Source: Streptomyces sp. NBC_00285 (GTDB lineage Bacteria; Actinomycetota; Actinomycetes; Streptomycetales; Streptomycetaceae). From it: DNA of 64,000 nucleotides. Location of the stretch: NCBI RefSeq assembly GCF_036174265.1, contig NZ_CP108055.1, positions 8,060,001-8,124,000 of the forward strand. Direction: 5' to 3'. Below are positions 1 to 64,000 of this stretch, in pieces; the first letter of the stretch is position 1, and each line of letters begins with the position of its first letter. Made by a program: the position numbers and the translations under genes. The notes below the pieces were generated by a model, which was not told the DNA's origin, ran no database searches, and was given only the letters and a program-made list of their open reading frames with translations.

Positions 1-1029
1 CGGCTGGCCGACTGGGTGCTCCGCAGGTCCGACCCCCGCGCCCTGCTCATCGGCACGGTGGTGCTGCCCAAGCGCGGTGACCGCTCCTGCGGAGTGCACC
101 GCCGCTTCGTCCCGCAGGAGGGACGTACCGTCAACTGCCAGGTCGGCATCGGCGCGTTCCTCGCCGCGGACCGCGCGACGGTCCCCGTCGACTGGCGGCT
201 GCTGCTGCCCGGAGCGTGGTCCGGGGACTCGCAAGTACGCAGCCGTGCCCGCATCCCCGAAGGCGCCGCCGGTGTCCAGGACTCGGCCGGCTCCCAGGCG
301 CTGGACCTGCTCGACGGGGCCGGCCTGAGCCTGCCCGGCGCGGGACCGGACGCGGACGGGGTGCCGGTCGTAGCCGACCTGGTCGGATTCGCGGACACCG
401 CGATGCTCGTCGGCGGGCTCGTGGCCCGAGGCCGGCACTTCGTCGTGGCCGCACCCGGCGACCTCGTCGTCCTCCCGGACCGGGCCGCGTCCGGGGCGTC
501 CGGCGGATGGGCCGGTACCGGCTCCGCGCCCGCTCTCCAGCCGCGACAGCGGACCGCCGGCGGTCCGCTGCCCGCCCGTGACCTGCTCACCGCGCATGAC
601 GTCCGGTCGCCGCACCAGCCCCCCGCGGCGGCGTCCGTGGTGCAGGTCCGCCTCCCCGGCATCCCCGTACCGCTCAGGCTGCTGGGGGAGCGCAGGCCGG
701 ACGGGTCCGGCGGCGACCGGTTCTGGCTCACCGACCTCGTGGACCGGCCGGCCCACGAGGCTCTGACACTGGCCCGGCTGCACACGGGCGCCGCCGACAC
801 CATGGACCGGCTGGCCGACGACTTCGGACTGCGCGCCTTCGAAGGGCGCTCGTACCCCGGCTGGCACCACCACATGACGCTGGTCTCCGCCGCCTTCGCC
901 TACGGCACCCTCGGCCGCGCCGGAGCGCCCCCCTCCCACCCCGCCCGGGCCTCACGCGGACCACAGGCCGGCCGGCCCCCACGCCGCGCACGGACCCTGA
1001 CGACACCGACACGAACGGGATGCTCCTGA
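1..1029 (+). CDS. IS701-like transposase homologue, 5'-truncated by window
   Basis: The frame is open at base 1, so the real start lies outside the window. The visible 342 residues resemble the DDE domain of IS701-family transposases. The region normally reading DDTGFPKxG here reads IGTVVLPKRGD, followed by the family-like NCQVGIG and DWRLLLP. The second acidic position (VVADLVGFADT) and the third (FEGRSYPGWHHHMTLVS) are kept, but the first catalytic Asp pair is replaced by Ile-Gly, so strand-transfer activity is doubtful. No terminal inverted repeats are visible nearby. The stop overlaps the MFS gene, so it seems to be cotranscribed with the biosynthetic genes. I infer a domesticated protein or a dead remnant; its role is unknown. 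Confidence 0.75.
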   Translation, partial: RLADWVLRRSDPRALLIGTVVLPKRGDRSCGVHRRFVPQEGRTVNCQVGIGAFLAADRATVPVDWRLLLPGAWSGDSQVRSRARIPEGAAGVQDSAGSQALDLLDGAGLSLPGAGPDADGVPVVADLVGFADTAMLVGGLVARGRHFVVAAPGDLVVLPDRAASGASGGWAGTGSAPALQPRQRTAGGPLPARDLLTAHDVRSPHQPPAAASVVQVRLPGIPVPLRLLGERRPDGSGGDRFWLTDLVDRPAHEALTLARLHTGAADTMDRLADDFGLRAFEGRSYPGWHHHMTLVSAAFAYGTLGRAGAPPSHPARASRGPQAGRPPRRARTLTTPTRTGCS

Positions 1030-2267
1030 TGGCCCTCCCCAAGGCGTTCTGGCTGCTGTGGTGCGGGCAGACCGTCAGCCGGCTCGGCACGCTCGCCCCC
1101 GCCTTCCTCGTCCTCTACCTGGAGCAGAACCACCTCGTCGCACCCGGCACGACACCGCTCGTCGTCGGACTCTTCGGGGCCGGTGTGGTGCTGTCCGGGC
1201 TGGTGGGAGGGGCGGTCGCCGATCTGATCGGGCCGCGCCGGACCATCGTCGCGGCGCAGCCGTTCACCGCGGGGATGGCGCTGCTGTTCGCCGTCGCCGA
1301 CCATGTGGCCGCACTGTGCGCGCTGTCGTTGATCACCGGGTTCCTGTCCGCCGTCGACCGGCCGGCCGGCGCCGGACTGATCTCGGCGATCGTGCCACAG
1401 GAGCAGTTCTCGAAGGCGTACAGCCTCTTCCTGGTGGGCTTCAACATCGGCATGTCGCTCAGCCCCGTACTCTCCGGGTTCCTGCTCGAAGTCAGCCCCG
1501 CAGCCCTCTTCGTCGTCTGGGCGGCCTCCAGCCTGATCTACGCCGCCCTGGTGTTCGCGGTGCCCGCCGACCCACCGTCCCGGGCAGCCGACCGGCCCGC
1601 CGGTGCCGCGGCCGCCCTGAAATCGGCCGCGCGCGGCATCGCCGAACCCTTCCGCACTCCCGTCCTCGTCGCCTTCCTGCTGCTGACGTTCCTGCTGGCC
1701 TGCATCTACCTCCAGGTCAACTCCGCGCTGCCGCTCGACATGCGGGACAGCGGACTGACCGCCGGGGGCATCGGATTCGTCCTCGCGGCCAACGCGGTGC
1801 TGTCCGTCCTGCTGCTGCCGCTGGTGCCCCGGCTCGTCGGCGGGATGCGCGCACACGTCCCGCTGATCCTGGCCGCCGCCTTCATGGCCGTCGGCTTCGG
1901 CGCCAACGTCCTGGCCGACAGCATGGTCTCCTTCACGCTCGCCACCGTCGTGTGGACGCTCGGAGAGGTGCTGTGGGCCCCGATGTCCGCGACCTTCATC
2001 GCCGACCGGGCGCCCGCCGGACGCAGCGGCGCCTACCAGGGCTCCTACTTCTTCGCCTGGAACGCGGCGTTCGTGGTCGGCGGCCCCGCCGGCCTCGCCC
2101 TCGCCCACACTCACGGCTACGGGGCGCTGTGGATGTCCGTCCTCGGCCTCGGGTGCGTGGTGACGCTCGGCTTTGCACTGCTGCCGCGGCTGACGGGCTT
2201 CGTGACCAGGCCGGCTCCCTCAAGTGACCACAGGGACGACCAGGTGACCACCGTGACGACCAAGTGA
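1020..2267 (+). CDS. MFS transporter, probable product exporter
   Basis: This 415-residue polytopic membrane protein has the usual MFS pattern: a first helix starting near WLLWCGQTVSRLG, a loop carrying DLIGPRR between helices 2 and 3, and a central hydrophilic linker around residues 180-205. It is likely a drug or metabolite efflux pump of the 12-helix type; the substrate is inferred only from position in a biosynthetic operon. The first ATG (1020) overlaps the preceding gene by 10 bases. A second ATG at 1029 forms a TGATG overlap with the upstream stop and is an equally good, translationally coupled start. The last codons and the stop lie inside a 20-bp tandem repeat, so the C-terminus (SSDHRDDQVTTVTTK) is repeat-encoded. 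Confidence 0.85.
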   Translation: MLLMALPKAFWLLWCGQTVSRLGTLAPAFLVLYLEQNHLVAPGTTPLVVGLFGAGVVLSGLVGGAVADLIGPRRTIVAAQPFTAGMALLFAVADHVAALCALSLITGFLSAVDRPAGAGLISAIVPQEQFSKAYSLFLVGFNIGMSLSPVLSGFLLEVSPAALFVVWAASSLIYAALVFAVPADPPSRAADRPAGAAAALKSAARGIAEPFRTPVLVAFLLLTFLLACIYLQVNSALPLDMRDSGLTAGGIGFVLAANAVLSVLLLPLVPRLVGGMRAHVPLILAAAFMAVGFGANVLADSMVSFTLATVVWTLGEVLWAPMSATFIADRAPAGRSGAYQGSYFFAWNAAFVVGGPAGLALAHTHGYGALWMSVLGLGCVVTLGFALLPRLTGFVTRPAPSSDHRDDQVTTVTTK

Positions 2268-2369
2268 CCATCGCGACGACCCAGGTGACCACCGCGACAA
2301 CCACGTGACCACCGCGACGCCGCGTCAACCAGGTGACCACCGCGTCAACCAAGTGACCACCGCGACACC
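2221..2369 (+). repeat. 20-bp tandem repeat, seven copies, across MFS stop codon
   Basis: Seven consecutive units with the core CAAGTGACCACCGCGACGAC begin at 2221, 2241, 2261, 2281, 2302, 2330 and 2350. The period is 20 bp, with one 21-bp and one 28-bp spacing. The MFS stop TGA lies in unit 3 and the rest fills the gap before the SDR gene. Each copy contains GTGACC. A 20-bp period is not a multiple of three, so the array is not selected as protein sequence beyond the stop. Two turns of helix per unit would put any bound protein on one DNA face, but no function is known to me. Confidence 0.9.
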
Positions 2370-2405
2370 GCAGAACAGCTGACCCGAGAGACAAGGTGAC
2401 CCAGC

Positions 2406-3161
2406 ATGTCCGCACCGACCACCCGCACCGCCCTGCTGATCGGGGCTGCCGGAGGCATCCTCAAGGAGGTCTCGCGCGAGCTCGCCGAACAGGGCCACAC
2501 CCTCGTCCTGTTCGACCGCGACGCGGAGGCCGTGAACCGGCTCGCCGACGAACTGGGCCGGCTCACCAAGGTCGAGGCCGTCGTCGGCGACATCACCGAC
2601 ATCCCCGCCGCGGAAGGCCAGTTGACCGACATCGTCGACCGGTTCGCCCCGTCGATCCTGGTCAACGGCGTCGGCGGCGACACCCGCGTCATCGGCTACG
2701 CCGACCTGACCCGGGACCACTTCGACCAGACGTACCTGGAGAACGTGGTCAGCAGCTGGATCGCGGTCAAGGTGTGCGCCCCGCGGATGGCCGCCGACGG
2801 CTACGGCCGCATCGTCAACTTCGCCTCGGCAGGCGGCCGTACGTACAGCCACTTCAACAACGCGGCGTACGTCGGCGCCAAGGCCGCCGTGATCGGCATG
2901 ACCAAGCAGCTGGGCTACGAGCTGGCCGGCACCGGCGTGGTGGCCAACGTCGTGGCGCACGGACCGATCGGGACCGACCGGGTGGCCGGCGCCTTCGAGC
3001 GGCGCACCGAGGAGTCCAAGAAGGACGTCATGTCCCGGCTGCCCATGGGGCGGTACGGCACGGTCGCCGAGGCCGTCGGCAGCGTGCTCCACCTCTGCTC
3101 CGAGAGCGCCGGCTACTCGACCGGTTCCGTCATCGACATCAACGGCGGCCTCTACATGTGA
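2406..3161 (+). CDS. SDR family NAD(P)-dependent oxidoreductase
   Basis: A classical short-chain dehydrogenase of 251 residues. The nucleotide-binding glycine motif is GAAGGIL (residues 13-19), where the usual last glycine is Leu; VNGVGG stands in for NNAG. The catalytic triad is Ser141 (FASAGG), Tyr155 and Lys159 (YVGAK). The C-terminus ends in the family-typical SVIDINGG. It probably reduces a ketone or oxidises an alcohol of a cluster intermediate, as BacC does in bacilysin synthesis; the substrate is not deducible. The start ATG follows a purine-rich GAGACAAGG sequence just after the tandem-repeat array. Confidence 0.9.
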   Translation: MSAPTTRTALLIGAAGGILKEVSRELAEQGHTLVLFDRDAEAVNRLADELGRLTKVEAVVGDITDIPAAEGQLTDIVDRFAPSILVNGVGGDTRVIGYADLTRDHFDQTYLENVVSSWIAVKVCAPRMAADGYGRIVNFASAGGRTYSHFNNAAYVGAKAAVIGMTKQLGYELAGTGVVANVVAHGPIGTDRVAGAFERRTEESKKDVMSRLPMGRYGTVAEAVGSVLHLCSESAGYSTGSVIDINGGLYM

Positions 3162-3186
3162 GTCCGGCTCTCCATGTGAGTCCGGC
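3151..3186 (+). repeat. 18-bp tandem duplication over SDR stop codon
   Basis: TCTACATGTGAGTCCGGC (3151-3168) is followed directly by TCTCCATGTGAGTCCGGC (3169-3186), 17 of 18 bases identical. The first copy carries the last codons and the TGA of the SDR gene. The second copy is untranslated and leads into the YciI gene's ribosome binding site. It looks like a recent slippage duplication. Confidence 0.9.
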
Positions 3187-3213
3187 CGACACCCCCCGCC
3201 CCAGGAGGCACCC

Positions 3214-3522
3214 ATGGCGAAGTTCGTCGTCGAACTCGAGTACAACGTCGACCGCGCGGGCCGCGAGCCCCTGCACCGTGCCCATACCGACTACCTGCGC
3301 ACCCTCACCGACAGCGGCGTGCTCCTGCTCGCCGGTCCGCTCCAGGACACCAACGCCGGCCTGCTGGTCTACGAGGCCGAGGACCGCGACCGGCTCGAGG
3401 AGATCCTGGCCGCGGAGCCCTACGTCCAGGGCGGCATCGTCTGCCGGGTCCGTGTCCGCCAGTGGGCCCCCGGCAAGGGCGCGTGGATCACCGCGCCCTT
3501 GCCCGCGCCCTCGGCCGCCTGA
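3214..3522 (+). CDS. YciI-like domain protein
   Basis: A small 102-residue single-domain protein with a YciI/ferredoxin-like fold signature: FVVELEYN at the start, HRAHTDYLRTL followed by GVLLLAGPL, then EAEDRDRLEEIL and a final hydrophobic strand. YciI proteins are small dimeric proteins, some active as hydrolases or dehalogenases and others suspected to bind or shape reactive intermediates. The His-containing helix (residues 22-24) fits the usual active-site region. An AGGAGG ribosome binding site lies 5 bases before the ATG. It sits between SDR and aminotransferase in the operon, so a role on a pathway intermediate is likely but unspecified. Confidence 0.8.
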   Translation: MAKFVVELEYNVDRAGREPLHRAHTDYLRTLTDSGVLLLAGPLQDTNAGLLVYEAEDRDRLEEILAAEPYVQGGIVCRVRVRQWAPGKGAWITAPLPAPSAA

Positions 3523-3579
3523 CGCCCCGCACCCACCCGTCCCGCTCCCACGCCTGTCACCCGGAAGGATCCGACTGAC

Positions 3580-4986
3580 GTGTCCACAACGCCAGTTCCG
3601 CAGGACACCGCCCTGCCCCGTGAAGCGCTGCACGCCGCCATCGTCGACCCGGCCATGGACTCGATGCGCCTGCTCAGCGAGACGGCGATGAGGTTCCCCG
3701 AAGCCCTGTCGTTCTCGTCGGGAGCGCCGCACGACGGCACCCACGACCTCGCGAAGCTCTCGTACTACGTCGACCGGTACATCACGCACATGCGCCGGCA
3801 GGGAGTGCCCGAACAGCGCATCACCCGCCTGCACTTCCAGTACGGACCCGTCAACGGGTTCATCCAGGAAGAGGTCGCCCGGATGCTCGCCCGGGACGAG
3901 GACATCGATGTCGACGCCGACGCGATCATGATCACGCACGGTTTCCAGGAGGCGGCGCTCGTCGCCCTGCGCGGACTGTTCCGGTCACCGGACGACGTGC
4001 TGCTGTCCGTGTCCCCCGCGTACGTCGGCATCCGGGGCGCCGCCCGCATGCTGGACATTCCGGTGCGAGGCATCACCGAGGGACCCGACGGCCTCGAACC
4101 CGAGGCCGTGGCCGCCGCCGTGCGTGCCGTGCGCGCCGAGGGCAGGCGTCCTACCGCGCTCTACCTGGTCCCCGACTTCTCCAACCCCTCGGGCACCGTC
4201 GTCCCGCTTGAGGCACGCAGGCGACTGCTCGAGCTGGCCGCCGAAGAGGGGTTCACCATCCTGGAGGACAACCCGTACGGGCTGTTCGCGAGCGACGAGG
4301 AGCGGCTGCCGACCCTGAAGTCGCTGGACACCCGCGGCGATGTCGTCTACCTGGGCTCCTTCGCGAAGGCCGCGTTCCCCGGCGCCCGCCTGGGCTACCT
4401 GGTGGGCGATCGCGAGGTCGTCGGCGAGGACGGTGTGCGGCGCACCCTCGCCCAGGAGCTCTCCAAGGCCAAGGCGATGTTCACGGTCGGCTCGTCCTCG
4501 CTCTCCCAGGCGGCGATCGGCGGCATCCTCGTCGACGCCGACCACGACCTGCGCTCCGCCACCCGGGATCTGGCCGCCGTCTACCAGGAACGGCTCGCCG
4601 CCACCCTCGCCGCCCTCGCCGAGCACTTCCCGCCGGAGCGCTACGCCGAGCACGGGGTGCGCTGGAACCGCCCGCGCGGCGGGTTCTTCCTGGTCGTCGA
4701 GGTGCCCTTCGAGGCCGACCTGGCCGCCATGGAACGGTCGGCGCGCGACTACGCGGTCAGCTGGGCCCCGATGAGCATGTTCCACCTCGACGGCGGCGGC
4801 GAACGCGCCCTGCGCCTCGGTTTCAGCAACCTCACCCCCGCCGCGATCCGCGAGGGCATCGCCCGCCTCGCCCGCTTCGTCGAGGCCGAGTCCGAGTCCG
4901 AGTCCGAGGCCGAATACGAATCCGAGGCCGCGTTCGGATCCACGTCCCTGCCCGAGTTCGTGTCCGCATCGGAGGCTCACGCATGA
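3580..4986 (+). CDS. PLP-dependent aminotransferase (fold type I)
   Basis: 468 residues with aminotransferase class I/II architecture and closest in feel to 2-aminoadipate/MocR-type transaminases, but without the N-terminal GntR helix-turn-helix. Visible cofactor residues are Asn202 in PDFSNPSGT, Asp230 in LEDNPYG and the Schiff-base Lys263 in LGSFAKAAFPGARLGY. It should move an amino group onto a keto-acid intermediate using PLP. The start is GTG 3580, with GGAAGG about 12 bases upstream. From residue 435 the C-terminus is a low-complexity Glu-Ser tail encoded by hexamer repeats and absent from ordinary family members. The stop overlaps the ATP-grasp start as ATGA, so the two are translationally coupled. 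Confidence 0.88.
   Translation: MSTTPVPQDTALPREALHAAIVDPAMDSMRLLSETAMRFPEALSFSSGAPHDGTHDLAKLSYYVDRYITHMRRQGVPEQRITRLHFQYGPVNGFIQEEVARMLARDEDIDVDADAIMITHGFQEAALVALRGLFRSPDDVLLSVSPAYVGIRGAARMLDIPVRGITEGPDGLEPEAVAAAVRAVRAEGRRPTALYLVPDFSNPSGTVVPLEARRRLLELAAEEGFTILEDNPYGLFASDEERLPTLKSLDTRGDVVYLGSFAKAAFPGARLGYLVGDREVVGEDGVRRTLAQELSKAKAMFTVGSSSLSQAAIGGILVDADHDLRSATRDLAAVYQERLAATLAALAEHFPPERYAEHGVRWNRPRGGFFLVVEVPFEADLAAMERSARDYAVSWAPMSMFHLDGGGERALRLGFSNLTPAAIREGIARLARFVEAESESESEAEYESEAAFGSTSLPEFVSASEAHA
4882..4929 (+). repeat. Hexamer microrepeat encoding Glu-Ser/Ala tail
   Basis: Eight in-frame hexamers of the type GAGTCC, GAGGCC or GAATCC (with one GAATAC) encode the acidic tail ESESESEAEYESEA near the C-terminus of the aminotransferase. 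Because the unit is six bases, gain or loss of copies keeps frame, so the tail length may vary between strains. Confidence 0.85.
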
Positions 4987-6266
4987 GCACCGCGTTCCCC
5001 ACGTCCACCGCGGGCGGCCCGCGCCGTGTCGCCGTCGTCGTCGACGGCTACTCCGCCGGCAACTTCTACCCCGCCGCCTTCGCCGCGTGCGACACGGCCG
5101 TCGTCCACGTCCAGAGCACCCCGGAGCTGATCCCGGCCATGGCGCCGCCGGATCTCACCGCGTACGAGCAGACCGTCGTCGCCACCGACGAGGCCGCACT
5201 CGTCGAGGTGCTGCGCGGCCTCGACCCGGTGTGCGTGATCGCCGGCCAGGAGTCCTCCGTACCGCTCGCCGACCGGCTGAGCGAGGCGGTCGGCGTCCCG
5301 TCCAACGGCTCGGCACTGTCACCGGCCCGCCGGGACAAGTACGAGATGACCGAGACACTGCGGCGGGCCGGCGTGCCCTGCGTGCGGCAGTTCAAGACCG
5401 ACGACCCGGACGCGGCGGTGGCCTGGGCCGAGGACCACGGCAGCTACCCCGTCGTCGTCAAGCCGCTCAGCTCGGCCGCCTCCGACGGCGTCGTCGTCTG
5501 TGCCGGCCCCGACGCGGTCCGCGCCGCCGCCCGCAACGTCCTCGACGCCCCGAACATGTTCGGCATCGCCAACACCGAGATCCTCGTGCAGTCCTATCTC
5601 AAGGGCACCGAGTACATCGTCGACACCGTCAGCAGTGGCGGCGAGCGCTATGTGTGCGGGGTCTGGGAGTACGAGAAGACGCTGCTGCCGTCCGGCAAGA
5701 ACATCTACAACCGCGACCTGCTCGCCGACCCGGAAGGCAACCCGGTCGTCGCCGCGCTCACCGCGTACGTCGACGAGGTCCTCGCCGCTCTCGGCGTCGC
5801 CTGGGGACCGGCCCACGCCGAGGTCATCGTCACCGACGAGGGCCCGGTCCTGGTCGAGATCGGCACCCGCCTCAACGGCAACATCAGCGCCCCCTTCCAC
5901 GACGTGTGCCTGGGCCACAACCAGGCGGCGCTCACCGCACAGGCGTACACCCGGCCCGAGGAGTTCCGCGCCGAGTACGGCGGCCGGACGTACGCCAGGC
6001 TGCAGCCGGCCTTCGTCTACAACACCCCGACCGGGCTCGACGGTGTCGTGGAGTCCGTCGACGAGACGGCCGTGGCGGAGATCCGCTCCCTGGAGAGCGT
6101 CTTCTCCGCGACGGTCAAGCTCGGTCCCGGCTCCCGGATCACGCCCACCGTCGACCTGCTGACCACGCCCCTGCGGGTGTACCTGACGGCCGCCGACGAG
6201 ACGACGCTCACGGCCGGCTACGAGAAGGTCCGCTCGCTGAAGGACGCCGTCTACCGCGTCGCCTGA
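4983..6266 (+). CDS. ATP-grasp amide/peptide ligase-like protein
   Basis: 427 residues with an N-terminal pre-ATP-grasp Rossmann-like domain (residues 1-115, including IAGQESSVPLADRL) and a central ATP-grasp fold: SYPVVVKPLSSAASDGV (nucleotide-binding lysine), ILVQSYLKGTEYIVD, and the metal/phosphate segment VLVEIGTRLNGNISAP carrying the Glu and Asn expected in this superfamily. The layout matches L-amino-acid ligases of the BacD type, which join an amino acid to a carboxylate through an acyl phosphate. Coupling to the upstream aminotransferase by a 4-base ATGA overlap supports the view that the aminated product is its substrate. The exact acceptor is unknown. Confidence 0.85.
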   Translation: MSTAFPTSTAGGPRRVAVVVDGYSAGNFYPAAFAACDTAVVHVQSTPELIPAMAPPDLTAYEQTVVATDEAALVEVLRGLDPVCVIAGQESSVPLADRLSEAVGVPSNGSALSPARRDKYEMTETLRRAGVPCVRQFKTDDPDAAVAWAEDHGSYPVVVKPLSSAASDGVVVCAGPDAVRAAARNVLDAPNMFGIANTEILVQSYLKGTEYIVDTVSSGGERYVCGVWEYEKTLLPSGKNIYNRDLLADPEGNPVVAALTAYVDEVLAALGVAWGPAHAEVIVTDEGPVLVEIGTRLNGNISAPFHDVCLGHNQAALTAQAYTRPEEFRAEYGGRTYARLQPAFVYNTPTGLDGVVESVDETAVAEIRSLESVFSATVKLGPGSRITPTVDLLTTPLRVYLTAADETTLTAGYEKVRSLKDAVYRVA

Positions 6267-6322
6267 CACACCGTCAACTTCCTTTTCTTTCCTCTCGTTT
6301 CGTTTCTCTCAGGAGGCTCATC

Positions 6323-7432
6323 GTGCACAGCCGTATCGGTCTGTTCCTGTCCCCCGTCCACGAGACCGGCCAGGACCCGAACCTGGCGATACGCCGGAAC
6401 CTGGACCTCGTCGAGTACGTCGACGACCTCAACTTCGACGAGGCGTGGTTCGGCGAGCACCACACGCTGGGCTGGGGCCTCGTCGGGGCGCCCGAGACGA
6501 TGATCGCCGCCGCCTCGCAGCGCACCCGCCAGATCAAGCTGGCCCACGGTGTCGTACCGCTCTCCGGCCACCACCCCTTCCACGTGGCGAGCCGGGCCGT
6601 CCACCTCGACCACCTCACCCGCGGTCGGTACATCCTGGGCGTCGGCCCCGGCGTGCCCTTCGACGCGAAGATGTTCGGCCTGGAGCAGCCGGTGCAGCGG
6701 CGCCGCCTGGAGGAGGCGCTGCCGACGGTCCTGGAGCTCGTCAACGGCGATGAGCGGATCACCCAGCAGACCGACTGGTACGACCTGCGCGACGCCAAGA
6801 TCCAGCTGCCGCGCTTCAGCCCGCAGGGCATCGAGGTCGCCGTCGCCACCTCCGGCACCTCGCAGTCCAGCCCGCGCCTGATCGGTCAGTACGGGCTGAG
6901 CATGACCTCGTTCGCGCTGCCCTTCGCCCTGCTGACGCCGGGTGCGCCCGCGCACATCAACCTCGCCCACCAGTGGAAGTACGCGCAGGAGTCCGCCGCC
7001 GAGCACGGGCAGACCCTGGACCGCGACAAGTGGCGCATCGCCCTGCCGGTGCACGTGGCCGAGACCCGCGAGGAGGCGTACGCGGACGTCCGCGAGGGCT
7101 ACGACCGCTGGCTGTTCGAGTACTTCGGCAAGGCGGCCGGCCGCGAGGTGCTCAGCCCGGACGTACCCCGGGAGCGGGCACTGGAGGCCCGGGTCGAGGC
7201 GGGCGGCGCACTCGTCGGCTCCGTGGACGACGTGGTCGCCGGCATCGAGCGGCTGCACGAGATCACCGGCGGCTTCGGCACCCTGCTCGTCTACGTCGCC
7301 GACTGGACGTCGTGGGAGAAGACCAACCGCAGCATGGAACTGCTGGCCCGCTACGTCGCGCCGCGCTTCACCGGCTCCGCCGCCCGGCCGCAGGAGGCCG
7401 TGGACTTCGCGATCGCCGCCCGCAACAGCTAG
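6323..7432 (+). CDS. LLM class flavin-dependent monooxygenase
   Basis: A luciferase-like (bacterial limonene-monooxygenase-type) TIM-barrel oxygenase of 369 residues. Diagnostic segments are NFDEAWFGEHHTLGWGLVGAPE, KLAHGVVPLSGHHPFHVA, HLTRGRYILGVGPG and a C-terminal GGFGTLLVYV strand. Such enzymes use FMNH2 supplied by a separate reductase to hydroxylate or Baeyer-Villiger-oxidise small organics. The flavin reductase two positions on in the same direction is the obvious partner. The start is GTG 6323 with AGGAGG 6 bases upstream; the longer reading frame running in from 5087 is a shadow of the ATP-grasp gene. Confidence 0.88.
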   Translation: MHSRIGLFLSPVHETGQDPNLAIRRNLDLVEYVDDLNFDEAWFGEHHTLGWGLVGAPETMIAAASQRTRQIKLAHGVVPLSGHHPFHVASRAVHLDHLTRGRYILGVGPGVPFDAKMFGLEQPVQRRRLEEALPTVLELVNGDERITQQTDWYDLRDAKIQLPRFSPQGIEVAVATSGTSQSSPRLIGQYGLSMTSFALPFALLTPGAPAHINLAHQWKYAQESAAEHGQTLDRDKWRIALPVHVAETREEAYADVREGYDRWLFEYFGKAAGREVLSPDVPRERALEARVEAGGALVGSVDDVVAGIERLHEITGGFGTLLVYVADWTSWEKTNRSMELLARYVAPRFTGSAARPQEAVDFAIAARNS

Positions 7433-7440
7433 GGCATGCC

Positions 7441-7546
7441 GCGAAAGTCCCGCCCGCCCGGCGACGCCGTGCGCGCACTTCCCCAGAAGGGGACCCCCCC
7501 GCCGCATTGTCGGGCCCGCCCCACGGGCGGACGACGCGACTTTCGC
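7441..7546 (+). repeat. Interrupted inverted repeat between oxygenase and reductase genes
   Basis: GCGAAAGTC (7441-7449) is the exact reverse complement of GACTTTCGC (7538-7546). The 88 bases between contain a smaller CTTCCCC/GGGGA hairpin and a C-run. The whole could fold into a long stem or be a small MITE-like relic that widens the 243-base gap in an otherwise tight operon. I see no clear target-site duplication, so the nature is uncertain. Confidence 0.35.
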
Positions 7547-7675
7547 AACACGCCTCGGCCCGCGGGCACCCACGGCTCGCGCAAGCGCTCCCGGAAGCCC
7601 GACGCCCCTCACGCCGCGCCACGCCGGGCCGGTTCGCCGGCCCGGCCGGGCGTCCCGTCCGATCGGAAAGAACTC

Positions 7676-8152
7676 ATGCTGGAGCAACGCTCGTTCCGCG
7701 ACATACTCGGCCGGTTCACCACCGGAGTGGTGCTGATCACCGCCGACACCGCCGACGGTCCCAAGGGCATGGCGGTCAACTCCTTCACCTCCGTCTCCCT
7801 GACCCCGCCGCTGGTCGCCCTGTGTGCCGCGGACTCCTCCTCCACCTGGCCGGCCATCCGTGACGCCGGAAACTTCGCCGTGACGATCCTCGGAGACCGG
7901 CACGCGGAGCTGTGCCGGCTGTTCAGCACCAAGGGCGCGGACCGGTTCGCCGGCGGCGGCTGGTCGACGACCCGGGCCGGGCACCCCATCCCCACCGACG
8001 GACTGGGCTGGCTGGACTGCCGTATCAGCACGGTCCACCGGGCGGGCGACCACGAACTGGTCATCGCCGAGGCCCTGGAGGGCGACCTGACGGACCAGGC
8101 GGGGCCGCTGGTGTTCCACGCCGGCCGCTTCACGGCACTGGCGGCCGCCTGA
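7676..8152 (+). CDS. Flavin reductase (NAD(P)H:FMN), partner of LLM oxygenase
   Basis: A 158-residue HpaC-like flavin reductase domain. Signatures are FRDILGRFTTGVVLITA at the start, GMAVNSFTSVSLTPPLVALCAA (FMN-binding split-barrel strand), FAVTILGDRHAELCRLFS and a terminal GPLVFHAGRF. It should reduce FMN with NAD(P)H and pass FMNH2 to the oxygenase encoded just upstream. The start ATG 7676 has GGAAAG upstream; earlier in-frame codons translate to low-complexity Arg/Pro sequence and are not part of the gene. Confidence 0.88.
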   Translation: MLEQRSFRDILGRFTTGVVLITADTADGPKGMAVNSFTSVSLTPPLVALCAADSSSTWPAIRDAGNFAVTILGDRHAELCRLFSTKGADRFAGGGWSTTRAGHPIPTDGLGWLDCRISTVHRAGDHELVIAEALEGDLTDQAGPLVFHAGRFTALAAA

Positions 8153-8406
8153 CGCACGGCCGCCATGTCCTCGCCCGGCGCGGCCCGGCGGAGTCCGGCC
8201 GGGCCGGGCGCGGCCCGGCACCCGGTTCCGGGCACACGGCCCGCCGCACCTCACACAGCCCGTCGCTGCTCGTAGCCGCCCGACGCGGCCCGCCCGTCCA
8301 CCGGACCGAAGCCACCGCCGCCCTCGGCCCGGCCGGGCCCGGCCCGCCCGGCACCCGCGCCGGTACGCGCGCCTCCGCGTCGACGCCCATGAGAAAGGCA
8401 ACCCGC

Positions 8407-9381
8407 GTGTCCCCGACCGACCCCATCACCACCCTTTCCCTTCCGCCGGATGCCAGGGGCGAGGCCGATCTCGCCTTCGTCCGGACCGCCCCGCGTCATC
8501 TCGTCGCCCGCAGCGCGGTGGCCGAGGTACTGATCACGGACTGGCGGCAGTTGGGCCCCGACACGTTCCGGCTGGGCGCTCAGTGGCCGCGCGGGCACCA
8601 CTTCTACGCACCGATCGCCGGCACCTGGTACGACCCGCTGCTCGCCGCGGAGTCGTTGCGCCAGGCGTCCGTCCTGATCGGGCAGACGTACTACGGAGTT
8701 CCGGCCGATCAGCACGTCACCATTACCGAACTGGAGTTCGAGGTGATCCCGGGAGCCCTGCTCCTGGGGGCCCGGCCCGCCGAGATGCGCCTGGAGTTCG
8801 CGGCCACGGACGTACGGCGTCGGCGGGGCGCCCTCACCGCGCTCACCCTGGAGGCTGACCTGCTGCGCGGCGGCGACTTCGCCGGCGCCGGGCGTCTGAC
8901 CCTGCAGGTGTCGGACCTTCGCGACCCCGCCGCAGGGGAGGGCGGCGGGTACCCGCCTCTGCCCGACCCCGTCCCGCCCGCGATCGTGGGCCGCCTGGAC
9001 GAACATGACGTAGTCCTCGGCGTTCCCGGTTCGAGTGCCGGCTCCGGTTCCGGCCGTCGGGGCCCGGGCCTGGCCTGGGACCTGCGGATCGACCCCGGCC
9101 ACCCGGTGCTCTTCGACCACCCCACGACCGACGTCCCCGGCATGGTTCTCCTGGAGGCCGCCCGCCAGGCCGTCCAGGCGGCCTGCGCCCCCTACCGCGT
9201 CCTCCCCGTCGAACTGCGCAGCGCCTTCCACCACCCCGTGGCCCTGGCCACCCCCTGCCACATCTCCGCGACCAGACTCCCCGCACAGGACGCGAGCGAG
9301 GATGCCGCACTCCGGGTCACCGCCTGGCAGTCCGACCGCCTGGCCTTCGACAGCCTCGTGGTGGCGAGCCTGTGCGGCTGA
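8407..9381 (+). CDS. AfsA/ScbA-family (butyrolactone or butenolide synthase-like) protein
   Basis: 324 residues with two tandem AfsA hotdog repeats. The first is around LVARSAVAEVLITDWRQLG and QWPRGHHFYAP, with ESLRQASVLIGQTYYGVP. The second is around HPTTDVPGMVLLEAARQAVQ. In known systems AfsA/ScbA condenses a beta-ketoacyl-ACP with dihydroxyacetone phosphate to start gamma-butyrolactone synthesis, and relatives (MmfL, furans) do similar chemistry. No cognate TetR-type receptor gene lies beside it, so it may signal to a distant receptor or make a structural part of the product. I prefer GTG 8407, with AAGG 8 bases before it, over ATG 8389. The 254-base gap before it holds only GGCCCGGC-rich hairpin sequence. 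Confidence 0.88.
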   Translation: MSPTDPITTLSLPPDARGEADLAFVRTAPRHLVARSAVAEVLITDWRQLGPDTFRLGAQWPRGHHFYAPIAGTWYDPLLAAESLRQASVLIGQTYYGVPADQHVTITELEFEVIPGALLLGARPAEMRLEFAATDVRRRRGALTALTLEADLLRGGDFAGAGRLTLQVSDLRDPAAGEGGGYPPLPDPVPPAIVGRLDEHDVVLGVPGSSAGSGSGRRGPGLAWDLRIDPGHPVLFDHPTTDVPGMVLLEAARQAVQAACAPYRVLPVELRSAFHHPVALATPCHISATRLPAQDASEDAALRVTAWQSDRLAFDSLVVASLCG

Positions 9382-9408
9382 GCACTCCGTGAACGAACCC
9401 CGGCAACG

Positions 9409-9449
9409 GTTCAGGGGCCCGATCCACCAAGCGGACCGGGCCCCTGAAC
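9409..9449. terminator. Bidirectional terminator between afsA-like gene and HTH-MurA gene
   Basis: A perfect 13-bp inverted repeat, GTTCAGGGGCCCG (9409-9421) and its complement (9437-9449), with a 15-base loop. It lies between two convergent genes and has no U tract, as is usual in Streptomyces. Confidence 0.85.
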
Positions 9450-9508
9450 AGGTATGCCGCCGGGTCTCCGGCTCATGACCCGTGCGACAGCGCCCTGCTG
9501 ACGAGGTG

Positions 9509-11038
9509 TCAGATGTCCCGGAAGATCTCGATCTGCGCCCCCACCGAGTTCAGCCGCTCGGCGAGATCCTCGTAACCCCGGTTGATGACATAGACGTTGC
9601 GCAGTACGGACGTGCCGTCCGCCGCCATCATCGCCAGCAGGACGACCACGGCGGGGCGCAGGGCCGGCGGGCACATCATCTCGGCGGCCCGCCAGCGGGT
9701 CGGGCCCTCGACCAACACCCGGTGAGGGTCGAGGAGTTGGAGACGCCCGCCCAGCCGGTTCAGGTCCGTCAGGTAGATCGCGCGGTTGTCGTAGACCCAG
9801 TCGTGGATGAGGGTCTGGCCCTGCGCGACCGCCGCGATGGCCGCGAAGAACGGGACGTTGTCGATGTTCAGGCCGGGGAACGGCATCGGGTGGATCTTGT
9901 CGATCGGCGCCTCCAGCTTGGAGGGGCGCACGGTCAGGTCGACCAGCCGGGTACGGCCGTTGTCGGCGAAGTACTCCGGCGTACGGTCGTGGTCGAGCCC
10001 CATCTCCTCCAGGACCGCGAGTTCGATCTCCAGGAACTCGATCGGCACCCGGCGCACGGTCAGTTCCGACTCCGTCACCACGGCCGCGGCGAGCAGGCTC
10101 ATCGCCTCGACCGGGTCCTCGGAGGGGAAGTAGTCGACGTCCACGTCGATGACCGGCACACCGTGCACCGTCAGGGTCGTGGTGCCGATGCCCTCGACCC
10201 GCACACCCAGCGCCTCCAGGAAGAAACACAGGTCCTGGACCATGTAGTTGGAGGAGGCGTTGCGGATGACGGTGACGCCGTCGTGCCGCGCGGCGGCCAG
10301 CAGTGCGTTCTCGGTGACCGTGTCGCCGCGCTCGGTCAGCACGATGGGCCGGTCGGGGTGGACCTCCCGGTCGACCTGCGCGTGGTACTGGCCCTCGGTC
10401 GCCGCGACCTCCAGACCGAACCGGCGCAGCGCGATCATGTGCGGCTCGATGGTCCGGGTGCCGAGGTCGCAGCCGCCGGCGTAGGGCAGCTTGAAGTGGT
10501 CCATGCGGTGCAGCAGCGGGCCGAGGAACATGATGATCGAGCGCGTGCGGACGGCGGCCTCGGCGTCGATCGCGTCCATGTCCAGCGCGGCCGGCGGGAC
10601 GAGTTCGAGGTCGACGCCGCCGTTGATCCACCGGGTGCGGACACCGATGGAACTCAGCACCTCCAGCAGGCGGTAGACCTCCTCGATGCGGGCGACCCTG
10701 CGCAGCACCGTGCGCCCCTTGTTGAGGAGCGAGGCGCAGAGCAGGGCCACGCACGCGTTCTTGCTCGTCTTGACGTCGATCGCGCCGGACAGCCGACGAC
10801 CGCCGACCACACGCAGATGCATCGGGCCCGCGTAGCCAAGGGAGACGATCTCGCTGTCCAGTGCTTCACCGATACGCGCGATCATCTCAAGGCTGATGTT
10901 CTGGTTGCCGCGCTCGATGCGATTGACGGCGCTCTGACTGGTGCTGAGCGCCTCGGCGAGCTGCGACTGTGTCCAGCCCCGGTGCTGCCGGGCGTCACGG
11001 ATGAGCTTGCCGATGCGTACGAGGTAGTCGTCTGCCAT
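9509..11038 (-). CDS. XRE helix-turn-helix / MurA-like enolpyruvyltransferase fusion
   Basis: 509 residues. Residues 1-62 are an XRE/Cro helix-turn-helix (GWTQSQLAEALSTSQSAVNRIERG). Residues 75-505 are an EPSP/MurA fold. MurA landmarks are Lys93-Asn94 (TSKNACVALL), the PEP-reactive Cys190 in GGCDLGTRTIEPH, and PFPGLNIDNVPFFAAIAAVA with the catalytic Asp equivalent to E. coli Asp305. Canonical MurA adds enolpyruvate to UDP-GlcNAc in peptidoglycan synthesis. This second, HTH-fused form may be a metabolite-sensing regulator, an auxiliary transferase or both. It seems to match SCO5998, beside aconitase in S. coelicolor. The ATG start lacks a good Shine-Dalgarno and sits 12 bases from a likely self-operator. 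Confidence 0.88.
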   Translation of the reverse strand: MADDYLVRIGKLIRDARQHRGWTQSQLAEALSTSQSAVNRIERGNQNISLEMIARIGEALDSEIVSLGYAGPMHLRVVGGRRLSGAIDVKTSKNACVALLCASLLNKGRTVLRRVARIEEVYRLLEVLSSIGVRTRWINGGVDLELVPPAALDMDAIDAEAAVRTRSIIMFLGPLLHRMDHFKLPYAGGCDLGTRTIEPHMIALRRFGLEVAATEGQYHAQVDREVHPDRPIVLTERGDTVTENALLAAARHDGVTVIRNASSNYMVQDLCFFLEALGVRVEGIGTTTLTVHGVPVIDVDVDYFPSEDPVEAMSLLAAAVVTESELTVRRVPIEFLEIELAVLEEMGLDHDRTPEYFADNGRTRLVDLTVRPSKLEAPIDKIHPMPFPGLNIDNVPFFAAIAAVAQGQTLIHDWVYDNRAIYLTDLNRLGGRLQLLDPHRVLVEGPTRWRAAEMMCPPALRPAVVVLLAMMAADGTSVLRNVYVINRGYEDLAERLNSVGAQIEIFRDI

Positions 11039-11049
11039 GGGTTGAGGCT

Positions 11050-11065
11050 ATCTCAAATATGAGAT
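11050..11065. promoter_or_regulatory. Putative self-operator of HTH-MurA gene
   Basis: An ATCTCA-AATA-TGAGAT inverted repeat (6-bp arms, 4-base spacer) lies 12-27 bases upstream of the fusion gene's ATG, where the promoter or start of the transcript should be. Its size suits a dimer of the XRE domain the gene encodes. Autoregulation is inferred. Confidence 0.5.
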
Positions 11066-11120
11066 GGTGCATTCCGGGGGATCCATTCGAGTGAAGGACC
11101 CGGGTGGACCTGTGGGAACG

Positions 11121-11321
11121 TCAGCGACGCTTGGCGGTACGGGTACGACGCCACCCGAAAGGTCCGGGCAGATCAACCGATGTCGTACGACGCCCCGAGC
11201 TGCTGCTGGTGTGCTTCGGCCCGTGGCTGCCGCCACCGGTCGTGATGGACCAGGAACGCCGGTTGATGTTCAGGCGCACTCCGGGAAGGATCCGGAAACT
11301 CTTGCGGAACGTGAGCGGCAT
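11121..11321 (-). CDS. DUF4236 domain small protein
   Basis: A 66-residue basic protein whose start, MPLTFRKSFRILPGVRLNIN followed by an SWSITTGG strand and GRRTTSVDLPG, matches the short beta-rich DUF4236 family (usually FRFRKRIKILPGVRLN...GRRTTVGLPGTG). The function of that family is unknown. An unusually clear GGAGG ribosome binding site precedes the ATG by 5 bases, which is why I prefer this strand over the overlapping plus-strand frames. It stands alone between the HTH-MurA gene (same strand, downstream) and the SnoaL-like gene. The 254 bases between it and the SnoaL-like gene show nothing I recognise. Confidence 0.7.
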   Translation of the reverse strand: MPLTFRKSFRILPGVRLNINRRSWSITTGGGSHGPKHTSSSSGRRTTSVDLPGPFGWRRTRTAKRR

Positions 11322-11575
11322 GGTGGCCTCCGGTCGAGGTCGTACGGATGCTTTCGGCCTCGTTCGAATACCCCGGCACGGCGAACTGATGGGTGCCGGT
11401 TCGGCCGTTCTGCCGTACGGGAGTTGGGGGAGGCTCCCGAGGCGGTGAGGGCGTCCCGATGCGGGGTGCCGGGTGGCGACCGCAAGGCGCCCTGCGTCGC
11501 CGTCGGGCCCGGTGTCGTCTCAATCGACGGGCCGTTGATGCACGGGCTTGCGGGGCTCACGTGGCGCCACGAGGT

Positions 11576-11995
11576 TCACGGCGCCGGTAGGGCACCGATC
11601 TGCTGCATCACCCCGAGGAGGTCGGGCTGGCCGCGTTCGCCGACGATCCGGCCGTCGGCCAGGTAGTAGAAGTTCATGGCCTGCACCGAGATCTTGTTGC
11701 CGCTCGCCGGGACCCCGAAGAATTCACCGTCGTGGGTTCCCCGCATGGTGAACCGCGCGGCCACGGTGTCGCCTTCGGCGACCGTCTCCTCCAGCGTCCA
11801 CTGGACGTCGGGGAAGGCGCTGCGCATCATCCCGATGACTTCCATGTACCCATCGGGCCCCCGCAGTGGTTCCGGGTGGCTTGGCGCGTGGAACACCGCG
11901 TCCGGAGAAATGACCTCGCGGGCGAGATCCTCGTTGCCCGTGTTGATGAACTCGACGAAACGGTTCATCACTGACTCGGTGGACTGCGATGGCAT
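11576..11995 (-). CDS. SnoaL-like / NTF2-fold protein
   Basis: 139 residues with the cone-shaped alpha+beta NTF2/SnoaL pattern: VMNRFVEFINTGNEDLAREVISPDAVFHAP, GPDGYMEVIGMMRSAFPDVQWTLEE, then VAEGDTVAARFTMRGTHDGEFFGVPASG and VQAMNFYYLADGRIVGE. This corresponds to the predicted ester-cyclase/polyketide-cyclase-like group, which includes many small-molecule isomerases and proteins of unknown activity. The ATG 11995 is preceded by GGAGAGG. It is transcribed divergently from padR, and the shared operator suggests PadR represses it. Confidence 0.8.
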   Translation of the reverse strand: MPSQSTESVMNRFVEFINTGNEDLAREVISPDAVFHAPSHPEPLRGPDGYMEVIGMMRSAFPDVQWTLEETVAEGDTVAARFTMRGTHDGEFFGVPASGNKISVQAMNFYYLADGRIVGERGQPDLLGVMQQIGALPAP

Positions 11996-12041
11996 CTTGC
12001 TGTGCCTCTCCGGAGACGTTTGGGCGGGCACCCGCGAGCGT

Positions 12042-12075
12042 AACATCGAATCGATGTTCACATCGATTCGATGTT
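12042..12075. promoter_or_regulatory. Perfect 34-bp palindromic operator in SnoaL-like/padR divergent promoter
   Basis: AACATCGAATCGATGT (12042-12057), a 2-base spacer, and its exact complement (12060-12075). Each arm contains a nested ATCGANTCGAT palindrome. The site lies between divergent genes and covers the first possible ATG of padR (12071), which argues for the later padR start. It is the natural binding site for the adjacent PadR dimer, controlling both directions; this assignment is inferred. Confidence 0.8.
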
Positions 12076-12094
12076 TACGTGCGAACATGGACTC

Positions 12095-12673
12095 ATGCTG
12101 GAACTCGCGATACTCGGCTTCCTCGCCGAGGGACCCCTGCCCGGACACGAGCTGCGTCGCCGCGTCGCACAGCTGACCGGTTACACGCGGCCGGTCAGTG
12201 ACGGCAGCCTGTATCCGGCGATCAACCGTCTGACCAAGGCGGGCTTGATCGAGCGGCGCGCCGACCTGGCCGCAGGAGCGGCCCGATACGTGCTCAGCCT
12301 GACCACGGCCGGACGGGCCGACATGCTTCAGCGCCTGCGCAAGCCCGCCGACCACGAGATCACCGACTTCACCCGGTTCTACGTCGTCCTGGTATTCCTC
12401 TCCCACCTGCCCGACGTGACCGAACAGCACGCGGTGCTGCGCAGACGGCTGGACTTCCTGGAAGAACCGGCGAGCTTCTTCTACGCCAACGAGCGGCCCC
12501 TGCGTGCCGAGGAGATCGCCGACCCCTACCGACGCGGCATGCTGCTCACCGCCCGCGCCACCAGCCGCGCCGAACGGACCTGGCTGCGCGAGACCCTCGG
12601 CGAGAAGCCGCCCGCATTCGACACCGCACGCACCGACAGTGATCCGCATGCGCCCGCCGCTCCCACGAACTGA
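12095..12673 (+). CDS. PadR-family transcriptional regulator
   Basis: About 192 residues. The N-terminal winged helix begins MLELAILGFLAEGPLPGHELRRRV and includes SDGSLYPAINRLTKAGLIERR, the PadR signature. The C-terminal half is a Vir/AphA-like dimerisation helix bundle rich in Arg and Leu. PadR proteins are repressors released by small phenolic or drug-like effectors. I start the gene at ATG 12095, because ATG 12071 lies inside the palindromic operator and family members start with this MLEL segment. The quinone-reductase gene follows after 20 bases, so both are probably one transcript induced by a reactive compound. Confidence 0.85.
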   Translation: MLELAILGFLAEGPLPGHELRRRVAQLTGYTRPVSDGSLYPAINRLTKAGLIERRADLAAGAARYVLSLTTAGRADMLQRLRKPADHEITDFTRFYVVLVFLSHLPDVTEQHAVLRRRLDFLEEPASFFYANERPLRAEEIADPYRRGMLLTARATSRAERTWLRETLGEKPPAFDTARTDSDPHAPAAPTN

Positions 12674-12693
12674 CCGCCCCCGGAGGTACCCCC

Positions 12694-13674
12694 ATGCTTG
12701 CTTCCTGGTACGACGCCCAGGGCCCCGCCGCCGATGTCCTGCACGTCGGCGAACTCCCTGATCCCGTCCCCGGCCCCGGCGAGGTCCGCGTCCGCGTCAC
12801 CGTCTCGGGCGTCAACCCCGGCGACACCAAGAAACGGCGCGGCTGGCTCGGCTCGTCCATGCCCCACCCGCGGGTGATCCCGCACAGCGACGCCGCCGGA
12901 GTCATCGACGCCGTGGGCGACGGGGTCGACGCCCACCGCGTCGGACAACGGGTCTGGGTGTACGGCGCCCAGTCCTACCGCCCCTTCGGCACCGCCGCCC
13001 AGTACACCGTCGTACCCGACGACCAGGCCCCACCCCTGCCCGACCACCTCAGTGACGAGCTGGGGGCGAGCCTCGGCATCCCCGGCATCACCGCCCACCG
13101 CACCGTCTTCGCCGACGGCCCGGTCGACGGCCGGGTGGTCCTGGTCCACGGAGTCCTTGGCGGCGTCGGCTCCCTGGCCGCCCAGCTCGCCCACTGGGCC
13201 GGCGCCACCGTGATCGCCACCGTCCGCCGCACCGCGGACCTCGACCACGTCGACCCGGCCGTCGCCCACGCCGTCGCCCTGGACACCGGCGACCCCGCCG
13301 CTGCCATCCGCTCGTACGCGCCGCGGGGCGTCGACCGGATCATCGAGGTCGCACTGTCCGACAACGCCGACCTCGACAACGCCGTCGCCGCCAACAACGC
13401 CGTCATCGCCGCCTATGCCACCCGCACGGACCGCACCGAAATCCCCTTCTGGCCGCTGCTGTTCAACAACGTCACCCTGCGACTGCTCGGCAGCGACGAC
13501 TTCCCCGCCGAGGCCAAGCGCCAGGCCGCCCGCGACCTCACCTCCGCCGCCGCCGTCGGCGCCCTCACGGTCGACGTCCGCGACCGCTACCCGCTGGAGG
13601 ACATCGCCAAGGCCCACGACCACGTCGACACCGGCGGTGGTCACGGCCGCATCCTGCTCACCATCCCCCAATAG
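12694..13674 (+). CDS. NADPH:quinone reductase-like MDR oxidoreductase
   Basis: 326 residues of the zinc-free medium-chain dehydrogenase/quinone reductase class. The N-terminal GroES-like part contains GEVRVRVTVSGVNPGDTKKR and HSDAAGVIDAVGDGV; the Rossmann part contains VLVHGVLGGVGSLAAQLAHWAGATVIATVRR. No catalytic zinc cysteines are seen, as expected for QOR. It probably reduces quinones or enones using NADPH, a detoxification job that fits control by PadR. GGAGG lies 8 bases before the ATG. Confidence 0.87.
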   Translation: MLASWYDAQGPAADVLHVGELPDPVPGPGEVRVRVTVSGVNPGDTKKRRGWLGSSMPHPRVIPHSDAAGVIDAVGDGVDAHRVGQRVWVYGAQSYRPFGTAAQYTVVPDDQAPPLPDHLSDELGASLGIPGITAHRTVFADGPVDGRVVLVHGVLGGVGSLAAQLAHWAGATVIATVRRTADLDHVDPAVAHAVALDTGDPAAAIRSYAPRGVDRIIEVALSDNADLDNAVAANNAVIAAYATRTDRTEIPFWPLLFNNVTLRLLGSDDFPAEAKRQAARDLTSAAAVGALTVDVRDRYPLEDIAKAHDHVDTGGGHGRILLTIPQ

Positions 13675-13864
13675 CGCAGACTCGGAACACCGGCCCGTCA
13701 CCAGCAACCCCCGTCTCATCGACGGCTACCGGATCGCTCACCTCACACGACCGAGTTCACTGCCAAAGAAGCCGAAAGGACCGGGTTCGCGGTCGAACGA
13801 CTCGATGGGATGCCAAGGGACGACGAGACCGGGCATGACCATCCCGGCCTCATGTACTAGAGTT

Positions 13865-13880
13865 ATCTCGACATCGAGAT
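13865..13880. promoter_or_regulatory. TamR-like operator in aconitase promoter
   Basis: ATCTCGA-CA-TCGAGAT, a perfect inverted repeat with 7-bp arms, lies about 140 bases before the aconitase start and 4 bases after a possible -10 hexamer TACTAG (13855-13860). The MarR-family regulator TamR, which responds to citrate and aconitate isomers, is known to bind the aconitase promoter in S. coelicolor at this kind of palindrome; I assign it by similarity. The rest of the 348-base gap 13675-14022 shows only this site, the iron box and the aconitase leader. Confidence 0.55.
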
Positions 13881-13937
13881 ATCTGCCGAGGCGTACCGCA
13901 GTCGCACGCTTCCGCCGATCCTGGCAGTAAGGCATGC

Positions 13938-16740
<2,803 letters not shown>

Positions 16741-16761
16741 GCGGCACGGCAAGGCAGTTGA

Positions 16762-16793
16762 GGGCCGCATCCCCGGCGACGGGGGTGCGGCCC
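16762..16793 (+). terminator. Terminator after aconitase
   Basis: A 13-bp stem, GGGCCGCATCCCC with GGGGGTGCGGCCC (one G-T pair), and a 6-base loop, starting 21 bases past the stop codon. Confidence 0.85.
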
Positions 16794-16834
16794 TTCGCCG
16801 TGTGCCGGGCTCGGAAAGCCCAGGTCATCACCCA

Positions 16835-16863
16835 CCCTCAGGTGGAACACAGGGTTCCCTCAG
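16835..16863 (+). promoter_or_regulatory. CCCTCAG direct repeats before the two-component operon
   Basis: CCCTCAG occurs at 16835-16841 and 16857-16863, 22 bp apart (two helical turns), 23-51 bases before the response-regulator ATG. OmpR-type regulators bind direct repeats with this spacing, so this may be the autoregulatory site. Confidence 0.4.
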
Positions 16864-16885
16864 CGGGCGGGGACACGATCGGGAC

Positions 16886-17611
16886 ATGACTGGAACCTCC
16901 GGGTCCCGAACCGGCCACGTACGGGTGCTCATCGTCGACGACGAGCCGGCACTCAACGAAGTGCTGTCCGTCGCCGTCGCCGAGGCAGGCTGGCGACCCT
17001 ACCCGGCGCTGGACGGCCACAGCGCGCTGCGGACCGCACGCGCCTGCGCACCGCACGCCGTCGTGCTCGACGGGATGCTGCCCGACCTGGACGGCCTCCA
17101 GGTGCTGCGCCGGCTGCGCCACGAGAACCCGGGGCTGCCCGTCCTCATGCTCACCGCCCGCGACGCCCTGGAACACCGCCTCGACGGCCTGGAGGCAGGC
17201 GCCGACGACTACGTCACCAAGCCGTTCTCCCTGGAGGAGGTCGTGCTGAGACTGCGCGGGCTGCTGCGCCGGGCCGGGTCGAGGCAGGGCCGCACCGGCG
17301 ACTCCGTACATGTCCTCGGCGACCTGGTCATGAGCGAGGACACCCGCGAGGTGTGGCGGGCGGGCACACCGGTCCACCTCACCGCGAAGGAGTTCGACCT
17401 GCTCGGACTGCTGCTCGGCCACCCACGGCAGGTGCTGAGCAAGGCGCAGATCCTCGGCCACGTCTGGAGCGCCTCCTTCGACGGGAGCGGCAACCTCGTC
17501 GAGGTCTACATCTCCAGCCTGCGCCGGAAGATCGACAAAGGACGGGCGCCCGTGATCCACACCGTGCGCGGCCTCGGGTACGCCGTCAGGGCCGCGGAGG
17601 ACGGGAGATGA
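16886..17611 (+). CDS. OmpR/PhoP-type response regulator
   Basis: 241 residues. The receiver domain (residues 11-125) has the acidic pair Asp18-Asp19 (VLIVDDEP), phosphoacceptor Asp62 (VVLDGMLPDLDG), Thr in MLTARD and Lys in YVTKPFS. The C-terminal winged-helix DNA-binding domain has LTAKEFDLLGLLLGHPRQVLSKAQIL and VEVYISSLRRKID. It is phosphorylated by the histidine kinase encoded next, whose start overlaps its stop (ATGA). ATG 16886 starts just before the receiver; in-frame codons from 16802 lie over the promoter. The signal sensed is unknown. Confidence 0.92.
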   Translation: MTGTSGSRTGHVRVLIVDDEPALNEVLSVAVAEAGWRPYPALDGHSALRTARACAPHAVVLDGMLPDLDGLQVLRRLRHENPGLPVLMLTARDALEHRLDGLEAGADDYVTKPFSLEEVVLRLRGLLRRAGSRQGRTGDSVHVLGDLVMSEDTREVWRAGTPVHLTAKEFDLLGLLLGHPRQVLSKAQILGHVWSASFDGSGNLVEVYISSLRRKIDKGRAPVIHTVRGLGYAVRAAEDGR

Positions 17612-19155
17612 CCGGGCGAGCGCGTCTGCGCCACCTCCGTGGCCTGCGGCTGCCCACGCGCGCGATGCGCACCCGGCTGCTGCTCTTCGTCAGCGTCACG
17701 CTCGTCGTCGTGTGCGCGGCGATGGCCCTGACCACGGCGCTCTTCCAGCGCGCCTATCTGATGGGCGACCTGGACGACCGGGTCACCAACGCCGCCGAGC
17801 GCAGCCTGGGCGGTGCCTCGGTCCACCCGGAGCCGGCCGGGGACCTGGCCTTCCTCCACGAGAGAGGACACCCGGCCGGCATGGTCGCCGCCCGGCTCGA
17901 CGGCGACGGGAACATTCTCTCCGCGGCCGTCGTGAACCAGGACGCGACGACGCGGGATCTCAGTGCGGCCCAGCGCACCGCACTGACCGGCCTTCGCGCC
18001 GACGGCTCGCAGCACACCCGGAGCGTCCCCGGACTCGGCACCTACCGGGTCACCGTCCTGGAGAGCGACGGAGTCCGGGTCCTGACCGGGCTGCCCATGG
18101 GCGACGTACAGAACATGATCAGCCGGCTGGTCGTGGTCGAGGCGGCCGTCGCCGGCATAGGTGTCGCCGTCGCCGGCTGCGTCTGTGCCGTGGTCATACG
18201 ACGGCAACTGCGCCCCCTCGGCCGGGTCGCCGCCACCGCCGCCGAGGTCTCCCGGGCCCCGCTCGGCCACGGCGAGATCACCGGTCTGACCCGGGTGCCC
18301 GCACGGGACACCGACCCGGACAGCGAGGCCGGCCAGGTCGGCGCCGCGCTCAACCACCTGCTCGACCACGTGGAGTCCTCCCTCACCGAACGGCAGCGCA
18401 GCGAGGAGCAGATGAGGCGCAGCGAGGAACGCATGCGGCGGTTCCTGGCCGACGCCAGCCATGAACTCCGTACGCCGCTCGCCTCGATCGCCGGATACGC
18501 CGAGCTGATGAACCGCGGGACCGACCGCATCGAGCCGGTGCTGGCCTGGCGGCGGGTCTCGGCGGAGTCGGCACGTATGACGGGCCTGGTGGAGGACCTG
18601 CTGCTGCTCGCCCGCCTCGACGAGGGCCGCCCCCTGCACTCCGGCGAGGTGGACCTGGCGGGACTGGTCGCGGAAGCGGTGTGGGACGCGCGGGCGTCAG
18701 GCGGCGGCCACGACTGGCAGCTCGAACTGAGTCTGGAATCACCGGCGTTGGTGAACGGCGACGAGACCCGGCTGCACCAGGTGGTGGCCAACCTGCTGGC
18801 CAACGCGCGGATGCACACACCGGCCGGTACGAGGGTGGTGGCGTCGGTGGAGTCCACGGACGCACACTGCGTGATCCGCGTCCGCGACGACGGCCCGGGC
18901 ATCCCGCCGAGCCTCCTGCCGACCGTCTTCGAACGCTTCACGCGAGCGGACACCTCCCGCTCCCGTGCCGACGCCAAGTCCGGGGGATCCGGGCTGGGGT
19001 TGGCCATCGCGGCGGCGATCACGGGGGCACACGGGGGCCGCATCCGGGTGGAGAGCGTCCCCGGCCGCACGGAGTTCACGATCGAACTTCCGGCGGTCAC
19101 GGATTCCGGGGCGGAGGAACGAGCGGCTTCCGGGAAGCCGGCGGCGGTGGTGTGA
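17608..19155 (+). CDS. Sensor histidine kinase
   Basis: 515 residues. A first membrane segment (about 27-47), an extracytoplasmic sensor region of about 120 residues without recognised domain, a second membrane segment (about 172-195) followed by HAMP, a short coiled segment (SLTERQRSEEQMRRSEERMR), the DHp helix with phospho-His285 (FLADASHELRTPLASIAGY), and an ATPase domain with N box (NLLANARMHT), DDGPGIP, and GSGLGLAIAAAI. The pair is an envelope-sensing two-component system; ligand and targets are not evident. The stop codon lies in a 20-bp tandem duplication. Confidence 0.92.
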   Translation: MTGRARLRHLRGLRLPTRAMRTRLLLFVSVTLVVVCAAMALTTALFQRAYLMGDLDDRVTNAAERSLGGASVHPEPAGDLAFLHERGHPAGMVAARLDGDGNILSAAVVNQDATTRDLSAAQRTALTGLRADGSQHTRSVPGLGTYRVTVLESDGVRVLTGLPMGDVQNMISRLVVVEAAVAGIGVAVAGCVCAVVIRRQLRPLGRVAATAAEVSRAPLGHGEITGLTRVPARDTDPDSEAGQVGAALNHLLDHVESSLTERQRSEEQMRRSEERMRRFLADASHELRTPLASIAGYAELMNRGTDRIEPVLAWRRVSAESARMTGLVEDLLLLARLDEGRPLHSGEVDLAGLVAEAVWDARASGGGHDWQLELSLESPALVNGDETRLHQVVANLLANARMHTPAGTRVVASVESTDAHCVIRVRDDGPGIPPSLLPTVFERFTRADTSRSRADAKSGGSGLGLAIAAAITGAHGGRIRVESVPGRTEFTIELPAVTDSGAEERAASGKPAAVV

Positions 19156-19182
19156 CGGCCCTGGCGGTGGTGTGACGGCCCG
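19143..19182 (+). repeat. 20-bp tandem duplication over kinase stop codon
   Basis: GGCGGTGGTGTGACGGCCCT (19143-19162) is followed by a copy differing only in the last base (19163-19182). The first copy encodes the final Val-Val and TGA of the kinase gene. Confidence 0.9.
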
Positions 19183-19243
19183 GGCGGAGGCGGCAGGCGT
19201 TTACAAGTGGGCCGCATGCCGCTACCTTCCGCAGAAGGTGGAG

Positions 19244-19257
19244 TGGGAGCGCTCCCA
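19244..19257. promoter_or_regulatory. CebR box upstream of LPMO gene
   Basis: TGGGAGCGCTCCCA is an exact match to the 14-bp palindromic operator of CebR, the LacI-family repressor that releases DNA on binding cello-oligosaccharides and controls cellulose-use genes in streptomycetes. It lies 151 bases before the LPMO start codon. Confidence 0.9.
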
Positions 19258-19300
19258 TTCGGACGGACCGGAACCCGCCCGCATGCAGCTCCCACTCCAC

Positions 19301-19369
19301 CGCAACCCCACACCGCGAACCCCGCACCTCGAACCCCGCATCCGCACCCCCACACCCTGAACCCCACAC
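19301..19369 (+). repeat. 14-nt C/A-rich tandem repeat in LPMO leader
   Basis: Five adjoining units of the type CGCGAACCCCGCAC and CTCGAACCCCGCAT (13, then four of 14 bases) fill the leader between the CebR box and the LPMO start. The plus strand is very poor in G here, so the leader RNA should be unstructured. Function is unknown. Confidence 0.75.
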
Positions 19370-19407
19370 CCGCACGGCCCGTACCTCAAGGAACGGACTG
19401 GACTGTC

Positions 19408-20472
19408 ATGATCCTGACAAAGTTACCGAGGGTGTCACGCACCAGAGCCCTCCTCCTGGTCCTCGTCTCCCTGCTCGCCACCATCCCCGCCCTCGGCCTG
19501 GTCGTCACGGCGGGCGGCAAGGCCGAGGCGCACGGCACCCCCATGAAGCCCGCGAGCCGCACCTTCCTGTGCTGGCAGGACGGGCTGACCAGCACCGGTG
19601 AGATCAAGCCGGTCAACCCCGCCTGCAAGAACGCGCAGGCGGTCAGCGGCACCACGCCCTTCTACAACTGGTTCTCCGTGCTCCGCTCGGACGGCGCCGG
19701 ACGTACCCGCGGCTTCGTGCCGGACGGCCAGCTGTGCAGCGGCGGCAACACCAACTTCACCGGCTTCAACGCGGCCCGCAACGACTGGCCGCTCACGCAC
19801 CTCACCTCGGGCAAGACCGTCGACTTCTCCTACAACGCCTGGGCCGCGCACCCGGGTTGGTTCTACGTCTACGTCACCAAGGACGGCTTCGACCCGACCA
19901 AGACCCTCACCTGGGACGACATGGAGGCCCAGCCCTTCCTGAGCGCCGACCACCCGCCGCTCAACGGCAGTCCGGGCACGGTCGAGGCCAACTACTCCTG
20001 GACCGGGCAGCTTCCGGCCAACAAGTCCGGCCGCCACATCATCTACATGGTCTGGCAGCGCTCGGACAGCGCGGAGACGTTCTACTCCTGCTCCGACGTC
20101 GTCTTCGACGGCGGCAACGGCGAGGTCACCGGCATCCATGATCCGGGCAACCCCACCGACCCGGTCCCCGGCACCTGCACCGCCACCCGTAAGACCACGG
20201 GCAGTTGGAGCGGCGGCTACCAGTCCGAGGTCACCGTCACCAACTCCGGCAACGTCCCGATGCTGGGCTGGATGGTCAACTGGACCCTGCCGACCGGACA
20301 GAAGGTCGACAGTCTCTGGAACGGCAACGCCACCTATACGGGCCAGGACGTGATGGTCCACAACGCCGACTGGAACGGCTCGCTCAGTCCGGGACAGAGC
20401 TCGACGTTCGGCTACGTCGTCACCGGCTCCGGCGGGGACACGGCAACGACCCTTCCCTGTCGGGTCGGCTGA
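19408..20472 (+). CDS. AA10 lytic polysaccharide monooxygenase with CBM2
   Basis: 354 residues, secreted. A signal peptide ends AEA at residue 41, so the mature protein begins with His42 (HGTPMKPASRTFLCW), the N-terminal copper ligand of the histidine brace. The second His is in NAWAAHPGWFYVYV. The catalytic domain spans about 42-245, ending SCSDVVFDGGNGEVTGI. After a short linker, a CBM2 (about 257-354, GTCTATRKTTGSWSGGYQSEV...LPCRVG) binds crystalline cellulose or chitin. The sequence is close to the S. coelicolor CelS2 type, which oxidises cellulose; the CebR box supports that. The nearest purine-rich site, AAGGAA, is 14 bases from the ATG. Confidence 0.92.
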   Translation: MILTKLPRVSRTRALLLVLVSLLATIPALGLVVTAGGKAEAHGTPMKPASRTFLCWQDGLTSTGEIKPVNPACKNAQAVSGTTPFYNWFSVLRSDGAGRTRGFVPDGQLCSGGNTNFTGFNAARNDWPLTHLTSGKTVDFSYNAWAAHPGWFYVYVTKDGFDPTKTLTWDDMEAQPFLSADHPPLNGSPGTVEANYSWTGQLPANKSGRHIIYMVWQRSDSAETFYSCSDVVFDGGNGEVTGIHDPGNPTDPVPGTCTATRKTTGSWSGGYQSEVTVTNSGNVPMLGWMVNWTLPTGQKVDSLWNGNATYTGQDVMVHNADWNGSLSPGQSSTFGYVVTGSGGDTATTLPCRVG

Positions 20473-20508
20473 GCCACCGTCAGCACCTGCAGGAACCCTT
20501 AGCTCAGG

Positions 20509-20543
20509 GCGGACCCGGTGGGGCTGTGTGCCACCGGGTCCGC
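20509..20543 (+). terminator. Terminator after LPMO gene
   Basis: A perfect 13-bp stem (GCGGACCCGGTGG with CCACCGGGTCCGC) and a 9-base loop, 37 bases past the stop. Confidence 0.88.
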
Positions 20544-20611
20544 GAGCCGCGTCGGCACAGGGGGGGATGGCCGACGCGGATGGTGCATGGCTTGTGACGA
20601 CCCGATACGCG

Positions 20612-20625
20612 CGACAACGTTGTCG
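20612..20625. promoter_or_regulatory. LacI-type operator before first GH92 gene
   Basis: CGACAACGTTGTCG, a perfect 14-bp palindrome with a central CG as in LacI-family operators, about 200 bases before the GH92 ATG. The same core GACAACGTTGTC occurs at 37554 and, with one mismatch, at 58577. The remainder of the 354-base gap (20473-20826) holds the LPMO terminator and no further gene. Confidence 0.75.
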
Positions 20626-20826
20626 AGTGGTCTGTGCCTGACTCTACCGCTCCAACGGACAACGAGGTCAATCCCGTTGGAGGAACCGCCGGGACCGGTC
20701 GGGTGACCGGCTTGCGCGCCCTCCGGCCGCCCGCCCCCTTCCGTGATACGCGTGGCGCACGTTACTGTCCCCGCGGCTTGTGCGACCTGTGGTGCGCGAC
20801 CCGTCCGAAGGAGGAGGGGCCGCATC

Positions 20827-23800
20827 ATGCGTTTCCGTCCTACGTCCCTGCTGCTGGCCGCCGTTCTGGCGCTCACCGGCGCCACCCCTGCGCTCGCGGC
20901 CACCCCGGAGCCGCCCGGCCTCGTCCGTGATCCGACCGCCTACGTCGACCCGCTCATCGGCACGAAGAACGGCGGAAACGTCTTCCCGGGTGCCGTCGCA
21001 CCCTTCGGCATGTTCTCCTTCAGCCCCGAGAACACCCGTGGCGACGCCACCCGCACGGCGGCTCCCGGCGGCTACCTGTACGACGCCACACGCATCCGCG
21101 GCTTCAGCCTCACACACATGTCCGGCACGGGCTGCGCGGGCGGCAGCGGTGACATCCCGCTCCTCCCGTTCGCCGGAGAGGTCACCTCGTCCCCGGCGAG
21201 CGACACCAAGGACGCGGTGTACGCGGCCGACTTCAGCCACACCGACGAGACGGCGGAACCCGGCCACTACAGGGTGGGCCTCGCCTCCGGCGTCACCGCC
21301 GACCTCACCGCCACCGCCCGTACCGGCTCGGCCCGCTTCACCTACCCGGCCGACAAGCCCGCCTCACTGCTGTTCCGCACCGCCAACTCCGAGGTGGGAT
21401 CGACCGGTTCGACGGTCGAGATCGACCCGGCGACCCGCACGGTCTCCGGTTCCGTCACCTCCGGAAACTTCTGCGGATATCTCGACCCCGAGGGTCAACG
21501 CGCCTACTACACCCTCCACTTCACCGCCCACTTCGACCGCCCCTTCGCGGCTACCGGCACCTGGCAGGACGACAGGCTCACCCCCGGCTCGCTGGAGGCG
21601 TCCGGCGGCACGGGCGGGTTCACGCAGGGCGGGCGGCCCGTCGCGGGCAAGGGAGCGGGCGGATACGTCCGGTTCGCCCCCGGCACCGAACAGGTCGGCG
21701 TGAAGATCGGGATCTCGTACGTCGGTCGAGCGGGCGCCGAGGCCAACCTGGCCGCGGAGAACCCGCCCCTGCGCTCCTTCGACTCCGTGCGCGACGCGGC
21801 CCTGGGTGCCTGGCGTGACCGGCTGCGCGGGATCCGGGTCGGCGGCGGCACCGACGACGAGCGCACCACCTTCTACACCGCGCTCTACCACGCCCTCCTC
21901 CACCCCAACGTCATCAGCGACACCGACGGCGGATACCGGGGCGCCGACGACCAGGTGCACCGCGTCGCCCCCGGCCACCGCGCCCAGTACGGCACCTTCT
22001 CCGGCTGGGACGTCTACCGCGGACAGGTGCAGCTGCTCACTCTGCTCGACCCGCGCACCGGCTCGGACGTCGCCCAGTCCCTGTACGAACTGGCCCGGCA
22101 GAACGGCGGCGTCTGGGACCGCTGGCTGCACGGCGCGAGTGGCACCCACGTCATGAACGGCGATCCCTCACCCATCGCCCTGGCCGGCATCCACGCCTTC
22201 GGCGGCACGGACTTCGACCTGCACGGTGCACTGGACTCGCTCGTCCGGGCCGCCACCGTCCCGACGCCACAGGACCTGTCGCCCGCCGGAAAGCCGGTGC
22301 TCTCCGCCGGCCAACGCCCCTCCCTCGACAAGTACCTGAAGCTGCACTACATGCCCTCCGTCTCCCATGCCTGGGGCGGCGCAGCCGAGACCCTGGAGAT
22401 GTCCGGCGCCGACTTCGCACTGTCCCGACTGGCCCGCGCGGCCGGGGAGAAGGACACGGCGGCCGCCTTCGCCACGAGGTCCCAGTGGTGGCAGAACAGC
22501 TTCGACATCGCCGCCGACCCGGGCGGCGGCTACATCGCCGACCGCAAGGTGGACGGCAGTTGGGTCACCGGCTTCACCCCGGCCACCGGCAGCGGATTCG
22601 TCGAGGGTACGGCGGCCCAGTACACCTGGATGGTCCAGCACGATCCGGCCGGCCTGTTCGCCGCGATGGGCGGCCGCGGCAAGGCCCTTGAGCGCCTCGA
22701 CGCGTTCTTCCACGACGAGAACGGCGACTGGTCCTTCACCGGCGGCGGCGGTGAGAAGTCCGAGCTGGACAACGAGCCGTCCATCAACGTGCCCTACCTG
22801 TACGCCTATGCGGGCGCCCCCTACAGAACGCAGGGGACCGTGCGTGCCGCCATGCGACAGCTCTGGTCGACCCGGCCGGAGGGAATCCCCGGCAACGACG
22901 ACCTCGGTGCGATGTCCGCCTGGTACGTCTTCTCGGCGCTCGGGATGTACCCCCAGGTGCCGTCCCGCTCCGAACTGGTCCTCGCCTCACCGCTGTTCCC
23001 GCGCATCGAGATCGACCGGCCCGGCGGCAACGACATCTCCGTCCGTGCGGAGGGCGCGGCCGCCGACTCGCCGTACATCCACGCGATGCAGGTCAACGGC
23101 CGCACGAACCACCGCCCTTGGCTCCCGGCGTCCTTCGTCCGGGACGGCGGCCGACTGGACTACGCCCTGTCCGCCGCGCCCGCCCCGGCCTGGGGAGCGG
23201 AGTCGGCCCCGCCGTCCTTCCGCGAGGGCGAGCAGTCGTACCTGGTCGGCGTCGGTCCGGCCACGGCGACGATCGCACCGGGAGGCAGCACGAAGGTCGG
23301 CGTCCGTGCCCTCCGGCTGCACGGCGACGACACGAGCCCCGAGGTCCGCTTCCGCGTCGGCACACCCGACGGCATCACGGCGACCCCGGCCGAGGGCACC
23401 GTGGTCGACGGGTCGCAGGAGATCACCCTCAAGGCCGCCGAGGGAACGCAACAGGGCTTCTACGACGTCACGGTCGCCGTCACCTCGGAGGGCACCATGT
23501 ACGAGCAGCCCGTGTCCCTCACGGTCGCCGCACCCGGCAGCCTCCTCGCCGCCTACGACAACACCGGGATCTCGGACGACTCCGGCGACCATGCCGAGGC
23601 CGACTACGACGGCGGTGGCTGGAGTTACTCCCGGCAGGCGCTGAGGGCCGCGGGCCTCACGCCGGGCGCGCAGAGCACGGTGAACGGCCTGGCCTTCACC
23701 TGGCCGGACTCGCCGAGCGGGCGGCCCGACAACGCCACGGCGACCGGCCGGACCATCCAACTGGACTCCCCGGTGGGACGGTTGTCCTTCATCGGCAGCG

Positions 23801-24096
23801 CTGTCAACGGCAACCAGCAGGCAGAGGCCACCGTCACCTACACGGACGGCAGTACGGGAACGGTCCAACTGGCCTTCACCGACTGGACCGTCGGCGGCGG
23901 TGGCGGCACCGTCCAGTACGGCAACGAGACCGTGGCCCGCGCCGCGTACCGAAACGTGGCGGGCGCGGGCCGGGACCCGGTGGCGACGTACGTCTTCGCC
24001 ACGAAGCCGTTCACCGCGCCGGAGGGCAAGAGCATCGCGAGTGTGGGACTGCCGCGGAACACGGACCTGCACGTGTTCACCCTGGCGACCGGGTGA
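20827..24096 (+). CDS. GH92 alpha-mannosidase, secreted
   Basis: 1089 residues. Sec signal peptide (residues 1-24, ending TPALA). The GH92 catalytic region runs roughly 35-780, with YVDPLIGTKNGGNVFPGA, HMSGTGCAGGSGDIP, SGWDVYRGQVQ, the proposed general acid Glu in FVEGTAAQYTWM, and base region GNDDLGAMSAWYVFSALGMYP. GH92 enzymes are calcium-dependent exo-alpha-mannosidases acting on high-mannose N-glycans and yeast mannan. A NEW3-like beta-sandwich (about 800-905) and a C-terminal carbohydrate-binding-like domain follow. AAGGAGGAGGGG precedes the ATG. Its 3' end overlaps the opposite-strand esterase by 20 bases. The LacI-type operator upstream links it to the mannosidase locus at 56-58 kb. 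Confidence 0.93.
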   Translation: MRFRPTSLLLAAVLALTGATPALAATPEPPGLVRDPTAYVDPLIGTKNGGNVFPGAVAPFGMFSFSPENTRGDATRTAAPGGYLYDATRIRGFSLTHMSGTGCAGGSGDIPLLPFAGEVTSSPASDTKDAVYAADFSHTDETAEPGHYRVGLASGVTADLTATARTGSARFTYPADKPASLLFRTANSEVGSTGSTVEIDPATRTVSGSVTSGNFCGYLDPEGQRAYYTLHFTAHFDRPFAATGTWQDDRLTPGSLEASGGTGGFTQGGRPVAGKGAGGYVRFAPGTEQVGVKIGISYVGRAGAEANLAAENPPLRSFDSVRDAALGAWRDRLRGIRVGGGTDDERTTFYTALYHALLHPNVISDTDGGYRGADDQVHRVAPGHRAQYGTFSGWDVYRGQVQLLTLLDPRTGSDVAQSLYELARQNGGVWDRWLHGASGTHVMNGDPSPIALAGIHAFGGTDFDLHGALDSLVRAATVPTPQDLSPAGKPVLSAGQRPSLDKYLKLHYMPSVSHAWGGAAETLEMSGADFALSRLARAAGEKDTAAAFATRSQWWQNSFDIAADPGGGYIADRKVDGSWVTGFTPATGSGFVEGTAAQYTWMVQHDPAGLFAAMGGRGKALERLDAFFHDENGDWSFTGGGGEKSELDNEPSINVPYLYAYAGAPYRTQGTVRAAMRQLWSTRPEGIPGNDDLGAMSAWYVFSALGMYPQVPSRSELVLASPLFPRIEIDRPGGNDISVRAEGAAADSPYIHAMQVNGRTNHRPWLPASFVRDGGRLDYALSAAPAPAWGAESAPPSFREGEQSYLVGVGPATATIAPGGSTKVGVRALRLHGDDTSPEVRFRVGTPDGITATPAEGTVVDGSQEITLKAAEGTQQGFYDVTVAVTSEGTMYEQPVSLTVAAPGSLLAAYDNTGISDDSGDHAEADYDGGGWSYSRQALRAAGLTPGAQSTVNGLAFTWPDSPSGRPDNATATGRTIQLDSPVGRLSFIGSAVNGNQQAEATVTYTDGSTGTVQLAFTDWTVGGGGGTVQYGNETVARAAYRNVAGAGRDPVATYVFATKPFTAPEGKSIASVGLPRNTDLHVFTLATG

Positions 24097-25081
24097 CCTC
24101 CAACACCCCTGCCAGCCAGTCGAGTTGACGGCGGACCTGCACCGCGTCGCCGCCCTCGTGGCCGTTGTACGGATAGGCGTGGATCTCCTTGCGGGGGTCC
24201 ACGCCGGCCAGTTCCCCGTAGCGGTTGAAGGCCGCGTACGCCCCGCTCGGCGGGCACACCGTGTCGCGCAGGCCCACCCCGAAGTGGGCGGGAGCGACAG
24301 CGCGCCGGGCGAAGGAGACGCCCTCCACGTAGGAGAGCGTGCGGTACGCGGCCTCCTCCGCGCCCCGGTGCACGGTGAGGTATGCGGTGATCTCGCCGTA
24401 GGGGCTCGCGTCGGTGAGGTCCAGGGCGCGCCGGATGCCGCACAGGAAGGGTGCGGTGACCAGGACCGCCGCCAGGTCGGGCACCAGTCCCGCGACGGCC
24501 AGCGCGAGCCCGCCGCCCTGACTGTTGCCGACTGCCGCGACGCGTTCCCCGTCCACACCGGGCAGGGCCCGCACGGCGGCCACCGCGCGTACCGCGTCCG
24601 TGATCAGGCGGCGGTAGTGGTAGTCGCGCCGGTCGAGCAGTCCGCGTGCCGCGGGGCCCGGTCCGCCGGGTGCCGAGGCGTGGGGGTCGGGGGTCGCGCC
24701 GCCGTTGCCGTACTGGTCGCCCTGGCCGCGGTTGTCCATCAGCAGATGCGCGTAACCGGCGTTCACCCAGGTCAGCCGCTCGTGCGGCAGGCCGCGGCCG
24801 CGACCGTACCCCGCGTACTCGACGACCGCGGGCAGTGGCTCGCGCACCCCGGCGGGTCTGCTGTACCAGGCGCGCACCGAATCGGCGGCGAAGCCCCGGA
24901 AGGTGACATCCCAGGTCTGTGTCAGCCGTAGGCCGCTCTCCACCGGGCGCACCGACGCCAACGGGTCGCCCTGCGCCGCCTCTTTCAGGGTGTCACGCCA
25001 GAACTCGTCGAAATCCGGGGGTTCTTGGACATCGGGGCGGTACCGCTCCAGCTCCCTCGGCGGCAGATCGAACGCAGGCAC
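24077..25081 (-). CDS. Acetylxylan esterase / cephalosporin-C deacetylase family
   Basis: 334 residues, alpha/beta-hydrolase of the AXE1 (CE7-like) family. Landmarks are the N-terminal FDLPPRELERYRPDVQEPPDFDEFW, the oxyanion region VVEYAGYGRGRGLP, MDNRGQGDQ, the nucleophile Ser in AVGNSQGGGLAL, acid Asp in GLRDTVCPPSG and His in PYNGHEGGD. It removes acetyl groups from xylan oligosaccharides, probably inside the cell since no signal peptide is present. GTG 25081 is chosen for the conserved N-terminus, with GCGAGG 6 bases upstream. It diverges from the ABC transporter operon, with which it should share regulation. Confidence 0.9.
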   Translation of the reverse strand: MPAFDLPPRELERYRPDVQEPPDFDEFWRDTLKEAAQGDPLASVRPVESGLRLTQTWDVTFRGFAADSVRAWYSRPAGVREPLPAVVEYAGYGRGRGLPHERLTWVNAGYAHLLMDNRGQGDQYGNGGATPDPHASAPGGPGPAARGLLDRRDYHYRRLITDAVRAVAAVRALPGVDGERVAAVGNSQGGGLALAVAGLVPDLAAVLVTAPFLCGIRRALDLTDASPYGEITAYLTVHRGAEEAAYRTLSYVEGVSFARRAVAPAHFGVGLRDTVCPPSGAYAAFNRYGELAGVDPRKEIHAYPYNGHEGGDAVQVRRQLDWLAGVLEVTRSPG

Positions 25082-25211
25082 AGGACACCTCGCATGAGTC
25101 GGTCCAAGTAATGAAACTTGCGGAGGAGCCGGGGGTCGGTCTCCCTGTTCTACCCCGCTCGTGCAGGCTCCCATACCTCGCCCTCGCCCCAGAGATCTCA
25201 CGCGTGACCCA

Positions 25212-25276
25212 TTGACAGCGCTTTCTGGATGCCCCTAAGTTGCCGCGAAGTTACCGGTAAGAGCTCGAAAGTTTCG
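25212..25276 (+). promoter_or_regulatory. Promoter and operator block for sugar ABC/GH42 operon
   Basis: TTGACA (25212-25217), 17 bases, then CTAAGT (25235-25240) form a good -35/-10 pair. Just downstream lie two palindromes: TTACCGGTAA (25251-25260) and CGAAAGTTTCG (25266-25276). The latter has the CGAAANTTTCG form of actinobacterial xylan-regulator sites (LacI/ROK-type BxlR/XylR class). Repression by a xylo-oligosaccharide-sensing protein is inferred; no such regulator gene is adjacent. Confidence 0.6.
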
Positions 25277-25306
25277 GTTCCGTGCCTCCGTCTGAGAGGA
25301 CCGAGC

Positions 25307-26290
25307 ATGAGCACGTCCGTCAAGTCGGCCTCTCCACCACCCGGCATCGAGGACCCACCGAGAGCGGCCGGCCGTCGCCCCGTGCAGCGCGGCGGCCTGC
25401 GGCGAGCCCTGCGCCGCGACTGGCAGCTGTACTCCCTCGCCGTCCTGCCGCTGCTGTTCTTCCTGGTCTTCCGCTATCTGCCGATGATCGGCAACGTGAT
25501 CGCCTTCCGGCGCTTCCAGCCCGGCGGTTCGATGTTCGGCGAGGACTGGGTGGGCCTGCGCTATGTGCGCATGTTCCTGAGCGACCCGACGTTCTGGCAG
25601 GTGTTCCGCAACACCCTGTGGCTCGGCGGGCTCACACTCGTGTTCTGCTTCCCGATCCCGATCGTCCTCGCGCTCCTGCTCAACGAGGTGCGCCGGCGCT
25701 CCCTCAAGCGGTTCGTGCAGTCGGTGTCGTACCTCCCGCACTTCCTGTCGATCGTCATCGTCGCGGGCCTCACCCTGCAGATACTCGCCACCGACGGCCC
25801 GGTCAACCACGCCCTCGGCCTGCTCGGCCACGACCAGATCCGCTTCATCCAGGAACCCGACTGGTTCCGCACGATCTACGTCGGCTCGGAGATCTGGCAG
25901 ACCGCGGGCTGGGGCACGATCCTCTACCTTGCCGCGCTCACCACCATCGACGAGGACCTGTACGAGGCCGCGCGCATCGACGGCGCGGGCCGACTGCGGC
26001 AGATCTGGCACGTCACCCTGCCCGGCATCCGCCCCACCATGATCACGCTGCTGGTCCTCAACGTCGGGACCTTCATGGCCGTCGGCTTCGAGAAGGTCCT
26101 GCTGCTGTACAACCCCCTGACCTACCCGACCGCCGACGTGATCTCGACATATGTGTACCGGGCGGGTGTCGAGTCCAACAGCTTCAGTTACGCCGCCGCC
26201 ATCGGACTGTTCGAGGCGGTCATCGGCCTCTTCCTGATCACGACCGCCAACACTCTGTCGCGCCGCACAGTGGGGACCAGCCTGTGGTGA
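25307..26290 (+). CDS. Sugar ABC transporter permease (LplB type)
   Basis: 327 residues with six predicted membrane helices after a disordered, basic N-terminal 45 residues. The cytoplasmic EAA loop reads DLYEAARIDGAGRLRQIWHVTLPGI, the contact point for the ATPase. The sequence is of the LplB/YtcP class that goes with large binding proteins and YesL-like partners and imports oligosaccharides. AGAGGA precedes the ATG by 7 bases. It begins an operon of permease, permease, binding protein, YesL-like protein and GH42. No ATPase gene is present. Confidence 0.9.
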   Translation: MSTSVKSASPPPGIEDPPRAAGRRPVQRGGLRRALRRDWQLYSLAVLPLLFFLVFRYLPMIGNVIAFRRFQPGGSMFGEDWVGLRYVRMFLSDPTFWQVFRNTLWLGGLTLVFCFPIPIVLALLLNEVRRRSLKRFVQSVSYLPHFLSIVIVAGLTLQILATDGPVNHALGLLGHDQIRFIQEPDWFRTIYVGSEIWQTAGWGTILYLAALTTIDEDLYEAARIDGAGRLRQIWHVTLPGIRPTMITLLVLNVGTFMAVGFEKVLLLYNPLTYPTADVISTYVYRAGVESNSFSYAAAIGLFEAVIGLFLITTANTLSRRTVGTSLW

Positions 26291-27156
26291 GGACAAGCCG
26301 TTCCTACCGCGTCTTCCAGGGTGTCAACGGGGTCGTCCTCACCCTCGTCGTGGTCGTGACCCTGTATCCCTTCGTGAACATCGTGGCGAGGTCCTTCAGC
26401 GGGGAGCGCCAGATCAGGGCCGGTGAAGTCACCCTGTGGCCCAAGGGGTTCAACCTCACCACGTACAAGATCGTGTTCCAGGACTCGATGTTCTGGCGGA
26501 ACTACGGCAACACGGTGTTCTACACCGTCGTGGGCACCGCCATCGCCATGGTCCTGACGACCTGTTACGCCTACGTCCTGTCGAAGAAGCACCTCAAGGG
26601 GCGCGGGGTGCTCGTCGGCATCGCCGTGTTCACGATGTTCTTCACCGGCGGCCTGATCCCCAACTATGTCCTGATCACCAGCCTCGGACTGAAGAACAGT
26701 GTCTGGGCGATCGCCCTGCCCAACGCGATCAGCGTCTTCAACCTCCTGGTGATGAAGGCCTTCTTCGAGAGTCTGCCGACCGAGCTGGAGGAGGCCGCGC
26801 AGATCGACGGTCTGAGCACCTACGGCATCCTGCTCAGGGTCGTGCTGCCGCTGTCCAAGGCGGTCGTCGCGACCATGGTGCTCTTTTACACGGTGTCCTT
26901 CTGGAACTCCTGGTTCAGCGCGTTCCTCTACATGGACCACTCCGACCTGATGCCGGTCACCGTCTATCTGCGCAACCTCATCGCGGGCGCCACCGGTGGC
27001 GGCAACGCCGGTGCCGGCACGGCGGAGCTCAGCCAGGTCGGCGCGAGTATCCAGGCGGTCACGATCGTGCTCACCGCGCTGCCGATCATCTGCGTGTACC
27101 CGTTCGTCCAGCGCTTCTTCGTCTCGGGCGTGATGCTCGGCGCGGTCAAGGGCTGA
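26287..27156 (+). CDS. Sugar ABC transporter permease (LplC type)
   Basis: 289 residues, six membrane helices, carbohydrate-uptake-2-like (LplC) permease. The N-terminal helix is GVVLTLVVVVTLYPFVNIVARSFS; the EAA loop is ELEEAAQIDGLSTYGILLRVVLPLS. The GTG start overlaps the previous stop (GTGA), so the two permeases are made in equal amounts and form the heterodimeric channel. Confidence 0.9.
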   Translation: MRTSRSYRVFQGVNGVVLTLVVVVTLYPFVNIVARSFSGERQIRAGEVTLWPKGFNLTTYKIVFQDSMFWRNYGNTVFYTVVGTAIAMVLTTCYAYVLSKKHLKGRGVLVGIAVFTMFFTGGLIPNYVLITSLGLKNSVWAIALPNAISVFNLLVMKAFFESLPTELEEAAQIDGLSTYGILLRVVLPLSKAVVATMVLFYTVSFWNSWFSAFLYMDHSDLMPVTVYLRNLIAGATGGGNAGAGTAELSQVGASIQAVTIVLTALPIICVYPFVQRFFVSGVMLGAVKG

Positions 27157-27191
27157 CACCCCCAACTCACCTACGCACCAAGGGAGTCCCC

Positions 27192-28847
27192 GTGAAGAAC
27201 GCAGGAGAGCTGTCGCGGCGTCAGATCCTGGCCGCCGCGGGCTTCATCGGCCTCGCCACCCTCACCGGCTGCGGCAGCGGCGACGACGGAGACGACTCCA
27301 AGGACCTCTCCAAGAAGCAGAACGGCGCCATGAAGGACTACCGGGCCGGCCAGCAGTTCAAGGCCGCCAAGGCGCTGTCCTTCTCGATGCTCCACAACGA
27401 CAACCCGGTCTACCCCCTCAAGAACAGCTGGCTGTTCTGGAAGGAGGTCACCAAGCGCACCGGGATCACCGTCAAACCCCTCGACGTCCCGCTGGCCGAC
27501 TACGAGAAGAAGCGCAGCGTCCTCATCGGCGCGGGCGACGCCCCCTCCATCATCCCGAAGACGTACCACCCCGGCGAGGTCGCCTTCGTGTCGTCGGGCG
27601 CGATCCTCGCGGTCAGCGAGTACGTCGACCTGATGCCGAACTTCCGGGACAAGGTGAAGAAGTGGCGGCTGGAGCCCGAACTCGACTCCATCCGCCAGTC
27701 CGACGGCAAGTACTACCTGCTGCCCGGTCTGCACGAGCGGCCCAAGTCCGGCTACTCGCTGTCCTTCCGCACGGACATCCTCGACAAGCACGGCCTGGCC
27801 CTGCCCACGACATGGGACGAGGTGTACGACGTCCTCAAGGCACTCAAGGCGGAGTACCCGGACAAGTACCCGTGGACGGACCGCTGGAGCACCAACACCC
27901 CTTTCCCGTGCGGGGCGTTGTTCGGCTATCTCGGCCAGGCCTATGGCGTGAAGGCCGGCTGGAACTACGACAACATCAGCTTCGACACCAAGGCGCAGAA
28001 GTTCGTCTTCACCGCCACCCAGGACGCCTACCGGCAGATGGTCGAGTACCTGAGAAAGATCGTCGCCGAGAAGCTGCTGGACCCCGAGAGCTTCACCCAG
28101 CAGGACGACCAGGCCGTCCAGAAGCTGCTGGCCGAGAAGTCCTATGTGATCAGTGCCAACCCGCAGGAGCTGGTGCAGAACTACCGCTACAACCTGGGCA
28201 AGCAGGTCAAGGGCTCGAAGATCGAGATGGTTCCGGTGCCGCTCGGCCCGGCGGGCCCGATCCTGCTGAGCGGCATCCGGCTGGAGAACGGCGTCATGAT
28301 CTCCAGCAAGGCCCTCAAGAGCGACACCTTCGTCGCGATGATGCAGTTCGTGGACTGGCTCTGGTACTCCGACGAAGGCCAGAAGTTCTGCAAGTGGGGT
28401 GTGGAAGGCGTCACTTACACCGAGTCGGGCGGGAAGTACACGCTGGAGCCCGGGATCTCGCTGATGGGTTCCGACCCGGACGCCCCGAAGGATCTCCAGA
28501 AGGACTACGGGTTCTTCAACGGTGTCTTCACCTACGGCGGCAGCTGGGAACTCGTCTCCTCCAACTTCAGCCCGGACGAGAAGAAGTTCCAGGACGTCAT
28601 GTCCCAGCGCAAGCAACTCCCCGTCGATCCGGCGCACCCGCTCCAGTCCTTCGAGCAGGAGCAGGCGACCCTCTGGGACACCCCGCTCAAGGACACCGCG
28701 ATCCAGAACACCCTCAAGTTCGTCCTCGGCAAGCGGCCGATGTCCGAATGGGGCGCGCACGTCGCCGAGTTGAAGTCGAAGAACATGCAGCAACTTCTCG
28801 ACCTGCACAACAAGGCGTACGAACGGTTCAAGAAGGAGAACGGGTGA
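27192..28847 (+). CDS. Oligosaccharide-binding lipoprotein of ABC transporter
   Basis: 551 residues, a large (LplA-like, cluster D/type 1) extracellular solute-binding protein. The N-terminus combines a twin-arginine-like SRRQILAAAGFIGLATL with the lipobox LTGC, so it is probably a Tat-exported lipoprotein. The long size is typical for binding of bulky oligosaccharides. It follows its permeases by 35 bases, with AAGGGAG before the GTG start. With acetylxylan esterase and alpha-glucuronidase nearby, decorated xylo-oligosaccharides are a reasonable ligand guess, but GH42 could equally point to galactosides. Confidence 0.88.
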   Translation: MKNAGELSRRQILAAAGFIGLATLTGCGSGDDGDDSKDLSKKQNGAMKDYRAGQQFKAAKALSFSMLHNDNPVYPLKNSWLFWKEVTKRTGITVKPLDVPLADYEKKRSVLIGAGDAPSIIPKTYHPGEVAFVSSGAILAVSEYVDLMPNFRDKVKKWRLEPELDSIRQSDGKYYLLPGLHERPKSGYSLSFRTDILDKHGLALPTTWDEVYDVLKALKAEYPDKYPWTDRWSTNTPFPCGALFGYLGQAYGVKAGWNYDNISFDTKAQKFVFTATQDAYRQMVEYLRKIVAEKLLDPESFTQQDDQAVQKLLAEKSYVISANPQELVQNYRYNLGKQVKGSKIEMVPVPLGPAGPILLSGIRLENGVMISSKALKSDTFVAMMQFVDWLWYSDEGQKFCKWGVEGVTYTESGGKYTLEPGISLMGSDPDAPKDLQKDYGFFNGVFTYGGSWELVSSNFSPDEKKFQDVMSQRKQLPVDPAHPLQSFEQEQATLWDTPLKDTAIQNTLKFVLGKRPMSEWGAHVAELKSKNMQQLLDLHNKAYERFKKENG

Positions 28848-29785
28848 TCCTCCACCTCCCCTCCGAACCCGCCCGAGAAGCAGACACCCCGGTGGCGGCA
28901 CGAACCCCGACCACGGGGGAGGGGGCCGCGGTGAGCGGGGTCCTCCCGGCGGCGGGCCGCGGTCGGGCCGGGGCCCGTGGGGCCGCCGCAGTCCCAGCGG
29001 CCGACGGCCGCCCGAGCACCGGCTCCCGCCAGACCGGTCGGCGAGCGGCACCGGTCCGTGACACCACCGCAACGGCCCCAGCCGCGACCCCGGCAACGGT
29101 CACAGCCGCCGGCAACGCCGTTTCCTTCGGCACCGGCCCTCTCTCCCGTGCCGCCGCCCTCATCCACACCCTCGTCACTGTCGAGGCCCTGCTGCTCGTC
29201 GCGGCCTCGCCGGGCCTGGCGGGGCTGTTCCTGCTGGGTGCCGACCCGGCCAACCTCCCCCTCGCCGCCGTATGCCTGCTGCCCCTCGGCCCGGCGACGG
29301 CCGCCGCCGTGTACGCCCTCCACCACCGCGACCGCGACCTCGTGGACCTCCGCCCGGCCAGGGCCTACTGGCGCGGCTGGCGCCTCAACGCGCTGCCGTC
29401 GCTGAGGTTGTGGGCCCCGCTGTTGGCCTGGCTCACCGTGATCGCCTTCACGCTCACCCACTTCTCCGCCACCGGCCTGCCCGGCTGGTGGGCGGTCCTG
29501 CTCGCGGCGATCGGTGGGGGTTCCCTCCTCTGGGGCGCGCACGCGCTCGTTCTGACCGCCCTGTTCGCCTTCCGGGCAAGGGACACCGCCCGCCTCGCCG
29601 GCTACTTCCTGTTCCGGCACGCCCGCGCCACCCTCGGAGCGGCCTCGCTGCTCGTCCTGGCCGCCGCCGGAACCGCCGTACTGACCGAGGCCCTCCCTGC
29701 CCTGCTGGCCGCCCCGTTCCTGCTGTCACTGCTGCACAGCAGCCGTCCGGTGATCGCCGACACCCAGAAGGACTTCACCGAATGA
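28844..29785 (+). CDS. YesL/DUF624-like membrane protein
   Basis: 313 residues. The first 100 are a disordered Pro/Ala/Thr/Arg-rich tract, unusual for the family. The rest holds five or six hydrophobic segments with the DUF624 pattern (GPLSRAAALIHTLVTVEALLLVAASPG...LRPARAYWRGWRLNALPSLRLW). YesL-like proteins accompany LplABC-type sugar importers in many Gram-positive bacteria; their role is not settled. The GTG start overlaps the stop of the binding-protein gene and the stop overlaps the GH42 start, so all are coupled. Confidence 0.8.
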   Translation: MILHLPSEPAREADTPVAARTPTTGEGAAVSGVLPAAGRGRAGARGAAAVPAADGRPSTGSRQTGRRAAPVRDTTATAPAATPATVTAAGNAVSFGTGPLSRAAALIHTLVTVEALLLVAASPGLAGLFLLGADPANLPLAAVCLLPLGPATAAAVYALHHRDRDLVDLRPARAYWRGWRLNALPSLRLWAPLLAWLTVIAFTLTHFSATGLPGWWAVLLAAIGGGSLLWGAHALVLTALFAFRARDTARLAGYFLFRHARATLGAASLLVLAAAGTAVLTEALPALLAAPFLLSLLHSSRPVIADTQKDFTE

Positions 29786-31791
29786 GCCCGTCGAGCTCCA
29801 AGATCCCGTACGGCGGCGACTACAACCCCGAGCAGTGGCCGCAGGAGGTCCGGGACGCGGACCACCGCCTGTTCACCAAGGCCGGCATCGACACCCTCAC
29901 CGTCGGCGTCTTCACCTGGTCCCTCACCCAACCCGCCGAGGACACCTACGACTTCACGGACCTCGACCGCATCCTCGACCAGGCGGCTGCAGAGGGCCGA
30001 CAGGTCTGCCTTGCCACCGGTACGGCCGCCATGCCGCCCTGGATCGCGCGCAAGTACCCCGAGGTCAACCGCACCGACTTCGAGGGCCGTCGGCACCGCT
30101 ACGGCCAGCGCCACAACTTCTGCCCCAGCTCACCGGCGTACCGGGGACTCGCCACCGGCATCGCGGCCCGGCTCGCCGAACGGTACGCGGACCACCCGGC
30201 GTTGCTCGCCTGGCACATCAACAACGAGTACGGCGGCGTCTGTTACTGCGCGTTGTGCGCGGAGGCCTTCCGGGAGTGGCTGCGCGACAAGTACGACAGC
30301 CTCGCCGCCCTCAACGACGCCTGGTGGGCCACCTTCTGGTCGCACCGCTTCACCGACTGGGCCGAGATCGAGCCCCCGAACGCCCTGACCGAGCACTGGC
30401 GGGGTCCCGATCACACCGCCTTCCAGGGCATCACGCTCGACTACTTCCGCTTCACCACCGACGCGCTGCTCGGGTGTTTCCTCGCCGAGAAGGAGGTGAT
30501 CCGCGCCCATGACCCGGTCACCCCCGTGACGACCAACTTCATGGGCATGTTTCGCCCCCTCGACTACCACCGCTGGGCACCCCACCTCGACTTCGCGTCC
30601 TGGGACAGCTACCCGCCCCTGGACGCCCCGCCCACCTGGCCCGCCCTGGCCCATGACCTGATGCGGGGCCTCAAGGACGGCGCCCCGTTCTGGCTGATGG
30701 AGCAGACCCCGTCCACGACGGCCTGCCGTGACGTCAACCCCCTGCGCAGACCGGGGGAGTTGCGCCTCGCCACCTTCCAGGCGATCGCCCACGGTGCCGA
30801 CGCGGCCCTGTACTTCCAGATGCGCGCCTCCCGCGGTGCCTGCGAGAAGTACCACGGGGCGGTGATCGGCCATGCCGGCCGCGACGACACCCGCGTGTTC
30901 CGTGAAGTCGCCGAGATCGGACGGGAGTTGGAGGTGCTGGCCGACGCGTCCCTCGGGGCCCGCACGCCCGCCCGCACCGCGCTGCTCTTCGACTGGGACA
31001 GCTGGTGGGCCCTGGAGATCTCCGACGGCCCCTCGCGACCGGTCAAGTACCAGGAGGTGGTGCACGCCTACTACCGCGCCGCCCGAGAGGCCGGCGCCGA
31101 CGTGGACGTCGTCCCGCACACCGCCGACCTCACCCCGTACGACGTGGTCCTCGCCCCCGCCCTGCACATGGTCAAGGGCGACCTCGCCGCCCGCCTCGAA
31201 GCGGTGGCGGCACGCGGCGGAACCGTCCTCACCACCTTCCTCTCCGGCCGCGTCGACGAACACGACCGTGCCTTCCTCGCCGACGTCCCCGGCCCGCTCG
31301 CACCCCTCATGGGCATCCGGATCGACGAATGGGACGCCCGCCCGCCGGAGTTCACCCAGCCCGTTGCGGAACTCGCCTCGCAGGGGCGGCTCGTCTTCGA
31401 GATCGTGCGGCTGCGGGGGGCCGAGACGGTCGCCACGTACGGATCCGACTTCTACGCGGGGACTCCCGCCGTCACTCGCAACCGGTACGGGCAGGGCGAG
31501 GGCTGGTACATCGCCACCGCCCTCGACCAGCCCGGCGTGAACCAGGTGCTCCGCCGCGTCCTGGCCCGCCACGACCTGATCGGCCCGTACGCCGACCAGG
31601 AGGGACTGGAGACGGCGGCCAGGACCGCCCCCGACGGAAGCAGGCTGCTGTTCCTTCTCAACCACACAGCGGAACCGGCCCGGTTGACGGCTCACGCCAC
31701 CGCGACCGATCTGCTCACGGGGAAGCAGACGGAGGCGGGCGCCCCGCTCACTCTCGACCCGCGGGGCGTCGCCGTCCTGCGCCTTCAGTAG
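29782..31791 (+). CDS. GH42 beta-galactosidase
   Basis: 669 residues with the three GH42 parts: TIM barrel (about 1-390), trimerisation domain (about 395-605) and a small beta-sandwich. It starts [13 protein letters not shown]. The acid/base Glu is in HINNEYGG and the nucleophile Glu in WLMEQTPS. The structural zinc cysteines are visible as NFCPSSP and CYCALC. No signal peptide, so it cleaves imported beta-galactosides (or alpha-L-arabinopyranosides, as some members do) in the cytoplasm. The ATGA overlap couples it to the YesL-like gene. Its end overlaps the convergent GH67 gene by 7 bases. Confidence 0.93.
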
Positions 31792-33716
31792 ATGCGCCGC
31801 CGCCGGGCGTCCGGCACCCCCGACTTCCGGAAGAAGTAGCTGTTGACCTGATCGCGCCACTCGCGGGCACTGCGGAGCTGCTCCTCGAACCGCTCCGCCA
31901 CCCGCGCGTGCCGGGCCGGATCCACGAGCTCCGCCAGCGAGGCCCACACCTCCCGGCCCGCCTCGACCTCCTCGACACCCTCGAAATGCGTGTCGTAGAT
32001 GTGCTGGATCACCGTCTTGCCGCTCTTCAGCATGTGCCCGTACGACACGTGGTGGAAGAACAGCAGCAGCTCGTCCGGACAGGTTTCCAAAGACTCGTAC
32101 ACCTCGGCCCAGGGCTTCGCGTACTGCCCCGCGTACCCGGTCCCGCTCCGCACGCTCCGGTCCACGCCGATGCCGTCACGGTCGGCGAAGTGGTAGGTGC
32201 CCCACGGGCTGTACTCGTAGCCGTCGACGCTCGGCCCGTAGTGGTGCCCCGGCTGGACCATGAAGCCCACACCGAGCGGAGCGGTGTACTTCTCGTACGT
32301 CCGCCACGAACCGGCCAGCACGGCGCGCACCCCCGCTGCCGGACCGTCGCCGAAGGTGAGTCCGATCCACTCGTCGAGGATGCCGTCAGGGTCCGCGGCC
32401 GGTTCCCAGGCCAGCCGGCCGAAGGTGTACAGGTTCGCCTGGGCCAGCGGATGCCCGGTCCAGAACGGGTCGTCCCCGACGTCGGACACGGCGACCAGCC
32501 CACCGTGCGCCCTCGAACCCACCGAGGACTCCCCGTCGATCCCGAACCGCAGCACCTCGCTCCACATGGGCCCCAGCCAGCACACGTGCCGCTGCTGCCC
32601 GGTGTACTCCTGCGTGGCCTGAAGCTCCACCGCCAGCCGCGTGCCCGGCATCGCCCCGATCAGCGGTGAGACCGGCTCCCGCACCTGGAAGTCCATCGGC
32701 CCGTGCTTGACCTGCAGGACGGCGTTGTCGGCGAACTCCCCGTCCAGCGGCACGAAATGGTCGTACGCGGCCCGTGCCCGGTCCGTCGAGCGGTCCCGCC
32801 AGTCCTGACGGTGGTCGTAGACGAAGGCCCGCCAGTGGACCGTACCGCCGTGCGGCTCCAGTGCGGCGGCCAGCATGTTCGCGCCGTCGGCATGCGTGCG
32901 GCCGTAGGCGAACGGACCGGGCTGCCCCTCCGAGTCGGCCTTCACCACGAACCCGCCGAAGTCGGGGATCTCCGAGTAGACCCGAGCGGTCGCCCCGCCC
33001 CACCACTCCCGCACCTCCGCGTCGAGCGGATCGGCCGTCTCCAGCCCACCCAGTACGACCGGCGCGGCGAAGGTCACCGACAGATGGGTGCGAATCCCGT
33101 ACAGCCTCAACGCGCCTGCGATGTCGGCCACTTCGGGAAGACGGTCGGTCAGCAGCCGCGCCTCGGCCGCATGCACGTTGACGTTGTTCACGGCCACGGC
33201 GTTGATCCCGCAGGCCGCCAGCAGCCTGCCGTACGCACGCACCCGGTCCAGGTCGCCGCGCGCCCGGCCGTCCTGCCAGAACAGCGATCCGCCCGCGTAC
33301 CCGCGCTCCACCTGGCCCATGACCGGGTGCACGGACACGTTGTCCCAGTGGTCGAGCATCCGCAGCGCCAACCCGGGCCGGTGCCGCTCCCGCCGGGCCT
33401 CACCGAGGAACGCGGCCTCTGCGAGCCGTACGACATGGAAGAAGCCGTACAGCAGCCCGGCCCCGCCGGACGCCGTGACGGTCGTACAGCCGCCACGGCG
33501 GTCGTACGTGAACGCCTCGCTCCCGTCGTCGCCGGTCAGTTCCAGCACGAGGTCGGGGTCGGCCCGCACGACCGCGCCCCCGAACCGCGCACAGGCTTGG
33601 GCCACTTCTGCGCGGACCGTGTCCACCAGCGGACCCGAGCCGCGGATCAGCGTCCGCCGGGTGCCGATCGGCCGGAACACACCGTCCGGCAGCCAGGCCG
33701 GATCGACACCCTGCAT
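31785..33716 (-). CDS. GH67 alpha-glucuronidase
   Basis: 643 residues, intracellular. The N-terminal helper domain (about 1-130) precedes the TIM barrel. Catalytic segments are [23 protein letters not shown] (general acid Glu) and [15 protein letters not shown] (Asp and Glu of the general base pair). GH67 removes (4-O-methyl)glucuronic acid from the non-reducing end of aldouronic acids released from glucuronoxylan. It follows the second GH92 gene by 20 bases on the same strand and should be cotranscribed with it. Its presence beside acetylxylan esterase marks the locus as xylan-related. Confidence 0.93.
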
Positions 33717-33736
33717 GAGACCCCCAACGCGTCTGC

Positions 33737-36700
33737 TCAGGCGAGCAGTTCGACCTCCGACACGACCGCCTCGCCGTCGAGCACCAGGCGGTACCTCCCG
33801 TACGTACCCGGGGACCTCACGGTGAACGCCCGTGTCTGCCGGTCCCACGCGAAGGACTGCCCGGACCGTCGGTCCAGGGTCTTCCACTTGGTCCCGTCGT
33901 CCGAGCCCTGGAGGGCCCAGCCGGTCGGCGCCTTCGTGCGGTCCGAGGACGAAGTGACCGTGTACTGGACGCCCTTGGCCCGCCGGGACACCGGCAGGTC
34001 CACCGTGGTCACGGCCGCGTCCGTCGCCGAGGTGTTGTCGAACAGGGCCCCGCCGCCGGTGAGTACGTCCGCACGCGGCGTCGGCACCTCGTCGTCCTGG
34101 GTGATCGACACCGGCGCGGCCTGCTTGCCCGTGCCCCACTTCGACGGCCGCGGACCCATGTCGAAGTCCAGTACGGCACCCTTGGCCAGCACCGAGTGGG
34201 GCAGTGAAGTCGACGTCCAGGTACGGCCGTTGACCTCAAGTCCCTGCACGTACAGGTTCCGCGCGCTGTTCTTCGGCGCCCGGACCACCAGATCGCGCCC
34301 GTTCTCCAGATGGACCGTCGCCTTGGTGAACAGCGGGGAGCCGACGGCGTATTCGCCGCTGCCCATCACCAACGGGTAGAAGCCCAGTGCCGAGAACAGA
34401 TACCAGGCCGACTGCTCGCCGTTGTCCTCGTCACCGTGGTAGCCCTGCCCGATCTCGCTGCCGACGTACAGCCGCGACAGCACCTCACGGACGTTCTTCT
34501 GCGTCTTCCAGGGCTGACCGGCCGCGTCGTACATGTAGGTGACGTGGTGGGCGACCTGGTTGGAGTGTCCGTACATGCCCATCCGGACGTCCCGCGCCTC
34601 CGTCATCTCGTGGATGACACCGCCGTAGGAGCCGACGAGGTCGGGCGAGGCGGTCTCGGGTGTCGCGAAGTACTCGTCCAGTTTCTCCGCCAGCCCGCTG
34701 CGGCCGCCGTAGAGGTTGGCGAGACCCCGGCTGTCCTGCGGGGCGGTGAAGGCGTAACCCCAGCCGTTGGTCTCGGTGTAGTCGTAGCCCCACACACGGG
34801 GGTCGTAACCCGACGACTTGACCCGCCACTCACCCGCCGCGTTCCTGCCCTGGAAGAACCCCGCCTTCGAGTCGAAGAGGTTCACGTAGTCCCGGGCCCG
34901 GTTGAGGAAGTACTCCGACTCCTCCTTGTACCGCTTCTCGCCGGTCTTCGCGTACAGCGCCTGTCCCATCCGTGCGATGCCGTAGTCGTTGAGGTAGCCC
35001 TCCAGCGCCCAGGACAGTCCCTCGTGGGTGTCGGTGCTGGTGTAGCCGAGGAAGGGCGAGGTCGCCATGCCCTTGCGGCCCACGCCGGAGGACGGGGGCA
35101 TGACGGTCGCGTTCTTCAGGGCCGCGTCATACGCCGATTTCGCGTCGAAGTCGACGCCCTTGACGTACGCGTCCGCGAAGGCGACGTCCGAGGAGGTGCC
35201 GGTCATCAGGTCCGCGTACCCGGGGGAGGACCAGCGTGAGGTCCAGCCGCCGTCCTTGTACTGCTGGACGAACCCGTCGACCATCTCGCCCGCCTGAGTG
35301 GGCGTCAGCAAGGAGTACGCCGGCCAGGTCGTCCGATACGTGTCCCAGAAACCGTTGTTGACGTACACCTTGCCGTCCACGATCTTCGCCCCGGTGTGCG
35401 TCGGGGTGTCCGGACCCGGCATCGGCGAGAAGGGCGAGGCGTACCGGTACGTCGAACCCACCTTCTCGAAGCCCGAGTTGGGGTACAGGTACAGCCGGTA
35501 CATGCTGGAGTACAGGGTGGTCAGCTGGTCCTCGGTCGCGCCCTCGACCTCGACCTTGCCGAGCAGCCGGTCCCACTGCTGCTGCGCCCGGTCGCGCACC
35601 GTCTCGAAGGACGTGCCGTCCGGGATCTCCTGGCGCAGGTTGTCCTTGGCCTGGTCGAGGCTGATGAGGGAGGTCGCCAGACGCAGGGTGACCGCCCCGC
35701 CCTTGAACCGCATGTACCCCTTGACCCCGCTCGACGCGCCGGCCGTCACGGGCTGGTCGAAGACCCCGTACACGAAGAGCCGCGTGGCCCCCGTGGACAG
35801 CCCGGACTTGACGTCGGAGTACCCGGTGACGACACCCGCGGAGGTGTCGAGCGTCAGCCCCGCCTGGTCCGTCACGTTGTCGAAGAGCACGCTCGCGTCG
35901 TCGCCCGGGTAGGTGAAGCGCAGGGCCGCCGCGTGGTCGGTCGGCGCCATCTCCGCCTTCAGCCCGTTCTCGAACCGCACCCCGTAGTAGTACGGCCGCG
36001 CGGTCTCGTTCTCGTGCCGGAAGGCCAGCTCCCGCGCCTCACGGCCGGTGTCCGGGGTTCCGGAGGCCGCCGACGGCATCACCTGGAAGGTCTGCCGGTC
36101 GCCCATCCACGGACTCGGCTCATGGCTCGCGCTGAACGCCTGGATCGTCGGCAGGTTGTCGGCGTTGTTGGCCCGGGCGTAGTCGTAGAGCCAGCTCAGC
36201 GAGGACGCGTTGGTCACCGGAGTCCAGAAGTTGAATCCGTGCGGGACGGCGGTCGCCGGGAAGTCGTTGCCGCGTGAGAAGCCGCCGCTGGAGTGGGTGC
36301 CCCGGGTGGTGAGCGCGTAGTCGGACAGATGCGCCTTCGGCTTCTCCGGCGCGGCCCGCTCGATCGTCACGTCGTCCAGCCAGCCCCGGAACTTCGCCGG
36401 CCCGCCCGGGGAGTCGTACGCGAGAAGGATCCGGTCGACGGTCTTCCCGGCCGCGACCGACCCGATCCGCGAGACCACGTTGTTCCACTGGTTGGCGTAG
36501 AGCACCTTCGCGGCGCCCTGCCCCTGAGGCGAGAGCGGGAATCCGTGGCTGTCGAGTGCCCCGAGGCCGCTCAGGAAGGTCCCGTCGGTGAAGGCGAGGT
36601 CCACCGACACGTTCGTCGCGTCGTAGTCCCGGTCGCCGTCGGCCATGGAGGGGAAGATGCGGTACGACAGCCGGGTCCGCGAGTCCACCGCGAGGTCCAC

Positions 36701-37525
36701 GTCGAAGACCTTGTTGTACGAGTACGCCCGGCCGTCCGCCGTGTGCCGACCGGCGTAACGCAGCGCTCTCGTTCCGGTGAATCCGGCGCCCGCCTTCGCG
36801 GTGGGCGACCCGCTCGGCCCCCGGTCGACCAGCGAGAGCATGTCCTGCGGCACCGGCCCGCCGCCACCGCCCGTGGAGAACTGCACGTCGGCGAGCTGGA
36901 GGAGCCCGGAGGCGCCGTTGTTCCGGGTGATGTCCAGCCGGAAGTGCCGGTACTCGGCGACGGCGTCCTGGGGGATGTCGTACGACTGTGTGCGGAACCG
37001 CTCGGTGAAGGTCTCTCCCGAACGGGTGTCGAGGGTCTTCCAGTCCTTGCCGTCCGTCGAGCCCTGAAGTGTCCAGTCCCGGGGGTCGCGCTCGGCGAAG
37101 TCGTTGGCCGAGGTCAGCGCGTAGGTGACCGCCTTGACCGGTTTGTCCAGGTCGAACTCGGCCCAGCCGGTGGACTCGAAGACCAGCCACTTGGTGCCGG
37201 GCTCACCATCGACGAGGTTCTCCTTCACCTCGCCGCCGCCGGTGTTCTCGGCGCTCGCCCGGACGTCCGTGACGTGGTCGGTGACGTTGCCCGGGATGCC
37301 GGTGCTGTAGCCGCCGTCGACGCCCGAGGCCCTGCCGTCGTCGACGCTGTTGATCCAGTCGGGGGCCGGGTCGCCCGCCTCGAAGGAGGAGGCGAACCCC
37401 CCGTCGTCCCGAGGGGCGGCCTCAGGCAGGGCGACCGCCGCGCCCTGCGAGGCCACCGTCACGCAAAAGGCGGCCGTGATCACGACCGCCGTACTCCGTC
37501 CGAGTCGATTTCTGTACCGATCCAT
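33737..37525 (-). CDS. Large GH92 alpha-mannosidase with discoidin-type modules
   Basis: 1262 residues, secreted (signal peptide about 1-32, VASQGAAVA). Order: an F5/8-type C (CBM32-like) module at about 60-205 ([24 protein letters not shown]), a jelly-roll domain at about 215-365, the GH92 core at about 380-1130, and a second discoidin-like module at the C-terminus. Core motifs are [17 protein letters not shown], the acid Glu in [16 protein letters not shown] and [24 protein letters not shown]. It belongs to a different GH92 subgroup from the first copy. GGGAGGG precedes the ATG by 8 bases. The promoter carries the GACAACGTTGTC operator. Confidence 0.93.
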
Positions 37526-37553
37526 CGGCGAGTACCCTCCCTGCACGAGGACG

Positions 37554-37565
37554 GACAACGTTGTC
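37554..37565. promoter_or_regulatory. LacI-type operator before second GH92 gene
   Basis: GACAACGTTGTC, a perfect 12-bp palindrome 29-40 bases upstream of the GH92 start codon. It has the same core as the site before the first GH92 gene. It lies in the 370-base divergent gap (37526-37895) shared with ngcE, which otherwise holds the dre-like site and no gene. Confidence 0.75.
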
Positions 37566-37755
37566 AGCAATGTCGTGCAAGGATCAGTAGTGGCCCAAGT
37601 GAACAGTGATGTCAAGGGGGTTGACTGCGGCATTCGGGGGCTATGTCGCGGATTTTTCCGGCAAGCTTCGCACAGGGCGCTCATATTTCCGTGAGGTCTC
37701 AACTCGGAAAAGACCCATGGCCAACCTTGCATTCGATCTTGCTCCGCCGACCGGA

Positions 37756-37771
37756 AGTGGACTATACCTGT
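37756..37771. promoter_or_regulatory. dre-like DasR site before ngcE
   Basis: AGTGGACTATACCTGT matches the DasR responsive element A(C/G)TGGTCTAGACCA(C/G)T at 13 of 16 positions, 125-140 bases before the ngcE start. DasR is the GntR-type repressor of GlcNAc and chitin genes in Streptomyces, so the position makes sense. Confidence 0.6.
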
Positions 37772-37895
37772 CGGCAATTCACCCCTCCGGCACGAACCTC
37801 CGCACGAACCTCTTGCACGAACCTGCTTGACCTGACCGCGGTGCCGGGAGGATCCGGTTCACCGCCTGAGTCCTGGAGAAGGCGAGGACTTGAGC

Positions 37896-39356
37896 ATGGG
37901 ATCCACTTCCGCCGAGAACAACACGAACGGCTCCGCAGGTGTAGGCCGCCGAGATCTGATCAAACGGTCGGCCGCGCTCGGACTGATCTCTGTTCCGACG
38001 ATGAGCTTCCTGTCCGCCTGCGCCAGCAGTGGCGGCGACGACAGCGGCGACAAGGCCAAGGCGGGCAAGAAGACCGCCAAGAACCCCCTGGCCGTCAACG
38101 AGACCGCGCAGATGGAGTTCGTCCTGTTCGACGGTGGTTTCGGCAAGGAGTACGCCGAGGACGCCGTGAAGATCTACGAGACGAACTTCCCCAAGGCCAA
38201 GGTGAAGTTCTCCGCCACCCAGAAGATCCAGTCCACCCTCCAGCCCCGCTTCAACCAGGGCACCCCGCCGGACCTGATCGACAACTCCGGCGCCGAGCAG
38301 ATGGACATGGGCGTCCTGGTCGGCAAGAGCCAGCTCGCCGACCTCACCCCGCTCCTGGACGCCCCGTCCTACGACGACCCCGGCAAGAAGGTCCGCGACA
38401 CCCTGCGGCCCGGGATCGTCGAGATGGGCCAGTTCGACGGCGACCCGGTGTGGATCATGTACTACGCGTACACGGTCTACGGCGTCTGGTACTCCCAGAA
38501 GGCCCTCGACTCGCTCGACGCGGAGTACCCCGAGACCTGGGACCAGATGCTCGCCGTGTGCGCGAAGGCCAAGAAGAAGGGCATGGCGGGCTGGACGTAC
38601 GCGGGCAAGTACCCGTACTACATCCCCTTCTCGCTGTACCCGATGATCGCCAAGGTCGGCGGTGTCGAGGTCCTCGACGCCATCGACAACCTGGAGCCGA
38701 ACGCCTGGAAGAACCCGGCGGTCAAGGCGTGTTTCGACGCCTACTACGAGCTCTACAAGAAGGGCTACGTCCTCAAGGGCACCCCGGGCCTCGACCACAT
38801 CCAGTCGCAGACCGCCTGGGCCCAGGGCAAGGCGCTGTTCATCCCGAACGGCTCCTGGGTGGAGAACGAGTCGGCGAACGTCATCCCCAAGGACTTCGAC
38901 CTCGCCGTCTCCGCGCCCACCGGTATCGACTCCTCCGACAAGATGCCCTTCGGCACCATCTGGGCCTCCGGCGGTGAGCCCTTCATCGTCCCGGCCAAGG
39001 CGAAGAACACCGCGGGCGGCATGGAGCAGCTGCGCATCATGCTCAGCGAGGCGTCCTCGAAGAACTTCACCTCCAAGGTCAAGTCGCTCACCGCCTACAA
39101 CGGCGGCACCGACGGGATCACCCTCACCCCGGGCCTCAAGTCCGGTGTGGCCGCGCTGAAGAAGGCCGGCGACAACGTGGTGAACCCGCGGCTGCAGGAC
39201 TGGTACGTCCAGCTCCAGAAGGAGCAGATCGGGGTGGCGGGTCTCGGCGAGATGATGGCCGGACGGCTCACTCCGGCGGAGGCCATCAAGAAGATCCAGG
39301 GCTACGCCGACGCGGCCGCGAAGGACTCGTCGATCAAGCACTACAAGCACCAGTAA
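37896..39356 (+). CDS. ngcE: NgcE, GlcNAc/chitobiose-binding lipoprotein
   Basis: 486 residues. The N-terminus (MGSTSAENNTNGSAGVGRRDLIKRS...) combines a twin-arginine-like motif with the lipobox LSAC, followed by a bacterial extracellular solute-binding fold (FVLFDGGFGKEYAEDAVKIYE...). It closely resembles, from memory, NgcE of S. olivaceoviridis and SCO6005, the binding protein for N-acetylglucosamine and N,N'-diacetylchitobiose. I start at ATG 37896 (GCGAGGA upstream) rather than TTG 37890. Permeases NgcF and NgcG follow directly; the ATPase must come from elsewhere (MsiK in known systems). The dre-like site suggests DasR control. Confidence 0.9.
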   Translation: MGSTSAENNTNGSAGVGRRDLIKRSAALGLISVPTMSFLSACASSGGDDSGDKAKAGKKTAKNPLAVNETAQMEFVLFDGGFGKEYAEDAVKIYETNFPKAKVKFSATQKIQSTLQPRFNQGTPPDLIDNSGAEQMDMGVLVGKSQLADLTPLLDAPSYDDPGKKVRDTLRPGIVEMGQFDGDPVWIMYYAYTVYGVWYSQKALDSLDAEYPETWDQMLAVCAKAKKKGMAGWTYAGKYPYYIPFSLYPMIAKVGGVEVLDAIDNLEPNAWKNPAVKACFDAYYELYKKGYVLKGTPGLDHIQSQTAWAQGKALFIPNGSWVENESANVIPKDFDLAVSAPTGIDSSDKMPFGTIWASGGEPFIVPAKAKNTAGGMEQLRIMLSEASSKNFTSKVKSLTAYNGGTDGITLTPGLKSGVAALKKAGDNVVNPRLQDWYVQLQKEQIGVAGLGEMMAGRLTPAEAIKKIQGYADAAAKDSSIKHYKHQ

Positions 39357-39372
39357 CGGCGACGGAGCAGCG

Positions 39373-40299
39373 ATGCAGCACGGCAAGTACCGGTTCATCG
39401 TGGGGTTTTTGGCGCTGCCCCTGGGACTGTACGCGCTATTCGTGGTCTGGCCGTTCATCCAGTCCATCTACTACTCGTTCACGGACTGGACCGGCCTGAG
39501 CCCCGAATTCAAGATGGTCGGCCTGGACAACTACCGGAGGATGCTGGACGACGAGATCTTCTGGAAGTCCTTGCAGCACAGCTTGATCTTTGCGCTCGTG
39601 CTGCCGCTGGTGACGATCAGTCTGGCGCTGTTCTTCTCCTTCATGATCAATGTCGGCGGACGGAAAAGGAGGGGAGGCCCGGTCGTCACCGGCGTCCGGG
39701 GCTCCTCCTTCTACAAGATCGTCTATTTCTTCCCCCAGGTCCTTTCGATCGCGATCGTCGCCCTGTTGTTCGCCTTCGCGTACAACCCGGACAGCGGGTC
39801 GATCAACTCGGTCCTGCGGGGGATCGGGCTCGACAGCGTCCAGCCACTGTGGCTGGGCGACCCGAGCCTCGCCCTGTGGGCCGTCATGGCGGTGCTGGTG
39901 TGGTCCACGGTGGGCTTCTTCGTGGTCCTGTTCTCCGCCGGTATGGCCTCCATTCCGGCGGACCTGTACGAGGCCGCGCTGCTCGACGGGGCGGGCCGGG
40001 CGGCCACGTTCTTCCGCATCACCCTGCCGCTGCTGTGGGACACCGTGCAGTCCGGCTGGGTCTACATGGGCATCCTCGCGCTGGGTGCCGAGTCGTTCGC
40101 GGTCGTACAGATCATGACGACCGGGCCCGGCGGTCCCGACTACTCGACCACCGTCATGGTCCTGTACGTGTACCAGAAGGCGTTCCGTGACGGACAGGCC
40201 GCCTACGCCACCACCATCGGCGTCGCCCTGCTCGTCGTCACGCTGGCGTTCGCCGCCCTGGTGATGCGGCTGGGCCGGCGCGAGCGGCTGGAGTTCTGA
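39373..40299 (+). CDS. ngcF: NgcF, ABC sugar permease
   Basis: 308 residues, six membrane helices of the MalF-like CUT1 class. The EAA loop reads DLYEAALLDGAGRAATFFRITLPLLWD. A cytoplasmic Arg/Lys/Gly-rich loop (GGRKRRGG) between helices is unusual but present. The gene follows ngcE by 16 bases (GGAGCAG before the ATG). Together with NgcG it forms the translocation channel. Confidence 0.9.
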   Translation: MQHGKYRFIVGFLALPLGLYALFVVWPFIQSIYYSFTDWTGLSPEFKMVGLDNYRRMLDDEIFWKSLQHSLIFALVLPLVTISLALFFSFMINVGGRKRRGGPVVTGVRGSSFYKIVYFFPQVLSIAIVALLFAFAYNPDSGSINSVLRGIGLDSVQPLWLGDPSLALWAVMAVLVWSTVGFFVVLFSAGMASIPADLYEAALLDGAGRAATFFRITLPLLWDTVQSGWVYMGILALGAESFAVVQIMTTGPGGPDYSTTVMVLYVYQKAFRDGQAAYATTIGVALLVVTLAFAALVMRLGRRERLEF

Positions 40300-40303
40300 T
40301 CCG

Positions 40304-41227
40304 ATGAAGACGACCGAGACCCCCGCCCCCGTACCGGCCGAGCCCGGTGTTCCCGTGTCCAAGGCCGACGGCCCGGCCGACCCGCCCCGCAGGGCGAAGA
40401 AGGACGGCAACGTCCTCAACGTCTTCTCGCACGGCGTCCTGATCCTCTGGGCGATCATGGTCGTGATGCCGTTGCTGTGGGCGGTGATGACGTCCTTCAA
40501 GGACGACAGCGCCATCTTCAACTCGCCCTGGGCGCTGCCGGACAAGCTTCACTTCGACAACTGGGCACGGGCCTGGACCGACGCCAACATGAGCGACTAC
40601 TTCCTGAACACCATTCTGGTGGTGGCGGGTTCGCTCATCGGCACCCTCGTGCTCGGTTCCATGGCGGCGTACGTGCTCGCCCGGTTCGACTTCCCGGGCA
40701 ACCGTTTCATCTACTACTTGTTCATCGGCGGCATGAGCTTCCCGATCATGCTGGCGCTGGTCCCGCTGTTCTACGTCGTCAACAACATGGGCCTGCTGAA
40801 CACGATCCACGGACTGATCCTGGTCTACATCGCCTACTCGTTGCCGTTCACGGTCTTCTTCCTGACCGCGTTCTTCCGCACCCTGCCGAGCTCGGTGGCG
40901 GAGGCGGCCTTCGTGGACGGGGCGTCGCACTCCAGGACGTTCTTCCAGATCATGCTGCCCATGGCCAAGCCGGGCCTGATCAGCGTGGGGATCTTCAACT
41001 TCCTGGGCCAGTGGAACCAGTACATGCTGCCCACGGTGCTCAACACCGACCCGGACAAGCGGGTGCTGACCCAGGGGCTGGTGCAACTCGCTGCCAGCCA
41101 GGGCTACAAGGGCGACTGGTCGGGTCTGTTCGCCGGCCTCGTGATGGCGATGATCCCGGTCCTCGCCGCGTACATCGTCTTCCAGCGACAGGTGGTGGCC
41201 GGGCTCACGGCGGGCGCCCTGAAGTAG
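40304..41227 (+). CDS. ngcG: NgcG, ABC sugar permease
   Basis: 307 residues, MalG-like CUT1 permease, with a Pro-rich cytoplasmic N-terminus (about 1-40) and six helices. The EAA loop is SSVAEAAFVDGASHSRTFFQIMLPMAK. Only four bases separate it from ngcF. An exceptionally long terminator hairpin follows, so the operon ends here and rok7B7 has its own promoter. Confidence 0.9.
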   Translation: MKTTETPAPVPAEPGVPVSKADGPADPPRRAKKDGNVLNVFSHGVLILWAIMVVMPLLWAVMTSFKDDSAIFNSPWALPDKLHFDNWARAWTDANMSDYFLNTILVVAGSLIGTLVLGSMAAYVLARFDFPGNRFIYYLFIGGMSFPIMLALVPLFYVVNNMGLLNTIHGLILVYIAYSLPFTVFFLTAFFRTLPSSVAEAAFVDGASHSRTFFQIMLPMAKPGLISVGIFNFLGQWNQYMLPTVLNTDPDKRVLTQGLVQLAASQGYKGDWSGLFAGLVMAMIPVLAAYIVFQRQVVAGLTAGALK

Positions 41228-41243
41228 ACCCGGCCGCCCGCGC

Positions 41244-41287
41244 GGGCGCTGTCTCTTCAAGATCCAGACCTTGAGGAGACAGCGCCC
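41244..41287 (+). terminator. Long terminator hairpin after ngcEFG
   Basis: An 18-bp stem (41244-41261 with 41270-41287; one G-T pair) and an 8-base loop, beginning 17 bases after the ngcG stop. The outer 12 bp, GGGCGCTGTCTC, are perfectly paired. Confidence 0.92.
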
Positions 41288-41419
41288 CCTCGGCATGGGC
41301 AAGACCGCAGATACTGTTCAACCTCTTGACGGGAGGCGACCCTAACGGCTCAGCTTAGAGTTCACTAGTTGGACATAGACGGGGTCTCATCGATGCGGCC
41401 CCGCGCGCAGGAGGTCGTC

Positions 41420-42619
41420 GTGGAGACTCCGGGGTCGCAGTCGTCGCTGCACCGAGCCAACCTGGAGCGGGTCGTACGGGCCGTCCGGCTGGCCGGGTCG
41501 CTCACGCAGGCGGAGATCGCTCGGAGCACGGGACTGTCCGCCGCGACCGTCTCCAACATCGTCCGCGAGCTCAAGGACGGCGGAACCGTCGAGGTCACGC
41601 CCACGTCCGCGGGCGGCCGGCGGGCCCGAGCGGTGTCCCTGAGCGGTGACGCCGGCATCGTCATAGGGGTGGATTTCGGGCACACCCATCTGCGCGTCGC
41701 GATCGGGAACCTCGCCCATCAGGTGCTGGCCGAGGAGTCCGAACCGCTGGACGTGGACGCCTCCTCCGCGCAGGGCTTCGACCGGGCGGAACAGCTGGTC
41801 AACCGGCTGATCGAGGCGACCGGCGTGGACCGCTCGAAGATCGCCGGGGTGGGCCTCGGCGTCCCCGGCCCGATCGACCTGGAGTCCGGCTCCCTGGGCT
41901 CCTCGGCGATCCTGCCGGGCTGGATCGGCACCAAGCCCGCGGAGGAGCTCGGGGGGCGCCTCGGCGTGCCCGTGCACGTGGACAACGACGCCAACCTCGG
42001 CGCCCTCGGTGAGCTGGTCTGGGGCAGCGGCCGGGGGGTCCGGGACCTGGCGTACATCAAGGTCGCGAGCGGTGTGGGCGCCGGACTGGTGATCAGCGGC
42101 CAGATCTACCGCGGTCCAGGTGGCACTGCGGGAGAAATCGGGCATATTACTCTTGATGAGTCCGGCCCCGTCTGCCGTTGCGGCAACCGCGGCTGCCTGG
42201 AGACCTTCGCGGCTGCGCGCTATGTGCTCCCGCTGCTCCAGTCCAGCCACGGCACCGACCTGACCATGGAAGGCGTAGTACGACTCGCGCGGGACGGAGA
42301 CCCTGGTTGCCGTCGGGTGATCGCCGACGTCGGCCGACACATCGGCAGTGGAGTCGCCAATCTCTGCAACTTGCTGAACCCGAGCCGAGTCGTCCTGGGC
42401 GGTGATCTCGCCGAGGCCGGTGAACTGGTGCTCGGGCCGATCAGGGAGTCGGTCGGCCGCTATGCGATCCCCAGTGCGGCACGCCAACTGAGCGTGCTTC
42501 CCGGGGCACTTGGAGGCCGCGCGGAGGTGCTCGGAGCACTCGCCCTCGCACTCAGCGAGATGGGTGATTCGACCCTTTTGGACAGCACGTTGCATGCAGC
42601 GACACCTGCCTTCACTTAG
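41420..42619 (+). CDS. rok7B7: ROK-family regulator (Rok7B7)
   Basis: 399 residues. An N-terminal winged helix (SLTQAEIARSTGLSAATVSNIVREL, about 28-52) precedes a ROK sugar-kinase-like domain with the ATP-binding VIGVDFGHTHLRVAIG, the GxGxPGP motif and the zinc motif CRCGNRGCLE. It corresponds to S. coelicolor Rok7B7 (SCO6008), which affects the xylose transporter genes, carbon catabolite repression and antibiotic production. I choose GTG 41420, because a perfect AGGAGG ends 5 bases before it; ATG 41393 and TTG 41369 have no comparable site. xylFGH follows. Confidence 0.9.
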   Translation: METPGSQSSLHRANLERVVRAVRLAGSLTQAEIARSTGLSAATVSNIVRELKDGGTVEVTPTSAGGRRARAVSLSGDAGIVIGVDFGHTHLRVAIGNLAHQVLAEESEPLDVDASSAQGFDRAEQLVNRLIEATGVDRSKIAGVGLGVPGPIDLESGSLGSSAILPGWIGTKPAEELGGRLGVPVHVDNDANLGALGELVWGSGRGVRDLAYIKVASGVGAGLVISGQIYRGPGGTAGEIGHITLDESGPVCRCGNRGCLETFAAARYVLPLLQSSHGTDLTMEGVVRLARDGDPGCRRVIADVGRHIGSGVANLCNLLNPSRVVLGGDLAEAGELVLGPIRESVGRYAIPSAARQLSVLPGALGGRAEVLGALALALSEMGDSTLLDSTLHAATPAFT

Positions 42620-42648
42620 AGAACGCAGGACGCCGTTGCCATCTCGTT

Positions 42649-42660
42649 AAGTATTTACTT
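42649..42660. promoter_or_regulatory. Possible Rok7B7 operator before xylF
   Basis: AAGTA-TT-TACTT, a perfect inverted repeat in an AT-rich patch 81-92 bases before the xylF start, followed by two TTGAC elements about 23 bases apart. The first TTGAC could be a -35. Binding by the adjacent ROK protein is inferred from known Rok7B7 control of xylF. Confidence 0.45.
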
Positions 42661-42740
42661 CTTGACGTCGCACGTGTGGCCGAGTTGACTTCCAGCCACC
42701 TCGGCCGCAACGACGCGGCCTCGTCAGGGAGGTTTCAAAA

Positions 42741-43847
42741 GTGAACACGCTCATGCGTCGTGCAGCTGTGTCCGTCGCGATCTCGGCACTCGCCGTCTCG
42801 GTCGCCGCCTGTGGCAAGGCCGGTGACGACAAGGCCAGCGACAGCAGCAGCTCCGGCTCGGGCTCCGGTGGCAAGTCGATCGGCCTGCTCCTGCCCGACA
42901 ACGTCACCGCGCGGTACGAGAAGTTCGACAAGCCGTACTTCGAGGCCAAGGTCAAGGAGCTGTGCAGCGACTGCACCGTCTCCTACGCCAACGCCGCGGC
43001 CGACCCGGCCAAGCAGGCCCAGCAGATGAGCAGCATGGTCACCAAGGGCGTCAAGGTGATCGTGGTCTCGGCGCAGGACTCCGCCGCCATCAAGTCCTCC
43101 ATCGCCTCCGCGGTGAGCAAGGGCGTCAAGGTCGTCGCGTACGACCGTCTGGCCCAGGGCCCGGTCTCCGCGTACGTCTCCTTCGACAACGTCAAGGTCG
43201 GCGAGCTCCAGGGTCAGGCCCTGCTCGACGCCCTCGGCTCCAAGGCGACCCCCAAGGCGAACGTCGTCATGATCAACGGTGACGACGCCGACCCGAACGC
43301 CGGTCAGTTCAAGCAGGGCGCGCACCAGGTCCTCGACGGCAAGGTCAAGATCGCCTACGAGCAGTCCGGCCTGTGGAAGGACACCGTCGCCGCGCAGAAG
43401 ATGTCCGCGGCCATCACCCAGCTGGGCGCCAAGAACATCGTGGGCGTCTACGCCGCCAACGACGGCATGGCCGGTGGCATCGCCAACACCCTCAAGGGTG
43501 CGGGCATCGGCACCATCCCGCTGACCGGTCAGGACGCCGAGCTCGCGGCCATCCAGCGGATCGTCGCCGGCACCCAGTCCTCCACGGTCTACAAGGCCTA
43601 CAAGCCGGAGGCCGACACCGCCGCCGAGCTCGCGGTCAACCTGCTCCAGGGCAAGGACATCAAGTCCCTGGCCGACACCCAGGTGACCAGCGGCTCCGGC
43701 GACAAGGTCCAGGCGAAGCTGCTCACCCCGGTCTCGGTGACCGTGAAGAACATCAAGGACACGGTCGTCAAGGACGGTCTCTACACCGTCGCCGACATCT
43801 GCACCGCGGACTACGCCGCCGCGTGCAAGAAGGCCGGTCTCCAGTAA
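42741..43847 (+). CDS. xylF: XylF, xylose-binding lipoprotein
   Basis: 368 residues. Lipoprotein signal with lipobox SVAAC (Cys near residue 24), a Ser/Gly linker, then a periplasmic-binding-protein-like (RbsB/XylF) two-lobe fold: KSIGLLLPDNVTARYEKFDKPYF, IVVSAQDSAAIKSSI, VAYDRLAQGPVSAYVSFDN, MINGDDADPNAGQFKQG, VYAANDGMAGGIANTL. It captures xylose outside the membrane. GGGAGG stands 9 bases before GTG 42741. Two hairpins after the stop separate it from xylG and would favour excess binding protein. Confidence 0.92.
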   Translation: MNTLMRRAAVSVAISALAVSVAACGKAGDDKASDSSSSGSGSGGKSIGLLLPDNVTARYEKFDKPYFEAKVKELCSDCTVSYANAAADPAKQAQQMSSMVTKGVKVIVVSAQDSAAIKSSIASAVSKGVKVVAYDRLAQGPVSAYVSFDNVKVGELQGQALLDALGSKATPKANVVMINGDDADPNAGQFKQGAHQVLDGKVKIAYEQSGLWKDTVAAQKMSAAITQLGAKNIVGVYAANDGMAGGIANTLKGAGIGTIPLTGQDAELAAIQRIVAGTQSSTVYKAYKPEADTAAELAVNLLQGKDIKSLADTQVTSGSGDKVQAKLLTPVSVTVKNIKDTVVKDGLYTVADICTADYAAACKKAGLQ

Positions 43848-43855
43848 GAAGCCGC

Positions 43856-43890
43856 CCTCAGGGCGTGCTCCTCGCGGACACGCCCTGAGG
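43856..43890 (+). terminator. Attenuating hairpin 1 after xylF
   Basis: Perfect 12-bp stem (CCTCAGGGCGTG with its complement), 11-base loop, 8 bases past the xylF stop. Inside an operon it probably acts as a partial terminator and 3' stabiliser of xylF mRNA. Confidence 0.85.
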
Positions 43891-43901
43891 ACACAGAGCC
43901 T

Positions 43902-43951
43902 GTCCGGTGCCCGCACCGCCTTCATACCCCGCTGCGGGGCGGGCACCGGAC
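43902..43951 (+). terminator. Attenuating hairpin 2 before xylG
   Basis: Perfect 13-bp stem (GTCCGGTGCCCGC, 43902-43914, with 43939-43951). The 24-base loop can form its own CCCCG/CGGGG hairpin. It lies 11 bases after hairpin 1; about 170 bases without a recognised feature follow to xylG. Confidence 0.75.
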
Positions 43952-44124
43952 GGAAACATGGCGGACGCAGCCGTTGCCAGGAGGCATCGGCCACGCGCAT
44001 GTTCGACTTGTAAATCGGTGCTTACGGCGCAACTCGTCCGACGAGCGCCGCACAGCACAACCCTCCGCGCCTTTACCCCAAGCGCGGCATCCCCGCCGGT
44101 CAGGCGGCGAAGGAGATGGTTCAC

Positions 44125-44907
44125 GTGTCCGCTACGCCCGTGCTGGCGTTGCGCGGAGTTTCCAAGCGATTCGGTGCGGTCCAGGCCCTCACCGATGTAG
44201 AGCTTGAGGTCCACGCCGGAGAAGTGGTCGCCCTGGTCGGCGACAACGGCGCCGGAAAGTCCACGCTGGTCAAGACGATCGCCGGTGTGCATCCCATCGA
44301 TGAGGGAGTCATCGAGTGGGACGGCAACCCGGTCAGCATCGACAAGCCGCACGACGCCCAGGGACTCGGCGTCGCGACGGTCTACCAGGACCTCGCCCTG
44401 TGCGACAACCTCGATGTGGTCGGCAATCTCTTCCTCGGGCGCGAGCTGCTGCACCGAGGCGCCATCGACGAGGTCACGATGGAGCAGAAGGCGCGTGAGC
44501 TGCTGAGCACGCTCTCCATCCGGATCCCGAGCGTGCGCATCCCGATCGCCAGCCTCTCCGGTGGCCAGCGCCAGGTCGTCGCCATCGCGCGTGCCCTGGT
44601 CGGCGACCCCAAGCTCGTCATCCTCGACGAGCCCACCGCCGCTCTCGGCGTCGAGCAGACCGCACAGGTCCTCGACCTGGTCGAGCGGCTGCGCGAGCGC
44701 AACCTCGCCGTCATCCTCATCAGCCACAACATGGCCGACGTGAAGGCAGTGGCCGACACCGTCGCCGTGCTGCGTCTGGGCAAGAACAACGGGTCCTTCC
44801 CGGTGAAGGACACCAGTCAGGAAGAGATCATCTCCGCGATCACGGGAGCCACGGAGAACGCCGTGACCCGTCGTGCGGGGCGTCGCAGCACGGAGGCCGC
44901 GAAGTGA
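44125..44907 (+). CDS. xylG: XylG, xylose ABC transporter ATPase
   Basis: 260 residues, one nucleotide-binding domain: Walker A GDNGAGKST, Q-loop region VATVYQDLALCDN, signature LSGGQRQ, Walker B LVILDEP and switch His in LISHN. E. coli XylG has two such domains in one chain; here a single-domain protein must dimerise. GTG 44125 is preferred, since AAGGAG ends 9 bases before it, while ATG 44116 directly abuts that sequence. The stop overlaps the xylH start. Confidence 0.9.
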   Translation: MSATPVLALRGVSKRFGAVQALTDVELEVHAGEVVALVGDNGAGKSTLVKTIAGVHPIDEGVIEWDGNPVSIDKPHDAQGLGVATVYQDLALCDNLDVVGNLFLGRELLHRGAIDEVTMEQKARELLSTLSIRIPSVRIPIASLSGGQRQVVAIARALVGDPKLVILDEPTAALGVEQTAQVLDLVERLRERNLAVILISHNMADVKAVADTVAVLRLGKNNGSFPVKDTSQEEIISAITGATENAVTRRAGRRSTEAAK

Positions 44908-46214
44908 GCGACACATCCAAGGTTTCCAAGACGGAGACGCCGACCACGGTCGCGCCCGCCGACGACCCCACCGCCGCGCCGGTCGCAGTCGTCGACCCCC
45001 GGCTGCTGGTCCGCGAAGAGGGCTTCAAGGGCTACTGGACCGAGTTCACGCGCAAGGTCAAGGGCGGTGAGCTGGGCTCCCTGCCGGTGGTGATCGGTCT
45101 GATCATCATCTGGACGATCTTCCAGTTCCAGAACGACCGCTTCCTGAGCGCCGACAACCTCTCGAACGTCAGCTACTACCTCTCGGCCACCGGCATGATC
45201 GCCATCGGCCTGGTGTTCGTCCTGCTGCTCGGCGAGATCGATCTGTCGGTCGGTTCCCTCAGCGGCCTGGCCTCCACCGTCTTCGCCGTGTTCGTGGTCA
45301 ACCACGGCATGAACACCTGGCTCGCGCTGATCCTCGGCATCCTCACCGGCGTCGCCGCCGGCGCCCTGCACGGCTGGTTCTTCGCGAAGATCGGGGTGCC
45401 CGCCTTCGTCGTCACCCTCGCGGGTCTCCTCGGCTGGAACGGCCTGATGCTGTGGATGCTGGGCTCCAGCGGCACCATCAACATCCCGTCCGACTCGGGT
45501 CCGATCCACCTGCTCAGCCAGAGCTCGTTCTTCATGGACCAGGCCATCATCGGCGCCTACCTGCTGGCCGGCCTCGGTGTGGTGCTCAGCCTCGTCGGCA
45601 ACTTCAACGAGCAGCGCCGTCGCAAGGCCGCGGGCGTTCCCTTCCGTCCCACCAGCGAGATCCTCGTGCGCGTCGGCGCCCTGGCCATCGCCTCCTTCGT
45701 CGCCGCGGCCGTCCTCAACAACGCGTCCGGCGTCTCAAACTCCCTGGTGATCTTCCTCGCCGCCCTGGTCGTCGTGGACTTCGTGCTGCGCCGTACAACC
45801 TTCGGCCGCAAGGTCTTCGCCCTCGGTGGAAACGTCGAAGCCGCCCGTCGTGCCGGTATCAACGTGCCGATCGTCCGCATCACCGTGTTCGCCATCTCCG
45901 GCGGCTTCGCGGCGATCGGCGGCATGTTCTTCGCCGGTCAGACGGCGAGCGCGACGCTCAGCGCCGGTACCGGCAACGTCCTCATGCTCGCCATCGCGGC
46001 GGCCGTCATCGGCGGTACGTCGCTGTTCGGCGGACGCGGCTCGGTGTGGTCGGCGCTCCTCGGCATGCTGGTCATCCAGTCGATCCAGACGGGCCTGGAC
46101 CTGCTGAACATGAACCAGTCGATCCAGTACATGATCACCGGTGGTGTTCTGCTGGGCGCGGTCGTCATCGACTCCGTGTCGCGAAGGTCTCAGAAGGCCG
46201 CAGGCCGCGGATAA
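44904..46214 (+). CDS. xylH: XylH, xylose ABC transporter permease
   Basis: 436 residues with about ten hydrophobic segments of the branched-chain/ribose (CUT2) permease class: GMIAIGLVFVLLLGEIDLSVGSLSGL (the conserved EIDLSVG motif), VPAFVVTLAGLLGWNGL, and AARRAGINVPIVRITVF. The first 60 residues are cytoplasmic and polar. The GTG start overlaps xylG (GTGA). It forms the xylose channel as a homodimer. Confidence 0.92.
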   Translation: MSDTSKVSKTETPTTVAPADDPTAAPVAVVDPRLLVREEGFKGYWTEFTRKVKGGELGSLPVVIGLIIIWTIFQFQNDRFLSADNLSNVSYYLSATGMIAIGLVFVLLLGEIDLSVGSLSGLASTVFAVFVVNHGMNTWLALILGILTGVAAGALHGWFFAKIGVPAFVVTLAGLLGWNGLMLWMLGSSGTINIPSDSGPIHLLSQSSFFMDQAIIGAYLLAGLGVVLSLVGNFNEQRRRKAAGVPFRPTSEILVRVGALAIASFVAAAVLNNASGVSNSLVIFLAALVVVDFVLRRTTFGRKVFALGGNVEAARRAGINVPIVRITVFAISGGFAAIGGMFFAGQTASATLSAGTGNVLMLAIAAAVIGGTSLFGGRGSVWSALLGMLVIQSIQTGLDLLNMNQSIQYMITGGVLLGAVVIDSVSRRSQKAAGRG

Positions 46215-46231
46215 CCGCAGCTCGGCCCCGC

Positions 46232-46269
46232 CCGGTCGCCCGGTACCCCACAAGGTGCCGGGCGACCGG
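46232..46269 (+). terminator. Terminator after xylFGH
   Basis: 16-bp stem (CCGGTCGCCCGGTACC, 46232-46247, with 46254-46269; one G-T pair) and a 6-base loop, 18 bases past the xylH stop. Confidence 0.9.
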
Positions 46270-46337
46270 CATGTCGGAGAACATTAGACTCGGACCCGCC
46301 CGGCAAGCTCGATCAGCTCTAATGCAAGGAGGCACGG

Positions 46338-48257
46338 GTGGCGCTGCTGACCCGTATCAGGGGACCGCGTGATCTGGACCGGCTCAGCCTTGAGGAGCTG
46401 GACCAGCTGGCGGAGGAGATCAGGAGCTTCCTCGTCGGCGCGGTCTCCAAGACCGGCGGCCACCTCGGCCCCAACCTCGGTGTGGTCGAGCTGACCATCG
46501 CGCTGCACCGGGTCTTCGACTCGCCCAAGGACCGGGTGCTCTTCGACACCGGGCACCAGTCCTATGTGCACAAGCTGCTCACCGGGCGCCACGACTTCTC
46601 GAAGCTGCGCTCCAAGGGCGGCCTCTCCGGCTACCCCTCACGCGCCGAGTCCGAGCACGACGTCATCGAGAACAGCCACGCCTCGACCGTCCTCGGCTGG
46701 GCCGACGGCCTCGCGAAGGCCAACCAGGTGCTCAAACGGGACGACCACGTCGTCGCCGTGATCGGTGACGGCGCTCTCACCGGCGGTATGGCCTGGGAGG
46801 CGCTGAACAACATCGCCGACGCCAAGGACCGGCCGCTGGTCATCGTCGTCAACGACAACGAGCGCTCGTACGCGCCGACCATCGGCGGCCTCGCCAACCA
46901 CCTCGCCACCCTGCGCACCACCGACGGCTACGAGCGCTTCCTGGCCCGCGGCAAGGACCTCCTGGAGCGCACCCCCGTCGTCGGGCGGCCCCTCTACGAG
47001 ACCCTGCACGGGGCCAAGAAGGGCCTCAAGGACTTCATCGCGCCCCAGGGCATGTTCGAGGACCTCGGCCTCAAGTACGTCGGCCCCATCGACGGCCACG
47101 ACCTCGAAGCGCTCGAGTCGGCGCTGGCCCGGGCGAAGCGCTTCGGCGGCCCGGTCATCGTGCACTGCCTCACCGAGAAGGGCCGCGGCTACAAGCCCGC
47201 CGAGCAGGACGAGGCCGACCGCTTCCACGGCATCGGCCCCATCCACCCCGACACCGGGCTGCCCGTCAAGGCGTCCGCCGCCAGCTGGACCTCCGTCTTC
47301 GGCGACGAGATGGTCGAGCTGGGCCGGGAGCGCGAGGACATCGTCGCCATCACCGCCGCCATGCTCCAGCCGGTCGGCCTGAAGAAGTTCGCGGACACCT
47401 TCCCGGACCGGATCTACGACGTCGGCATCGCCGAACAGCACGCCGCCGTCTCCGCGGCGGGCCTCGCGACCGGGGGACTGCACCCCGTCTTCGCCGTCTA
47501 CGCCACCTTCCTCAACCGCGCCTTCGACCAGGTCCTCATGGACGTCGCCCTGCACAAGTGCGGGGTCACCTTCGTGCTGGACCGGGCCGGCGTCACCGGC
47601 GACGACGGCGCCTCGCACAACGGCATGTGGGACATGTCGATGCTCCAGGTCGTCCCGACGCTCCGGCTCGCCGCCCCGCGCGACGCCGAACAGCTGCGCG
47701 CCCAGCTGCGCGAGGCCGTACAGGTCGACGACGCGCCGACCGTGCTGCGCTACTCCAAGGGCGTCGTCGGCCCCGCCGTACCCGCCGTGGGCACCGTCGG
47801 CTCCATGGACGTCCTGCGCGAGCCCGGCACCGACACCCCGGACGTGCTCCTGGTCTCCGTGGGCGCCCTCGCCCCCATGTGCCTGGAGATCGCCTCGCTC
47901 CTCGACAAGCAGGGCATCTCCACCACCGTCGTCGACCCGCGCTGGGTCAAGCCGGTGGACGAGGCCATGGCCCCGCTCGCCGAGCGGCACCGCGTGGTCG
48001 TCACCGTCGAGGACAACTCCCGCGTCGGCGGTGTCGGCTCGGCGATCGCGCAGGCTCTGCGCGACGCGGGCGTCGACATTCCGCTGCGCGACTTCGGCAT
48101 CCCGCCGCGTTTCCTCGACCACGCCTCCCGCGCCGAGATCATGGCGGAGATCGGGCTCACCGCGCCCGACATCGCCCGCCAGGTCACCGGCCTGGTCTCC
48201 AAGCTGGACGGCCGCTACGACACGGCACCGGCCGAGGCCGAACCGGCCCGCGACTGA
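46338..48257 (+). CDS. dxs: 1-deoxy-D-xylulose-5-phosphate synthase
   Basis: 639 residues, the standard length for DXS, which condenses pyruvate and glyceraldehyde-3-phosphate in a thiamine-diphosphate-dependent step that opens the MEP isoprenoid pathway. Visible are [32 protein letters not shown], the ThDP motif [17 protein letters not shown]...NDN, and the pyrimidine domain [23 protein letters not shown] lies 7 bases before GTG 46338. It is a single-gene unit between two strong terminators; S. coelicolor has a second dxs elsewhere. Confidence 0.95.
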
Positions 48258-48274
48258 CACCCTCGCCGCTCGCC

Positions 48275-48324
48275 CGAACGGGCCGGTCACGCCACTCCTG
48301 ACAGTGGTGCTGCCGGCCCGTTCG
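48275..48324 (+). terminator. Terminator after dxs
   Basis: 12-bp perfect outer stem (CGAACGGGCCGG with its complement, 48313-48324). The 26-base loop contains an inner CCACT/AGTGG hairpin. Confidence 0.88.
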
Positions 48325-48404
48325 CGTGAATCGGCCCGCGCCGGGGCATACGACCTACGCCCCCTCTCGATCATGTCGAGGACGACACAGCGTGGGAGGT
48401 ACCC

Positions 48405-49889
48405 GTGAGCAGCACCATCTTCCGGACGAAGAAGGTCGAACAGTCCATCCGCGACACCGAGGAACCGGAGCACGCGCTCAAGAAATCCTTGTCCGCGCTC
48501 GATCTGACCGTCTTCGGCGTCGGCGTCATCATCGGCACCGGCATCTTCGTCCTGACCGGCACCGTCGCCAAGAACAACGCCGGCCCGGCGGTCGCCCTGG
48601 CCTTCGTCGTCGCCGGCGTCGTCTGCGCGCTCGCCGCGCTCTGCTACGCCGAGTTCGCCTCCACCGTCCCGGTGGCGGGATCGGCGTACACCTTCGCGTA
48701 CGCCTCCCTCGGTGAACTGCCCGCCTGGATCATCGGCTGGGACCTGGTCCTGGAGTTCGCGCTCGGCACCGCGGTGGTCGCCGTCGGCTGGTCCGGCTAC
48801 ATCGCCTCGCTGCTCGACAACGCCGGCTGGCACCTGCCGGAGGTGCTCAGCGGCCGGGACGGGGCCGACGGCTTCGGCTTCGACATCCTCGCCGCCGCGC
48901 TCGTCCTGGCGCTCACCGGCATCCTCGTGCTCGGCACGAAGCTGTCCGCGCGGGTCACCTCGATCGTTGTCGCCGTCAAGGTGACGGTCGTGCTCGTCGT
49001 GATCATCGCGGGCGCCTTCTTCGTCAAGAGCGGCAACTACCACCCGTTCATCCCCAAGGCCAAGCCCGTGGAAGCGGGCAGCGGCCTCCAGTCCCCGCTC
49101 ATCCAGCTGATGTTCGGCTGGGCGCCCGCCAACTTCGGCGTGATGGGCATCTTCACGGCCGCCTCGGTCGTCTTCTTCGCCTTCATCGGCTTCGACGTCG
49201 TCGCCACGGCCGCCGAGGAGACCAGGAACCCGCAGCGCGACATGCCGCGCGGCATCCTCGGCTCCCTCGTCATCTGCACGACCCTCTACGTGGCCGTGTC
49301 GATCGTCGTGACCGGCATGCAGAAGTACACCGACCTGTCCATCACGGCCCCGCTCGCCGACGCCTTCAAGGCCACCGGACACCCCTGGTTCGCGGGCTTC
49401 ATCAGCTTCGGCGCGGCGGTGGGCCTGACGACGGTCTGCATGATCCTGCTCCTCGGCCAGACCCGAGTCTTCTTCGCGATGAGCCGCGACGGACTGCTGC
49501 CCACGTTCTTCTCCCACGTCCACCCGAGGTTCCGGACCCCGCACCGCCCGACGATCCTGCTCGGCGTGATCATCGCGATCGTCGCCGGCTTCACGCCCCT
49601 GAGCGAGCTCGCCGAACTGGTCAACATCGGCACGCTGTTCGCGTTCGTGGTCGTGGCGATCGGCGTCGCCATCCTGCGCCGCACCCGCCCCGACCTGCCC
49701 CGCGCCTTCCGCACCCCCTGGGTCCCGGTCGTCCCGATCGTCTCGGTGCTGGCCTCCCTGTGGCTGATGCTCAACCTGCCGGCCGAGACCTGGCTCCGCT
49801 TCGGGATCTGGATGGTGATCGGCTTCGTCGTGTACTTCCTCTACGGGCGGTCGCACAGCCGGCTCGGCCGGCAGAGCGAGACGGAGTAA
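48405..49889 (+). CDS. APC-family amino acid permease
   Basis: 494 residues with 12 predicted membrane helices, closest in pattern to cationic-amino-acid-type APC transporters (YfnA-like). The start LKKSLSALDLTVFGVGVIIGTGIFVLTG is the substrate-binding first helix; FAFIGFDVVATAAEETRNPQRDMP is the typical helix 6-7 junction. It imports or exchanges amino acids with proton symport; specificity is unclear. GGGAGG stands 6 bases before the GTG. From memory it is next to dxs in S. coelicolor as well. Confidence 0.9.
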   Translation: MSSTIFRTKKVEQSIRDTEEPEHALKKSLSALDLTVFGVGVIIGTGIFVLTGTVAKNNAGPAVALAFVVAGVVCALAALCYAEFASTVPVAGSAYTFAYASLGELPAWIIGWDLVLEFALGTAVVAVGWSGYIASLLDNAGWHLPEVLSGRDGADGFGFDILAAALVLALTGILVLGTKLSARVTSIVVAVKVTVVLVVIIAGAFFVKSGNYHPFIPKAKPVEAGSGLQSPLIQLMFGWAPANFGVMGIFTAASVVFFAFIGFDVVATAAEETRNPQRDMPRGILGSLVICTTLYVAVSIVVTGMQKYTDLSITAPLADAFKATGHPWFAGFISFGAAVGLTTVCMILLLGQTRVFFAMSRDGLLPTFFSHVHPRFRTPHRPTILLGVIIAIVAGFTPLSELAELVNIGTLFAFVVVAIGVAILRRTRPDLPRAFRTPWVPVVPIVSVLASLWLMLNLPAETWLRFGIWMVIGFVVYFLYGRSHSRLGRQSETE

Positions 49890-49956
49890 CTTCCCTGGGG
49901 TCCGTTGCCTTCTGCGGGTCGGCGGGTACGGTCAGGCAGGTCCTCACTGCACCCGC

Positions 49957-50004
49957 CCAGGGGCGCGGGGAACTGCGCGACCAGCGCCCAGCGGCCCGCA
50001 GCCG
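49957..50004 (+). repeat. Common Streptomyces intergenic repeat (GGGGCGCGGGGAACTGCGCGA type)
   Basis: The stretch around CAGGGGCGCGGGGAACTGCG, followed by CGACCAGC and a GGCCCGCAGCCG tail, has the form of a short interspersed sequence I recall from many Streptomyces intergenic regions. It lies just past the permease gene and before the end of the opposite-strand NYN gene. Its origin and role are not known to me. Confidence 0.6.
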
Positions 50005-50015
50005 GACGACGACGC

Positions 50016-50381
50016 TCAGGGACGAACTGTCCGCGGCCCCGCCACATCCGCCCCCAACTCGCCCACCCGCCGCCGTAGTTCCCGGTCCGCAGTCACGACC
50101 AGCACCCGCCGCTCACCGGCTTCGGCCACCAGCGCCACCATGTGATCGTCCCCGCTGGCGGGCGCGCTCTCCACGCGGACCCCCGGCACCGACTCCACGC
50201 CCCGGGCCGCCCCCTCCACCACCAGCACGATCTCCACGGCGCCCTCCCGCCCCGGCACCCCGTCCACCGCGAGCCGGTCCCGCAGCCGCTCCGCCGCTCC
50301 CCGCCGGTCCCGCCACCACCCGTCCGGCACCGACCCGACGACATTCGCGGCGTCCACGACGACCAGCAGCACGTCACTCAT
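50016..50381 (-). CDS. Small NYN/PIN-like domain protein
   Basis: 121 residues. VLLVVVDAANVVGS near the N-terminus carries the paired Asp-Asn of NYN/PIN nucleases. SGDDHMVALVAEA and RRVLVVTADRELRRRVGELGADV supply the further acidic residues and the D-x-x-L segment expected near the metal site. A small RNase or toxin-like role is possible; such proteins are sometimes labelled NTP pyrophosphohydrolase in Streptomyces, but I see no MazG or Nudix motif. It is divergent from the beta-propeller gene with only 64 bases between. Confidence 0.65.
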   Translation of the reverse strand: MSDVLLVVVDAANVVGSVPDGWWRDRRGAAERLRDRLAVDGVPGREGAVEIVLVVEGAARGVESVPGVRVESAPASGDDHMVALVAEAGERRVLVVTADRELRRRVGELGADVAGPRTVRP

Positions 50382-50433
50382 GGCCCCAGCGTCCCACGAC
50401 CGGCCCGCCCGGAGACGGCAGCGGCTGCCCGAT

Positions 50434-50448
50434 TACAGTGGACGCGTG
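50434..50448 (+). promoter_or_regulatory. -10 element and leaderless start of beta-propeller gene
   Basis: TACAGT (50434-50439) lies 6 bases before GTG 50446, and there is no Shine-Dalgarno sequence. That spacing puts the expected transcription start at or next to the start codon, i.e. a leaderless mRNA. No clear -35 hexamer is visible. Confidence 0.55.
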
Positions 50449-51477
50449 TCCATGGTCCGTACAGTGAACGGCAACTGGCTCATCCGCGCCCGGGACGGCC
50501 GGCTCGGCGCCTACACCACCCGTGACGAGGCCGTGTGGTGCCGGGCCGAGCAACGACCCGGCGGCATCTGGTCGCCCTGGCGCAAGGTCGGCGGCGAGCA
50601 ACGCCTGCACCCCGCACTCGCCGTGGGTCAGGGCGTCAACGGCTACGCACACCTCGTCTCCTGGCGTCCCACCAAGGCCAAGGAGTCGGGCCTCGTGCAC
50701 TCCACCCACTTCCGCGTCCACCTCGCAGCCCTCGACTGGACGCCGGCCGGTCACCCCGACAAGGCGGGTGCGCGCACCGGCGTGCCCGCCGTGGCCGTCG
50801 ACGCGGAGGGCCGGGCCCATGTCTTCGTCGGCAACCGCGGCAACGGCGTGCACGCCCTCGTACAGAAGGAGCGCGGCGGCTGGACCGCCTGGTCCGACCT
50901 CAAGGGCTCCGAGGTGCACGGCGAACTGACCGCGGTGACGGGGGAGTCGGGCCGCGTCGAGGTGTACGGCACCGACGCCGCCGGCATCCTGCGCTGGCTC
51001 CAGGAGGAGCCCGGTGCGCCTCCCGTACCGGCCGACCCGCTGCCGGTCCGTGTCGAACCCGGCACCCTGAGCGCGCTGCCCACCTCCAAGGACCACACCA
51101 CGCTGTTCTTCGCGGACCCCGAGGGCATGCTCTACGCCGTGCGTCCGGGCAACGGACCCACGCCCCTGCTCGCCGCGGCGGGCCCCGGCCCGGCGGCCCT
51201 GCTGCGCTGCACCCTGGAGGGCCACGACTGCACGCTGCTCGCCCAGCGTTCGGCCTCCGGCCGGGTCGCCTTCGCCGCCTACCCCACCGAGCAGGAGTCG
51301 GCGGGCCTGTGGTGGACGGAGTCCGGACCGCAGCTCCCCGTGGACACGGCCGTGGCCCTCGCCGAGGACGCGGACGGCCGTATCGTCGCCGCGACGGTGA
51401 CCCCCGACGGCGAACTGCGGGTCGCCCGGCAGAAGGACGAGCCGGGCCTGGCGCTGGCGGCCTGGCAGGAGGTCTGA
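50446..51477 (+). CDS. Beta-propeller protein, probably cytoplasmic
   Basis: 343 residues. Repeating units of about 45-50 residues contain WSPWRKVGG, HPALAVGQGVNGYAHLVSW, PAVAVDAEGRAHVFVGNRGNGVHALVQ, WTAWSDLKG and similar DGxGRxxVY strands. This is the pattern of PLL-lectin/sialidase-like beta-propellers. No signal peptide or membrane segment is seen and no catalytic residues can be named. It may bind glycans or act as a scaffold. The gene stands alone between a divergent NYN gene and a terminator. Confidence 0.7.
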   Translation: MSMVRTVNGNWLIRARDGRLGAYTTRDEAVWCRAEQRPGGIWSPWRKVGGEQRLHPALAVGQGVNGYAHLVSWRPTKAKESGLVHSTHFRVHLAALDWTPAGHPDKAGARTGVPAVAVDAEGRAHVFVGNRGNGVHALVQKERGGWTAWSDLKGSEVHGELTAVTGESGRVEVYGTDAAGILRWLQEEPGAPPVPADPLPVRVEPGTLSALPTSKDHTTLFFADPEGMLYAVRPGNGPTPLLAAAGPGPAALLRCTLEGHDCTLLAQRSASGRVAFAAYPTEQESAGLWWTESGPQLPVDTAVALAEDADGRIVAATVTPDGELRVARQKDEPGLALAAWQEV

Positions 51478-51515
51478 GCGCCCACCCGTCCCCGTCCGGT
51501 CCGCGGTGAACGGCA

Positions 51516-51543
51516 AAGGGCCCCCGCCGAAGCGGAGGCCCTT
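51516..51543. terminator. Bidirectional terminator, beta-propeller gene / fadB
   Basis: 12-position stem (AAGGGCCCCCGC with GCGGAGGCCCTT, one mismatch) closed by a CGAA tetraloop, between convergent genes. Confidence 0.88.
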
Positions 51544-51559
51544 CTGGACTGCCCGGGTG

Positions 51560-53695
51560 TTACGCCGGAACCGAGGCCAGGCCCGGAGCCAGGAACTTCT
51601 TGCCGTTCACGCGCTCGGAGACACCCTCGCGGTCCAGGTACGGCGTGATGCCGCCCAGGTGGAAGGGCCAGCCGGCGCCCGTGATCAGGCACAGGTCGAT
51701 GTCCTGGGCCTCGGCGACGACACCCTCGTCGAGCATGAGCCCGATCTCCTGGGCGACGGCGTCGAGGACGCGCTCACGGACCTGCTCCTCGGACAGGACG
51801 GTGTCGCCCTGCTTGAGGAGCGCGGCGACCTCCGGGTCCAGCTCCGGCTTGAAGCCGTTCTCCGCGGAGTAGACGTAGAAGCCGCGCTTGCCCGCCTTGA
51901 CGACGGCCGCGAGGTTCGGGGAGACGGTGAAGCGCTCCGGGAAGGCCCTGTTGAGGGTCTCGGAGACGTGCAGGCCGATCGCGGGACCGACCAGCTCCAG
52001 GAGGACGAGAGGCGACATCGGCAGGCCCAGGGGCTCCACCGCCTTCTCCGCGACCGCGACCGGGGTGCCCTCGTCGATGACGTTCTGGATCTCGCCCATG
52101 AAGCGGGTGAGGATGCGGTTCACGACGAACGCCGGGGCGTCCTTGACCAGTACCGCGGTCTTCTTCAGCTTCTTGGCGACGGAGAACGCCGTGGCCAGCG
52201 AGGCGTCGTCGGTCTGCTCGCCGCGGACGATCTCCAGCAGGGGCAGGATCGCGACCGGGTTGAAGAAGTGGAACCCGACGACCCGCTCGGGGTTCTTCAG
52301 CTTCGACGCCATCTCGGAGACGGACAGCGAGGAGGTGTTGGTGGCGAGGACCGCGTGCGCCGGGGCGACCGCCTCGACCTCCGCGAACACCTGCTGCTTG
52401 ACGCCGATCTCCTCGAACACGGCCTCGATGATGAAGTCCGCGTCGGAGAAGCCCTCCGCCTTGTCCAGCACACCGGTGACCAGGGCCTTGAGACGGTTCG
52501 CCTTGTCCTGGTTGACACGGCCCTTGCCGAGCAGCTTCTCGATCTCGGCGTGGACGTAGCCCACACCCTTGTCGACGCGCTCCTGGTCGATGTCGGTCAG
52601 CACGACCGGCACCTCCAGGCGGCGCAGGAAGAGCAGCGCGAGCTGGGAGGCCATGAGGCCCGCGCCCACGACGCCCACCTTGGTGACCGGGCGGGCCAGG
52701 TTCTTGTCCGGGGCGCCCGCGGGACGCTTGCCGCGCTTCTGCACCAGGTTGAACGCGTAGATGCCGGAGCGCAGTTCGCCGCCCATGATCAGGTCGGCGA
52801 GGGCCTGGTCCTCGGCGTCGTAGCCCTGCTGGAGGTCGCCGTTCTTGGCGGCCTCGATGATGTCCAGGGCGCGGTAGGCGGCCGGAGCGGCCCCGTGCAC
52901 CTTGGAGTCGGCGACGAAACGGCCCTTGGCGACGGCCTGGTCCCAGGCCTCACCGCGGTCGATCACCGGGCGGTCGATGACGATCTCGCCCTTGAGGACG
53001 GACGCCGTCCACAGCAGGGACTGCTCCAGGAAGTCCGCGCCCTCGAACAGCGCGTCGGCGATGCCCAGTTCGTAGACCTGCGCGCCCTTCAGCTGCTTGT
53101 TCTGGTTGAGGGAGTTCTCGATGATCACCGAGACGGCCTTCTCGGCGCCGATCAGGTTCGGCAGCAGCGTGCAGCCGCCCCAGCCGGGGACCAGCCCGAG
53201 GAAGACCTCGGGGAGCGAGAAGGCGGGCAGGGCCGCGGAGACCGTGCGGTAGGTGCAGTGCAGACCGACCTCGACGCCACCGCCCATCGCGGCGCCGTTG
53301 TAGTACGCGAAGGTCGGCGCGGCGATGTCGGCGAGGCGCTTGAAGACCTCGTGACCGCCCTTGCCGATGGCGAGCGCGTCCTTGTGCTCCTTGAGGAGCT
53401 CGACGCCCTTCAGGTCGGCGCCGACGGCGAAGATGAACGGCTTGCCGGTGATGCCGACACCGACGATCTCGCCGGCCGACGCCTCCTTCTCGACCTGGTC
53501 GATGGCGGTGTTCAGGTTCGCCAGCGAGGCCGGGCCGAAGGTGGTCGGCTTGGTGTGGTCGAAGCCGTTGTCCAGCGTGATGAGCGCGAAGCGCCCGGCG
53601 TTGAACGGCAGGTCCAGGTGACGTACGTGCGCCTGGGTGACTACCTCGTCCGGGAACAGCTCGGCCGCACCCTTCAAGAGATCGGTGGTGCTCAC
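51560..53695 (-). CDS. fadB: Fatty acid oxidation multifunctional protein (FadB type)
   Basis: 711 residues. The N-terminal enoyl-CoA hydratase half (about 1-300) shows FAVGADLKGVELL, NGAAMGGGVEVGLHC and the catalytic Glu in FSLPEVFLGLVPGWGG. The C-terminal L-3-hydroxyacyl-CoA dehydrogenase half shows the NAD motif VGVVGAGLMASQLALLF (Ala where Gly is usual), ATNTSSLSVSEMA, the catalytic His in VVGFHFFNPV and a repeated C-terminal helical domain. It performs two consecutive beta-oxidation steps, with the thiolase encoded just upstream as partner. GTG 53695 overlaps the fadA stop (GTGA), with GGAGG upstream. Confidence 0.94.
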   Translation of the reverse strand: MSTTDLLKGAAELFPDEVVTQAHVRHLDLPFNAGRFALITLDNGFDHTKPTTFGPASLANLNTAIDQVEKEASAGEIVGVGITGKPFIFAVGADLKGVELLKEHKDALAIGKGGHEVFKRLADIAAPTFAYYNGAAMGGGVEVGLHCTYRTVSAALPAFSLPEVFLGLVPGWGGCTLLPNLIGAEKAVSVIIENSLNQNKQLKGAQVYELGIADALFEGADFLEQSLLWTASVLKGEIVIDRPVIDRGEAWDQAVAKGRFVADSKVHGAAPAAYRALDIIEAAKNGDLQQGYDAEDQALADLIMGGELRSGIYAFNLVQKRGKRPAGAPDKNLARPVTKVGVVGAGLMASQLALLFLRRLEVPVVLTDIDQERVDKGVGYVHAEIEKLLGKGRVNQDKANRLKALVTGVLDKAEGFSDADFIIEAVFEEIGVKQQVFAEVEAVAPAHAVLATNTSSLSVSEMASKLKNPERVVGFHFFNPVAILPLLEIVRGEQTDDASLATAFSVAKKLKKTAVLVKDAPAFVVNRILTRFMGEIQNVIDEGTPVAVAEKAVEPLGLPMSPLVLLELVGPAIGLHVSETLNRAFPERFTVSPNLAAVVKAGKRGFYVYSAENGFKPELDPEVAALLKQGDTVLSEEQVRERVLDAVAQEIGLMLDEGVVAEAQDIDLCLITGAGWPFHLGGITPYLDREGVSERVNGKKFLAPGLASVPA

Positions 53696-54918
53696 TTGCT
53701 GCCTCCGGCGTCCTTGTGGTTCGGGTTCTCCCAGATGACCGTCGCGCCCATGCCGAAGCCGACGCACATGGTGGTGAGGCCGTAGCGGACCTCGGGCTGC
53801 TCCTCGAACTGACGGGCCAGCTGCGTCATCAGCCGGACACCGGAGGAGGCCAGCGGGTGGCCGTACGCGATGGCGCCGCCGTACTGGTTGACGCGGGCGT
53901 CGTCGTCCGCGATGCCGTAGTGCTCCAGGAAGGCGAGGACCTGGACCGCGAAGGCCTCGTTGATCTCGAACAGACCGATGTCGGAGATGGACAGGCCCGC
54001 CTGGGCGAGCGCCTTCTCCGTGGCCGGGATCGGGCCGTAGCCCATGACCTCCGGCTCGACACCCACGAAGGAGTACGAGACGAGGCGCATCTTTACCGGC
54101 AGGTCGTGCTCGCGGGCGAAGTCCTCGGACGCGATGAGGGAGGCGGTGGCGCCGTCGTTCAGACCGGCCGCGTTACCGGCGGTGACCCGGCCGTGGACAC
54201 GGAACGGCGTCTTGAGACCGGAGAGGTTCTCCAGCGTGGTCCCCGGGCGCATCGGCTCGTCGGCGGTGACCAGACCCCAGCCGGTCTCACCGGCCTCCGG
54301 GTTGGTGCGGCGTACCGAGATCGGCACCAGGTCGGCCTGGATCTTGCCGTTGGCGTACGCCTTGGCGGCCTTCTCCTGGGAGCGCACGGCGTACTCGTCG
54401 GCGCGCTGCTTGGTGATCGTCGGGTACCGGTCGTGCAGGTTCTCGGCGGTCATGCCCATGAACAGGGCGGACTCGTCGACCAGCTTCTCGCTGACGAACC
54501 GGGGGTTCGGGTCCACGCCCTCACCCATGGGGTGGCGGCCCATGTGCTCGACACCACCGGCGATGGCGATGTCGTAGGCGCCGAAGGCCACGGAGCCGGC
54601 GACCGAGGTGACGGCGGTCAGGGCGCCGGCACACATGCGGTCGATGGAGTAGCCGGGCACCGACTGCGGCAGACCGGCGAGGATCCCGGCGGTACGGCCG
54701 ATGGTGAGCCCCTGGTCACCGATCTGCGTGGTCGCGGCGATGGCGACCTCGTCGATCTTCTTCGGGTCGAGACCCGGGTTGCGGCGCAGCAGCTCCCGGA
54801 TCGCCTTCACGACGAGGTCGTCGGCGCGGGTCTCGTGGTAGATGCCCTTCGGGCCCGCCTTGCCGAACGGGGTGCGGACGCCGTCGACGAAGACGACATC
54901 CTTGACGGTACGAGGCAC
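53692..54918 (-). CDS. fadA: Acetyl-CoA C-acyltransferase (FadA thiolase)
   Basis: 408 residues. Thiolase residues: acyl-accepting Cys in DRMCAGALTAV, His in AIAYGHPLASSG, proton-shuttling Cys in TTMCVGFGMGATV, and NEAFAVQVLAF. It cleaves 3-ketoacyl-CoA to acetyl-CoA and a shortened acyl-CoA and forms the beta-oxidation complex with FadB. GTG 54918 is chosen for GGAGGA 8 bases upstream and the conserved VFVDGVRTPFGK start; a longer frame runs back to 55023 over the promoter. Two palindromes upstream are likely regulator sites. Confidence 0.94.
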   Translation of the reverse strand: MPRTVKDVVFVDGVRTPFGKAGPKGIYHETRADDLVVKAIRELLRRNPGLDPKKIDEVAIAATTQIGDQGLTIGRTAGILAGLPQSVPGYSIDRMCAGALTAVTSVAGSVAFGAYDIAIAGGVEHMGRHPMGEGVDPNPRFVSEKLVDESALFMGMTAENLHDRYPTITKQRADEYAVRSQEKAAKAYANGKIQADLVPISVRRTNPEAGETGWGLVTADEPMRPGTTLENLSGLKTPFRVHGRVTAGNAAGLNDGATASLIASEDFAREHDLPVKMRLVSYSFVGVEPEVMGYGPIPATEKALAQAGLSISDIGLFEINEAFAVQVLAFLEHYGIADDDARVNQYGGAIAYGHPLASSGVRLMTQLARQFEEQPEVRYGLTTMCVGFGMGATVIWENPNHKDAGGSK

Positions 54919-54962
54919 GATGGCTCTCCTCCAGATGCGGGATCTGCACTGCTGCGACCGCG

Positions 54963-54978
54963 CTGAGCGCGCGCTCAG
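54963..54978. promoter_or_regulatory. Palindrome upstream of fadA
   Basis: CTGAGCGCGCGCTCAG is a perfect 16-bp palindrome 45-60 bases before the fadA GTG. It is a likely repressor site in the fadAB promoter. Confidence 0.55.
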
Positions 54979-55007
54979 GTACATGCTACTTGCGGGTAAT
55001 GTACCTG
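54976..55007. promoter_or_regulatory. Spaced inverted repeat upstream of fadA
   Basis: CAGGTACAT (54976-54984) and ATGTACCTG (54999-55007), perfect 9-bp arms with 14 bases between, partly overlapping the adjacent palindrome. The spacing suits a TetR- or GntR-type dimer, or two half-sites flanking a promoter. Confidence 0.5.
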
Positions 55008-55036
55008 CACACCCCTGGAGCACGGAGCGGCGAAGG

Positions 55037-56074
55037 TCACACCGCGGGAGGTGCCGTGGAACCCCGTGGCGTCAGTACGGGAGTAGGTACAGGATGTGAT
55101 CCCGGCCCCTCGCCGGTGATCACACCGAAGAGCGTACGGGCCGCTTCCGCACCGAATCCGTGCACGTCATGGCTCATCGCGGAGAGCGTGGGATGGGTGA
55201 GCCGGCAGAGCTGCGAGTCGTCCCAGGCGAGCAGGGAGACGTCGCGTGGCACGTTCAGGCCCATCTCCGCGGCGACCGACAGCCCGGCGACCGCCATGAT
55301 GTCGTTGTCGTAGACGATCGCCGTGGGCCGGTCCTGCGGTGCCGCGGTCAGCAGGGACCGGGTGGCCCGCGCGCCGGCCTCTCCCGAGTAGTCGGTGGTG
55401 ACCTGCCAGGCCCCCGCCAGCTCCAGCGTTCTCGCGGCCTCGTCGAACGCCGCCGTGCGTGTCGCGGTGTGTCCCAGGGCCGCCGCGCCGCCGACCCGGG
55501 CGATCCGCCGGTGCCCCAGCGCCGCGAGATACCGCACGGCCTCCGTCACGGCGGTGGCGTCGTCGGTCCACACCGAGGTCAGGTTCCCGGTGAACGAGGG
55601 GTGCCCCACGGCCACCACCGGCATCCCCAGCCGCTCGGCCGCCGCGACGCGCGGGTCGTCCGCCCGGAAGTCGACCAGGATCGACCCGCCGATCTGGCGC
55701 CCCCGCCACCATGACTCCTGGAGGCCGACCTCCTCCTCCACGTTCCGCACGAGCCGCAGCAGCAGCGAGCAGTTCCGCTCGATCAGCACGCTCTCCACGC
55801 CCGACACGAACTCCATGTAGAAGGGTTCGAGCCCCAGCAGCCGCGCCGGCCGGCAGATCGCGAGCCCCACCACGTCCACCCGTGAGCCGGCCAGCGTCCG
55901 TGCCGTGAGGTTCGGCGCCCAGCCCAGCTCCTGCGCGGCCCGGAAGATCCGGTCCCGGGTCGGCTCCGACAGCCCCGGCTTGTGGTTGAAGGCCAGCGAT
56001 ACGGCCCCCTTGGACACACCGGCGCGCGCGGCGACGTCCTTGATGGTGACGCGGGGGGCCGGCTGGGCTGTCAT
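55037..56074 (-). CDS. LacI-family transcriptional regulator, probable mannoside repressor
   Basis: 345 residues. N-terminal HTH and hinge (VTIKDVAARAGVSKGAVSLAFNHKPGLSEPTRDRI, LGWAPNLTARTLAGSRVDVVGL), then a periplasmic-binding-protein-like effector domain ending with LLAWDDSQLCRLTHPTLSAM. LacI proteins with a hinge of this type bind palindromes with a central CG. The nearby GAAAACGTTGTC site and the two GACAACGTTGTC sites before GH92 genes are the best candidates. Its ATG overlaps the beta-mannosidase stop, so enzyme and repressor share one transcript; the effector is probably a manno-oligosaccharide or mannose derivative. Confidence 0.88.
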   Translation of the reverse strand: MTAQPAPRVTIKDVAARAGVSKGAVSLAFNHKPGLSEPTRDRIFRAAQELGWAPNLTARTLAGSRVDVVGLAICRPARLLGLEPFYMEFVSGVESVLIERNCSLLLRLVRNVEEEVGLQESWWRGRQIGGSILVDFRADDPRVAAAERLGMPVVAVGHPSFTGNLTSVWTDDATAVTEAVRYLAALGHRRIARVGGAAALGHTATRTAAFDEAARTLELAGAWQVTTDYSGEAGARATRSLLTAAPQDRPTAIVYDNDIMAVAGLSVAAEMGLNVPRDVSLLAWDDSQLCRLTHPTLSAMSHDVHGFGAEAARTLFGVITGEGPGSHPVPTPVLTPRGSTAPPAV

Positions 56075-58485
56075 CGGCTGGGCTCCAGGCAGTACAGGGC
56101 GGATCGGGCGACGTGCGGATCAGGAGTCTTCCAGCCACTGACATGGATGGTCACCCGCTCCCCGGGCAACAGCGTCACCAGCCCCCGGTCGGCACGCGCC
56201 GCCGGATCCAGCCGGTCGGCCTGGAGCAGCAGATCCCGTACGAGGGTGCGGGCCGTCACCGTCACGGCCCCCGGCACGACCGACACGTCGAACTCGGGCC
56301 GGGGGTAAGGGATGTCCCGGTCCGCCGACGGAAAGTACAGAGCCCGGGGCCCGCCCGGCACCCGACCCACACCGCCACCGCCCCTCCCACCAGCGTCCGC
56401 CACCAGGAACTCCTTGGGGCCCACCGGCACCAGCTCGGGCGGCACCGCCACCTCGGCCACGGTCCGTCGGTCCGCCCGGAAGGGCACCTCGGTCTCGTCG
56501 ATCGCCTCGCCCTCGACCGACATGCGTCGTAGCCGCAGCACACCCGCCCACGGCTCGGCCGCCTGGTTCACCACCGCCAACACCGTTCGCTGTCCCCGCA
56601 CTTGGACCGTCAGCAGTCGATCCGCGTACAGTCGCCGCAGCTCGTGATAGAGCGGCTTCTCCCGCCCGTCCCCGTCGATCGCCGCCCAACTGGTCACCGG
56701 CCAGCAGTCGTTGAGCTGCCACACCACCGTCCCCGCGCACACCGGCCAGTGGGACCGCCAGTGCTCGATCCCGGTGGCCACGGCCCGCGCCTGGTTGACC
56801 TGCATGAGGTAGTGCCAGCGGTCGAAGTCCCCCTCGGGAAAGGCAAAATGCCGCTCCAGCCCACGCCGAAGCTTGCCGTTCCCGTCGTCCGCCTTCTGGT
56901 GGTGCAGCACACCGGGGGAGTCCGGAGCCAACTCCTCCCCGGCCGTCGCACGCGCCAGCGTGGCGTACGCGGGCGGTGCCTGCCATCCGAACTCGGCCAC
57001 GAACCGGGGCACTTCACTGCGGTACTCGGCGTAGTCCGTCCGGTTCCACACCTCCCACGAGTGGTGTGTCCCGTGCGCGGGGTCGTTCGGGTGGTGCTCC
57101 CACGACCCGGACCAGGGGCTGCCCGCCGAGTAGGGCCGCGTCGGGTCCAACTCGGCCACCAGCCGCGGCAGTACGCCCAGGTAGTACCCCTCGCCCCAGG
57201 AATCCCCGGCGAGCCGCGCCTCCCAGCCCCAGTCCCGGAACCCCCACAGGTTCTCGTTGTTGCCGTTCCACAGCACGAGCGAGGGATGCGGCATCAGCCG
57301 TACGACGTTCTCCCGGGCCTCCGCCTCCACCTCGCCGCGCAGCGGCTGCTCCTCGGGATAGGCCGCGCAGGCGAACGGGAAGTCCTGCCAGACCAGTAGC
57401 CCCAGTTCGTCGCAGGCGTCGTAGAAGTCCTCACTCTCGTAGATCCCGCCGCCCCAGACCCGCACCAGGTCCACTCCGGCGCCGACCGCCTGCCGCAGCC
57501 GCTCCCGGTACCGCTCGCGGGTGATCCGGGAGGGGAACACGTCGTCCGGGATCCAGTTCACGCCGCGCGCGAAGATCCGCTCGCCGTTGACGACCAGGGT
57601 GAAGCCGCTGCCGCGCTCGTCGGCCGAGCGGTCCAGCCCGACGGTCCGGAAGCCGACCCGGCGCCGCCACACGTCCAGCGGGCGGTCCGCGTCGAGCAAG
57701 GTCAACTCGACGTCGTACAGAGGCTGTTCACCGTATCCGCGGGGCCACCACAGCCGCACGTCCGGCACCTGAAGCCGTACGGTCCCCGAGGTCCCGTCGA
57801 TCGCGGCGCGCACCCGCACCCCGCCCACCGAGGCCTCGACCGTCAGGGGCGCATCGACCCGGGCTCGCTCGACGTCCACGGCCAACTCCGCGATGCCCGC
57901 GCCCTCCTGGACGGTCACCAGGGGCCGCACCCGGGCGATGCGGGCCGTCGACCACCGCTCCAGGCGCACCGGCCGCCAGATCCCGGCGGTCACCAGCGTG
58001 GGCCCCCAGTCCCAGCCGAACGAGCAGGCCATCTTGCGGATGTACTGGTACGGCTCGGCGTACGCGGCGGGCCGTTCGCCCAGCTTCCCGCGCATCGCCT
58101 CGGCCTCCGCGTAGGCGGAGACGAACCGCACGCTCAGCCGCCCTGCCATGCCGGTCACGTCGAAGCGGTACGAGCGGTGCATGTTCCTTGTCCGGCCCAG
58201 CAGTTGACCGTCCAGATGGATTTCGGCCGCGGTGTCCAGTCCGTCGAAGACGAGGTCGGTCTGCTCGTGCCCGTTCGCGGGGGCCAGGTCGGTCTCGTAG
58301 GTCCACTCCCGCCGTCCCACCCACGCGACCTCGGTCTCGTTGCGGCCGAGAAAGGGATCCGGGATCACTCCGGCCGCCAGCAGATCGGTGTGCACGCAGC
58401 CCGGTACGACGGCCGGGAGTTCGTCCACGGTGCCGTCGGAGTGGCGCAGGATCCATCCCTCGGTGAGCGGTGTGGCCTGAAGCAT
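56071..58485 (-). CDS. GH2 beta-mannosidase
   Basis: 804 residues, intracellular, of the beta-mannosidase branch of GH2. N-terminal sugar-binding jelly roll (about 1-180; VPGCVHTDLLAAGVIPDPFLGRNE is typical of beta-mannosidases, as is KMACSFGWDWGPTL), an immunoglobulin-like domain, then the TIM barrel with acid/base Glu in LVLWNGNNENLWG and nucleophile Glu in FVAEFGWQAPP. It releases mannose from beta-mannosides such as the core of N-glycans or mannan oligosaccharides. ATG 58485 is chosen with AGGGAG 7 bases upstream, not the TTG at 58509. Confidence 0.92.
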   Translation of the reverse strand: MLQATPLTEGWILRHSDGTVDELPAVVPGCVHTDLLAAGVIPDPFLGRNETEVAWVGRREWTYETDLAPANGHEQTDLVFDGLDTAAEIHLDGQLLGRTRNMHRSYRFDVTGMAGRLSVRFVSAYAEAEAMRGKLGERPAAYAEPYQYIRKMACSFGWDWGPTLVTAGIWRPVRLERWSTARIARVRPLVTVQEGAGIAELAVDVERARVDAPLTVEASVGGVRVRAAIDGTSGTVRLQVPDVRLWWPRGYGEQPLYDVELTLLDADRPLDVWRRRVGFRTVGLDRSADERGSGFTLVVNGERIFARGVNWIPDDVFPSRITRERYRERLRQAVGAGVDLVRVWGGGIYESEDFYDACDELGLLVWQDFPFACAAYPEEQPLRGEVEAEARENVVRLMPHPSLVLWNGNNENLWGFRDWGWEARLAGDSWGEGYYLGVLPRLVAELDPTRPYSAGSPWSGSWEHHPNDPAHGTHHSWEVWNRTDYAEYRSEVPRFVAEFGWQAPPAYATLARATAGEELAPDSPGVLHHQKADDGNGKLRRGLERHFAFPEGDFDRWHYLMQVNQARAVATGIEHWRSHWPVCAGTVVWQLNDCWPVTSWAAIDGDGREKPLYHELRRLYADRLLTVQVRGQRTVLAVVNQAAEPWAGVLRLRRMSVEGEAIDETEVPFRADRRTVAEVAVPPELVPVGPKEFLVADAGGRGGGGVGRVPGGPRALYFPSADRDIPYPRPEFDVSVVPGAVTVTARTLVRDLLLQADRLDPAARADRGLVTLLPGERVTIHVSGWKTPDPHVARSALYCLEPSR

Positions 58486-58576
58486 GTACACACTCCCTAA
58501 ACCGATCAAGTCCCGTGCTGCGGAAACTTTTTGACGTCGTTGGCATCGTTGGCGAGATAGGGACTTTACCGGTTAA

Positions 58577-58588
58577 GAAAACGTTGTC
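58577..58588. promoter_or_regulatory. LacI-type operator in mannosidase/ABC divergent promoter
   Basis: GAAAACGTTGTC differs by one base from the GACAACGTTGTC palindromes before both GH92 genes. It lies 92 bases upstream of the GH2 start and 60 bases before the ABC binding-protein start, so one site could control both directions. Confidence 0.65.
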
Positions 58589-58648
58589 AGAGTACCGAAC
58601 CAGCCAACCCGCTCGTGCTCGTCCGCCCCGTGAACGGAGCTGATGCAC

Positions 58649-59962
58649 ATGAACCGCCGTACAGTCCTGGCCATGGCCGTGGGTGCCGCCCTGCTGATTC
58701 CCGGGTGCACCGGCACCGGAGGTTCCTCGCAGGGAGCCGACGCCAAGGCCGCCGGCGACCCGTCAAAGGTCTCCGGAACCATCAAAGTTCTCACCGTCCG
58801 CACCGACCTCGTGCAGGACGGCACGCTGAAGAAGTACGCCGCCGAGTTCAACAAGACCTATCCGAAGGTCAAGGTCGAGTTCGAGGGCATCACGGACTAC
58901 GAGTCCGAGGTCAAGATCCGGATGAACACCGAGAACTACGGTGATGTGCTGCTCATCCCGGCCGTCATCAAGAAGAGCGACTACCCGAGGTTCTTCGCCT
59001 CCCTCGGCACCCAGCAGGAGCGCGAGAAGAAGTACCGCTTCACCGACTTCACAGCCGTCGGCGGCAAGGTGTACGGGCAGAGCCCGGTCGCCGTGAGCCC
59101 GGGATTCGTCTACAACAAGCGGATCTGGAAGGAGGCCGGGGTCACCCAATGGCCCACCACCCCGGCCGAGTTCGTCGCCGACCTGAAGGCCATCAAGGCG
59201 AAGACCGACGCGATCCCGTACTACACCAACTTCTCGGCCGGCTGGACGCTGTCCTCGTGGACGTCCGTCGACGGCGCGGTGACCTGTGACTCGAAGGCGA
59301 CCGACAAGCTCGCCGAGGGCGACCCCTGGGCGAAGGGCGCGGACCTGCGCGTGGGCGACCAGCTCCTGTACGACATCGTCCACGAGGGGCTGATCGAGAA
59401 GGACCCGACCACCAGCAACTGGGAGGAGTCCAAGCCCCGCACCGCCAAGGGCGAGATCGCCACGCAGTGGCTCGGCACCTGGGCGATCGTGCAGTTCCAG
59501 GACGCCGCGAAGAAGGCCGGCGTGAACCCGGACGACATCGGCTTCATGCCCTTCCCGGCCCAGACGGGCGGAAAGTTCTGCGCGACCATAGGCCCCGACT
59601 ACAACCAGGCGGTCAACGTCCACTCCAAGTACAAGGAGGCGGCCCGCGCCTGGATCGACTGGTTCACCGACAAGTCCACCTACGTCGAGGACAACCTCGC
59701 CCTGCCCCCGCTCAAGGACGCCCCGCTGCCGTCGGTCCTGAAGCCCTACGAGGACCAGGGCGTGAAGTTCATCGAGCTGGACGACACCCAGGGCGCGAAG
59801 GTGAAGCAGATCGACAACGAGTCCGAGGTCGGCATCTTCGCCCCCGAGTACCGCCAGAAACTCGTCGACCTCGCCCGCGGCGCCCGCAAGGGCAGCCTCG
59901 ACGACTTCCTCGCCGACCTCAGCCGGCGCTGGACGGACTCCCGGAAGAACCTGGGTTCCTGA
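58649..59962 (+). CDS. Sugar-binding lipoprotein of ABC transporter (mannoside candidate)
   Basis: 437 residues. A short signal peptide with an RR pair (MNRRTVLAMAVGAALLIPGC) ends in a lipobox Cys. The rest is a CUT1 solute-binding fold (GTIKVLTVRTDLVQDGTLKKYAAEFNKTYPKVKVEFEG...). ATG 58649 is preferred to 58643, since GGAG lies 9 bases before it. It is transcribed away from the beta-mannosidase/LacI operon and followed directly by two permeases. A manno-oligosaccharide ligand is inferred from context only. Confidence 0.88.
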   Translation: MNRRTVLAMAVGAALLIPGCTGTGGSSQGADAKAAGDPSKVSGTIKVLTVRTDLVQDGTLKKYAAEFNKTYPKVKVEFEGITDYESEVKIRMNTENYGDVLLIPAVIKKSDYPRFFASLGTQQEREKKYRFTDFTAVGGKVYGQSPVAVSPGFVYNKRIWKEAGVTQWPTTPAEFVADLKAIKAKTDAIPYYTNFSAGWTLSSWTSVDGAVTCDSKATDKLAEGDPWAKGADLRVGDQLLYDIVHEGLIEKDPTTSNWEESKPRTAKGEIATQWLGTWAIVQFQDAAKKAGVNPDDIGFMPFPAQTGGKFCATIGPDYNQAVNVHSKYKEAARAWIDWFTDKSTYVEDNLALPPLKDAPLPSVLKPYEDQGVKFIELDDTQGAKVKQIDNESEVGIFAPEYRQKLVDLARGARKGSLDDFLADLSRRWTDSRKNLGS

Positions 59963-60903
59963 TGACGGACACCACACAGAAGGCGGCCGTGGAGGTGATC
60001 CCGGCCGCCCCCGTCCCGGCACCGCCCTCGCGCCGCACCCGCGTCTGGCGGGGCGTCACGCCCTGGCTGTTCCTGATCGCCCCGCTCGCCCTGCTGGTCA
60101 CCTTCACCTACGCGCCGCTCCTCAACATGGTCGCGTACAGCTTCACCGACTGGGACGGTGTGAGCCCCGTCCTGCACTACACGGGCGCCGAGAACTACCA
60201 GGAGGTCTTCACCCGCCCCGACCTCTTCGAGGTGTTCTGGGTCAGCGGCTACTACCTCGCCGCCTCCGTGGTCCAGATCGTCCTCGCGCTCTACTTCGCG
60301 ACGGTCCTGAGCTTCAACGTCCGCTTCCGGAACTTCTTCAAGGGCGTGCTCTTCTTCCCGTACCTGATCAACGGGGTCGCGATCGGCTTCGTGTTCCTCT
60401 ACTTCTTCCAGGACGGCGGCACCCTCGACTCGGTGCTGAGCCTGATCGGAGTGAAGACCGACCACGCCTGGCTGGGCACCCCGGGCTCCGCGAACACCTC
60501 GCTGGCCGCCGTCTCCGTCTGGCGCTACCTCGGCCTGAACTTCGTCCTGTTCCTGGGCGCGATCCAGTCCGTCCCGGGGGAGCTGTACGAGGCGGCCGAG
60601 CTGGACGGCGCGAACCGCTGGCACCAGTTCCGCCACATCATCGCGCCGGGCATCAAGCCGGTCCTGACGCTGACGGTGATCCTCTCGATCTCCGGCTCGC
60701 TCTCGGTCTTCGAGATCCCGTACATCATGACCGGCGGCGCAACCGGTACCGAGACCTTCGTGATCCAGACGGTCAACCTGGCGTTCCGCTTCAACAAGAC
60801 GGGCCTGGCCTCGGCGGCAGCCATCGTCCTCCTGCTGATCATCCTGCTGGTGACATGGGTGCAGCGGCGCCTGGTCCCCGACGACAAGGTGGACCTCGTA
60901 TGA
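59962..60903 (+). CDS. Sugar ABC transporter permease (MalF-like)
   Basis: 313 residues, six membrane helices. The first is GVTPWLFLIAPLALLVTFTYAPLLNMVAYSF; the EAA loop is ELYEAAELDGANRWHQFRHIIAPGI. The TGATG junction couples it to the binding-protein gene and an ATGA overlap couples it to the next permease. Confidence 0.9.
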   Translation: MTDTTQKAAVEVIPAAPVPAPPSRRTRVWRGVTPWLFLIAPLALLVTFTYAPLLNMVAYSFTDWDGVSPVLHYTGAENYQEVFTRPDLFEVFWVSGYYLAASVVQIVLALYFATVLSFNVRFRNFFKGVLFFPYLINGVAIGFVFLYFFQDGGTLDSVLSLIGVKTDHAWLGTPGSANTSLAAVSVWRYLGLNFVLFLGAIQSVPGELYEAAELDGANRWHQFRHIIAPGIKPVLTLTVILSISGSLSVFEIPYIMTGGATGTETFVIQTVNLAFRFNKTGLASAAAIVLLLIILLVTWVQRRLVPDDKVDLV

Positions 60904-61730
60904 CACGCCGTACGGTCGTCCGCACCCTCGTCCATGTGTCGCTGATCGCCGCGACCGTGATCGTCCTGCTTCCGCTCGTGGTCGTCCTGCTCACCTCCCT
61001 CAAGACGGACAAGGAGATGGCGAACACGAGCGGTGCCCTCGAACTGCCCCACGACCTGCTGAACTTCCACAACTACGTGACGGCGTTCCAGGACGGCGAG
61101 ATGCTGACCGCCTTCACCAACACGGCGATCATCCTGGTGGTCTCCGTCGGCGGCACCGTCCTCATCGGCTCGATGACGGCCTACGCCATCGACCGCTTCA
61201 CCTTCCGCTTCAAGAAGCTGGTGGTGGTGCTCTTCCTGACCGCGGCCCTGGTGCCCGGCGTCACGACCCAGGTGGCGACGTTCCAGATCGTCAACAGCTT
61301 CGGCATGTTCGACAGTCTCTGGGCGCCGATCGCCCTCTACATGGGCACGGACATCGTCTCGATCTACATCTTCCTGCAGTTCGTCCGCTCGATCCCGATC
61401 TCGCTGGACGAATCGGCCCGTCTGGACGGCGCGAACGCCTTCACGATCTACCGAAAGATCATCTTCCCGCTGCTGAAGCCGGCCATAGCAACCGTGGTCA
61501 TAGTGAAGGGGATCACCGTATACAACGACTTCTACATCCCCTTCCTCTACATGCCCTCGGAAGATCTTGGCGTGATCTCGACGTCGCTTTTCCGCTTCAG
61601 AGGTCCCTACGCGGCCCACTGGGAGGTCATTTCGGCAGGAGCGGTCCTGGTGATCCTGCCGACGCTGATCGTCTTCCTGAGCCTGCAGAGGTTCATCTAC
61701 AACGGCTTCATGCGAGGCGCGACCAGGTGA
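60900..61730 (+). CDS. Sugar ABC transporter permease (MalG-like)
   Basis: 276 residues, six membrane helices. The EAA loop is ISLDESARLDGANAFTIYRKIIFPLLK (Ser replaces one Ala). It is the third and last gene of this importer; no ATPase is encoded, so MsiK or a similar shared subunit is expected. Confidence 0.9.
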   Translation: MTRRTVVRTLVHVSLIAATVIVLLPLVVVLLTSLKTDKEMANTSGALELPHDLLNFHNYVTAFQDGEMLTAFTNTAIILVVSVGGTVLIGSMTAYAIDRFTFRFKKLVVVLFLTAALVPGVTTQVATFQIVNSFGMFDSLWAPIALYMGTDIVSIYIFLQFVRSIPISLDESARLDGANAFTIYRKIIFPLLKPAIATVVIVKGITVYNDFYIPFLYMPSEDLGVISTSLFRFRGPYAAHWEVISAGAVLVILPTLIVFLSLQRFIYNGFMRGATR

Positions 61731-61759
61731 CTCCCCAGGTGTCGGGCGCCACCGGCCGC

Positions 61760-61793
61760 AGCCGCCGTGGCCGGAGAAGTCCCCACGGCGGCT
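61760..61793. terminator. Bidirectional terminator, ABC operon / RNase D
   Basis: Perfect 11-bp stem (AGCCGCCGTGG with CCACGGCGGCT) and a 12-base loop between convergent genes; its last two bases enter the RNase D stop codon. Confidence 0.88.
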
Positions 61794-63072
61794 AGGCGGA
61801 CAGCGCGGCCACCAGTACAGGAGTCACCTGCTCGACCTGCCAGGCCCGAGCGCCGAATCCCGCCAACGCCTCACTGATCGACTCGGCGGTCACCACCGTC
61901 GGCGGCTCCCAGCAGACCCGCCGCACGGTGTCCGGCGTGATCAGGTTCTCCTGCGGCATGCTCAGCTGCTCCGCCAGCGCGGACACCGCCGCCCTCGCGG
62001 CCGACAGCCTCGCGGCGGCCGCGGGGTCCTTGTCGGCCCAGGCGCGCGGTGGCGGAGGCCCCGTCACCGGCTGTCCGGGCTGCGGCAACTGCGCCTCGGC
62101 GAGCGCCTTGGCCCGGTCGACGGCCGCCTGCCACTGGTCCAGCTGCCGTCGGCCCATCCGATGGCCGAACCCGTTCAACGCGGCGAGCGCGTGCACGTTC
62201 AGCGGAAGCGCGAGCGCCGCCTCGACGATCGCCGTGTCGGACAGCACCTTCCCCGGCGACACGTCCCGCCGCTGGGCGATCCGGTCCCGCGCCTCCCACA
62301 GTTCCCGCACGACACCCAGCTGCCGACGCCGGCGCACCTTGTGCATCCCGGACGTACGGCGCCAGGGGTCCTTGCGGGGCTCGGCGGGCGGCGCGGCCGC
62401 GATCGCTGCGAACTCCTGAAGCGCCCACTCCAGCTTGCCCTGCCGGTCGAGCTCTTTCTCCAGCGCGTCCCGCAGATCGACGAGCAGCTCCACGTCGAGG
62501 GCGGCGTACCGCAGCCACGGCTCGGGCAGGGGACGGGTCGACCAGTCGACGGCCGAGTGCCCCTTCTCCAGTACGAAGCCCAGCACACCCTCGACCATCG
62601 CGCCGAGCCCCACCCGGGGGAACCCGGCGATCCGGCCGGCCAGCTCGGTGTCGAAGATGCGTGAGGGCACCATGCCTATCTCGCGCAGACAGGGCAGATC
62701 CTGGGTGGCGGCGTGCAGCACCCACTCCACACCGGAGAGTGCCTCGCCGAGCCCCGACAGGTCGGGACAGGCCACGGGGTCGATCAGTGCGGTGCCCGCG
62801 CCCGCGCGGCGCAGCTGCACGAGATAGGCGCGCTGTCCGTAGCGGTAGCCGGACGCCCGCTCGGCGTCGACGGCGACGGGTCCGGAACCTGCGGCGAACG
62901 CGGCGACGGCCTCGGCCAATGCGTCAGCGTCGGCGATCACGGGCGGAATGCCCTCGCGCGGCTCCAGCAGAGGGATCGGCGCCTCCGCTGCAGAAGATCC
63001 GCCATCGTCCGGAGGGCCGCCTCCGGTGGTTCGCAGTGAAATGTCTGCTGCGGTCTCTTGGGCGTCGGTCAC
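61792..63072 (-). CDS. rnd: Ribonuclease D (HRDC domain)
   Basis: 426 residues. The 3'-5' exonuclease domain (about 45-230) has DEDD residues in VAVDAERASGYRYGQRAYLVQL, HAATQDLPCLREIG and LRYAALDVELLVDL. An HRDC helical domain (about 245-330, RRRQLGVVRELWEARDRIAQRRDVSPGKVL) and an extra C-terminal helical domain follow. It trims 3' ends of tRNA precursors and other structured RNAs. It probably has its own promoter, because a run of hairpins separates it from the LuxR-type regulator upstream. Confidence 0.92.
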   Translation of the reverse strand: MTDAQETAADISLRTTGGGPPDDGGSSAAEAPIPLLEPREGIPPVIADADALAEAVAAFAAGSGPVAVDAERASGYRYGQRAYLVQLRRAGAGTALIDPVACPDLSGLGEALSGVEWVLHAATQDLPCLREIGMVPSRIFDTELAGRIAGFPRVGLGAMVEGVLGFVLEKGHSAVDWSTRPLPEPWLRYAALDVELLVDLRDALEKELDRQGKLEWALQEFAAIAAAPPAEPRKDPWRRTSGMHKVRRRRQLGVVRELWEARDRIAQRRDVSPGKVLSDTAIVEAALALPLNVHALAALNGFGHRMGRRQLDQWQAAVDRAKALAEAQLPQPGQPVTGPPPPRAWADKDPAAAARLSAARAAVSALAEQLSMPQENLITPDTVRRVCWEPPTVVTAESISEALAGFGARAWQVEQVTPVLVAALSA

Positions 63073-63098
63073 ATGTCAAGGGTATCTGTGTATGGACA

Positions 63099-63132
63099 GC
63101 GCCTGCCGACGGAACGTTCCGTCGGCAGGCGC
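63099..63132. terminator. Perfect 34-bp palindrome between LuxR regulator and RNase D genes
   Basis: The left half GCGCCTGCCGACGGAAC (63099-63115) is followed without spacer by its exact complement (63116-63132). As RNA it gives a long stem capped by a tiny loop; as DNA it is a full palindrome. It most likely terminates the regulator's transcript, though an operator role for rnd cannot be excluded. Confidence 0.75.
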
Positions 63133-63170
63133 CTGAGGGTCGTAAACCAGTCAGCCCGGTGAAAGCTCTG

Positions 63171-63207
63171 GTTCACGTCCGTGAACTGCGAGGCTCGCGA
63201 GAGCCTC
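63171..63207 (-). terminator. Two short hairpins at end of LuxR-type regulator gene
   Basis: GTTCACG-TC-CGTGAAC (63171-63186) and GAGGCTC-GCGA-GAGCCTC (63190-63207). The second overlaps the stop codon of the regulator gene. With the 34-bp palindrome they form a triple terminator. Confidence 0.7.
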
Positions 63208-63868
63208 AGTGGATGATGCCGGTACGGAGAGCCACCGCCACCATGCCGGCGCGGTCTCCCGTGCCGAGCTTGCGGGCGATCCGGGCGAGGTGGCTCTTGA
63301 CGGTCAGGGCGGAGAGCCCCATCGAGACACCGATCGCCTTGTTGGACTGCCCTTCGGCCACCAGCCGCAGCACTTCGACCTCACGGCCGGAGAGCTCGCG
63401 GTAGCCGCCCGGGTGGCTCGGGGAACCCGGGGGGCGGCGGTGCATACGGGCGGCGGCGGCGCCGATGGGTGCGGCGCCCGGTCGGGTGGGGAGCCCGAGG
63501 TTGGTCCGGGTGCCGGTGACGACGTAGCCCTTGACGCCACCCGCGAGGGCGTTGCGTACGGCGCCGATGTCGTCGGCCGCGGAGAGGGCGAGGCCGTTGG
63601 GCCAGCCCGCCGCGCGGGTCTCGGACAGCAGCGTCAGGCCGGAGCCGTCGGGGAGATGGACATCGGCGATGCAGATGTCACGGGGGTTGGCGATGCGGGG
63701 GCGGGCCTCTGCCACGGACGAGGCCTCGATGACATCGCGCACACCGAGCGCCCAGAGATGACGGGTGACGGTGGAGCGGACACGCGGGTCGGCTACGACC
63801 ACCATGGCGGTGGGCTTGTTGGGACGGTAGGCGACCAGGCTTGCGGGCTGCTCAAGAAGAACGGACAC
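63206..63868 (-). CDS. LuxR/NarL-type response regulator, atypical receiver
   Basis: 220 residues. The receiver-like domain (about 18-120) has AMVVVADPRVR with a single Asp instead of the usual acidic pair, a possible phosphoacceptor Asp in DICIADVHLPDGSG and Lys in GGVKGYVV, so phosphorylation may be weak or absent. After a Gly/Pro linker, the LuxR helix-turn-helix (YRELSGREVEVLRLVAEGQSNKAIGVSMGLSALTVKSHLARIARKLGT) is intact. No kinase gene is adjacent. AGGAGG stands 5 bases before the GTG. The 132 bases upstream to the window end are AT-richer and hold its promoter. Confidence 0.88.
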   Translation of the reverse strand: MSVLLEQPASLVAYRPNKPTAMVVVADPRVRSTVTRHLWALGVRDVIEASSVAEARPRIANPRDICIADVHLPDGSGLTLLSETRAAGWPNGLALSAADDIGAVRNALAGGVKGYVVTGTRTNLGLPTRPGAAPIGAAAARMHRRPPGSPSHPGGYRELSGREVEVLRLVAEGQSNKAIGVSMGLSALTVKSHLARIARKLGTGDRAGMVAVALRTGIIH

Positions 63869-64000
63869 CGGGCCTCCTGGGGTGCGGGACGGCTTGGAAG
63901 GTCACAGACGTCTTCGGCACCGGACCCGGGGTCCTTTAGAGAATGATCACGATCTAGTGAGTAACAATTAGTGCAATTCGGACGTACGGTCGATCGTTCG

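Follow-up and report, generated by a model that had tools for sequence, protein, structure and literature searches.

What pathway is encoded by the run of genes that opens the 64,000-nucleotide stretch of Streptomyces sp. NBC_00285 DNA analysed here (the window), and where does it begin? The sequence-only reading had described positions 1 to 9,381 as a block running in one direction with overlaps or short gaps. ORF lists and Pfam/NCBIfam scans bear this out: all genes from the MFS exporter to the distal AfsA homologue (AfsA2) are intact and lie on the + strand, with overlaps at 1020/1029 and 4983/4986 and other gaps of 52-243 bp. The genes are thus real, but the boundaries are not those proposed. 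Bases 1-1029 are the 3' part of an IS701-like gene (+ strand; PF13546 DDE_5, 3.1e-49) that starts at -320, and the window edge cuts the cluster, of which the block is the right half. According to ORF annotation and Pfam/NCBIfam scans, about 13 kb to the left of base 1 are also cluster DNA, giving a unit of approximately 22.5 kb (-13.05 kb to 9.38 kb). Its left half encodes AfsA1, two ScbR-type regulators, a GH3 acyl-adenylase, an alpha/beta-hydrolase, an enolase-superfamily enzyme (MLE), a FAH-type enzyme and others. The earlier interpretation was built on the right half alone, and the GH3-hydrolase-enolase-FAH half, the most widely conserved part, lay outside its view. At gathering thresholds, Rfam gave no match on the window. 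For a hairpin located behind the CN-hydrolase gene of locus L008, it returned only two sub-threshold microRNA matches.

The cluster recurs in other Streptomycetaceae, showing that the arrangement is conserved elsewhere and not a product of chance; gene content, catalytic-motif retention, conservation and module distribution were all observed directly in these comparisons. The aminotransferase is present at 14 of 25 ATP-grasp loci. All 14 also carry SDR2 and YciI, 13 carry the luciferase-like monooxygenase (LLM) and 11 the hydrolase and MLE, the three loci without the latter pair (L011, L013 and L014) being cut by contig ends. Ten of the 25 loci (L025-L034) hold ATP-grasp paralogues without the core genes, the aminotransferase match of L033 being only 26%, and L016 has only the MFS and ATP-grasp genes, beside a butyrolactone locus. 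The type-A gene order from AfsA1 to AfsA2 is kept in genomes G189, G230 and G052, and also in G091, but there without Epim. The MFS exporter gene is conserved in type A, while type B carries another MFS protein; the SDR of the cluster is seen in A and B loci and also in G315 and G354. Within the genus, orthologues of the aminotransferase (78-100% identity) were found in 7 of 295 genomes and those of GH3 in 9 of 295, own genome included in both counts. In the tree, types A and B group together (90/96, a fork that falls under the tree tool's 95% mark) and type B forms one clade (100/100); the tree leaves out L010, L012, L013 and G357, in each of which a gene is cut or broken, as well as G189, G230, G052 and G091. 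The distribution of the aminotransferase, ATP-grasp and LLM genes is compatible with one gain in the A+B clade. Hence the proposed make-up stands, the ATP-grasp ligase, the aminotransferase, the two-component FMN monooxygenase and an AfsA homologue sharing one conserved cluster. The remark that no such cluster was known is in line with the open-access literature, where no paper on this gene set was found; subscription papers lay mostly outside the search and may hold a description.

The right half had been equated with the bacilysin genes bacE, bacC, bacF and bacD. The functional classes are indeed all there, namely the MFS exporter (1020..2267, +; PF07690, 2e-34), a FabG-like SDR oxidoreductase (2406..3161, +; PF13561, 1.5e-37), a PLP-dependent, 2-aminoadipate/MppQ-like aminotransferase (3655..4986, +; PF00155, 3e-25), whose solved relatives are 1x0m, 3aov, 2egy and MppQ 8tn2, and an ATP-grasp ligase (4983..6266, +; PF13535, 1e-12). 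However, the BacD model (NF053745) is absent from the 13 NCBIfam matches of this ligase at E<=1e-3. The protein matches PRK07206 at 354.5 bits (cut-off 302; 6.4e-106) and the model of the dapdiamide synthase DdaF (NF041595) at 194.4 bits, far below the equivalog cut-off of 840. Judged by these scores, it is a member of the PRK07206/DdaF group, not a BacD. Both features looked for in an L-amino acid ligase were found, the ATP-grasp domain PF13535 and a near full-length relation to a solved enzyme, the 'L-amino acid ligase' 30vh (residues 14-418, 3.6e-54). Furthermore, no bacA/bacB-like gene for a prephenate-derived precursor was recognised, either left of base 1, where a search for such genes had been suggested, or elsewhere among the 29 genes scanned by Pfam from -16.5 to +13.7 kb. 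The conserved partners are instead GH3, the hydrolase, MLE and the FAH-type enzyme, a half that is extra to the bac set. The gene content therefore mostly refutes the bacilysin equivalence, and a bacilysin-like dipeptide pathway is highly improbable.

We give about an even chance to another reading, in which this is an orphan, NRPS/PKS-free cluster, probably controlled by a gamma-butyrolactone, whose product is a small amide or short peptide. Sequences alone reveal no substrate; the substrates, step order and product given below are those we infer. A carboxylic acid would first be joined to an amine or amino acid by the GH3-type adenylate-forming enzyme. This conjugate, or its acid, would then be reworked by the enolase-superfamily enzyme and the Cys-nucleophile alpha/beta-hydrolase, together with the SDR, the YciI-like / muconolactone-isomerase-like small protein (3214..3522, +; PF03795, 7.8e-15) and the AraD1/FAH-type enzyme. 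The aminotransferase may turn a 2-oxo acid into an unusual amino acid, the ATP-grasp enzyme would form a second amide bond, oxidation would fall to the LLM/flavin reductase pair, and the MFS protein is predicted to export the product. A proven parallel to such a use of two successive ligases is cystargolide/belactosin biosynthesis, which is likewise NRPS-free and in which CysC/BelV couples an acid to an amino acid before the ATP-grasp enzyme CysD/BelU adds the next (main text of PMC11427300). The adenylating enzyme here differs in belonging to the GH3 family, and GH3, luciferase, aminotransferase and AfsA do not occur in that main text. A further comparison concerns the warhead. The beta-lactone of cystargolide and belactosin is built by isopropylmalate-synthase-like and methyltransferase genes, and Pfam recognised neither family among the 29 scanned genes.

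Catalytic motifs are kept in GH3, MLE and the hydrolase. The GH3 protein carries the N, M and C domains (PF03321, PF23571 and PF23572), and its ATP motifs take one form in 15 of 20 rows and a variant form in 3, the motif columns of the other 2 (L010 and G357) being unreadable. It resembles the plant GH3 acyl acid-amido synthetases in its domains, the best solved relative being the plant enzyme 4b2g (5.7e-17), but the similarity is low and the operon here also encodes a Cys hydrolase and an enolase-superfamily enzyme. In MLE, the active site (KxK, D-E-DE and K) resembles that of dipeptide epimerases and cycloisomerases. Of the NCBIfam models, muconate/chloromuconate cycloisomerase fits MLE best (85.9 bits against a cut-off of 335), so MLE may act in precursor supply. 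This opens a different reading, in which MLE, YciI and the hydrolase act as cycloisomerase, lactone isomerase and Cys lactone hydrolase to make a lactone or keto acid precursor that the aminotransferase aminates, GH3 only activating the acid. Consistent with it, the muconate cycloisomerase 3ct2 is among the solved relatives of MLE (5.6e-19), YciI has an additional match to the muconolactone isomerase domain (PF02426, 1.5e-4, below cut-off), the type-C genome G241 encodes a CHMI-type protein while giving no YciI match, and in G396 an aminotransferase gene follows MLE. The hydrolase nucleophile, moreover, is changed from Ser to Cys in all 17 clade rows whose motif can be read (that of G357 cannot), and dienelactone hydrolase also uses a Cys. 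Nevertheless, L-Ala-D/L-Glu and dipeptide epimerases (1jpm, 3jva and 3rit) rank higher among the structurally solved MLE relatives that have a named activity, the best family match of the hydrolase is Hydrolase_4, and no ring-cleavage dioxygenase family occurs among the 29 scanned genes, all of which makes this muconate-type route doubtful. The FAH-type protein matched nothing in Pfam, nor any PDB sequence at E<=1; NCBIfam alone called it AraD1/GguC-like, at 129.4 bits (below the cut-off of 340).

The LLM (6323..7432, +; PF00296, 6.5e-35) finds its best solved relative in 3,6-diketocamphane 1,6-monooxygenase (4uwm, 4.3e-20), a relation that would make it and its reductase a candidate two-component type II Baeyer-Villiger monooxygenase. 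Its flavin reductase partner (7676..8152, +; PF01613, 4.5e-41) is present in 11 of the 13 LLM-bearing loci and missing in L018 and L022. Because enzymes of the FAH, MLE, SDR, YciI, LLM and hydrolase families often serve catabolism, the operon could also degrade a plant or soil amide or aromatic. The two ATP-spending ligases, the MFS_1 transporter, the butyrolactone-type regulators and the scattered occurrence (7 and 9 of 295 genomes) favour secondary metabolism instead, leaving a catabolic role quite improbable.

The GH3-hydrolase-enolase unit, the most widespread one, also occurs in distant cassettes at ~35% identity. It is found with the ATP-grasp, aminotransferase and LLM genes in types A and B, with glutamate mutase and a second ligase in most of type B, with a thiamine enzyme and a condensation protein in type C, and with LeuCD- and dehydroquinase-like genes (families read by eye) in G354. 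Our tentative suggestion is that GH3, the Cys hydrolase and the enolase enzyme form an undescribed portable actinomycete cassette, in which GH3 would couple the acid, the enolase-type enzyme would epimerise or isomerise the conjugate, and the hydrolase would pass it as a Cys thioester to the next acceptor. If true, the trio would be a genome-mining marker for NRPS-free amides that NRPS/PKS rules miss, and the present cluster a pathway open to testing, probably switched by a butyrolactone; comparing variants with and without single modules would allow the chemistry of each module to be deduced. In the condensation-fold protein, the catalytic His is mostly Pro. The glutamate mutase of type B was considered as a common precursor source and rejected for NBC_00285, where the only MutE match lies at 1.31 Mb and is 31% identical.

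AfsA1 (325.2 bits) and AfsA2 (8389..9381, +; NF041195, 244.6 bits when scanned from 8518) both exceed the NCBIfam cut-off of 200, the ATG at 8389 being the likely start of AfsA2. TetR1 scores above the ScbR cut-off of 150 (164.6 bits), while TetR2 reaches only 122.4. AfsA1 and TetR1 are divergent neighbours, as in ScbA/AfsA-ScbR systems, and would provide the signal that switches the cluster on; what sets this cluster apart from those systems is a further AfsA at its other end and the inactivated IS701-like gene. Between AfsA1 and TetR1, a 35-bp block is identical in the alignment of all five type-A genomes read there and missing from the A' genome G145. As G145 and L024 are identical in sequence, and the contig of G201 is as long as that of L011, the locus sets L and G overlap. 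A scan with an autoregulatory-element consensus found no site. Among the loci compared, AfsA2 is found in types A/A' only, in all five named loci of these types whose contig reaches that far (L010, L012, L013, L015 and L024). In contrast, the fetched 10-kb flanks gave no AfsA match at any of the seven type-B loci L017-L023 (tblastn, E<=1e-8), which carry the shared biosynthetic genes. AfsA2 would therefore be dispensable for the shared chemistry, and for the same reason AfsA is more likely regulatory than the maker of a product part. Of the two roles first proposed, a signal is thus favoured, and it is unlikely that AfsA contributes a lactone or furan to the shared product. AfsA2 could still make such a building block for the type-A product alone, as its gene closes the row of co-directional genes, away from the AfsA1/ScbR set, and is constant in type A/A'; given the type-B loci, we regard this as unlikely too.

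The IS701-like gene occupies the same place in type-A relatives. Compared with two canonical copies from the same genome, its protein has the catalytic D1 and E replaced while the frame is open, suggesting a gene that is probably domesticated rather than an active transposase. Members of this inactivated transposase-like family sometimes adjoin AfsA/ScbR genes and may represent an overlooked regulator.

An ORF list and Pfam/NCBIfam scans of the window confirmed the genes that the sequence-only reading had named: MFS exporter (1020–2267), SDR2 (2406–3161), YciI (3214–3522), aminotransferase (3655–4986), ATP-grasp ligase (4983–6266), LLM monooxygenase (6323–7432), flavin reductase (7676–8152) and AfsA2 (8389–9381). 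The cluster is real, conserved, orphan and bigger than the block first proposed; by descent it is not bacilysin-like. Left of base 1, where window coordinates are negative (place on G000:C1 of the 10.3 Mb host genome = 8,060,000 + number), lie AfsA1 (-13049..-12162, minus strand), the ScbR-type TetR1 (-11975..-11319), a NAD-epimerase (-11313..-10366), TetR2 (-10058..-9420), SDR1 (-9368..-8607), a CN-hydrolase (-8527..-7721; best NCBIfam model deaminated glutathione amidase, under cut-off), a small Cys-containing protein (-7485..-6784) and an HTH_17 protein (-6787..-6566). They are followed by the GH3 acyl-adenylase (-6421..-4721), an alpha/beta-hydrolase (-4684..-3803), the enolase-superfamily enzyme MLE (-3813..-2677), an AraD1/FAH-type enzyme (-2641..-1748), a protein that matched no Pfam family (-1751..-474) and an IS701-like gene (-320..1029), every gene from GH3 through AfsA2 being on the plus strand. 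The scans of TetR1, SDR1, CN-hydrolase, small Cys protein and AfsA2 began at later starts than these coordinates.

A conserved leader that precedes the genes for the small Cys protein and the HTH protein (about -7600 to -7510; folding z-score -3.0) carries a terminator-like hairpin and T-run; it had no match in Rfam and is possibly an attenuator. Adjoining AfsA2, an EPSP-synthase-fold, MurA-like protein with an N-terminal HTH domain (9509–11038, minus strand) had no match in the relatives' loci compared for cluster genes.

Related clusters were found in Streptomyces and kin. A search of genome contigs using the ATP-grasp gene as query found 25 loci, 14 of which contain the aminotransferase at 75% or more (tblastn of cluster proteins). 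SDR2 and YciI accompany it in 14/14, LLM in 13/14, flavin reductase in 11/14 and hydrolase with MLE in 11/14; all three loci lacking the last pair (L011, L013, L014) are cut by contig ends. Among 295 genus genomes (own included), 7 have an aminotransferase orthologue (78–100% identity; remaining matches at E<=1e-100 reach 53% or less) and 9 a GH3 orthologue (72–100%). GH3 matches at E<=1e-60 occur in 8/121 family genomes, own included (five at 66–100%, three at 36–41%). Three genomes (G189, G230, G052) show the host cluster's gene order in its left and right halves, and G091 does so except for the epimerase.

The window's arrangement was called type A. The seven type-B loci (L017–L023) all contain SDR2, YciI, aminotransferase, ATP-grasp, LLM, GH3, hydrolase and MLE (tblastn), together with a second ATP-grasp ligase and an MFS exporter unlike that of type A. 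Flavin reductase is present in 5/7 and the FAH-type enzyme in 6/7, the locus of L023 stopping there; six (not L017) have glutamate mutase subunits, a quinone-oxidoreductase and a GntB-like desaturase-fold protein. Type C (G078, G241, G332) combines aldo-keto reductase, GH3, hydrolase, MLE, thiamine enzyme, FAH-type, condensation-type, MFS, CHMI and SDR proteins, and its fetched stretch gave no match to the aminotransferase, the window's ATP-grasp or LLM. Genome G354 has GH3-hydrolase-MLE-FAH with MFS and SDR2, plus genes that we take, by eye, to be dehydroquinase, LeuC, LeuD, two D-2-hydroxyacid dehydrogenases and a flavoprotein; in G315 the run GH3-hydrolase-MLE-SDR2-YciI is followed by what was read, likewise by eye, as an FAH protein. 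Distant GH3-hydrolase-MLE cassettes (34–40% identity) occur in G299, G306 and G396, and in G396 matches to the aminotransferase (29%) and the CN-hydrolase (37%) follow MLE.

In a midpoint-rooted tree built from combined GH3, hydrolase and MLE sequences (18 rows, of which three are type A), type B forms a single clade (100/100) and A+B join at 90/96, below the tool's 95 mark; type C and G354 fall outside A+B and G315 deeper. On this topology, SDR2-YciI may predate the set made up of aminotransferase, ATP-grasp and LLM. A single gain of that set in A+B fits these data, loss in type C being a possible alternative.

The motifs of GH3, the metal and lysine sites of MLE and the triad of the hydrolase have been retained. 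At the nucleophile position, 17/21 hydrolase rows have Cys (GHCLGG) and the three distant ones Ser (GQSFGG); one is unreadable. The closest solved structures are 3,6-diketocamphane monooxygenase for LLM, an L-amino acid ligase for the ATP-grasp enzyme and aminoadipate-type enzymes for the aminotransferase (MppQ weaker). MLE matches 2p88 (an unnamed family member) best; L-Ala-D/L-Glu and dipeptide epimerases come next and muconate cycloisomerases after them, while its best NCBIfam model is muconate cycloisomerase. In cystargolide and belactosin, successive action of two kinds of ligase is proven (PMC11427300). Kept sites, solved relatives and this precedent lead to a working model of a two-ligase amide pathway.

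An AlphaFold2 model of the L012 orthologue (type-A/A' locus) of the -1751..-474 protein (24 rows; mean pLDDT 78.5, pTM 0.82) matched, in Foldseek, an NRPS condensation domain (E 2.7e-16) and PapA5 (E 5.7e-16) with TM about 0.6, predicting a condensation/acyltransferase fold. This stand-alone protein is kept despite replacement of the second, catalytic His of HHxxxDG by Pro in 32/37 homologues (HH in 1, NH in 1, 3 unread), so the type-A protein probably does not work as an ordinary condensing enzyme. Both type-C condensation-type proteins aligned keep the His. In type A, the condensing role may have passed to the ATP-grasp enzyme.

AfsA passes the ScbA/BarX NCBIfam model. As the fetched 10-kb flanks of the seven type-B loci gave no AfsA hit, it is dispensable for the chemistry common to types A and B. 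Between AfsA1 and TetR1, a 35-bp AT-rich block (-12031 to -11997), identical in 5/5 type-A genomes read there and absent from G145 (same sequence as locus L024), is a candidate operator. Given AfsA1, the ScbR-type TetR1 and this block, it is likely that AfsA1 at least acts in signalling. A third AfsA homologue lies at G000:C1:8242368-8243195, about 118 kb past the window's right end.

The IS701-like gene has an open-frame counterpart at the same place in G189, G052, G091 and G230 (60–73% identity). Compared with two canonical copies from the host genome, 9/9 cluster-type rows carry another residue in place of the first catalytic Asp, and 8/8 readable ones do so in place of the Glu. Relatives at E<=1e-40 occur in 18/41 related genomes, own included; 19 regions from the 17 others, covering 21 of 24 other places, were checked. 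Outside the cluster, Asp is kept in 8/19 rows, Glu in 2/19 and both in 0/19, and GRS[FY] occurs in 20/20 rows; these proteins without a full catalytic triad form a wide family. AfsA and ScbR-type genes lie within about 5 kb in four regions (L138, L139, L141, L146) and were not detected in the other 15 (tblastn E<=1e-5); chance would give an estimated 0.1 region or so for AfsA proximity, given that G000 has 3 AfsA loci in 10.3 Mb. The family is possibly a domesticated regulator.
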